Origin: Ignavibacteria bacterium
Lineage (GTDB): Bacteria > Bacteroidota > Ignavibacteria > Ignavibacteriales > Ignavibacteriaceae
Length of the DNA stretch: 34,048 nucleotides
Assembly: GCA_030684555.1 (NCBI GenBank)
Contig: JAUXVN010000093.1
Span: 1 to 34,048 of the forward strand
Direction: 5' to 3'
Made by a program: the position numbers and the translations under genes. The stretch's first letter is position 1. Each line of letters begins with the position of its first letter. Under the pieces are notes generated by a model. The model had not been told where the DNA came from, ran no database searches, and saw only the letters and a program-made list of their open reading frames with translations. Of the stretch, positions 1-34,048 are shown piece after piece.

Positions 1-96
1 TCTTATAAATATTATCTTACTACTTTGGGAAAAGAAGCTATCGTAGCAGCTCAACTTGTTAAAGATGTAATTTTGGTGCCTGCTTTCAATTACTAA
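1..96 (+). CDS. C-terminal end of an unidentified protein (partial, enters from left)
   Basis: An open frame runs from the first base to a TAA at 94-96 and gives the last 31 residues of a protein. The tail reads like the wing strand and last helix of a winged-helix domain (YYLTTLGKEAIVAA, then a hydrophobic helix ending VPAFNY). That is only a resemblance, and I cannot name the family. The 73 bases between its stop and the ABC ATPase gene hold no clear terminator or promoter, so I cannot say whether it belongs to the same transcript. Confidence 0.45.
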   Translation, partial: SYKYYLTTLGKEAIVAAQLVKDVILVPAFNY

Positions 97-169
97 ATAT
101 TCTGCCAACTATTACACGAACTTTACTAATAAGGTACTAACTTCTTTCTTCTAAAATAACGGAAAAATT

Positions 170-1111
170 ATGAATGCAATTGAGGTAAATAATCTGACAA
201 AGGAATTCGGAAAATTCACTGCTGTTGATAATGTAAATTTCAACGTAAAGCAGGGAGAGATTTTCGGATTCCTCGGCGCCAACGGAGCGGGTAAATCTAC
301 TACCATAAGGATGCTTATCGGAATATTAGAACCTACATCCGGGGACGCACTTGTAAGTGGTTACAGTATTAAAAATCAATCAGATCTTGTCAAAAAGAAT
401 ATCGGATATATGTCTCAGAAATTTTCTCTTTATAATGATTTGACTGTAGTCGAAAACATCAGATTCTTTGCTGGAATTTATGGTTTGGATGGAAAGAAAT
501 ATGAAGAAAGAAAAAAATGGGTACTGAAAGTTGCGAATCTAGAAAATATGGAAAATGTCATAACAAGCTCTTTGCCGGGAGGAATTAAACAACGTTTGGC
601 GCTTGGTACTGCGGTTATTCACGAACCTAAAATTGTATTTCTTGACGAGCCAACGAGCGGCGTTGATCCAATCTCGCGCAGAAATTTTTGGGATTTGATT
701 AACGAGCTTTCGGATGGCGGAACCACAGTGCTTGTTACAACACACTATTTAGATGAAGCAGAATTTTGTAATGATATTATTTTAATTAATGCAGGCAAGC
801 TCATCGCTCAGGGAAATTCCACAGAGCTCAAATCAAACTACATCAAAAACCCGATACTTGAAATAGAAAGTGACCGGGTGGTTGACAGCCTCGAAATTTT
901 AGAGAAAGAAAAATGGGTTGGTGAAACATCAATCTTTGGCAACTACATCCATGTTATTCTAAATGATAGCACAATTAACGAACAACATATTTATCAATTG
1001 CTGCAAGAAAAAAATGGAATTGCCGTGAAGAGAGTAGAAAAAATTACTCCAACGCTTGAAGACGTATTTATTCATCTAATTGAAAAGGACAGCAAGAAAA
1101 ATGTTCAATAG
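170..1111 (+). CDS. ABC-2 type exporter, ATP-binding protein
   Basis: Cytoplasmic ATPase of an ABC exporter of the YhiH/YbhF/drug-export type; it powers the two permeases encoded next. The nucleotide-binding domain is complete: Walker A GANGAGKST (residues 36-44), Q-loop Gln83, signature LPGGIKQRL (135-143, where the textbook form is LSGGQ), Walker B IVFLDE (155-160) and H-loop His192 in TTHYLDEAE. Residues about 220-313 form the C-terminal extension usual for ABC-2 ATPases. At 313 aa the length is normal for the group. The ATG at 170 is preceded by a purine stretch (ggaaaaa). The stop overlaps the first permease start by 11 bases, so the pair is probably translationally coupled. Relatives often sit beside a HlyD-like adaptor and TolC; none is adjacent here. 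Substrate unknown. Confidence 0.93.
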   Translation: MNAIEVNNLTKEFGKFTAVDNVNFNVKQGEIFGFLGANGAGKSTTIRMLIGILEPTSGDALVSGYSIKNQSDLVKKNIGYMSQKFSLYNDLTVVENIRFFAGIYGLDGKKYEERKKWVLKVANLENMENVITSSLPGGIKQRLALGTAVIHEPKIVFLDEPTSGVDPISRRNFWDLINELSDGGTTVLVTTHYLDEAEFCNDIILINAGKLIAQGNSTELKSNYIKNPILEIESDRVVDSLEILEKEKWVGETSIFGNYIHVILNDSTINEQHIYQLLQEKNGIAVKRVEKITPTLEDVFIHLIEKDSKKNVQ

Positions 1112-2231
1112 AATATTTGCAATTGCAAAAAAAGAAATGCGCCAATTAAAGCGGGATATGAGAATGCTCTTCATTGTCTTCTTCTTCCCCGTTGTGCTGC
1201 TGGCAATTTTTGGTTATGCAATTAACTTCGATGTGCATCACATTAAAATTGCTGTGTACGACCAAGACCGCTCTGAGTACACTAGAGATTACGTTAGCGG
1301 CTTAATAAGTTCCGAGTATTTCGACCTTGTTACATACATAGATAACGATGATCAGATTAAAAAATTATTGGATGAAAAGATTGTACAAGTTGTAGTTGTT
1401 TTCCCGAAAGATCTATCTAGAAAATTATTATCCAAGCAGGAAGTTAAAATCCAATTTTTAGTTGATGGCGTGGATGGCACTTCCGCCAATGTGATTCAAA
1501 ACTATGTCAATGCAGCTACCTTCAGTTATTCCCTTCAGCTAACTAAAGAATATCTCGCCGTTACCGGTAAGCAATTTTACGTGCCGATTGATCTTCAACC
1601 ACGATTTTGGTTTAACCCGGATTTACAATCAACCCGATTTCTTATCCCCGGTTTGATGGGAATGATATTAATAATTACAGCGGTAATTTCCATCTCCCTT
1701 TCCATCGTAAGAGAAAAAGAGAGAGGCACAATCGAGCAGATTAATGTTTCGCCCCTTTCATCAATAGAATTTATTCTCGGCAAAACAATTCCATACATTG
1801 TAATCTCTTTGATTAACGCTACAATTGTTTTACTTGCCGGATACATTCTCTTTGACATAGTTATTAAAGGAAATATACTCTTGTTGCTCTTCGGAACATT
1901 CGCGTTTCTTTTTGCTGCATTAAGTTTGGGAGTTTTTATCTCAACTATATCAGATTCACAGCAGGTTGCTTTTCAGGCTGCAAATGTTACTTCATTGCTT
2001 CCTTCATTAATTCTTTCCGGATTTATTTTTCCGATAGAAAGCATGCCGGTTGCTATTCAGATACTCACAAACATTACTCCGGCAAAATTTTACATCGTCA
2101 TTCTTAGAGCAATTCTTTTAAGAGGTGCGGGCATTTCCGCTTTCTGGGATCAATTAATCTATCTCGGAATTTTCGGAATTTTCTTTATTGCGCTTGCAAC
2201 GGTGGTAGATAAAAAATCAAAAAATAAGTGA
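1101..2231 (+). CDS. ABC-2 type exporter, permease subunit 1
   Basis: Inner-membrane permease of the ABC-2 (YhhJ/YbhS-like) class, 376 aa from the ATG at 1101. The layout is typical: one N-terminal membrane helix (about residues 17-40, after a KKEMRQLKRD amphipathic stretch), a large external loop to about residue 180, then five hydrophobic segments, with the cytoplasmic REKERGTIEQINVSPLS motif before the third. A TTG at 1080 would add seven residues, but the ATG has a better-placed AAGGAC ribosome site at 1085-1090 and a start like that of the sister gene. It overlaps the ATPase gene by 11 bases and the frame of the next permease by a few bases. It probably pairs with the second permease as a heterodimer. 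Confidence 0.9.
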   Translation: MFNRIFAIAKKEMRQLKRDMRMLFIVFFFPVVLLAIFGYAINFDVHHIKIAVYDQDRSEYTRDYVSGLISSEYFDLVTYIDNDDQIKKLLDEKIVQVVVVFPKDLSRKLLSKQEVKIQFLVDGVDGTSANVIQNYVNAATFSYSLQLTKEYLAVTGKQFYVPIDLQPRFWFNPDLQSTRFLIPGLMGMILIITAVISISLSIVREKERGTIEQINVSPLSSIEFILGKTIPYIVISLINATIVLLAGYILFDIVIKGNILLLLFGTFAFLFAALSLGVFISTISDSQQVAFQAANVTSLLPSLILSGFIFPIESMPVAIQILTNITPAKFYIVILRAILLRGAGISAFWDQLIYLGIFGIFFIALATVVDKKSKNK

Positions 2232-2236
2232 GAACT

Positions 2237-3367
2237 ATGAAAACGATCTTTCAATTTATTATTAAAGAGTTATTGCAGGTAAAACGGGATAAAAAAATGC
2301 TCGTAGTAATTTTTATGGCTCCTATCTTGCAGCTAATATTCCTTGGTTATGCCGCCAACATGGATGTTAATGTCATTCACACAACAATTTACGACCAGGA
2401 TAAAACATCTACCAGCCGCGATTTTATAAAGCGGTTTGAGCAATCGGGATATTTCAAGTTAGATTATTATGTGGATAATTATGATGAAGTAACCGATCTC
2501 TTGAATGAAGGGAAAACACTTGTTGCTATAATTATTCCAAAAGATTTTGAAAAGAAAATTAAGAGACGCGAAACGGCACCGCTTCAAACTTTATTTGAAG
2601 GCTCGGACGGTAATAAAGCATCGATAGCGCTAGGATTCATTCAAGGAATCACAACAAAATTTTCGCAGGGAATTGTAGCTGAAACCAAAGATAAACTTGG
2701 AATGAAAATTTCCTTAAGTGGTTCTTTAGTTCCGGAAGTTCGTGTTTGGTATAACCCGGAAATGAAAACACGTAATTATATGGTGCCGGGAATTTTGGGA
2801 CTGATCTTGATGATCTCAACAATCTCTTTAATGTCAATGGCAGTTGTTAGAGAGCGTGAGATTGGAACGCTTGAACAATTGATTGTTACTCCAATAAAGA
2901 ATTATCAACTCATACTCGGAAAACTGATTCCCTTCACACTAATTGGTTTTGTTGTATTAATAATCGTATTGGTTATTATGACGCAGTGGTTTGGAATTGT
3001 AGTGCGCGGAAACAAACTGTTTCTTCTTTTCACCGCATTACTATTTGTTCTTTCAAATTTAGGGATCGGATTATTTATCTCGACAGTATCTAAAACACAA
3101 CAGCAAGCAATGATGGCGTCTGTCTTCGCGATAATGATGCCGATGATTTATCTCTCAGGATTTGCTTTCCCAATAGAAAACATGCCGAAGGTTGTGCAAT
3201 ATATTACTTATATAATACCATTGAAATATTTCATCATCATCATTCGTGGCATTGTGTTAAAGGGGATTGGTTTTTCATCTTTATGGCTTGAAACATTAAT
3301 ACTTTTTGGTATGGGAATAGCTCTCTTGATATTTAGTTCGCTAAGGTTCAGTAAAAAAATAGAATAA
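2237..3367 (+). CDS. ABC-2 type exporter, permease subunit 2
   Basis: Second ABC-2 permease, 376 aa from ATG 2237, the same length as its neighbour. It has the same architecture: a first helix after KELLQVKRDKKM, a long extracytoplasmic loop, the VREREIGTLEQLIVTP motif, and a block of membrane helices with the late LSGFAFPIENMP stretch that both permeases share. A GTG at 2228 overlaps the upstream stop and is a possible alternative start adding three residues. The two permeases are clearly diverged duplicates, and the operon has one ATPase, so the natural reading is a heterodimeric membrane part with an ATPase homodimer. The substrate cannot be read from sequence. Confidence 0.9.
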   Translation: MKTIFQFIIKELLQVKRDKKMLVVIFMAPILQLIFLGYAANMDVNVIHTTIYDQDKTSTSRDFIKRFEQSGYFKLDYYVDNYDEVTDLLNEGKTLVAIIIPKDFEKKIKRRETAPLQTLFEGSDGNKASIALGFIQGITTKFSQGIVAETKDKLGMKISLSGSLVPEVRVWYNPEMKTRNYMVPGILGLILMISTISLMSMAVVREREIGTLEQLIVTPIKNYQLILGKLIPFTLIGFVVLIIVLVIMTQWFGIVVRGNKLFLLFTALLFVLSNLGIGLFISTVSKTQQQAMMASVFAIMMPMIYLSGFAFPIENMPKVVQYITYIIPLKYFIIIIRGIVLKGIGFSSLWLETLILFGMGIALLIFSSLRFSKKIE

Positions 3368-3368
3368 A

Positions 3369-3709
3369 ATGATTTTTTCAAAAAATCACACAGGAAACAA
3401 TCTGCAATATAGTTTTGATTCCAAGAAAGTTGCACACTACGATGACTTAGCTCGTAAAGCCGTTTTCGGTTACGATCAGCTTTTCACTATGGCTTTATCG
3501 CTTTTAGTGGAGAAGGAGAAGCAGAATGAATCTGCAAATGTTTTGATAGTGGGTTCCGGAACCGGAATGGAATTAACTATCAACTACTTGAAAACAGCTA
3601 TTGGGGACTGGATTTCTTGTTGTATGAACGTTATGGAGATTATAAATATTTCCATAATACTCAAGATGCAAACTCAGCATTAAGAGTTTATTTTAAGCAA
3701 AATATTTAA
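3369..3709 (+). pseudogene. Chimeric remnant: methyltransferase N-terminus joined out of frame to another gene's tail
   Basis: The frame starting at ATG 3369 encodes the head of a SAM-dependent methyltransferase (class I): a YDQLFTMALSLL helix followed by the SAM-binding strand and loop VLIVGSGTGMEL (about residues 59-70). It then runs on for about 35 unlike residues to a stop at 3681-3683. In a second frame, shifted by two bases, a sensible hydrophobic/aromatic tail starts around 3572 (YWGLDFLLYERYGDYKYF) and runs to TAA 3707-3709. The simplest reading is a deletion that joined the methyltransferase start to the end of another gene. A whole methyltransferase of this type would be about 200 aa or more. 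It begins two bases after the permease stop, so the intact ancestor was probably part of the exporter operon. Confidence 0.6.
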
Positions 3710-3769
3710 TAGAACAATTGATTCAACGAATCGTTCATAATTACATTAAAATACATGAAAGGTATAACA

Positions 3770-4138
3770 ATGAATAAAACAATCTATAAAAAAATAGCGG
3801 CAAGCGTTGCTGTTGTTTTCAGTCTTCTCACTATTGTAGAAGGTACTCAAGTGCTGTTGGGAATTACTCAACCGGAGTATGTTGTGCTTACTCCTTTACT
3901 CATTTACAATGTGCTCATGGGATTCTTTGGTCTTTTTGCCGGCATAGTGCTATGGATAAACTACGCATGGTCGTTAAGACTTACAACAATGGTTGTTGCA
4001 GCGCATCTGATCGTATTGCTTATTGTTGGAGTAATCTACTTTTCCGGCGGCGCTGTTGCCTCGCACAGTGTAAATGCTATGGTCATCCGGTCAGTGATTT
4101 GGATAGCAATTACACTGGTCGCCTGGAAAACCCGATAA
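3770..4138 (+). CDS. Small four-helix membrane protein, function unknown
   Basis: Hydrophobic protein of 122 aa with four predicted membrane segments: about residues 9-27, 38-62, 68-90 and 98-118, with few charged residues between. It ends VAWKTR. I do not recognise a named family. ATG 3770 is chosen over ATG 3755 because GAAAGG at 3756-3761 sits as its ribosome site. Its neighbours are the methyltransferase remnant before it and a small secreted protein 53 bases after it. No sequence feature suggests a catalytic role. Confidence 0.75.
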   Translation: MNKTIYKKIAASVAVVFSLLTIVEGTQVLLGITQPEYVVLTPLLIYNVLMGFFGLFAGIVLWINYAWSLRLTTMVVAAHLIVLLIVGVIYFSGGAVASHSVNAMVIRSVIWIAITLVAWKTR

Positions 4139-4191
4139 ACCTGTTGCCGAGAAATAAAACGAATATCAATCAATACATTTAAGGATATGCA

Positions 4192-4593
4192 ATGAAAGTA
4201 AAAATTTTAGTCATCATGCTTGGTTTAATTTTCGTTAGTAAAATAAACGCTCAGGATCAAGTATCGCTTTTAGAAATGGATAAAGTAAAAGAATATTTAA
4301 CGCTCAACGCGGATCAATATAAAACAATCAATGCAAAGGTTGTGCAAATAAAAGAGATTCTTGAAGAGGATAAGGAAACAATAGCGGCTTTAAAAGCACG
4401 ATTCAAGAGCGGTGATGAACCGGGATTCTTTGAAAAAATTAAAGTCAAAAGAGCAAGGGATAATAGAGTTGACAAAATAAACGATCTTTTAGATGATATT
4501 GAAAAACAATTAAATAGTGGACAGAAAAACAAATTCAAGAATATCGCAAAACCCGGACTGAAAGCGTTAAACAAAAAGGAATTAGCCGAATAA
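4192..4593 (+). CDS. Secreted Spy/CpxP-like small helical protein
   Basis: Exported protein of 133 aa with a signal peptide (KVKILVIMLGLIFVSKINA, predicted cleavage before QDQ). The mature part is almost wholly helical and highly charged. A phrase like the LTxxQ motif occurs twice (YLTLNADQYKTIN near residue 36 and LNSGQKNKF near residue 107), as in periplasmic Spy/CpxP and metal-sensor-like proteins, which bind misfolded or unfolded proteins or modulate stress signalling. Family membership is inferred from this pattern and could be wrong. AAGGATATGC directly before the ATG is a good ribosome site. The next gene downstream is an ECF sigma factor, a common setting for such proteins, but 357 bases of repeat sequence lie between them. 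Confidence 0.65.
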   Translation: MKVKILVIMLGLIFVSKINAQDQVSLLEMDKVKEYLTLNADQYKTINAKVVQIKEILEEDKETIAALKARFKSGDEPGFFEKIKVKRARDNRVDKINDLLDDIEKQLNSGQKNKFKNIAKPGLKALNKKELAE

Positions 4594-4752
4594 ATTATAA
4601 TCTGACCTTACGCAGAAGATATAAAAAAAAGACTACTTGTCATTCTGTTCGCCATGGCGAATTGTTTCAGAATCTGTTTTCCCATAATATTTAGATGCTG
4701 ACCCGCCTGAGGCGGGCAAGCATGACATCTTCGTAAGGTGAGTTATAATTTT
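4592..4752. repeat. Intergenic nested inverted-repeat element
   Basis: This makes up most of the 357-base gap 4594-4950. The outer arms are imperfect inverted copies: 4592-4620 (containing ACCTTACG) and 4727-4752 (containing CGTAAGGT), both reaching into TTATAAT. Inside are a perfect 14-base palindrome TTCGCCATGGCGAA (4648-4661), a GC-rich hairpin CCCGCC-tga-GGCGGG (4702-4716), and a TGTCATTCTG ... GCATGACA pair (about 4638-4647 and 4719-4726). The type is familiar from Bacteroidota/Ignavibacteria intergenic regions. The rest of the gap (4753-4950) is AT-rich with no gene; a convincing promoter for the sigma gene was not found. Confidence 0.7.
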
Positions 4753-4950
4753 ATTTATCTAAAAATACACTCCAATAATGCGCAATTACTTTTGTCGTGT
4801 TTAAATTAAACACAACTTATATTTCGTTCTATTCAATAGAAAATAATTTCCATAGAAGCACCGGTTTTTGTTGAGCTATGTGTCTAATCTTGTATAAAAA
4901 GGATTTTCCTATTATGAATTCATTGCAAAAGAATAGCGAGTCTTGAGTTA

Positions 4951-5517
4951 ATGGAAGAAAAGCAAATAATTGAACATCTCAAAAACGGTGATGAGTTTAT
5001 CTATAAATATGTATATGATCAATATTCACGTATGGTTTATAGTGTTTGCTTTCGTATGACCGGTAATAAAGAAGAAGCTGAAGATGTTACTCAAGATGTT
5101 TTTATTAAGCTTTTTAATTCGATTAATTATTTTCACGAAGATTCCAAACTATCAACCTGGATTTACCAGATAACCGTGAACACTTCTCTAAACAGATTAA
5201 GAAGAAAAAAAGTAATCAACTTCTTATCTCTAAATTTTTGGGAAGATGAAAAAGGAGAGAAAGAAATGGCTGTTGATAATATTACACCGGAGACTAATTT
5301 GGAGAAATCGGAAATACAGCAAATAGTTCAAGAAGCAATAAATTCCCTTCCGGCGAAGCAGAAAACCGCAATAATTTTATCCCGTTATGAAGAGTTATCC
5401 TATAAAGAAATATCAAAAGTAATGGAACTCGGTGTTTCCGCGGTGGAATCGCTGATCTTCCGCGCAAAAGAGAATTTAGCGAAAAAGCTTATTCACCTTA
5501 AAGAAAATTATTATTGA
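4951..5517 (+). CDS. ECF-type RNA polymerase sigma factor
   Basis: Sigma-70 family factor of the extracytoplasmic-function class, 188 aa, the usual length. Region 2 spans about residues 18-86 (YSRMVYSVCFRMTGNKEEAEDVTQDVF is its core; then LSTWIYQITVNTSLNRLRRKK). Region 4 spans about residues 128-180 (LPAKQKTAIILSRYEELSYKEIS, then the recognition helix GVSAVESLIFRAKENL). It would direct polymerase to a small regulon in response to an envelope or stress signal. ECF genes usually have an anti-sigma gene next to them; here the next gene, 99 bases on, is a membrane hybrid kinase instead. The upstream Spy-like protein could be part of the same response, which is inference. Confidence 0.93.
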   Translation: MEEKQIIEHLKNGDEFIYKYVYDQYSRMVYSVCFRMTGNKEEAEDVTQDVFIKLFNSINYFHEDSKLSTWIYQITVNTSLNRLRRKKVINFLSLNFWEDEKGEKEMAVDNITPETNLEKSEIQQIVQEAINSLPAKQKTAIILSRYEELSYKEISKVMELGVSAVESLIFRAKENLAKKLIHLKENYY

Positions 5518-5616
5518 CCGCAAGTTTTAATCTTATTCTGTTTCCAATTATATTAGAAAAAGATAATAATCCTATTATTGCTCTTTCGTTAATTTAAAAT
5601 TTGGAGACATCCTAAC

Positions 5617-7326
5617 ATGAAAACTACCATTGGAATAAAAATCGGCTTTGCCTTTTTTGTTCTGTTATTACTATTTGGAGTTATAGGGACTAATATATAT
5701 TACAGTGTTAATGATGGGATGATCACTCTTGAACAAATTAAGGAAGAAGCCCGGAAGCAAATTAAAGTAGGAAATCTTAGATTCAAAGTTACTCAAGTAT
5801 TGATGGCAGGCAATGATTACGTTATAACGAATAAAGAATTTTACAAACAAGAATATCAAAAACTGAATGCTTTGTTAGATAAAGATTATCTTGATTTTAT
5901 TCAATCCGATTTAACTGATAAAGAAAAACAACTTGCATACGAGATTAAGATAGACATTGATTCTATCCGAATATACTCAGAAAGAATTTTTTCTATAACA
6001 AATCCGCGTCAATCGAGCTATGCTTGGGAATTAATGGAAATAATGGATTATAGTTTTGGAAATGCTGTTAATGCTAAAACAACCCTGATATTTGATGGAG
6101 TTTCTGAAAGAATAGAAGAAAATAGTACAAATGCGGAAATGGCTAAACAAAAAATTATTACGTTTGTTCAGCGCACGATATTGATAAGTCTAATTTTCAG
6201 TTTAATAATAATATACCTCAGCATAGTTAAAATTGCCCGTCCAATTAAGAAAATTACAGAAGCCTCTAAATTTATAGCAAAAGGAGATTATACTAAGAGA
6301 CTTGAAATTAAAACACATGATGAAATTGCATCTCTTGCAGATTCATTTAACCTTATGTCTGAATCAATACAGCAGGCTCAAAAAGCGCTTGAAGACAGCA
6401 AACGGTTAACTGAAACTATTGTTGCAACTGCACCGGCCGGTTTATTGGTATTTGATTCAAAGGGGAAAATTATGATCGCGAACAACTCTTTTTGTAATAA
6501 CTTCAACCTTGTTCAAAATTCTCTGCTCTATCAAAATATTGGACCAATGTTCGAAGAGTTAAAGTTAACCGAAGAATGTCGAAGCCATATTCTTACACGC
6601 GAACCTATAACTGATGTTGAATGCAGCTATTCAAATCCCATAAAAGGTTTAAGAATTATGAACTTAACGCTCTACGCGATAAAGCTCAATAACGGGGAAA
6701 GTCTTCTTATCATTGAGGATATTACCGAACGGAAACAGAACGAACAAGAACTAATCAAAGCAAAAGAAAAAGCGGAATCTTCTAACAAACTAAAGGATAC
6801 TTTTATTGCTAACATATCACACGAAATAAGAACTCCTCTTAACGGGATATTGGGCTTAGCAAGCATAATCAGTGAAACATATTCGCAAAACATCCTTGAA
6901 GACGATAAACAGTTATTTGATGGAATAAAGGATTCAAGCAATCGAATAATTAGAACCGTTGATATGATATTGAATTATTCGCGGCTCCAAGCTGGTGAAT
7001 TTCCTATAAGTCCGAAAGCAATAGATATCGCATCAATTTGTAAAAAGTTGGTTAGAGAATTTAAAGTAGCGGCAGATGTAAAAACCCTTGACCTTTTATT
7101 CGAAAACAAATGCAAAAACTCTACTGTTTTTGCAGATGATTATTCTTTAACTCAAACGGTTTCCAATTTAATAGATAATGCAATTAAGTACACGAAGAAG
7201 GGATTTGTAAAATTAGTTCTTTATAAAGAAGGGACAGATGAATTAATGCTCGATGTGCAAGACAGCGGAATTGGAATTGCAGAGGATTATCTGAATAAGG
7301 TATTTACCCCATATATGCAGGAATAA
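5617..7326 (+). CDS. Hybrid sensor histidine kinase, N-terminal part (split by in-frame TAA)
   Basis: Membrane sensor kinase, 569 aa to the interrupting stop. Order: TM1 (about residues 8-29), extracytoplasmic helical sensor region (30-185), TM2 (about 188-207), HAMP (207-260), PAS (about 265-375), coiled coil, HisKA with NISHEIRTPLNG and phospho-acceptor His402, then HATPase with N box NLIDNAIKY, D box DVQDSGIGI and F box FTPYMQ. It stops at TAA 7324-7326, between the F and G2 boxes of the ATP-binding domain. The next codon resumes the same frame and the same domain, so this is one gene with one nonsense codon. Without the rest it lacks the G2 box and should not bind ATP normally. AATTTGGAGACAT before the ATG provides a ribosome site. 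Confidence 0.85.
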   Translation: MKTTIGIKIGFAFFVLLLLFGVIGTNIYYSVNDGMITLEQIKEEARKQIKVGNLRFKVTQVLMAGNDYVITNKEFYKQEYQKLNALLDKDYLDFIQSDLTDKEKQLAYEIKIDIDSIRIYSERIFSITNPRQSSYAWELMEIMDYSFGNAVNAKTTLIFDGVSERIEENSTNAEMAKQKIITFVQRTILISLIFSLIIIYLSIVKIARPIKKITEASKFIAKGDYTKRLEIKTHDEIASLADSFNLMSESIQQAQKALEDSKRLTETIVATAPAGLLVFDSKGKIMIANNSFCNNFNLVQNSLLYQNIGPMFEELKLTEECRSHILTREPITDVECSYSNPIKGLRIMNLTLYAIKLNNGESLLIIEDITERKQNEQELIKAKEKAESSNKLKDTFIANISHEIRTPLNGILGLASIISETYSQNILEDDKQLFDGIKDSSNRIIRTVDMILNYSRLQAGEFPISPKAIDIASICKKLVREFKVAADVKTLDLLFENKCKNSTVFADDYSLTQTVSNLIDNAIKYTKKGFVKLVLYKEGTDELMLDVQDSGIGIAEDYLNKVFTPYMQE

Positions 7327-7899
7327 ATGGGATATACCAGAGCATATGAAGGAGTTGGACTAGGTCTTGCTATAGTTAAGCAGTTTTTGAAATTGAATAA
7401 TGCAAATATTTCCGTGGTTAGCAAAAAAGGAGTAGGAACAACCTTTACCATTAATTTCGGCAAAGAGATTCAACCCAAAACAGAGACAATTATTACGGAA
7501 AAAGTTAGTCGCGATGTTGAAACATTGGCAGTAGAAAAAAAACAGGTATTTCTTTTGGTCGAAGATGATTTCGTTAATCAAGTGACAATCAAAAGGTTTT
7601 TGAGAAGTGAATATAAGATCTTAACAACAGATTCTTCTGAAGAAGCTGTTGATATTCTTCAGAAAAACAACGTTGATATAATATTGATGGATGTATCAAT
7701 TAATGGGGCAAAGAACGGATTAGAATTAACAAAAGACTTAAAAGCTTCAAAAGAATTTTCGCAAATACCGATAATAATAATAACAGCCCATGCATTTGAA
7801 AATGACAGAAAAAACGCATTCCAAGCCGGATGTGATGAATACTTATCAAAACCATTTACAAAAGAGTTATTACTTGATACTATTGCAAAGTTTGTGTAG
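7327..7899 (+). CDS. Hybrid sensor histidine kinase, C-terminal part (G2 box plus receiver)
   Basis: Same frame as the preceding piece, starting right after its TAA (TAAATG). Residues 1-45 complete the HATPase fold (YEGVGLGLAIVKQFLKL is the G2 box; then GTTFTINF). About residues 75-190 form a response-regulator receiver with acidic pocket EDD, phospho-acceptor Asp122 (IILMDVS), the conserved Thr in IIITAH and Lys in LSKPF. The restored protein would be 760 residues with the stop replaced by one residue; related kinases commonly read PY-QEE-GYTR here, so TAA is probably a mutated GAA. The ATG is a normal internal Met that could allow reinitiation, which would make a receiver with half an ATPase domain. 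It may be a pseudogene, a sequencing error or a readthrough case. Confidence 0.8.
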   Translation: MGYTRAYEGVGLGLAIVKQFLKLNNANISVVSKKGVGTTFTINFGKEIQPKTETIITEKVSRDVETLAVEKKQVFLLVEDDFVNQVTIKRFLRSEYKILTTDSSEEAVDILQKNNVDIILMDVSINGAKNGLELTKDLKASKEFSQIPIIIITAHAFENDRKNAFQAGCDEYLSKPFTKELLLDTIAKFV

Positions 7900-8527
7900 A
7901 AGATAATATACTCACTTTTTGTGCGGAGATAGAAAATAATCCATTATATGCCTTCCCTACAGGTCTTATCATTATTGAACTGTTCATCTTGTTATAAATA
8001 TATTGTACCCAACGGAAGATCGAGCAAATTCAATACGTAAAAACATAGCACGGCAAGCCGCAAGTTCAAAGTGGAAAGTATAAAGTTAAAAACATAAAAA
8101 ATATCACCGGAGGCGGACATGCTTGACATAAAAAATCCGTTAGCTAACGGACTAACGGATACATGGCAATACTATAGGTCGCTCCTACGGAGCTCAATTT
8201 CATTGGTTGTATCATTTCTATAAACAGTTCGCCCCGATGGGGCTTGGCTTTATTAATTATCATTTTTTCTACAAACATTTCATACTTTAGAAAATGAATA
8301 ATGTTTTGTATAACGGCTGTATTCTCATATTTTATTAGCTCCGTAGGAGCGGTCTGTTCATTCAATCCATTCAAACAAATATTTTTCATTAGAATCGGTC
8401 TCATATTTTGTTAGGAATTCTATAGTATTGATATGTATCCGTTAGCTAACGGACTACAATATCTGCGTAAGGTGACTTACTAAATTAAATTTACCGTTAA
8501 ATCTTTCATTTATAGATTCATAAGAAC
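7900..8527. other. 628-base intergenic stretch, mostly repeat sequence
   Basis: 7900-8135 is AT-rich with no open frame worth calling and no clear terminator after the kinase. 8107-8127 (ggaggcggacatgcttgac) loosely echoes the end of the 4592-4752 element. 8136-8453 is an inverted-repeat element listed separately. 8461-8479 carries ATCTGCGTAAGGTGACTTA, a further copy of the terminal sequence seen at 4601-4615 (inverted) and 4728-4746. Confidence 0.6.
8136..8453. repeat. Long inverted-repeat element bounded by TCCGTTAGCTAACGGA palindromes
   Basis: The 16-base perfect palindrome TCCGTTAGCTAACGGA occurs at 8136-8151 and again at 8438-8453. Next to each, facing inward, is an inverted copy of ggatacat-ncaatactata (8157-8177 and complement of 8420-8440), so the arms extend to about 40 bases. 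Within lie three smaller hairpins: GCTCC-tac-GGAGC (8181-8193), GCCCC-gat-GGGGC (8231-8243) and GCTCC-gta-GGAGC (8338-8350). The 'gctccgtaggagc' and 'gccccgatggggc' pieces belong to a class of dispersed repeats well known in this bacterial group. No transposase is present; it is a non-coding or passively moved element. Confidence 0.75.
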
Positions 8528-8584
8528 TTATCTTAAAATAATTGGCAAATCGGTTGAGGTAGCTTCGTTAATTTTCTTACTCAT
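8528..8584 (-). pseudogene. 18-codon reading-frame stub coupled to the BRO gene stop
   Basis: The ATG at 8584-8582 overlaps the TAA of the BRO gene (sequence TAATG on the minus strand), the coupling geometry of an operon. The frame gives MSKKINEATSTDLPIILR and then stops at 8530-8528. The short peptide is soluble-looking and resembles the opening of a larger protein, and the sequence beyond is repeat. I read it as the beheaded start of a lost fifth operon gene. It is too short to name, and chance cannot be excluded. Confidence 0.3.
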
Positions 8585-9444
8585 TATTCTTCTTTTTCAT
8601 TTGATTTATTCAGGGCATCAGTTTGCTTTTTTTGTTCTAATTGTTTGGCATTTAATCTTGATACAACTTTTTTACCTGTTTTTTGCTCAATTTCTTTACG
8701 AGTATTTCCGGCAATTGTGCCGCCTTGTTTTGCAATTTTCCGGTTTTCGGTAAATGATTTCGGTTTCTTTTCTTTCGATATTTCGGTTGTGGCAGCTTCT
8801 GCCAACATATTAAGCACCAATTCTAAATTGGTCATATTGTCTCGCAAATTTTCTTTTTTCAGGTCTTTGTGCTTTTTGTATCCTTTGGTGGTAAAACCGC
8901 TCCAAGCCTTTGTAATATCATCGGTAAGTATAGCAAATTCTTGTCCCTTTTCAACGCCACGGTTTTCCCACTCGTTAGTAAGTTCTTTTCGAATTTCAAT
9001 GCTTTTAAGGCGTTGGTTTATCCATTCTTTTGAATATCCTTTACGTAAATAAGTTTCCATAAGTCTGTCTATACCAATTTCAGGGTCTTCTATTTCATCT
9101 ATGCGCTCGCGGGCAACTTTTGCTATCCACATTTTAAATGGTTCGGCTTTAGGCGATGGTATTGATTGTATTAAACGGAAAAGTTGTTCAGTATCTGCCA
9201 CATCGGTCATTCGCATTTTACCATCGGCAGCAAGCATTTTCAAACCGTGACAGTTCGTCACGGTTTCATTTCCTTCTTCTTTAAGCCTTTGCTTTAATTT
9301 ACGCCAATAGGCTTGCGGGTTTATGCTTTCGGAAAGAACACCCACTACATCGACAATAGAAAAATACCATTTTTCTTCTTCTTCATTCCACAAGGAACGT
9401 ATTTGTTTTTTCTCAAATAATTTAATAGATATTTCTTTATTCAT
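8584..9444 (-). CDS. BRO-N domain protein with DinD-like C-terminal region
   Basis: Protein of 286 aa. Residues about 1-105 form a BRO-N domain, the DNA-binding module of phage antirepressors (ISIKLFEKKQIRSLWNEEEEKWYFSIVDVVGVL, then YWRKLKQRLKEEG). Residues about 105-230 are helical with the KAEPFKMWIAKVARERIDEI and WINQRLKSIEIRKELTNEW stretches common in this family. Residues 170-270 resemble DinD (FAILTDDITKAWSGFTTKGYK, LRDNMTNLELVL, AGNTRKEIEQKTGKKV). ATG 9444 is chosen because CAGGAGTTGAAG precedes it; an upstream GTG/TTG extension to 9576 would overlap the HsdM frame and looks untranslated. It overlaps the HsdM fragment by 8 bases. Such genes occur in prophages and also inside type I restriction operons; the context here favours the second. 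Role unknown, probably DNA-linked regulation. Confidence 0.85.
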   Translation of the reverse strand: MNKEISIKLFEKKQIRSLWNEEEEKWYFSIVDVVGVLSESINPQAYWRKLKQRLKEEGNETVTNCHGLKMLAADGKMRMTDVADTEQLFRLIQSIPSPKAEPFKMWIAKVARERIDEIEDPEIGIDRLMETYLRKGYSKEWINQRLKSIEIRKELTNEWENRGVEKGQEFAILTDDITKAWSGFTTKGYKKHKDLKKENLRDNMTNLELVLNMLAEAATTEISKEKKPKSFTENRKIAKQGGTIAGNTRKEIEQKTGKKVVSRLNAKQLEQKKQTDALNKSNEKEE

Positions 9445-9676
9445 CTTCAACTCCTGTTTTCGTATTCTGCCATTTAAAGTCAGTCGAAAATAGTTCACGA
9501 AGCGGTTTAAATTCGTCCTCTTGTTTGATTTTTGTTTCAAAAATTCGAAGCAAAAGTAATTCAATAATATACTCAACCCGCTGTACAGGCGTACCTGATG
9601 GTCTAAGTTTATTATGCAATGTCTTTAAAGCTTTATTTGTTTTGTTATCTGCATAATGTACAGTTGAACGTCCCAT
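9437..9676 (-). pseudogene. N-terminal fragment of a type I restriction-modification methylase (HsdM-like)
   Basis: 79 codons whose sequence matches, from memory, the start of one HsdM/N-6 DNA methylase group: TNKALKTLHNKLRPSGTPVQ, then RVEYIIELLLLRIFE, then FKWQNTKTGVEDE. A whole HsdM is about 500 aa or more; the SAM motif and the NPPY catalytic motif are absent here, so this piece cannot methylate DNA. It ends in TAA at 9439-9437, just after the BRO start codon (overlap of 8 bases), and BRO's ribosome site lies inside it (aacaggag, residues TGV). It starts 5 bases after the AbiEii remnant. It could be a decayed methylase or a retained leader frame that drives BRO translation. Confidence 0.6.
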
Positions 9677-9681
9677 ATATT

Positions 9682-9870
9682 TTACTTTTTTTCTAATTCG
9701 TAAATTTTAAACCAATAGAAGAATGCTTCCGGTTTAGACTTTTTCAATCGGTTTAGTTTTGCATTCATTGAATCACCAATAACCTTTTTTACCAATATTT
9801 TATCGGCATTTCGGTTTTCTTTTGAAACCTTAGTTATCCAGTCTATTGTAATTTTCTCTTTATCTATCAT
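9682..9870 (-). pseudogene. Internally deleted AbiEii-type nucleotidyltransferase toxin
   Basis: 62 codons that look like both ends of an AbiEii toxin with the middle gone. Residues 1-31 (ITIDWITKVSKENRNADKIL then VKKVI) match the usual start of these proteins, and the last 27 residues (KLNRLKKSKPEAFFYWFKIY) look like the end. The nucleotidyltransferase core that transfers nucleotides onto the target (GGTxL and DxD motifs) is missing; whole AbiEii proteins are about 250-300 aa. The joint falls near residue 31-33 and keeps the frame. It lies 53 bases after the AbiEi-like antitoxin gene, the expected order for an AbiE pair. No toxin activity is expected. The C-terminal match is less sure than the N-terminal one. 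Confidence 0.55.
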
Positions 9871-9923
9871 ATTCTATAAATTGGTAGTAAATCAACATTG
9901 CTGCTGTAAATTAGTTTGGATGG

Positions 9924-10715
9924 CTAACGGAATGAACTTAAATATTCGCGAAAACTATCCTTTTTTCTTCTTCTGTCTGCATATCGTAACATCCGGTTTT
10001 CATTTACAGTATATTTGCCCAAAGCCTCATTGAAAATAGCTCTCATCTCAGAACCTTGTTGGGCAGCAAATATTACATCATCACAAAAAATGTCAACCAA
10101 CATTTTTTCAATTGTGGGCAAATTGATTCTGGTTATCGTTTGTAACGGAGCTTCAGAAACCAGAGATTTTACTATTAAGGTTTCTTTCTCATCAGGCCTG
10201 TATTTTTCAATTAAATCCCTCGTAGGCTCAATAAATACAGAGAATTTATTCTCCTTTAAATAAAAGAAAACTGATTGTGCAGCCTCTTTATCCACTTCAA
10301 TAAGCAGGTAGAATCTTCCCGGTTGATGAATCATAAATTCATTTAAGGAAGAAGTATTCCAAAGGCATATCCTCAAATATGGAAATTCTTTTATGAGTTT
10401 AGAATGTATTAATTTTATTTTATGTGAGATTTCCGGTGTGTAATTTCTATTCCCGCCAATTGCAAATTTTCCTCTTCCAATCCTATTTAATACACCTGAT
10501 TGAACTAAACTATATATTCTCCAGTTTATAGTAGTGGTTTTAACTTCAGGTTCACTTTGTGAATAGAATTCTACAATATCAGATGTTTCAAAGTTTTCTT
10601 TGTCTTTGAAATAATCTTTAAGCTGGTCAATATATAATTTATCTGTTGCGATGGTAAAAAAGTTAAAATACAAATATAATAAAAAACTATAATTTGGCAG
10701 CAAAATTATTAACAT
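9924..10715 (-). CDS. AbiEi-like antitoxin (DUF6577-type winged-helix protein)
   Basis: The frame closely fits the DUF6577 antitoxin-like family that pairs with AbiEii nucleotidyltransferases. A winged-helix region (FETSDIVEFYSQSEP to RIGRGKFAIGG) would bind the operon promoter. It is followed by the conserved core IKEFPYLRICLWNTSSLNEF and FMIHQPGRFYLLIEVDK, then TIEKMLVDIFCDDVIFAAQQ and a basic tail (ADRRRKKDS). The start is unclear. ATG 10715 or GTG 10727 gives an odd hydrophobic leader of about 22 residues unlike the family. A good TATATTTG -7 box (10678-10671) lies inside that leader, so the true product may start further in, near ATC 10652 or ATT 10631. The gene looks otherwise whole, although its toxin partner is collapsed. 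Confidence 0.75.
   Translation of the reverse strand: MLIILLPNYSFLLYLYFNFFTIATDKLYIDQLKDYFKDKENFETSDIVEFYSQSEPEVKTTTINWRIYSLVQSGVLNRIGRGKFAIGGNRNYTPEISHKIKLIHSKLIKEFPYLRICLWNTSSLNEFMIHQPGRFYLLIEVDKEAAQSVFFYLKENKFSVFIEPTRDLIEKYRPDEKETLIVKSLVSEAPLQTITRINLPTIEKMLVDIFCDDVIFAAQQGSEMRAIFNEALGKYTVNENRMLRYADRRRKKDSFREYLSSFR
10671..10678 (-). promoter_or_regulatory. Candidate Bacteroidota -7 box for the AbiEi operon
   Basis: On the minus strand 10678-10671 reads TATATTTG, an exact fit to TAnnTTTG. A TTTTG stretch lies about 22 bases upstream as a possible -33 element. Transcription would start near 10664, downstream of the ATG at 10715, which argues for a shorter AbiEi product. Confidence 0.4.
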
Positions 10716-10788
10716 GAAGGAAATCACGGTTTTGGGGTAATTCTCTTTAACCGCAATTTATCACAATTATATGCCGCTTATCAAAATA

Positions 10789-10802
10789 CTACCGTACGGT
10801 AG
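10789..10802. promoter_or_regulatory. TetR-type operator palindrome CTACCGTACGGTAG
   Basis: A perfect 14-base palindrome with the size and form usual for TetR-family operators. Its centre is 70 bases before the tetR start codon, and it lies where the -33 region of the TATCTTTG promoter (10824-10831) should be. Binding there would block polymerase, giving autorepression and control of the efflux genes behind. Confidence 0.65.
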
Positions 10803-10823
10803 GTACAGCATCGAAAATATTAC

Positions 10824-10831
10824 TATCTTTG
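10824..10831 (+). promoter_or_regulatory. -7 box TATCTTTG of the tetR-efflux operon
   Basis: Exact fit to the Bacteroidota TAnnTTTG consensus, 35 bases before the tetR ATG. No separate TTG-type -33 element is visible; that position is taken by the operator palindrome. Confidence 0.5.
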
Positions 10832-10865
10832 TACTCCGTTTCTCAGATATTTTAAAATGTTTTAA

Positions 10866-11483
10866 ATGAATTTAAAAATCAATAAACATCTTGCAAGCGA
10901 ATCCCGCAATAAAATATTAGTTGCAGCCGCACTTCTTTTTGCAAGGGACGGATACTACAGGGTTTCAGTGCGGGAGATATGTGAATCCGCCAATGTTAGC
11001 AAACCCGTTCTATACTACTACTTTAAAGACAAAGAAAACCTTCTCGAAGAACTGGTGAAAGAAACCTATTTAAGAGCCGAGGAATTAAAGATAAAACATT
11101 TGTCAGCCACAATTGGTTTAGAGGAACTGCTAAAAGGGATTGGGGGAATGTACAAAGAATTTCTACTTGCCTATCCCCATTTAACAAGGTTTTCCGCTTT
11201 TATACAATCCGGAAATGTCCCCGACAAAATTCTTTTGATGAAAACCGAAAGATATTTGCATGAGAAAAGGGAATTTGTAAACACTCTTAAGAAATATCAA
11301 AAGTCAGGCGTTTTAACACAAAACGTTGATGCCGATATTTTATTTTTAAACTTTATTGGTTCGATTATTATGCTGATTGCGGAGTACATTATCATGGGGG
11401 AAAATCATTCAATGTTTAGTAAAAAAATTGACAAATTTATTGATGTATGGATCAAAACATTTTTGATAAAGGAGAATAAATGA
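10866..11483 (+). CDS. TetR/AcrR-family transcriptional repressor of the efflux operon
   Basis: One-component repressor of 205 aa, normal length. The N-terminal helix-turn-helix domain covers about residues 10-65 (RNKILVAAALLFARDGYYRV, then VREICESANVSKPVLYYYF and KDKENLLEEL). The rest is the helical ligand-binding and dimer domain, which varies in this family. It is the first gene of a TolC-adaptor-RND operon, the standard place for a local efflux regulator, and its stop overlaps the TolC start (ATGA). The palindrome at 10789-10802 is its likely operator. Inducer unknown; probably a drug, lipid or other amphiphile exported by the pump. Confidence 0.92.
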   Translation: MNLKINKHLASESRNKILVAAALLFARDGYYRVSVREICESANVSKPVLYYYFKDKENLLEELVKETYLRAEELKIKHLSATIGLEELLKGIGGMYKEFLLAYPHLTRFSAFIQSGNVPDKILLMKTERYLHEKREFVNTLKKYQKSGVLTQNVDADILFLNFIGSIIMLIAEYIIMGENHSMFSKKIDKFIDVWIKTFLIKENK

Positions 11484-12826
11484 ATAGAACTTTTCTAAAA
11501 ATATTGTTAATCGGATTGCTCTTCTTCGGAAATATCATAATTGCACAAAACACTTCCCAAAATGTTATTTATCTTTCAATGAATGAAGTAATAGGAAAAT
11601 CACGTAATGATAATTTGTCGCTGAAGTCAAAGTTGCTGGAATATGATTCGCAGAGTTATGAAGTGTGGAAATCATATTCATTGTTTTCGCCAACCTTCCA
11701 TTATCAAGGTATTGCGACAAATAATTTAGAACTTCCCGTTTTCGTTTTCATGGGGCAGCAGTTCGTTGTCGGTACAAAATTTACATTTCAACACTCACTT
11801 GATTTAACAATCCCTTTATTTACGGGTGGTTCCCGTTGGTTTAACATGAATATTCAAAAGAGTTTGAAAAAATCTCTAAGCGAAGAATTGAAGGGAAAGG
11901 AAGAAGAAGTGGTTCTGCAATCACTTCAGGCATACTACGGAGTAATTCTCGCACACTCAATACTTGCAACTTCAGAAGAGGCAGCTCAAGTATCAAAAAT
12001 GAATTTGGAGCAAGTAGAAAAATTCTATAATGTTGGGAAGGCAACGGAGCTTGATCTTCAAAGGGCGAAAGCACAATACTCTGCAAACTTACCTACTCTT
12101 GAAAAAGCTAAAGCCGATAAAATCATGTCATCACAAAGACTTAAATTTTTATTGAATATAGACTTTAATGATTCTCTCGTTATAACAGATACTTTGGAAA
12201 GTCTTGATTTTATGAACGACTTTAAAAACCTTGAACTTTATGACTTCAAGAATCTTTCTAAAGAAAATAGATCAGATATTAAATCTCTAGCCCATAAACT
12301 TCAAGCAACTAAAGAAGGAGAAAATATAACAATGGGTAGTTTTCTTCCCTCTATTGCACTCTCTGCAAATGTTGCACATCAGGCTCAACTTGGTAATTCA
12401 AATGTTATGTGGAATGATTATATAAGATCTAAATCAATTAATCTCGTAATGTCCTGGCCCCTATTTGAAGGGGGCAGGAGACTTATAAATTATCAGCAGG
12501 CAAAAATTCAAACTGAACAAATGAAAATATTGTATGAACAGGCTGATAAAGGGAGGTTACTGGATGTTGAGGAAAGTTATTACTCTTATCATGAAGCGGT
12601 AAAAAATCTTGAGAGTTTAAAAGAGCTTCTTCTTCAGACAAAAGAGAGTTTACGCTTATCCAATCTTTTATATTCAGAAGGGATGAGTACGCAACTTGAT
12701 GTATTAAATGCTCAACTGTTTAATACTTCGAGCCAAATGCAATATTATCAAGGAATATATTTTTATAATATTAGTCAGCTAAACCTATTGTATTCAATCG
12801 GTTTATTAAATGAAATTTGGAAATAA
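11480..12826 (+). CDS. TolC-family outer-membrane efflux protein
   Basis: Outer-membrane channel of a tripartite pump, 448 aa. The signal peptide covers about residues 1-22 (ILLIGLLFFGNIIIA-Q). The mature protein shows the two-fold TolC repeat: paired long helices with heptad-like Leu/Ala/Gln patterns around residues 135-215 (LERAKAQ-like phrase LDLQRAKAQYSANLPTLEKA) and again around 345-430 (SEGMSTQLDVLNAQL). The ATG overlaps the tetR stop and is preceded by AAGGAG. The adaptor gene follows after 16 bases. Confidence 0.92.
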   Translation: MNRTFLKILLIGLLFFGNIIIAQNTSQNVIYLSMNEVIGKSRNDNLSLKSKLLEYDSQSYEVWKSYSLFSPTFHYQGIATNNLELPVFVFMGQQFVVGTKFTFQHSLDLTIPLFTGGSRWFNMNIQKSLKKSLSEELKGKEEEVVLQSLQAYYGVILAHSILATSEEAAQVSKMNLEQVEKFYNVGKATELDLQRAKAQYSANLPTLEKAKADKIMSSQRLKFLLNIDFNDSLVITDTLESLDFMNDFKNLELYDFKNLSKENRSDIKSLAHKLQATKEGENITMGSFLPSIALSANVAHQAQLGNSNVMWNDYIRSKSINLVMSWPLFEGGRRLINYQQAKIQTEQMKILYEQADKGRLLDVEESYYSYHEAVKNLESLKELLLQTKESLRLSNLLYSEGMSTQLDVLNAQLFNTSSQMQYYQGIYFYNISQLNLLYSIGLLNEIWK

Positions 12827-12842
12827 TTGATTAGAGGATAAA

Positions 12843-13949
12843 ATGAAAAAATACTTTTTATTTATGATTATCGCTGTAGTCGCACTTACCATAGGTTGTG
12901 GAGAAGATAAAGAAAAGAAAACCGAAAAGACTGTTCCGGTAAAAGTTTACAAAGTTAAAAATGACAGAATTGAAAACGCAATAAAAATAACCGGTAGTAT
13001 CTCTGCGGGTGAAGATGTTATTGTTTATGCGAAAGTAAGCGAGCGGGTTGAAAGAATATTTGTTAAGCCAGGAGACAGAGTTTCACAAGGACAAACTTTG
13101 GCGGTTCAATATAACGCAATTTTCAGACAAGGTGTTGAAGCTGCTGAATCAGCGGTTAAATCAGCCGAAGTTCAAGCAAAACTTGTTGCACAAGATTATG
13201 AAAGAATGAAAACTCTATTTGATCAGAGGGCGATAAGTCAACAGCAATTCGATCAAGTAAAAACACAAAACGAATCGGTTGAACTAATGCTCGACCAGGC
13301 TAAGGTTCAATTAAAGCAGGCTAAAGAACAATACGATAACTCTTTTATTAAAGCGCCATTTAGTGGAATTGCAGCTTCTGTTTTTGTTGAAGCTAATCAA
13401 ATGGTAACAGCTGGAATTCCGATTGTGCAGGTGATTAATCCCAGAAATATGAAAGCTAAAATCAAAATCCCTTCAACTGATATTAAGGGAATTTTCAAAG
13501 GGCAGAACGTGAAAATAAATTTCCCCGCAGTTTCGGGAAAAAGTTATTTCGGAATAATTTCACAAATTGATCAGGCGGTTGATCAGTTTACTAAAAATCT
13601 TCAAATCGAAGTATTGATTAAAAATCCTGATGACATGATAAAATCGGGTATGTTTGCTGAGTTTTTAATTGAAACTGATATTAAAGAAAGTTCACTTATA
13701 ATACCTGAAAATTCAATTCAAAGCCGTACTGAGGTGATGATAGACCGTGAAACCGGATTGCAAAATTCAATTCGAAAATATCTTGTATTCATAGTAAAGA
13801 ATGATGTTGCTCAATTAGTCGAAGTTAAAACCGGTATAGTTAATGATGGAAGAGCTGAAATACTTTCAGGATTAAAAAGTGGTGATGTGGTTATTGTAGT
13901 CGGGCAAAATATTGTAAAAGCCGGCGAAAAAGTTAAAATTATTGATTAA
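12843..13949 (+). CDS. RND efflux periplasmic adaptor (membrane fusion protein, lipoprotein)
   Basis: Adaptor that links the RND pump to TolC, 368 aa. It begins with a lipoprotein signal, MIIAVVALTIGC, with Cys19 as the lipidated residue, so it is anchored in the membrane facing the periplasm. Order of parts: beta-barrel/lipoyl half (about 35-95, KVSERVERIFVKPGDRVSQG), alpha-helical hairpin (95-165), second lipoyl half (IKAPFSGIAASVFVEANQMV), beta-barrel (about 200-285) and membrane-proximal domain to the end. It lies 16 bases after tolC and 14 before the pump gene. Nothing is missing. Confidence 0.93.
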   Translation: MKKYFLFMIIAVVALTIGCGEDKEKKTEKTVPVKVYKVKNDRIENAIKITGSISAGEDVIVYAKVSERVERIFVKPGDRVSQGQTLAVQYNAIFRQGVEAAESAVKSAEVQAKLVAQDYERMKTLFDQRAISQQQFDQVKTQNESVELMLDQAKVQLKQAKEQYDNSFIKAPFSGIAASVFVEANQMVTAGIPIVQVINPRNMKAKIKIPSTDIKGIFKGQNVKINFPAVSGKSYFGIISQIDQAVDQFTKNLQIEVLIKNPDDMIKSGMFAEFLIETDIKESSLIIPENSIQSRTEVMIDRETGLQNSIRKYLVFIVKNDVAQLVEVKTGIVNDGRAEILSGLKSGDVVIVVGQNIVKAGEKVKIID

Positions 13950-13963
13950 GGAAAGTTGATAAA

Positions 13964-16900
13964 ATGTTATTAACAAAATTTTCATTAAGAAGACAAATAA
14001 CACTGCTAATGTTTTATGCAGTTGTTATCGGGTTTAGTCTTTTTTCTTTTTCTCAATTGAAAATAGATTTTTTCCCCGATATACAATTCCCGATTGCGGG
14101 TGTTATTACAAACTATTCAGGTGTTGGTCCTGAAGATATAGAAAACCTGGTAACCCGACCGATTGAAGAAGCCGTATCATCAGTTAAGAATATTGAGAAG
14201 GTAAGTTCTCAATCATTTAAAGGCGGTTCAATAGTTACTCTTGAGTTCAAGTATGGTATAAATATGAATCAGGCTGAAGTTGATATAAGAAAAAATCTTG
14301 ATCTTATTCGTGACTTTCTTCCTCAAGATGCAACCGAGCCGTTAGTATTTGTGTTTGATCCATCTATGAGTCCTATCTTTTTCTTGAATTTAAGTTCTGA
14401 ATATTTGGGATCAGCGGAATTAAGAAGATTAGCTGAAGAAACAATTGAACCACTCCTCGAAAGAGTTGATGGAGTTGCTTCGGTGCAGACTCAGGGTGGT
14501 TTACAAAGACAAATAAATATAAATTTGAATCCAGTTCAACTTGCTGCATACGGACTTGCTCCGAACGATGTTGCTCAAGCTGTTCAATTCGGCAGTGGTC
14601 TGCTTCCCGGCGGAACGATAGAAACGAAGAACAAAAGCTATAATCTCCGTGTCTTCAGCGAGTTCCGCTCGTTAGATCAGATAAGAAACACAATAGTAAC
14701 AATGCGCGGAACGGAAACAATTTTAGTTAAAGATGTTGCACAGGTTGAAGATGCTTATAAGGAAAACGCTTCAGAAGTTCGTGCTGATTTTGGTGAAGGT
14801 GTACTTGTCTTCATTATGAAGCAATCAGATGCTAATACAGTATTAACATCAAGACGAATTCAAGAAGCACTCCCTGAAATAATGAATCGACTTCCGCAGG
14901 GTACAAAACTTACTAAGTTGTGGGATCAATCTGATTTTATAATGATTTCTATAAACAACTTAAGCAGTACTGCGCTCTATGCATTTATACTTGCCTTCAT
15001 TGTTATTTATATCTTCCTAAGAAATATTCGTGGAAGTTTAATAATGGGTATTTCAATTCCTTTGTCGGTGATCGTGACTTTTGCAGTTTTATATGCTACC
15101 AATTTAACTTTAAATATTATTTCAATGGCAGGGCTTGCACTTGCGATAGGAATGTTGGTAGATAACTCAATTGTTGTACTTGAAAATATTTACCGGCATC
15201 GTGAACTCGGAGAAAGTAAATTAGAATCTGCTGAGGTGGGTGCTACAGAAGTCGGAATGGCAATAACCGCATCAACACTGACTACAATTGCGGTATTCGT
15301 TCCGGTACTCTTTGTGCCGAATATTACAGGTCAATTATTTAAAGATTTGGTTCTTACAATCACGTTCAGTTTAATTGTCTCATTAATAGTAGCGCTGACC
15401 GTAGTGCCTGTTATGTCGGCAAATATTCTTCGGCTTGAGACAAAAAAGCCGGGTAAATTCTCAAGTAAGATTAAAGACAGAATAACAGCAGGGTTTGAAA
15501 AATTATCATTAAACTACAGCCGCATTTTAAACTGGTCGCTGTCTCACAAAAAGTCGGTATTGGGAATTGTAACTTTACTGTTAATAATATCACTTGGTCT
15601 TACTACAGTTCTCGGGGGGGAATTCTTACCCAAAAGTGATCAAGGATTTTTGAACTTTCTTATTGAATCTCCTTCGGGGACTCCGATTGAGGGAACACGC
15701 TTATACGCTTATCAAGTTGAGGATATAATTAAAGATGTTGTTCCTGAAGAGGCAATGGAATCAGTTGCTATCTTTTATGGCGAGCGGGAAGGGATTGGCG
15801 CTTTTGGTACTACTTCAAGTACGGTTGAAACTATAATCAAATTAAAACCAAAAGAACAAAGGTCAATGACGCAATTCCAAATCCAGGATTCTTTAAGAAC
15901 GAGATTAGATAATATTCCCGGTGTTACTTATTTCTTCCAGGAAGGAGCGACTTTTTCAACTGAAAAAGATATTGAAGTAAAAGTTGTCGGTTTTGATGTT
16001 GATGGTGCAAAAGCAATTGCAAATCAACTTAAAGAAAAATTTCAAAAGGTAGATGGATTTGTTGATGTATCATTAAACATAAAAGAAACTTCTCCCGAAC
16101 TTCAAGTTCATCTGAATAAGGATGTGATGAATGATCTTAAACTTTCACCGTTTGGAGTTGCCGGAAATATTTCAACAGCGATGCAGGGAAAAGTGGTCTC
16201 ACAATTCCGTGAGAAAGGTGATGAGTTCAATGTAAGAATTCAATATGATAAAAAATTTAGAAATCAAAAAGAGACTATCGAGAATTTACAGATTCCGCTT
16301 GCAACCGGAGAAATGGTTTCATTAAAGCAGATAGCTCAAATAAAAGAGGAAGAATCGACGCCAACAATTTTCCGTGAAAATCAAAGTCGTTATGTTTCTG
16401 TTGGAATAGCTCTTTCGGGAAAAGATTTATCTTCTGCTATCGTAGAAGTAAATAAAATTATAACACAAACACCAATTCCTTCTGAATATCAAGTGATACT
16501 TGGCGGAACAGCGGAAGATCAGCAAGAAGCTTTCTTTTATTTAATGCTTGCATTCATTGCCGCTATCCTTTTGGTTTATATGATAATGGCTGCTCAGTTT
16601 GAATCTTTTGTCGATCCGTTAATTATTATGTTTACGGTTCCACTTTCGATAATTGGTGTTTTTATATTTCTTTTTATTACCGGAACAAGTATCAGTGTTA
16701 TGGCTCTAGTCGGATTGGTAATGCTTGTTGGTATTGCCGTTAATAACGGTATAGTGTTGGTCGACTATATAAATCAACTTAAGAAACAAGGACTTGAATT
16801 AGTTGATGCCGTCAAACAAGGCTGCGCTGCAAGGCTTCGCCCGGTTTTGATGACAGCACTAACCACAATACTCGGTATGGTTCCGTTAGCCATGGAATTT

Positions 16901-17062
16901 GGCTCCGGCTCTGAAACCTGGACTCCCCTTGCCCGTGCTGTTATTGGCGGTTTAACAACAACAACAGTTTTAACTTTAATTGTTATTCCGATTATGTATA
17001 TCATCTTTGAGCGTTTAGAAGAAAAAGTTAAAATATTCTGGAAGAAAAGATTCAGTAATTAA
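13964..17062 (+). CDS. RND multidrug efflux transporter (AcrB-like inner-membrane pump)
   Basis: Proton-driven inner-membrane pump of 1032 aa, the full length for the AcrB/HAE class. It has TM1 near residue 12-30, a first periplasmic porter/docking region (35-330), TM2-TM6 (about 335-485), the connecting loop (MSANILRLETKKPG and onwards), TM7 (about 525-545), the second periplasmic region (550-855) and TM8-TM12 to the C-terminus. TM4 has MLVDNSIVVLENIYRH, where AcrB has the proton-relay Asp pair: here Asp-Asn, as in many Bacteroidota pumps. Porter motif SGVGPEDIENLVTRPIEEA is clear. It is the last gene of the operon and is followed by a strong terminator. Substrates are probably hydrophobic compounds; not readable from sequence. 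Confidence 0.95.
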   Translation: MLLTKFSLRRQITLLMFYAVVIGFSLFSFSQLKIDFFPDIQFPIAGVITNYSGVGPEDIENLVTRPIEEAVSSVKNIEKVSSQSFKGGSIVTLEFKYGINMNQAEVDIRKNLDLIRDFLPQDATEPLVFVFDPSMSPIFFLNLSSEYLGSAELRRLAEETIEPLLERVDGVASVQTQGGLQRQININLNPVQLAAYGLAPNDVAQAVQFGSGLLPGGTIETKNKSYNLRVFSEFRSLDQIRNTIVTMRGTETILVKDVAQVEDAYKENASEVRADFGEGVLVFIMKQSDANTVLTSRRIQEALPEIMNRLPQGTKLTKLWDQSDFIMISINNLSSTALYAFILAFIVIYIFLRNIRGSLIMGISIPLSVIVTFAVLYATNLTLNIISMAGLALAIGMLVDNSIVVLENIYRHRELGESKLESAEVGATEVGMAITASTLTTIAVFVPVLFVPNITGQLFKDLVLTITFSLIVSLIVALTVVPVMSANILRLETKKPGKFSSKIKDRITAGFEKLSLNYSRILNWSLSHKKSVLGIVTLLLIISLGLTTVLGGEFLPKSDQGFLNFLIESPSGTPIEGTRLYAYQVEDIIKDVVPEEAMESVAIFYGEREGIGAFGTTSSTVETIIKLKPKEQRSMTQFQIQDSLRTRLDNIPGVTYFFQEGATFSTEKDIEVKVVGFDVDGAKAIANQLKEKFQKVDGFVDVSLNIKETSPELQVHLNKDVMNDLKLSPFGVAGNISTAMQGKVVSQFREKGDEFNVRIQYDKKFRNQKETIENLQIPLATGEMVSLKQIAQIKEEESTPTIFRENQSRYVSVGIALSGKDLSSAIVEVNKIITQTPIPSEYQVILGGTAEDQQEAFFYLMLAFIAAILLVYMIMAAQFESFVDPLIIMFTVPLSIIGVFIFLFITGTSISVMALVGLVMLVGIAVNNGIVLVDYINQLKKQGLELVDAVKQGCAARLRPVLMTALTTILGMVPLAMEFGSGSETWTPLARAVIGGLTTTTVLTLIVIPIMYIIFERLEEKVKIFWKKRFSN

Positions 17063-17083
17063 CTTACGCACAATATTTATAAG

Positions 17084-17157
17084 ACTGTCTCAAAATAGCC
17101 CGACTTAGTTCTTTTCAAAAAAAAGAGAATTGCTATTTTGAGGCAGTTATTTTTTTT
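17084..17157 (+). terminator. Strong hairpin terminator after the RND operon
   Basis: The 16-base arms 17084-17099 (ACTGTCTCAAAATAGC) and 17132-17147 (GCTATTTTGAGGCAGT) pair with one T-G wobble, loop of 32 bases, followed by a run rich in T (17147-17157). This is a good intrinsic terminator 22 bases after the pump gene. The sequence also resembles insertion-sequence termini, so it could be a leftover of one. Confidence 0.7.
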
Positions 17158-17287
17158 AATAAATCAATCTTCATTACTTAACTATTTACACTATATTTAC
17201 GATAGTATGCTATAATTTGTTCAGATGGTTTTTTATCGGCATAACTAAAGATTCTTTTCATTCTATTTATAACAAAATTAAATATTT

Positions 17288-18781
17288 ATGGATAACGAAT
17301 TTTACAAACAACTCATTACTCAATCGCCTTTCGGATATGCTTATCACAAAATTATTTTAGATCAAGACGGGGCTCCTACAGACTATCTATTTTTAGAGAT
17401 TAATCCGGCATTTGAAAAGTTAACCGGACTTCACCATGAAAACGTAATTGATAAAAAAATTACCGAGGTTATTCCAACAATAAAAGAATCAGAATTTGAT
17501 TGGATCGGTTATTACGGGCATATTGCGTTGACAGGAGAAGAGAAGAATTTCGAACAGTTTTCTTCTCAATTGAATTGCTGGTATAAAGTTAATGTTTACT
17601 CACCGGAAAAATATTATTTTGTAACAATCTTTACAGATATAACTTCAGAAAAGAAACAACAAGAAAAATTTAGAGCACTTTTTGATGCAATGACCGAGAT
17701 GGTTGTGCTGCATGAAATTGTTTTTGATGATAATAATGAACCAATTAATTATCGAATAATTGATTGCAATACCGCATTCTCGCGAATCACCGGTATTGGA
17801 AGAGAAACAGTAAAAGGAAAATTAGCAACGGAAGTTTATCAAACCAATAAAGCTCCGTATATAGAAGAATATGCTAAAGTGGGCATTACAGGTAAGCCGT
17901 ATGAATTTTATACTTATTACCCCGCAATGGATAAACATTTTATGATATCGGTAGTCTCACCGGAAATCGGGCAGTTTGCGACAATTACCACCGACATTAC
18001 CGGTATTAAACAAACCGAAGAATTAATTCAGGCAAAAAATAAAGAACTTGAAAATTATCTTTATATTGCCTCACATGATTTACGTTCACCGTTGGTAAAT
18101 ATTCAGGGATTCAGCTCCCGCATCACAAAACAGATAGAAAGTTTACAGGCTCAATTCAAAGATTTAGATATTCCGGAGCAAAGTTTTGAAAAAATTTCAT
18201 CAATCCTTTGCACGGGAATTCCGAAATCGCTTTCATTTATTTTTGCGAATGTATCACAAATGGATACATTGATAAAAGGACTTTTAACTATTTCAAGAAC
18301 CGGAAGAGTTAAAATGGTAGTTCAACAAATTGATATGAATGAACTTATCAGAAAAGTTTTAAGTTCCTATAATTATCAAATTGAAGAAGCCAAAGCAATA
18401 ATTAATGTCTCTCAATTACCGCATTGCTTTGGAGATGTTAACTTATTAAATCAGTTATTTTCAAATCTCATTCATAATTCTCTAAAATATAGAAGACCGG
18501 AAACACCTATTGTTATAAATATAAAGGGTAATCAAAAAAACAAACGCGTCACCTACTCTATTGAAGATAATGGAATTGGAATTGATGAGATTAATCAAAT
18601 GAAAATTTGGGATGTTTTTTATCGGGTTAATCCACAAACAAATGAATCAGGAGATGGAATAGGATTAAACTTATCCGCTAAAATTGTTGAAAAACATAAA
18701 GGAAAAATTTGGGTAGAATCTATTCCCGGAAAAGGGAGTATATTTTATATCGAATTACTTGAAACTGAGTTTGCAGAATAA
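17288..18781 (+). CDS. Soluble PAS-PAS sensor histidine kinase
   Basis: Cytoplasmic kinase of 497 aa with no membrane segment. PAS 1 covers about residues 8-120 (FLEINPAFEKLTGLHHENVI) and PAS 2 about 130-250 (IDCNTAFSRITGIGRETVKG). HisKA follows with YIASHDLRSPLVNIQGFSSR and phospho-acceptor His263. HATPase begins about residue 365, with N box NLIHNSLKYR, D box DNGIGID and G2 box GDGIGLNLSAKIV. The HisKA type (HDLRSP) is the one found in phytochrome-like kinases. No receiver is attached; the next gene, 29 bases on, supplies one. ATG 17288 is the only sensible start. It probably senses a small molecule or redox state through PAS, but no ligand can be named. Confidence 0.92.
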   Translation: MDNEFYKQLITQSPFGYAYHKIILDQDGAPTDYLFLEINPAFEKLTGLHHENVIDKKITEVIPTIKESEFDWIGYYGHIALTGEEKNFEQFSSQLNCWYKVNVYSPEKYYFVTIFTDITSEKKQQEKFRALFDAMTEMVVLHEIVFDDNNEPINYRIIDCNTAFSRITGIGRETVKGKLATEVYQTNKAPYIEEYAKVGITGKPYEFYTYYPAMDKHFMISVVSPEIGQFATITTDITGIKQTEELIQAKNKELENYLYIASHDLRSPLVNIQGFSSRITKQIESLQAQFKDLDIPEQSFEKISSILCTGIPKSLSFIFANVSQMDTLIKGLLTISRTGRVKMVVQQIDMNELIRKVLSSYNYQIEEAKAIINVSQLPHCFGDVNLLNQLFSNLIHNSLKYRRPETPIVINIKGNQKNKRVTYSIEDNGIGIDEINQMKIWDVFYRVNPQTNESGDGIGLNLSAKIVEKHKGKIWVESIPGKGSIFYIELLETEFAE

Positions 18782-18810
18782 TTAACTTGCTGTTTAAAAC
18801 TGGGTATACT

Positions 18811-19242
18811 ATGAAAAATTATAAAGAGATTGTAATCCTGCTTACAGAGGATGATGATGGTCATGCGGATTTGATTAGAGAGGGTTTAGAAGACTCCGGT
18901 GTATGTAATAAAATAATTCGGTTTGTCGATGGACAGGAAATCTGGGAATTTTTACTCAAAGAGTCAGAAAAAGAGAATAAAGGAGAACTTCCGAATTATC
19001 TTCTTCTTCTTGATATAAATATGCCGAGATTAAATGGAGTAGAAGTTTTACGTAGAATGAAATCAAACGAAGAACTGAAGAAAATTCCCGTAATGATGCT
19101 GACTACCACCGATGATCCACGAGAAGTTGAAGAGTGTTATAAAATTGGATGCAATATATATATTACCAAACCGGTTGACTTCTTAAAATTTGCAGAGACA
19201 CTTAAAAGATTAGGACTTTTCGTTCAAGTAATAAAAATTTAG
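18811..19242 (+). CDS. Single-domain response regulator (Rcp1-like)
   Basis: Stand-alone receiver of 143 aa without output domain. Acidic pocket EDDD near residue 12, phospho-acceptor Asp68 in LLLLDINMPRLNG, the conserved Thr in MMLTTTDD and Lys in TKPVD. This form (long insertion between first helix and Asp strand, EVLRRMKSNEELKKIPVMML) is the Rcp1/CheY-like partner of phytochrome-type kinases, and the kinase before it is of the matching type. ATG 18811 is preferred over TTG 18787, because the receiver fold begins right after it. It likely passes phosphate on to the larger kinase or acts by protein contact. Confidence 0.92.
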   Translation: MKNYKEIVILLTEDDDGHADLIREGLEDSGVCNKIIRFVDGQEIWEFLLKESEKENKGELPNYLLLLDINMPRLNGVEVLRRMKSNEELKKIPVMMLTTTDDPREVEECYKIGCNIYITKPVDFLKFAETLKRLGLFVQVIKI

Positions 19243-19253
19243 GGGTGACCATT

Positions 19254-22157
19254 ATGAAAATCCTTATAGTGGAAGATGATTTTGGAATTACCGAATTAGT
19301 AAGTGAATCGCTATCAGAATTAGGGTATGAAACTACTACTGCTTTTTCTGGAATCAGCGCTATTGAAAGCATAAAGAATGATTCCCCCGAATTAATTCTT
19401 CTAGATTATTCCCTGCCAGACATGACCGCAAAAGAGTTAATCAATACTCTTTTAAAAAATGAGATTAAAGTTCCTATGTTTATTGTTTCAACCGGACAGG
19501 GAGATGAGAGAATTGCTGTTGAAATGATGAAACTTGGTGCGTACGATTATCTTACAAAAGATGCCGCTTTTTTTGTGCGTCTTCCGGAAGTAGTTTCAAG
19601 AGCCATTGAAGATTTAAATAGGAAAAGAAGAATAGCCGAAGTAGAAAAATCTCTTTTAGAAAGTGAAGAAAAACACCGGCTTCTATTTGAAACGATGACT
19701 CAGGGTGTTGTTTTTCAGGATGCTGAAGGTAAAATTCTTTTCGCAAATTCAGCAGCCGAACGAATCCTTGGTTTATCTATTGATCAATTACAGGGAAAAA
19801 AATCTATTGATCCGCGCTGGAAAGCAATTCATGAAGATGGTTCAGATTTCCCTGGTGAAACTCATCCGGTTATGGTTGCATTACAGACTGGCAAAAAAGT
19901 TAATAATGTGGTAATGGGTATTTATAATCCGTTTACTGAGAGCTATACTTACATATCAATAAATGCAGTTCCAATTTTTAGAAGTGGTGAAGAAAAACCG
20001 TATCAAGTATACGCAACTTTTGATGATATTACTGAACGTAAACATGCCGAAGATGCTTTGCGTTTAAGCGAAAAAAGAGCTCGACTTCAAAGAACAGCAA
20101 TAGCAAAATTAGTTTTCGACAAGGAAATGGTTGAAGTTGATGATAACGCCGCTTTTAATAACATAACCAGTCTTCTGGCTCATACGATTGAGGTGCAAAG
20201 GGTTGGTATTTGGGTGATTTCTGATGATAATTCTCAACTGGAATGTATTTCCCTCTATGAATATGATAAAGGGATTCATAGCTCTGGAATGGTATTAGAA
20301 ACAAACAAAATTTCAAAGTACATCGAAGCGCTATTAAAGGAAAGTAGAATTTCAATCGAAGATACAAAAACTGACCCGCGGACTGTGGAATTGATTGATG
20401 GTTATTTTGAAGTTCATTCAATTTCATCAATGCTTGATTCCGGTATTATGCAGAATGGTCTTCTTACAGGAGTTGTATGTTTAGAACATGTTGGAGCTGT
20501 AAGAAAATGGTACAGTGACGAAGAAGCTTTCGTTTCGACAGTTGCATCAATAGTTGCACAACTTTTTTCGTCAGTAAAGCAGAAGAGAATAAAAAACGCA
20601 CTGCGACAAAGTGAAAAAAGTTATAGAGGATTATTTAATTCTTTACAGCATGCGATTTATCTGCAAGATAAAAACGGTGTTTTTCTGGATGTTAATGATG
20701 GCGCGGTTAAAATGTATGGCTACTCGAGAGAGGAAATGATCGGGAAAACTCCTGAGTTTGTTGCTGCCCCAAATAAAAATAACTTCACAGAAGTGAGTAC
20801 TAAAATTCAGAAAGCATTTGAAGGGGAACCGCAGGAATTTGAATTTTGGGGAAAAAGAAAAAATGGAGAAATATTCCCCAAACGTGTTAATGTTTATAAA
20901 GGAACTTATCACGATAAAGATGTGATTATTGCAATAGCAGAAGAGATCACGCAAAGAAAAAAATCAGAAGAAGCTCTAAAAGCCAGTGAGGAAAAATATA
21001 GGAATCTCATAAATACAATGCCGAATGGATTTTATCGCTCAACTCCTAAAGGCTATTTTATTGATGCAAATTATGCATTAATTAATATGCTGGGTTATGA
21101 CAATTTGGAGGAACTTAAGAAAGTTAACATTCCTTTAGAGCTATATGTGCAATCTGAAGAAAGAGACGAAATTTTAGCTACTAATCCGGAGTTTGTTAAT
21201 GCAATTGAAAGCTACCGATTAAAAACTAAAGATGGACGAATTATTTGGTTAGAGGATAATGCCCGCTATGTGAGAGATGAAAACGATAATATATTATATC
21301 ACGAAGGAATTTGCCGCGATATTACCTTGCGAAAGAAAAACGAGACAGAGATTAAGAGGTATACAAGTGAACTGGAAACTCTAAACGAAGAACTCCGTTT
21401 TTCTAAATCAATTATTGAAGAAAACCTCAATGCAAGAAATCTTTTGGTTGATGAACTGGAAAAAATTAATGCAGAAAAGGATAAGTTCTTTTCAATTATT
21501 GCACATGACTTAAAAAGTCCATTTCATGCATTTCTTGGTTTGACGGGAATGATGGCTGAAAACATTTCAGAATTTTCTATTGATGAATTGGCTTCTTTGA
21601 GTAAAGAGATGAATTCAAAAGCGAATAATCTTTTTAAACTGCTTAAGAACTTATTAGAATGGGCAAGAATGCAGCGCGGCTCGATGGTTTTTAATCCCAC
21701 CCAAATAAATCTATCGAATCTATTGACCGAGGTTATTCATTCCTTATCAGCAAACGCAGTACAAAAGGATATTAAAATAATAAATAAAATTGAAAATGGA
21801 TTAATTTTAACTGCCGATGAGAATATGCTCAATTCCATTTCCCAAAACTTATTAAATAATGCAGTTAAGTTTACTAAACGCGGTGGTGAAATAGTAGTTG
21901 CGGCTTCGTATAATGATCCGGATAAATCAATTACTATTTCTGTTAAAGACTCCGGAGTTGGTATGACAGAGCAGTTGTTGAATAAACTTTTTAAAATTGA
22001 AGAAAAGGTTGGTCATCAAGGAACAGAGGGGGAAGAAAGCACCGGATTGGGGCTGCTCCTTTGTAAAGAGTTTGTTCAAAAACATGAGGGGAAAATATGG
22101 GCAGCAAGCGAACCAGAAAACGGGAGTACGTTTTTTGTCGAATTACCAATTCAGTGA
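19254..22157 (+). CDS. Receiver-PAS-GAF-PAS-PAS hybrid histidine kinase
   Basis: Soluble kinase of 967 aa beginning with a receiver domain (residues 1-125; EDD pocket, Asp51 in LILLDYSLPD, Lys in LTKDA). Then come PAS 1 (about 140-265, ending DDITERKHAEDAL), a GAF domain (about 280-440), PAS 2 (450-570), PAS 3 (575-700), a coiled coil (to about 740), HisKA with SIIAHDLKSPFHAFLGL (His751), and HATPase with NLLNNAVKF, DSGVGM and STGLGLLLCKEFV. ATG 19254 is chosen; AGGGGTG (19241-19247) is its ribosome site and overlaps the previous stop. A GTG at 19245 would add three residues. A receiver at the front of a kinase allows control by another kinase, so with the two genes before it this forms a probable phosphorelay. 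No DNA-binding output gene is in the cluster. Confidence 0.92.
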   Translation: MKILIVEDDFGITELVSESLSELGYETTTAFSGISAIESIKNDSPELILLDYSLPDMTAKELINTLLKNEIKVPMFIVSTGQGDERIAVEMMKLGAYDYLTKDAAFFVRLPEVVSRAIEDLNRKRRIAEVEKSLLESEEKHRLLFETMTQGVVFQDAEGKILFANSAAERILGLSIDQLQGKKSIDPRWKAIHEDGSDFPGETHPVMVALQTGKKVNNVVMGIYNPFTESYTYISINAVPIFRSGEEKPYQVYATFDDITERKHAEDALRLSEKRARLQRTAIAKLVFDKEMVEVDDNAAFNNITSLLAHTIEVQRVGIWVISDDNSQLECISLYEYDKGIHSSGMVLETNKISKYIEALLKESRISIEDTKTDPRTVELIDGYFEVHSISSMLDSGIMQNGLLTGVVCLEHVGAVRKWYSDEEAFVSTVASIVAQLFSSVKQKRIKNALRQSEKSYRGLFNSLQHAIYLQDKNGVFLDVNDGAVKMYGYSREEMIGKTPEFVAAPNKNNFTEVSTKIQKAFEGEPQEFEFWGKRKNGEIFPKRVNVYKGTYHDKDVIIAIAEEITQRKKSEEALKASEEKYRNLINTMPNGFYRSTPKGYFIDANYALINMLGYDNLEELKKVNIPLELYVQSEERDEILATNPEFVNAIESYRLKTKDGRIIWLEDNARYVRDENDNILYHEGICRDITLRKKNETEIKRYTSELETLNEELRFSKSIIEENLNARNLLVDELEKINAEKDKFFSIIAHDLKSPFHAFLGLTGMMAENISEFSIDELASLSKEMNSKANNLFKLLKNLLEWARMQRGSMVFNPTQINLSNLLTEVIHSLSANAVQKDIKIINKIENGLILTADENMLNSISQNLLNNAVKFTKRGGEIVVAASYNDPDKSITISVKDSGVGMTEQLLNKLFKIEEKVGHQGTEGEESTGLGLLLCKEFVQKHEGKIWAASEPENGSTFFVELPIQ

Positions 22158-22274
22158 GTCAGTACATAATAATTATTGTTAAAATTTAATAACCTGGATT
22201 TAATTACGCTTCCAAATATTTTAAAATAAATTACTGCTAAAATCCACAGTTACTATTTTCTTCATGGAGTTTAA

Positions 22275-24650
22275 ATGATAAGATTCATATCTACTGTACA
22301 AATCCTAATAATTTCTTGTTTTAGTTTTGGGCAGCCGCTTCACGACATTATTAAACCAATCCGGCTTCAAAGCGGATTTGCAAAAGAAATATTGATAAGC
22401 GATATTTTTTACTCCCCAAACTATGATGTTAATTTCCCGCCTAATAAACTTATTGAAGTTGTTTATAGTAAGGAAGATAAAACTCTTAAACTAACACCAA
22501 ATAAAGAGGCTGAAGGGTTTCTATTACTTCCATTTAATATCGATAAAACCACTTATCAAACTCCTGTTCTTATAGAAAAGAAAATTTCTCATCTGTTTAA
22601 GTACCAGACGGATAAGGAAGTAAAAAAAGTAAATCTATTCGGTTCGTTCAATCATTGGAATCGTGAAAATCTTCCGATGAATAAAGTTGGCGATTTTTAT
22701 GAAATTGAAATTTCACTTGAACCGGGAAGGTATGAGTATAAATTTTCTGTTGATGGAGATGAAGTGCTTGATAATACTAATCCAATTCAACTACCGAACG
22801 GACTTGGCGGGTATAATTCAATACTTACACTTACTACCGAAAAAAAGAGTGAACTCTTCTTACACATATTAAATAAAGTTCAAAGTGAACCGGGTTTTAT
22901 TTCATTCAACTTTGAATTGGAATCTAATCCTAAGATAGAAAAACTTTCTAACGAAAATATTATTGCGTTAATCGATAATACCGTAATTGATAAGAAGTCA
23001 ATTCTGATTGATAAAAACCGGATTCAAATTAATTTTAAATCATCAGAGTTAAAGGGGAATAAGACCATTCGTATCGTTTATTCTGAAAACGGTGCGGTAT
23101 CTAACAAACAAACGATAAGATTATATGATGGCATTCCCGCCGGGAATAAAAATTCCCTCGACACCTGGAATGACGCAGTAATTTACTCACTTATGATTGA
23201 TAGATTTTTTGATGGAGATCCGGAAAATTCTATTCCGGTTAATCACCCTGATATTTTAAAACCAGCAAATTACCAGGGCGGCGATTTACTTGGTCTTATT
23301 AAGAAATTAGAAGAAGGATATTTTGATTCACTCGGTATAAATGCAATGTGGATTTCACCTGTGAATGACAACACTAATGAAGCATTTATGGAATATCCGC
23401 CGCCGCACAGATATTATTCGGGTTATCACGGTTATTGGCCTATTCACCATGAACGTGTTGAAGAAAAATTTGGAACTATGGAATTGCTCAAGGAATTTAT
23501 TGCTAAAGCACATCAACGCGGTATAAAAATTTTACTCGATTTTGTTGCTAATCATGTTCATATAGAACATCCTTTTTGGAAAGAACATCGTGATTGGTTT
23601 GGAGTTTTAGAACTTCCGGATGGAAAGAAAAATTTGCGTCTTTGGGATGAACAACGATTAACAACATGGTTTGAACCTTACATGCCTTCGTTTGATTATG
23701 TCTCTTCCACAGAAGCTTTAGAAGTTATGACCGATAATGCAGTCTGGTGGTTGAAAGAAACAAAAGCGGACGGTTTTAGGCATGATGCCGTGAAGCATGT
23801 TCCAAATGAGTTTTGGCGATTATTAACCGAGAAAATTAAAAGAGAAATTGAAGTTTCTGAAAATAAAATTGTCTATCAAATTGGAGAAACATTCGGAAGT
23901 TATGAACTTGTTAGCTCGTATGTGAATAATGGTCAATTAAGTGCTCAGTTCAATTTTAATCTTTATGATACTGCAATTCCGGTATTCACGAAAGAAGGAG
24001 AATCTTTTGTTACTCTTGATGAACAGATGTTTAGAACATTCAGTGTTTACGGTGAAAATCATGTTATGGGAAATGTTGTTGACAGTCACGACAAGGTTAG
24101 ATTTATTGCTTATGCAGACGGTGATATAAAAGGTGATCCGGGTGAATTAGCCTGGACAAATCCGCCAACAGTTGACCACAAATCAAGTTACGATAAATTG
24201 AAATTACATCTCGCATTTATATTATCAATTCCCGGAATTCCGGTAATCTATTATGGAGATGAAATTGGAATGACAGGAGCCTCTGATCCCGATAATCGCC
24301 GTATGATGCGCTTTGGAAGTGAGCTATCGGAATGGGAAACGGAAACATTACAGGACGTTAAAAAAATTGTTAATGTTAGAAAAAGTATTTCCTCTTTACG
24401 GCATGGTGATTTCAAAACATTACAAGCAGATGAAAATTTATATGTCTACATTCGTTCAGATTTAAACGACAGAGTAATTGTTGCACTAAATAAATCAGCG
24501 TTACCGCAAAAAATAAAAATTAATCTGCCAACTTTTTATTCGGTAAAAAGTGCTGAAGATATTTTTTCAAAAGATAAAGTTGAAGTAAAGAATAATGAGT
24601 TGAATTTAACAATTCCGGCAATTGGTTATAAGTTTATCATATTAAAGTAA
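22275..24650 (+). CDS. Secreted CBM48-like/GH13 glucan hydrolase
   Basis: Alpha-glucan hydrolase of 791 aa with a signal peptide (VQILIISCFSFG-Q), so it acts in the periplasm or outside. About residues 105-170 form a CBM48/AMPK-like glycogen-binding domain (VNLFGSFNHWNRENLPMN, then GRYEYKFSVDG). A second beta domain follows (about 195-290). The GH13 barrel starts near residue 300 (VIYSLMIDRFFDGDP). Catalytic residues are Asp504 (nucleophile, DGFRHDAVKH), Glu538 (acid/base, QIGETFG) and Asp606 (VVDSHDKVRF); DFVANH is also present. The C-terminal beta sheet domain ends FIILK. Best fit is a neopullulanase/cyclomaltodextrinase or pullulanase-like enzyme on starch, glycogen or maltodextrin. GGAG precedes the ATG. 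Confidence 0.9.
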   Translation: MIRFISTVQILIISCFSFGQPLHDIIKPIRLQSGFAKEILISDIFYSPNYDVNFPPNKLIEVVYSKEDKTLKLTPNKEAEGFLLLPFNIDKTTYQTPVLIEKKISHLFKYQTDKEVKKVNLFGSFNHWNRENLPMNKVGDFYEIEISLEPGRYEYKFSVDGDEVLDNTNPIQLPNGLGGYNSILTLTTEKKSELFLHILNKVQSEPGFISFNFELESNPKIEKLSNENIIALIDNTVIDKKSILIDKNRIQINFKSSELKGNKTIRIVYSENGAVSNKQTIRLYDGIPAGNKNSLDTWNDAVIYSLMIDRFFDGDPENSIPVNHPDILKPANYQGGDLLGLIKKLEEGYFDSLGINAMWISPVNDNTNEAFMEYPPPHRYYSGYHGYWPIHHERVEEKFGTMELLKEFIAKAHQRGIKILLDFVANHVHIEHPFWKEHRDWFGVLELPDGKKNLRLWDEQRLTTWFEPYMPSFDYVSSTEALEVMTDNAVWWLKETKADGFRHDAVKHVPNEFWRLLTEKIKREIEVSENKIVYQIGETFGSYELVSSYVNNGQLSAQFNFNLYDTAIPVFTKEGESFVTLDEQMFRTFSVYGENHVMGNVVDSHDKVRFIAYADGDIKGDPGELAWTNPPTVDHKSSYDKLKLHLAFILSIPGIPVIYYGDEIGMTGASDPDNRRMMRFGSELSEWETETLQDVKKIVNVRKSISSLRHGDFKTLQADENLYVYIRSDLNDRVIVALNKSALPQKIKINLPTFYSVKSAEDIFSKDKVEVKNNELNLTIPAIGYKFIILK

Positions 24651-24656
24651 AACCAT

Positions 24657-25034
24657 ATGGAGATAAATCAAATAACAGAGAAAATACTTAGTTGTGCTTT
24701 TAAAGTACATACCATATTGGGTCCAGGTCTTTTGGAAAGCGCGTTTGAAGAGTGTTTGTTTTATGAGATTAAGAAATCACAATTGCATGTTGAAAAGCAA
24801 AAATCATTACCGCTGGTATATTTTGAAGTTAAATTGGATGCCGGATATCGTATCGATTTGTTAGTTGAAAACAAAGTTATTGTTGAACTTAAATCAGTTG
24901 AAGCCATTAATGATGTGCATTTAGCACAAGTTTTGACTTATCTAAAATTATCAGGATGCGAAGTCGGATTACTTATTAATTTTAATGTCAAGTCTCTCAA
25001 AAATGGGATACGACGAGTTATTAATACTAATTGA
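24657..25034 (+). CDS. GxxExxY-family protein (PD-(D/E)XK nuclease-like fold)
   Basis: 125-aa soluble protein of the GxxExxY type: ITEKILSCAFKVHTILGPGL then LESAFEECLFYEIKK (the motif position has Phe where Tyr is usual), a basic/beta central part (RIDLLVENKVIVELKSVEAI), and AQVLTYLKLSGCEVGLLINF. The central DL--(n)-VELKS line looks like the catalytic D ... ExK of PD-(D/E)XK nucleases, the fold usually assigned to this family. Function unknown; genes of this family are scattered among many phyla and often carry an adjacent repeat, as here (25084-25200). It begins 6 bases after the GH13 stop, so it shares that transcript, but it is unrelated in function. Confidence 0.85.
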   Translation: MEINQITEKILSCAFKVHTILGPGLLESAFEECLFYEIKKSQLHVEKQKSLPLVYFEVKLDAGYRIDLLVENKVIVELKSVEAINDVHLAQVLTYLKLSGCEVGLLINFNVKSLKNGIRRVINTN

Positions 25035-25083
25035 TTATTTTCCATCCTTTAAAATAATAACCATTGAGCACTGGAGTGATTTT

Positions 25084-25200
25084 GACTCTGCGTAACTCTG
25101 TGCAAAACTCTATGCGACTCTGTGGTTAAGTGTACCCTAAAATTTGTGAAGGTCTAACCACAGAGTTTCACAGAGTAAAGAAAAAGGGAGTTTCACAGAG
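25084..25200. repeat. Tandem/inverted CTCTGTG repeat beside the GxxExxY gene
   Basis: Left part 25084-25128 carries four tandem copies of CTCTG-G (ctctgcg, ctctgtg, ctctatg, ctctgtgg). Right part 25155-25200 carries the complement (cacagag three times). The perfect core ACTCTGTGGTTA (25117-25128) pairs with TAACCACAGAGT (25155-25166), making a stem with a 26-base loop, and the outer copies extend it. It fills the gap between the plus-strand GxxExxY gene and the converging methyltransferase gene, and can serve as a two-way terminator. Such repeats are widely scattered in environmental genomes. Confidence 0.65.
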
Positions 25201-25203
25201 TTT

Positions 25204-26643
25204 TTAAAAATTCACAAAAATTTCTTGAGTTCTTTTTGATCGTGGGAAGCGGCTTTTTATACCGTCATTGGAGAATGATGCCGTACCGAGCAGTGAACTA
25301 TCATAAAAAATAACACCTTGTCCCTTAAAAGGAGGATCAATTTTTATTGTTCCCCCTTCAAGATATTTTTTTAGTTCATCTTTTGATGTAATTGTATAGG
25401 TGTTTTTACTAATATGTTTCTGAAAGATATGTGCGGCTTGCGTATGCAAAACAATTGAGTTATGCTTGTCGATAGTACCAAATCTTGTTCCGAGTCGTTC
25501 ATAATAATCGAGTTCTTCATCTTCCCAATCTTTTGAAAGGAAGAAAATATCATTCCCTTTTCTCAGATAGGTATATTTTTCAAACTCATTTTTATCAATA
25601 CCGAATGTCGTTTCTAACTCGATGAAATAAGGCTGCAATAATTTCTTCTTGATAAATGGAATTTCTCTTATCGGTTTTCCGAAGTAAGGTTTTGTTTCAA
25701 TCTCATCGGTTTTGGCCAACTTAACAATAAAAAATCCTTCTGAATTAATTTCCCAAGGAATTATTCTTTTTGCCAAAGATAAACTTTCATCAAAAATATT
25801 ATCTCCAAAACTTTGTTTTCCGTTTATCGATTTTACCGGAAGCTCAATTGGTAAAAGTTTAACCGGATATTTTTTAAGAAGTTTATCTATAACCATCTCG
25901 TTTTCTTCAACAGTCATTGTACAAGTTGAATAAACAAGTTCGCCGCCGACCTTAAGCATTTTTATTGCAGAGACAAGTAATTTGTATTGAACTTCAGAAA
26001 GGCTCTCAACTTTTTGCTGCGACCACCAACTGCTTACTTCCCCCTTTTTCTGCATTATTCCCAATCCACTGCAAGGGGCATCAACTAATATTTTATCAAA
26101 ATAATTGCTGAAGGATTTACTTAACAATTCCCCTTTTGAATGAATAACACCGGTGTTTAAGACGTTCATTCTGTCGAGATTAAAAACCAAAGTTTTAACT
26201 CTGTCAAGTTGAACTTCATTTACAACCAACTTTCCGCTGTTTAACATTAGCTCCGCAAGCTGAGTTGATTTTGAACCCGGAGCCGAACATAGGTCAAGTA
26301 CAGTTTCGCCCGGTTGTGGAGAAAGGACAATTGCCGGAATCATTGATGATAAACTTTGAATGTAAAACTCACCAAGAATATGTTCAATTGTTTTACCGAG
26401 CAATCTTTTAGGATCATTTATTATAAAACCATTTGGAATGTTTATTATATCAGTTAAGGTAATATCAAATTTCTTAAGTTTCTCCCGGAGTGAATTGATG
26501 TCTGATTTTAATGGATTAACACGAATATAGGTTAAAGGATCGCGGCTAATAAAATCAACATATTTTGCAGCATCTTCTGAGCCGAATAAGTTAAGAAGAT
26601 AATCGTGTATTTTTTGACTTACTTCAATTTGATTATTTTTCAA
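25204..26643 (-). CDS. RsmB/RsmF-type 16S rRNA m5C methyltransferase (NOL1/NOP2/sun family)
   Basis: SAM-dependent RNA cytosine-5 methyltransferase of 479 aa. SAM site ETVLDLCSAPGSKSTQ (about residues 113-128). First catalytic region DAPCSGLG with Cys191, second STCTM with Cys241; the Cys attacks C6 of the target base while the other releases the product. The C-terminal half (about 300-479; FIKKKLLQPYFIELE, then PFKGQGVIFYDSS) is the RsmF-type PUA-like RNA-binding part, so the better guess is RsmF-like. Start is TTG at 26643, overlapping the upstream TGA by two bases (TTGA); no ATG is near. This coupling puts it in an operon with the unknown protein and bshA. Confidence 0.88.
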   Translation of the reverse strand: MKNNQIEVSQKIHDYLLNLFGSEDAAKYVDFISRDPLTYIRVNPLKSDINSLREKLKKFDITLTDIINIPNGFIINDPKRLLGKTIEHILGEFYIQSLSSMIPAIVLSPQPGETVLDLCSAPGSKSTQLAELMLNSGKLVVNEVQLDRVKTLVFNLDRMNVLNTGVIHSKGELLSKSFSNYFDKILVDAPCSGLGIMQKKGEVSSWWSQQKVESLSEVQYKLLVSAIKMLKVGGELVYSTCTMTVEENEMVIDKLLKKYPVKLLPIELPVKSINGKQSFGDNIFDESLSLAKRIIPWEINSEGFFIVKLAKTDEIETKPYFGKPIREIPFIKKKLLQPYFIELETTFGIDKNEFEKYTYLRKGNDIFFLSKDWEDEELDYYERLGTRFGTIDKHNSIVLHTQAAHIFQKHISKNTYTITSKDELKKYLEGGTIKIDPPFKGQGVIFYDSSLLGTASFSNDGIKSRFPRSKRTQEIFVNF

Positions 26644-27065
26644 TAGCGGACAAGATTTAGATTTCTGAAAATATCATTACTTACGGCGTGCAGATTTTTT
26701 CCTTCCGGAAAATATTTTTTATATAATAACGAAATGTCTTTTATTATTCCGTCAAGGTATTTGTTGTATGAAGATAGAGATTTTTTAAGTTCGTCTTCAT
26801 TTGTTGGAAGGAAAATTTTATCAGGTTTAGTACGGCTTGAATAGACTAAAAATTTAGCTTCGTCATATGAAGTTGAATGAAAAACAAGAGTTCCGCCTGC
26901 AGTTAAAATTTCATATTTACCAAAGAACTCTTCTCCAAGAATAAGATTTTTAGCCGGAACAGAAATCTCCTTTGCCTGATAACCGGAAATAAATCCTTCG
27001 GGGAAATTTTTCAACTCCTTAGCAAGAGCGTTTACTTGCTGATTTATAAAGTCTTTTTCTTTCAT
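26640..27065 (-). CDS. Uncharacterised 141-aa protein between bshA and the rRNA methyltransferase
   Basis: Soluble protein with no signal peptide or membrane helix. It opens with a helical stretch (FINQQVNALAKELKNFPEGF), then mixed alpha/beta sequence (AGGTLVFHSTSYDEAKFLVY) and a charged helical end. I do not recognise the family. It starts 4 bases after the bshA stop and ends in overlap with the methyltransferase start, so the three genes are one transcript. It could act on the methyltransferase or on bacillithiol handling; neither is shown by sequence. Confidence 0.8.
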   Translation of the reverse strand: MKEKDFINQQVNALAKELKNFPEGFISGYQAKEISVPAKNLILGEEFFGKYEILTAGGTLVFHSTSYDEAKFLVYSSRTKPDKIFLPTNEDELKKSLSSYNKYLDGIIKDISLLYKKYFPEGKNLHAVSNDIFRNLNLVRY

Positions 27066-27069
27066 CAGA

Positions 27070-28194
27070 TTAACTTCTTAAAACAGCCTCATAAAATTTT
27101 TCGTACTGAGGAACTACAATCTGTTTATCGAATTTTTCAACCGCACGTTTGCGGGCGTTTTCAGAGAAGAGTTTATATTTTCTCGGGTTAGTTAATAGAT
27201 CTAGAGTATATTTTGCCATTCGGTCAATATCACCAATTTCCGCAATAAAACCGTTTTCGTTATGCACTACTAATTCAGGTAGTCCACCAACGCTTGAACT
27301 TATAACCGGTAATCCGCAGGACATTGCTTCCAAAGCCGCTAAACCAAAACTTTCTGATTGAGACGGGATTAGAAAAAGATCGGCAGCATTTAAAATATCT
27401 ACTAAAGCTTCCTGTTTTCCGAGAAAAATTACTTTGTCGCATAAATTTAATTCGCGGCACAATCTTTCACATTCTGAACGATCAGGTCCATCACCAACTA
27501 GCAGAAGTTTACTTGGAATTTCTTTACTCACTTTGTCAATAATATGGATTGTATCAATTACACGTTTTACTACACGAAAGTTAGAAGTATGAATTAGAAT
27601 CTTTTCACCATTCGGAGCAAATTTCTTTTTGAGTTGAGAATCTTCATCAGGTTTAAATAATTCGGTATCAACGAAATTTGGAATTACGGAAATATCTTCT
27701 TCAATATGATAATTAGTCAAAGTTTTTTCTTTAAGAAAACGGGAAACCGCTGTTACACCATCACTTTTTTCTATGCTGAATTTAACAAGATGAACAAACG
27801 AAGGTTCAAGCCCAACAAGAGTTATATCAGTTCCATGTAAAGTAGTTATTAGTTTTAAATCTTTTTTTGGCTTTAGAATTTCTTTTGCAAGATAACCGCT
27901 AATTGCATGTGGTATGGCATAATGAACATGCAGCAAATCAAGGTTTTCGTAATTTGCGACTTCCACCATCTTGCTTGCAAGGGCAAGACTGTAAAGGGGA
28001 AATTCGAACAAAGGATAATTGCTCATTTCAACTTCGTGAAAGAAAATATTGTCAACAAAATGACTTAACCTAAAGGGGAGCGCATAACTTATGAAGTGAA
28101 CTTCGTGTCCGTTCAAAGCGAGTTCTTTCCCCAATTCGGTTGCAATAACACCGCTGCCGCCGTAAGTGGGGTAACAGGTAATTCCTATTTTCAT
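27070..28194 (-). CDS. bshA: N-acetyl-alpha-D-glucosaminyl L-malate synthase (bacillithiol synthesis)
   Basis: GT4-family glycosyltransferase of 374 aa. It transfers GlcNAc from UDP-GlcNAc to L-malate, the first step of bacillithiol synthesis. The N-terminus is the classic one for BshA (IGITCYPTYGGSGVIATELG), followed by HEVHFISYALPFRL and LLHVHYAIPHA. The C-terminal half holds the UDP-sugar site (GDGPDRSECERL, then SQSESFGLAALEAMSCGLPV, a Glu-(x7)-Glu pattern). Length is normal. Related malate/other GT4 enzymes can look alike, but the N-terminal phrase is distinctive. BshB/BshC are not in the window; in this group they are usually elsewhere. ATG 28194 faces away from the heparinase-like gene; 148 bases separate the two. 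Confidence 0.92.
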   Translation of the reverse strand: MKIGITCYPTYGGSGVIATELGKELALNGHEVHFISYALPFRLSHFVDNIFFHEVEMSNYPLFEFPLYSLALASKMVEVANYENLDLLHVHYAIPHAISGYLAKEILKPKKDLKLITTLHGTDITLVGLEPSFVHLVKFSIEKSDGVTAVSRFLKEKTLTNYHIEEDISVIPNFVDTELFKPDEDSQLKKKFAPNGEKILIHTSNFRVVKRVIDTIHIIDKVSKEIPSKLLLVGDGPDRSECERLCRELNLCDKVIFLGKQEALVDILNAADLFLIPSQSESFGLAALEAMSCGLPVISSSVGGLPELVVHNENGFIAEIGDIDRMAKYTLDLLTNPRKYKLFSENARKRAVEKFDKQIVVPQYEKFYEAVLRS

Positions 28195-28342
28195 CGTACC
28201 ATTTCCTAAAGTGAATAAATATCAGTCATAATTTACTTCTTTATTTAAGATAATTAAAGAGTCTAAGAATTGGTTTGTTTATCCCTATATCAAACTTTCT
28301 TCTTATTTTTAATATTCAATAATCAACAAATTAGAAAGCACC

Positions 28343-30286
28343 TTGAAGTTATCGGATTTCTTTTCAGTTTTTAATTTTACAAATTTTCAATCGCAATCAT
28401 TTAAACGCGAAGTGGAATCCTCGTACTATTCAAAAAAACCGATTTCATTACCTCCGGTTAAGAAAATTCAGACAGACGATTTAATGCAATTTAAATCGAA
28501 CATGCTTTTACTTTTTCCTTACATCGAAGGAATTAGTGAATTTGAGGAGAACGAAAACTTCAATTTTAAAAATGTAATTTCTAAAGCGGAGGAGATGAAA
28601 TCATATTTTTCCAACGACAAAAAGAATCCGGTTAAATTTGATTGGAATTTAGATCGGGGTTCGGGACATCAGTTTCCTCAATTATTTATCTGGAACAAGG
28701 AACTAATGCGTTTCCCTAAAGGAGTTGATCCCGTAACATTATGGAAATTTGGAAGTTTTAATTTCTCTCATTCTCTTGCAGTCGCTTTTGTAATTACAGG
28801 AGACGAAAACTATGTTGATCTGTTTTTGGAACTTATACAAGATTTTCAAAATGAAAATCCGTTTTGTGCAACTATTCAGTGGTATGATGAATCAACAACA
28901 TCAATCCGTTTAGTCAATTTATGTTTGGCGCTTGCGTTCTTTTCAAAATCAGAGAGAATGGATCACGATAAAATAAATTCAGTTATCGAATTAATTCTAT
29001 ATCATGCCGTTTATCTCGAAAATTTTATCAATTCAACTAAAGTAAAAGATTATAGATATTATTTAGCTCTTTTGGGACTTCTTTCCACTTCCGTCATTTT
29101 GGGTGAATCAAGTTATAGCAATAGAATCAAAAGTTTTGTACAGCAAAGTTTCGAATCGGGTATAAAAGAGATCATCCATCGGGATGGCATTTTTACGGGA
29201 CAATCAATTACTCACCATCTGCTTATAACCGAATGTTTTCTTCTCGCAAAAGTATTACTCCACAAAAAGAATTTCGAGGTTTCAAAATATTATGATGACC
29301 AGCTTTATAAAATGCTTCTTGTAGTTTCACAATATTTAAGAGAAGATGGCTCAATCCCCAAATTCGGTGATGACATTATTTCAACGATTATTTTTGATGA
29401 TAAGAATTACGTTAACGAACTGCTTTGCTGCGGGGCTTATCTATTTAAAGATCGAGAGCTTAAATATTATGTAAAAGAATTGTCACATGAATTAATATTT
29501 TTATTTGGAGTAGATTCTTTTAAAAGTTGGAACTTGATACCAGTCAGCGAACCACCAATCATTTCAAAAGGATTCGAATTAGGCGGGCAGTACATTTTAA
29601 GAAAGAAAGATTTCAACCTCTTTGTGCGTGCCGGAAGCATTGGAGATAAAAGCAGCGGCGCACCTTCTCATAACGATACTTTCGCTTTCGAATTGAATTA
29701 TAAAAACAAACCTTTTATTGTTGACGCCGGAACTTATTCTTTTTTTGCGGATAAGGAATTAAGAAATCAACTCCGTTCGGTTTTTAACCATAATACTTTT
29801 TACGTTGACAATGAACAGCTTGCGGAGTTCGAAGGAATCTATCGGATAAAAAATGACCTAACAAAACCTAAATTACTTGAGTGGAAAACCAACAACGATG
29901 AAGATATTCTTTCGGTACAGCATTATGCTTATGTGCGGTTAAGTGATCCGGTAATTTCTAAGCGTACTTTTCATCTTTTTAAAGAAAAGAATAAGTTGAA
30001 AATTAAGGATGAATTTATCGGAGGCGAAAAACATGTAATTAGCGGGAATGTCAATTTTCACCCTGACGTTAAAGTTACAAAACTTGATACAAGACAGTAT
30101 TTACTTGAAAATGGCGAAGTTAAGATAAATCTTACTTTCAATTATTCGAGCGAATATTTTGAATCATTCATACATACATCCAACTTTTCACCGGAATATG
30201 GGAAATTAATTGTATCAAAAAAAATTCATTATGCATTAAGCGAAACTCTTCCTGCTTTTTATATAATTGAAATGAATTTATTATGA
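28343..30286 (+). CDS. Heparinase II/III-like polysaccharide lyase-family protein
   Basis: Protein of 647 aa in the heparinase II/III (alginate-lyase-like) family. The N-terminal (alpha/alpha) barrel spans about residues 60-370 (FPQLFIWNKELMRFPKGVDP, YLALLGLLSTSVIL, TGQSITHHLLITECFLL). The C-terminal beta-sandwich starts near residue 400 with the core GAPSHNDTFAFEL, FIVDAGTYSFFAD and RSVFNHNTFYVDN. The conserved His in SHNDT matches a catalytic-type position. No signal peptide is seen, so it is probably cytoplasmic, as are relatives found in surface-polysaccharide loci. The start is TTG 28343: the frame is closed by TAA 28310 upstream and has no ATG until residue 49. Its stop overlaps the PfkB gene start. 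Confidence 0.85.
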   Translation: MKLSDFFSVFNFTNFQSQSFKREVESSYYSKKPISLPPVKKIQTDDLMQFKSNMLLLFPYIEGISEFEENENFNFKNVISKAEEMKSYFSNDKKNPVKFDWNLDRGSGHQFPQLFIWNKELMRFPKGVDPVTLWKFGSFNFSHSLAVAFVITGDENYVDLFLELIQDFQNENPFCATIQWYDESTTSIRLVNLCLALAFFSKSERMDHDKINSVIELILYHAVYLENFINSTKVKDYRYYLALLGLLSTSVILGESSYSNRIKSFVQQSFESGIKEIIHRDGIFTGQSITHHLLITECFLLAKVLLHKKNFEVSKYYDDQLYKMLLVVSQYLREDGSIPKFGDDIISTIIFDDKNYVNELLCCGAYLFKDRELKYYVKELSHELIFLFGVDSFKSWNLIPVSEPPIISKGFELGGQYILRKKDFNLFVRAGSIGDKSSGAPSHNDTFAFELNYKNKPFIVDAGTYSFFADKELRNQLRSVFNHNTFYVDNEQLAEFEGIYRIKNDLTKPKLLEWKTNNDEDILSVQHYAYVRLSDPVISKRTFHLFKEKNKLKIKDEFIGGEKHVISGNVNFHPDVKVTKLDTRQYLLENGEVKINLTFNYSSEYFESFIHTSNFSPEYGKLIVSKKIHYALSETLPAFYIIEMNLL

Positions 30287-31161
30287 AGATGTTATTAATC
30301 GGGCAATCAGTTGAGGACCACATTCTTTTTGATGGTTTAGAAAAACCTGTTACGCCCGGGGGAATTTTTTATTCTGCAGCAGGACTTTCCTCATTGAAAA
30401 GTGAAGATGATGAAATATATCTATGCACATCAATTGCAGAGAAAAATTATCATTTATTTGAGTGGATTTATAACGATATCGATCTGAGTTATTCAACTTA
30501 TGTAGAAAAAATCCCCGAAATTTATTTAACGGTTCGCACAGGATATGAACGCGATGAATGTTATAATCACATAACAGATTCTCTTTCGGTGACGTATGAT
30601 AATCTAAATTCTTTTGACGGAATTTATATTAACATGATCACCGGATTTGATATTTCGCTTGAAACACTTAAAGAGATTAGAAAACATTTCCCGGGAATTA
30701 TTTATCTTGACGTTCATTCATTAGCCCGCGGATTGAATGATAAAATGGAAAGACATTTCAGAACAATTCCGAATTTTTCTGAATGGGCAAAAAGTGTTAC
30801 AATTATACAGGTGAATGAAAACGAGTTATTAACACTTTCGGAAAACCAAAACGAAAAAGAAATTGCCAAAGAAATTTTATCATACGGTGCAAAAATACTT
30901 ATCGTTACTTATGGAGAGCGCGGAGCAGGAATCTACTTTATTAAGGAAAATGAACTTAAATATATTTTTGTCTCGGTTGATAAAGTTGAAACACTAAATC
31001 AAGTTGGATGCGGGGATGTTTTCGGGAGTTCATATTTTTATAAATATTTGAAAACAAAAAATTATATTGAAGCATTACGTTTTGCCGTTAAAGCATCGCA
31101 GTGTGTAGCTTCTTACGGAAATATAATGCAAATAAGGAATTTAAAAATAGATGTTTCATAA
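30283..31161 (+). CDS. PfkB-family carbohydrate kinase
   Basis: Ribokinase/PfkB-fold protein of 292 aa. The C-terminal active-site motif is NQVGCGDVFGSSYFYKYL: catalytic base Asp245 and Gly of the anion hole are kept, but Cys243 replaces the Ala or Gly usual in the GAGD motif. The N-terminal substrate side shows LIGQSVEDH and TPGGIFYSAAGLSSL, with a YLTVRTGYERDE region. It is somewhat short and lacks an obvious lid, so the substrate cannot be told; a free sugar or sugar phosphate from the neighbouring polysaccharide route is likely. Overlap ATGA with the heparinase-like gene and 11 bases with the reductase gene suggest coupling. Confidence 0.85.
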   Translation: MKMLLIGQSVEDHILFDGLEKPVTPGGIFYSAAGLSSLKSEDDEIYLCTSIAEKNYHLFEWIYNDIDLSYSTYVEKIPEIYLTVRTGYERDECYNHITDSLSVTYDNLNSFDGIYINMITGFDISLETLKEIRKHFPGIIYLDVHSLARGLNDKMERHFRTIPNFSEWAKSVTIIQVNENELLTLSENQNEKEIAKEILSYGAKILIVTYGERGAGIYFIKENELKYIFVSVDKVETLNQVGCGDVFGSSYFYKYLKTKNYIEALRFAVKASQCVASYGNIMQIRNLKIDVS

Positions 31162-32065
31162 TCAGGTACTTAAAAAGAGAATATTAATATTTGGCTCCAA
31201 CGGAACTTTAGGGCAGCGGCTCACTGAATATTATTCGAAGAATAAATTTGTTGAACTGCTAACCTCTTCTAATCAAGATGAATCTTTTGTCCCCAATGTT
31301 GATTATGTCCAGGCAGATTTTTGCAATAGAGAAGAAGTTAAGAATACGATTCTACGTTTTTTTCCGGATTATATAATTAATGCTGCTGCATTTACAAACG
31401 TTGATCTTTCGGAAACTGAACGCGAACTTGCATGGAAGATTAATGTTAAAGGAGTGGAATATATTACAGAAGCCTCAAGGGTGCTTGATTCAAGAATAAT
31501 CCACTTTTCTACCGATTACATTTTTGATGGAATAAAAGGTCCATATCACGAAAACGACAAAGCCAATCCGCTTGGTTATTATGCAAGAACAAAACTCGCC
31601 AGTGAAAATGTATTGAGGTTAAGCGGTACTTACCACACAATTATAAGGCTCAATGTTCTTTACGGAATAGCTGCAAAAAGCCGTCCCGATTTTGTTAGAT
31701 GGGTCGTAGAATCTTTGCGAAATAAAAAAGAAATTAGAATTGTAACAGATCAGATAAATAACCCGACTTTTATTGATGATTTAATTGATGCAATTAATAG
31801 AGTGATTCAGTTTCAGCGGACAGGAATTTATCATATTGGCGGACGCGAGTTTCTCTCTCGTTATGATTTTACATTAAGAATCGCTGACTTTTTCAATTTA
31901 GATAAATCATTAATAAAGCCAATTATTACGGAAGAATTGAATCAAGCCTCAAAACGACCTCTAAAATCGGGATTAATTACAATTAAAGCCGAATCGGAAA
32001 TCGGTTTTAAAGCACACAGTATAGAAGAAACTTTTGCACTAATGAAAGAAGAGCTAAATCTATGA
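31151..32065 (+). CDS. RmlD-like NAD(P)-dependent nucleotide-sugar reductase (SDR)
   Basis: Extended short-chain dehydrogenase of 304 aa close to dTDP-4-dehydrorhamnose reductase. Nucleotide-binding FGSNGTLGQ lies at residues 14-22, the adenine-side Asp in YVQADFCNR, and INAAAFTNVDLSETE follows, as in RmlD. Active-site Ser-Thr-Asp is in HFSTDYIFDG, and catalytic YxxxK is Tyr144-Lys148 (YARTK). The C-terminal part binds the sugar (VTDQINNPTFIDDLIDAI, then GIYHIGG). No RmlA, RmlB or RmlC gene is in the window, so the true substrate may be another deoxysugar nucleotide. Start overlaps the kinase gene by 11 bases; end overlaps the amylase gene by four (ATGA). Confidence 0.85.
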   Translation: MFHNQVLKKRILIFGSNGTLGQRLTEYYSKNKFVELLTSSNQDESFVPNVDYVQADFCNREEVKNTILRFFPDYIINAAAFTNVDLSETERELAWKINVKGVEYITEASRVLDSRIIHFSTDYIFDGIKGPYHENDKANPLGYYARTKLASENVLRLSGTYHTIIRLNVLYGIAAKSRPDFVRWVVESLRNKKEIRIVTDQINNPTFIDDLIDAINRVIQFQRTGIYHIGGREFLSRYDFTLRIADFFNLDKSLIKPIITEELNQASKRPLKSGLITIKAESEIGFKAHSIEETFALMKEELNL

Positions 32066-33861
32066 AGAACCTAATTTTTTTATTTATAATTCAATTAATA
32101 TTTATGCAGCACAAATTAGAAGCACAAAGTAATTTCCCGGATTGGGCAAAGGGAGTTGTTTGGTATCAAATTTTCCCCGAAAGATTTGATAATGGAGATC
32201 CCGGAAATGATCCAACTCCGGATAAAGTTTTTATTAATGGCGGTGAAATTCCTAAAGGATGGAAAACAACTCCATGGACTTCAAATTGGTTTGAAGTTTC
32301 AGAATGGGAAAAGAATCTTGGAGGAAAATGGAATCATCATCTAACTTCACGCAGATATGGCGGCGATTTGTTGGGAATTATAAATCGCCTTGACTACCTA
32401 AAGGAATTAGGGATTAATGCACTCTATATAAATCCCATTTTTGAAGCAGTTTCTATGCATAAATATGACGGTTCATCTTATCACCATATTGATGTAAATT
32501 TTGGTCCCGATCCCGAAGGAGATAAACGACTAATTGAATCAGAAACACCGGAAGACCCGGCTACATGGAAGTGGACTTCAGCAGACAAACTCTTTTTAGA
32601 ATTAATCAAAGAAGTTCATAAAAGAGATATGTTCATAATAATTGATGGAGTTTTTAACCATACGGGTATTCAGTTTTGGGCATTTCAAGATGTAATTAAG
32701 AATGGAAAAAAATCAGAGTACTCAGATTGGTTTTTGATAAAGCAGTTTGACGATCCGGAAACCGAAGCAGACGAACTTGATTGGAAAGGTTGGTGGAATC
32801 ATAAATCACTCCCCGAATTTAACAGAACCGAAAACGACCTTCATCACGAAGTAAAAGATTACATTTTTCATGCAACAAAAAGATGGATGGACCCTTACAG
32901 AAATGGCTCAACTAAAGACGGCATCGACGGATGGCGCCTTGATGTTGCGCGTGATGTTCCCATTGGTTTTTGGCGTGATTGGAATAAGCATGTAAAAAAT
33001 ATTAATAACAAAGCAATAATTGTTGGTGAGCTGTGGGAAATCTCAGATGACTTTATTTCTGAAAATGGTGTCTTTGATGCTCTGATGAATTATAATTTTG
33101 CTTTTGCAGTATCTGACTTTTTCATTAATAAGAAGAATAAAATATCCGCCAATGAATTTTGTAATAAATTGAGAGAAATTGATAAAGCTTATCCAGAAAA
33201 GAATTTACACATTCTGCAAAATCTAATGAGTTCACACGATACCGATAGATTGCTATCAATGATTATTAATCCGGACAGAAAATATGATTCCGGAGCAAAT
33301 GAAGGAAATCCCGATTATGATCCACGAAAGCCTACTGAAGAAGATATAGAAACATTAAAACTTATTGCTGCATTTCAAATGACTTATCGTGGAGCACCGA
33401 TGTTATATTATGGCGATGAAATCGGAATGTGGGGTGCAGATGATCCGCATGATAGGAAACCAATGATTTGGGATAACCTCAAATATGATAATGAGGTAAT
33501 TGGCAAAGAATCAGGTTTCAAAAAAGGACTTGGGATTTATACAGTTGAACAGAATAAAGAACTTTTTTCTTTTTATCAAAAATTAATTTCTTTAAGAAAT
33601 CAAAGTGATGCTTTACGATTTGGAAATGTTTACTTCCTTGAAGTTGGCTCTCAAGATGTTATTGTTTTTGGCAGAGAATATGGAGATGAAGAATATTTAA
33701 TGATGTTTAATACAGGCGATAATCCCGCAAAATTAGAATCGCTCCCATATGGAATACTTGGTTACGAAGTTTTTACAAAAGATGAAATAAATAATGTTAA
33801 GGACGAAACCCCTTACTTGATCGATAAAAAATCGTTTAAGATATTCAAGCTTTATAAATAG
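32062..33861 (+). CDS. Secreted GH13 alpha-amylase/neopullulanase-like enzyme
   Basis: Alpha-glucan hydrolase of 599 aa with a signal peptide (NLIFLFIIQLIFMQHKLEA-Q). Unlike the enzyme at 22275 it has no N-terminal carbohydrate-binding domain and goes straight into the barrel (GVVWYQIFPERFDNGDP). Catalytic residues are Asp294 (DGWRLDVARD), Glu323 (IVGELWE) and Asp393 (SSHDTDRL). The barrel carries the region-I IDGVFNH and an insert with NHHLTSRRYGGDLLGII. It ends with a small C-terminal sheet domain. Best fit is a periplasmic alpha-amylase/neopullulanase acting on maltodextrin. ATGA overlap shows it is the last gene of the operon that starts at 28343; no clear terminator follows. Confidence 0.9.
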   Translation: MKNLIFLFIIQLIFMQHKLEAQSNFPDWAKGVVWYQIFPERFDNGDPGNDPTPDKVFINGGEIPKGWKTTPWTSNWFEVSEWEKNLGGKWNHHLTSRRYGGDLLGIINRLDYLKELGINALYINPIFEAVSMHKYDGSSYHHIDVNFGPDPEGDKRLIESETPEDPATWKWTSADKLFLELIKEVHKRDMFIIIDGVFNHTGIQFWAFQDVIKNGKKSEYSDWFLIKQFDDPETEADELDWKGWWNHKSLPEFNRTENDLHHEVKDYIFHATKRWMDPYRNGSTKDGIDGWRLDVARDVPIGFWRDWNKHVKNINNKAIIVGELWEISDDFISENGVFDALMNYNFAFAVSDFFINKKNKISANEFCNKLREIDKAYPEKNLHILQNLMSSHDTDRLLSMIINPDRKYDSGANEGNPDYDPRKPTEEDIETLKLIAAFQMTYRGAPMLYYGDEIGMWGADDPHDRKPMIWDNLKYDNEVIGKESGFKKGLGIYTVEQNKELFSFYQKLISLRNQSDALRFGNVYFLEVGSQDVIVFGREYGDEEYLMMFNTGDNPAKLESLPYGILGYEVFTKDEINNVKDETPYLIDKKSFKIFKLYK

Positions 33862-33913
33862 CATTTCTGAGTCCACTCGAAAAAGATAGGATTTAGGTTA
33901 ACCAACAGATTTA

Positions 33914-34048
33914 GAGGCTGTGTGAAAAATATTAAACAAGTCAGTAAAATTAATATGAAAGCTCAAAACAAATTAATAATTTTACGAAAAAGAAATTGGA
34001 TAGAAAATGAAATACATAGAGTCGGCCGATAGACAACAATACCAACTG
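33914..34048 (+). mobile_element. Left end of an insertion sequence (IS1182-like), cut by the window edge
   Basis: GAGGCTGTGTGAAAAAT at 33914-33930 has the look of a terminal inverted repeat, followed by about 75 AT-rich bases and a transposase start at 34007. The other end lies outside the window, so neither the inverted partner nor a target duplication can be seen. Family assignment is from memory of similar termini and the transposase start. Confidence 0.5.
34007..34048 (+). CDS. Transposase, first 14 residues (partial, leaves window)
   Basis: ATG 34007 opens a frame running off the right edge: MKYIESADRQQYQL. The start MKYIE--DR-Q is the usual opening of IS1182-like DDE transposases of about 450-550 aa. 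Too short to prove. It fits with the terminal repeat at 33914-33930. Confidence 0.5.
   Translation, partial: MKYIESADRQQYQL

Follow-up and report, generated by a model that had tools for sequence, protein, structure and literature searches.

Does the cluster of five reading frames on the minus strand between 8528 and 10715 represent a defence system reduced to a few working parts, or the remains of a larger one? The first-pass annotation of the window, the whole stretch of 34,048 nucleotides from an Ignavibacteria bacterium that was analysed here, had considered both. The five closely spaced frames that it described were confirmed at this place. Gaps of 53 nt (AbiEi to the 62-codon frame) and 5 nt (62-codon to 79-codon frame) are followed by overlaps of 8 nt, where the stop of the 79-codon frame runs over the BRO start, and of 1 nt between BRO and an 18-codon frame (Table 1).

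Table 1. Features of the abiE/hsdM/BRO region, in window coordinates.
Feature	Position	Strand	Basis
Promoter-like pair TTTG...TATATTTG before AbiEi	10671..10704	-	Motif match, the sole one in the window
Right arm TGCTGCC of the AbiEi operator; left arm unrecognisable	10696..10702	-	Comparison with the sites of relatives
AbiEi antitoxin/repressor, Pfam DUF6577, 242 aa, probable ATC start at 10652-10650, C-terminus altered	9924..10652	-	Profile, structure, comparison
Second AbiEi operator, altered, between abiEi and abiEii	9883..9905	-	3 mismatches to GGCAGCA-N9-TGCTGCC
AbiEii stub, 62 codons, without nucleotidyltransferase domain	9682..9870	-	PADLOC, alignment to intact AbiEii
HsdM stub, 79 codons, first ~75 codons of a DNA methyltransferase	9437..9676	-	Similarity to HsdM genes
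BRO-N protein, 286 aa, full length	8584..9444	-	PADLOC PDC-S13; DdrC-like fold
18-codon stub behind BRO	8528..8584	-	Faint resemblance to the beginning of the gene that closes the L094 restriction operon

The first gene encodes a recognisable AbiEi. The protein matched the PADLOC AbiEi profile (3.4e-88), residues 1-66 of its structure model (pLDDT 89.3) gave winged helix-turn-helix (wHTH)-type matches, and its C-terminal domain matched 6y8q (Foldseek E 6.6e-5; VIA Z 10.3, rmsd 3.3, 130 residues). Since many unrelated winged helices match the N-terminus, only the 6y8q match counts for the family assignment. Model, 6y8q and PADLOC together reveal both the wHTH and the C-terminal AbiEi domain, an arrangement shared with the AbiE type IV toxin-antitoxin system of Streptococcus agalactiae. 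The gene had been called intact, which is nearly so: a short insertion brings the stop codon forward and removes a C-terminal RQ motif that is present in 24 of the 44 other AbiEi relatives. Values of dN/dS were 0.108-0.109 between the window and the relatives L040-L042, and 0.185-0.252 among these three. Such constraint fits continued use of AbiEi, and equally a recent loss of the toxin.

The collapse of AbiEii was corroborated. The 62-codon frame still matched PADLOC AbiEii (8.6e-10) and fuses the N-terminal 31 codons of a ~355-aa toxin in frame to its C-terminal ~31, with a common TTATT at the junction. Aligned to an intact 355-aa AbiEii, it retains only residues 1-31 and 323-355, and the nucleotidyltransferase domain is absent; in the intact L040 protein, Pfam AbiEii spans residues 39-238. 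The intact relative's AbiEii matched Pfam AbiEii (2.6e-18), as in the S. agalactiae system, from which the window differs in having no toxin domain. A near full-length AbiEii lies behind AbiEi in 37 of 44 scorable loci (L119, with insufficient downstream DNA, is left out) and is absent or cut in seven, with L059 and L060 representing one lineage. Besides the window, AbiEi stands without a whole toxin at six loci of five lineages. The cuts elsewhere have different breakpoints, one of them out of frame, and none of the 43 other scored AbiEi loci carries a closed, in-frame AbiEii resembling the 62-codon frame. L059 and L060 were considered as a second in-frame collapse, and hence as a sign of a conserved mini-AbiEii; their junction is out of frame, and the 99% identity of the stretch makes them one lineage.

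Three HsdM genes share 80-83% identity with the 79-codon frame over their first 64-77 residues. The frame corresponds, as proposed, to the start of an HsdM-type gene of a type I restriction-modification system (HsdM/HsdS/HsdR). Unlike such a system, the stub matched no Pfam family, N6_Mtase included, whereas a whole relative matched N6_Mtase at 1.7e-36. Reading through the ORF list of the window showed no long frame for hsdM, hsdS or hsdR. As both catalytic domains are absent, toxin and methylase cannot work, in agreement with the first reading. Among 295 genomes the 79-codon frame was matched in five: the window's own, G114 (whole HsdM), G146 (frame broken later), G256 (contig edge) and G270 (fragment); none of the 295 repeats it as a short gene closed in this way. 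Gene order in relatives agrees with loss: L093 keeps whole genes in the order AbiEi, AbiEii, a second pair, an AbiEi fragment and HsdM, and L040 is the mirror image of the window, with a whole AbiEii and hsdM reduced to a short start. L041 resembles L040 and is more eroded. The 18-codon stub matched the beginning of the gene that closes the L094 operon at 8 of 14 residues, a weak match (E 0.29 in the local set).

BRO is whole, as had been noted. It matched PADLOC PDC-S13 with 460 bits over residues 1-283 of 286, and the full-length protein contains a Bro-N domain (Pfam, 1.1e-11). PDC-S13 differs from established systems in being a candidate only, and its name was not found in the literature searched. 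The structure model (pLDDT 86.7) came nearest to DdrC of Deinococcus (E 2.6e-6), a match by fold with 14-16% identity and TM 0.30-0.50. BRO is probably a stand-alone, defence-associated, predicted DNA-binding protein, and none of the relatives compared carries it inside this AbiE/HsdM operon. For BRO, dS was saturated.

A mobile-element origin was considered and rejected: searches of plasmids, phages and viral contigs found nothing similar to the 79-codon frame, AbiEi matched only four plasmid and two phage records, all below 60% identity, and no viral contig, and BRO matched four unannotated phage records, two of which covered at least 80% of the query.

The regulatory sites of abiEi have changed as well. 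Inverted-repeat operators at the promoter, known from the S. agalactiae system, are found in the relatives; in the window the upstream operator has four mismatches in the left arm, which is unrecognisable by the relatives' consensus, and none in the right. The ten closest relatives have 0-1 mismatches in total. As 21 of 45 relatives also have at least three mismatches to the upstream consensus, including toxin-bearing ones with three in the left arm, the operator argument is limited. The operator-like repeat between the two genes, a feature by which this family differs from the S. agalactiae system, is likewise altered in the window. That both operators depart from the upstream sites of the ten closest relatives weakens the idea that AbiEi was kept as a self-regulator. 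Judged from the sites, AbiEi has probably lost its self-control. Retention of AbiEi as a regulator of other promoters was also considered and rejected: the genome searched contains no place that departs from the consensus operator by 0-1 mismatches, and three that depart by two. The promoter-like pair is presumably a Bacteroidota-type motif; its one match in the window compares with 2.48 expected by chance and has no significance by itself. Of 27 relatives with an ATC start, 23 have a TAnnTTTG whose end lies 16-21 nt ahead of that start.

Taken jointly, these data make it highly probable that the locus is a decayed AbiE pair and type I restriction operon, in which AbiEi and BRO survive and AbiEi belongs to an AUC-started clade. 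On this reading the ancestor was an AbiE toxin-antitoxin pair located ahead of a type I restriction operon. As comparison shows, abiEii and hsdM were shortened to stubs by deletions, that in abiEii joining both ends in frame at a 5-base common sequence; a third gene behind BRO was probably cut too. Transcription of BRO probably begins at the former abiE promoter and reads through the stubs, which are still open. The idea of decay caught in progress is thus upheld: the stubs derive from genes that other genomes keep whole, and AbiEi has lost its toxin in further lineages. The refuting conditions named in the first-pass annotation did not overturn decay: in the loci and genomes covered, neither short frame appeared as a conserved full-length protein, and the resemblance to AbiEii and HsdM was found.

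AbiEi could instead have been kept as an orphan antitoxin, a safeguard against AbiEii toxins encoded at other loci or brought in by incoming elements. Its retention under constraint is in line with this, the studied AbiEi needs no more than its C-terminal domain for antitoxicity (PMC3985639), and G000 has four AbiEii-family matches above the Pfam cut-off. These four are distant from the present toxin type, however (best E 0.013 to the L040 AbiEii), L194 and L195 each have, judged by position only, their own small gene overlapping on the upstream side, and the window AbiEi is altered at its C-terminus, so that we regard this role as unlikely. A functional minimal system of AbiEi, mini-AbiEii, mini-HsdM and BRO would explain why all frames remain open and tightly packed, with stops overlapping starts. 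It is very improbable given the scattered, never identically closed matches of the 79-codon frame, the differing AbiEii breakpoints and the altered operators. The absence of closed 62- or 79-codon counterparts where they were looked for indicates that the locus, on sequence grounds, is a decayed one and not a demonstrated minimal system, and the proposal of a working set made up of these parts alone finds no support. That the stubs are artefacts of a draft genome in 152 contigs is very improbable, as the AbiEii junction shares only about five bases, too short to mislead an assembler, and similar losses occur in other assemblies.

The surviving AbiEi led to a second finding. The position first assigned to its start, near 10715, precedes the promoter-like elements (10704-10671), and by comparison the probable start is the ATC at 10652-10650. 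In-frame canonical codons exist further upstream in the window copy: the GTG, the ATG and one TTG lie before or inside the promoter-like stretch, and the nearest TTG lies within it. The ATC is where conservation and codon rhythm set in, and in the structure model the wHTH starts directly behind it. Starts were counted in 45 of 82 distinct AbiEi (at least 44% identity), the other 37 having starts elsewhere or unclear. ATC occupies the position in 29 of 45, compared with 183 of 986 isoleucine codons in the rest of the same genes; the ATC copies include L040 as well as L056 and L073, from Sphingobacterium lumbrici and Salibacter halophilus. In 21 of the 45 the ATC is preceded by no ATG, GTG or TTG back to the upstream in-frame stop, so that at family level a conserved start outside these codons lacks a usable alternative; 14 of these 21 also have none in the next 39 codons. 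The neighbouring AbiEii starts with ATG in all 39 readable cases.

ATC is absent in 16 of the 45. The position holds ATG in L043 (interrupted by a stop) and L115, TTG in L076 and TTC in four (L113, L116-L118), while ATG lies one codon before it in L070 and L047 and ten codons after it in L054 and L056, and TTG three before it in L003. Three of the TTC sequences read TTCGCA, so the motif partly persists without ATC, as would be expected if the clade started elsewhere and ATCGCA were conserved for another reason, e.g. DNA or RNA binding. Against this stand the 21 sequences without an upstream canonical codon and the 14 without a downstream one, the ATG or TTG at the same position in three relatives, the wHTH helices that a start well downstream would cost in the model, and the use of the same codons by infC in the same order; it seems an improbable explanation. 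On strong comparative evidence, AUC is the most likely start codon for AbiEi translation in this clade.

In infC of the same order, which starts with ATC or ATT, no ATG, GTG or TTG precedes the conserved motif in 23 of 26 loci (four of 30 were dropped for want of the motif, and ten further infC places were left out); the infC of the window's own genome has ATT, not ATC. The pattern suggests, by analogy, IF3-sensitive translation of the antitoxin. AbiEi synthesis would then probably be weak and held down by IF3. For an AbiEi clade spanning Bacteroidota, Ignavibacteriota, Chlorobiota and Fidelibacterota, we give an even chance to an AUC start under IF3 discrimination, like infC, next to a toxin with an AUG start. 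No description of an IF3-sensitive, ATC-start antitoxin was found in the literature searched. The studied abiEi starts with ATG (PMC3985639), whereas the clade here mostly has ATC. Noncanonical bacterial start codons with an experimental characterisation are very few (PMC5472188). Streptomyces sigR, with a GTC start outside ATG, GTG and TTG, is repressed by IF3. As there, one gene of an operon-encoded pair carries a conserved unusual codon; unlike sigR (GTC) and infC (ATT or ATC), the unusual start here is on an antitoxin and the codon is ATC, with IF3 control proposed. Start-calling restricted to ATG, GTG and TTG misplaces the AbiEi start, as happened in the window's ORF list.

Taken by itself, the locus is an ordinary, well-documented case of a defence operon dying gene by gene; among its relatives some keep the whole pair, some have lost the toxin and some the methylase. 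Of greater weight than the decayed locus is the AUC start. Antitoxins are usually expected in excess over their toxins, and an AbiEi made from a weaker start than its toxin reverses this expectation. If AbiEi does have an AUC start under IF3 discrimination, antitoxin supply would depend on how much of the translation initiation factors is present and on their fidelity, and altered initiation, e.g. during phage takeover, would shift the toxin-antitoxin balance.

The five reading frames on one strand described in the first-pass annotation were found on the minus strand and comprise AbiEi, frames of 62 and 79 codons, BRO and a frame of 18 codons. AbiEi matched Pfam DUF6577 (2.7e-75) and PADLOC AbiEi (3.4e-88), and BRO matched Pfam Bro-N (1.1e-11) and, over residues 1-283, the PADLOC candidate defence family PDC-S13 (460 bits). 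The 62-codon frame matched PADLOC AbiEii (8.6e-10), with sub-cut-off Pfam matches to NA-iREase1 (0.002) and Ntox50 (0.11); the 79-codon frame had no match in Pfam, NCBIfam or PADLOC. Neither a toxin nor a methylase domain remains at the locus, which bears out the catalytic loss proposed earlier.

Coordinates of features in the window and in fetched relative loci (L, with genome:contig)
Feature	Sequence	Position	Strand
Five-frame locus	window	10704-8528	minus
Promoter-like stretch	window	10704-10671	
ATC beginning the conserved AbiEi N-terminus	window	10652-10650	
Repeats such as GCTCCTACGGAGC / GCTCCGTAGGAGC (by eye), occupying the gap from BRO to the histidine kinase	window	8100-8460	
Hybrid histidine kinase apparently split by one stop codon: 569-aa frame, then immediately 190-aa frame with ATPase-domain end and receiver domain	window	5617-7899	
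Second toxin-antitoxin-like pair and duplicated AbiEi C-terminus between AbiEii and HsdM	L093 (G114:C203)	3913-5958	
Two partial BRO N-termini just before whole BRO and hsdM	L104 (G062:C46)	about 7613-9026	
Internally cut gene	L174 (G115:C34)	9872-10153	

In relatives, a toxin gene for an AbiEii of some 355 aa comes after AbiEi; the L040 protein matched Pfam AbiEii (2.6e-18, residues 39-238). The 62-codon frame fuses the first 31 and last ~31 AbiEii codons; the join keeps the frame and falls on a shared TTATT. The 79-codon frame resembles HsdM starts in genomes G256 (83%; HsdM frame runs off the contig), G146 (81%; HsdM frame broken later) and G114 (80%), where HsdM has 771 aa with an N6_Mtase domain and is preceded by AbiEi, AbiEii, a second toxin-antitoxin-like pair and an AbiEi fragment. 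This likeness extends to about codon 75, and the closing stop then overlaps the BRO ATG. The 18-codon stub weakly resembles the start of the last gene in the G146 operon (8/14 residues, E 0.29). The contig end truncates that gene, and with no Pfam match for its 93 codons the label restriction subunit is guessed from where it lies. A relative of the gene in G115 is likewise broken after about 30 codons. The short gene of L174 has about 93 codons, compared with 258 aa for its counterpart in L094, and its start and later part resemble both ends of the longer gene, making it another internally cut gene in this operon type.

Decay was also seen in relatives. Among the 45 distinct AbiEi sequences of at least 44% identity, window included, 44 had sufficient downstream DNA for scoring. 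Near full-length AbiEii followed in 37 (in three, the alignment shows a stop or a break of frame) and was absent from seven: the window, L043 (AbiEi interrupted), L044, L062, L063, and L059 and L060, a single lineage with AbiEii cut out of frame. L040 and L041 present the reverse case, a whole AbiEii with hsdM reduced to its start. Compared with L040, the AbiEii stub showed 6 silent and 4 changed differences in its first 31 codons and, over 30 codons near its end, 5 silent and 6 changed; codons 1-74 of the HsdM stub showed 26 silent and 11 changed relative to L095. These counts suggest that most of the divergence predates gene loss. Four AbiEii-family genes of other types occur elsewhere in the window's genome (contigs C128, C75, C7 and C13).

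In relatives, an operator GGCAGCA-N9-TGCTGCC precedes AbiEi, with a second copy between AbiEi and AbiEii. The upstream copy had 0-5 mismatches over the 45 loci versus 4-9 in shuffled controls, and 0-1 in the ten closest relatives. The window has four mismatches upstream, in the left arm only, and three at the second site; the second site of the likewise toxin-less L044 has three as well. The AbiEi C-terminus overlaps the second operator, and an insertion in the window alters it. Since at least three upstream mismatches occur in 21 of the 45 loci, toxin-bearing ones among them, the consensus drifts as distance grows. No AbiEi operator-like site with fewer than two mismatches was found in the window's genome. 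AbiEi self-control is probably weakened in the window. Inverted repeats mediate repression by studied AbiEi proteins, according to two reports (PMC3985639, PMC7319586).

For the predicted BRO structure (pLDDT 86.7), the nearest match was DdrC of Deinococcus (E 2.6e-6, probability 1.0), a match by fold with 14-16% identity. Matches, partial ones counted, occurred in 38 of 97 genomes, and 32 of 34 BRO genes inspected with their neighbours were whole frames. BRO directly preceded a cas4-like gene in four of the 32 with readable neighbours (L105, L106, L175, L176); for L105 the names Cas4 and Cas7 come from Pfam, as does Csd1 for L106, the others being assigned by likeness. Elsewhere BRO adjoined methyltransferase-like genes (few), lay between gatE- and gatD-like genes (one) or stood alone, with names given mostly by likeness. 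BRO is a roaming single gene. None of the fetched relatives has BRO within this particular operon, where it may be an old member or a later arrival. The partial and whole BRO genes of L104 form a small tandem array, and the window's genome holds two further whole copies (contigs C97 and C119).

At the probable AbiEi start site, the 45 sequences carry ATC (29), TTC (4), ATG, ATA and GTT (2 each), and ATT, TTG, GCA, AGT, ACA and ACC (1 each); elsewhere in these genes ATC makes up 183 of 986 Ile codons, and AbiEii starts with ATG in all 39 readable loci. In 25 of the 45, no ATG, GTG or TTG lies at the site or back to the upstream in-frame stop. ATC is the codon in 21 of these, 14 of which also lack the three codons in the next 39. 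The window falls outside the 25, having four canonical in-frame codons upstream, none of them beyond the promoter-like stretch towards ATC. Mean entropy by codon phase was 1.37/1.55/1.44 before ATC versus 0.70/0.43/0.98 from ATC on, in 27 AbiEi chosen for ATC, so that this codon itself is fixed by choice. A wHTH is predicted within residues 1-66 after ATC. On a 59-row tree, the ATC label needs 7 changes versus 20 with shuffled labels, and ATC rows include Bacteroidota, Chlorobiota and Candidatus Marinimicrobia (Fidelibacterota), with Ignavibacteriales represented by L049, L050 and L072 (by length or match the same contigs as L002, L003 and L005). Among the 16 non-ATC sequences, a canonical codon occupies the site or lies at most three codons away in ten (L043, L115, L076, L059, L060, L065-L067, L071, L116), three have ATT or ATA (L061, L069, L119) and three are unexplained (L113, L117, L118). 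The DUF6577 match in the window begins 40 residues after ATC; starts have perhaps been called too late.

Most likely, the old promoter would still give one transcript through the open stubs, with AbiEi made weakly from AUC and BRO, which probably still functions, translated from its own ATG behind AGGAG and the overlapping stop. Gene layout, homologies and the altered operator sites are shown by the comparison, whereas transcription, weakened self-control, a function of BRO and control by IF3 are inferred. The explanation as a whole, AUC start included, is very probable; operator evidence that is not fully clear-cut and the weak match of the 18-codon stub lower the confidence slightly.

The probable ATC start conserved in this clade of AbiEi proteins (DUF6577) resembles that of infC in the same order. 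Of 41 genomes, 40 contained IF3, the infC product. Thirty infC loci were fetched and 26 were readable; 23 have no ATG, GTG or TTG between the upstream stop and the conserved motif. The expected start place holds ATC in 21, ATT in three (the window's genome among these), ATA in one and, in L156, TTG only. In G021, infC reads ATC GCA ACA, the same as AbiEi. An AGG-type sequence lies just upstream in most infC loci, but not in AbiEi. No report of an AUC-start AbiEi or an IF3-linked antitoxin start was found in the open-access papers searched, judged partly by titles. According to PMC5472188, the infC start codon is ATT in E. coli but ATC in Streptomyces, the gene is under IF3 control, and IF3 represses Streptomyces sigR, which has a GTC start. 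By analogy, AbiEi of this clade may be sensitive to IF3.
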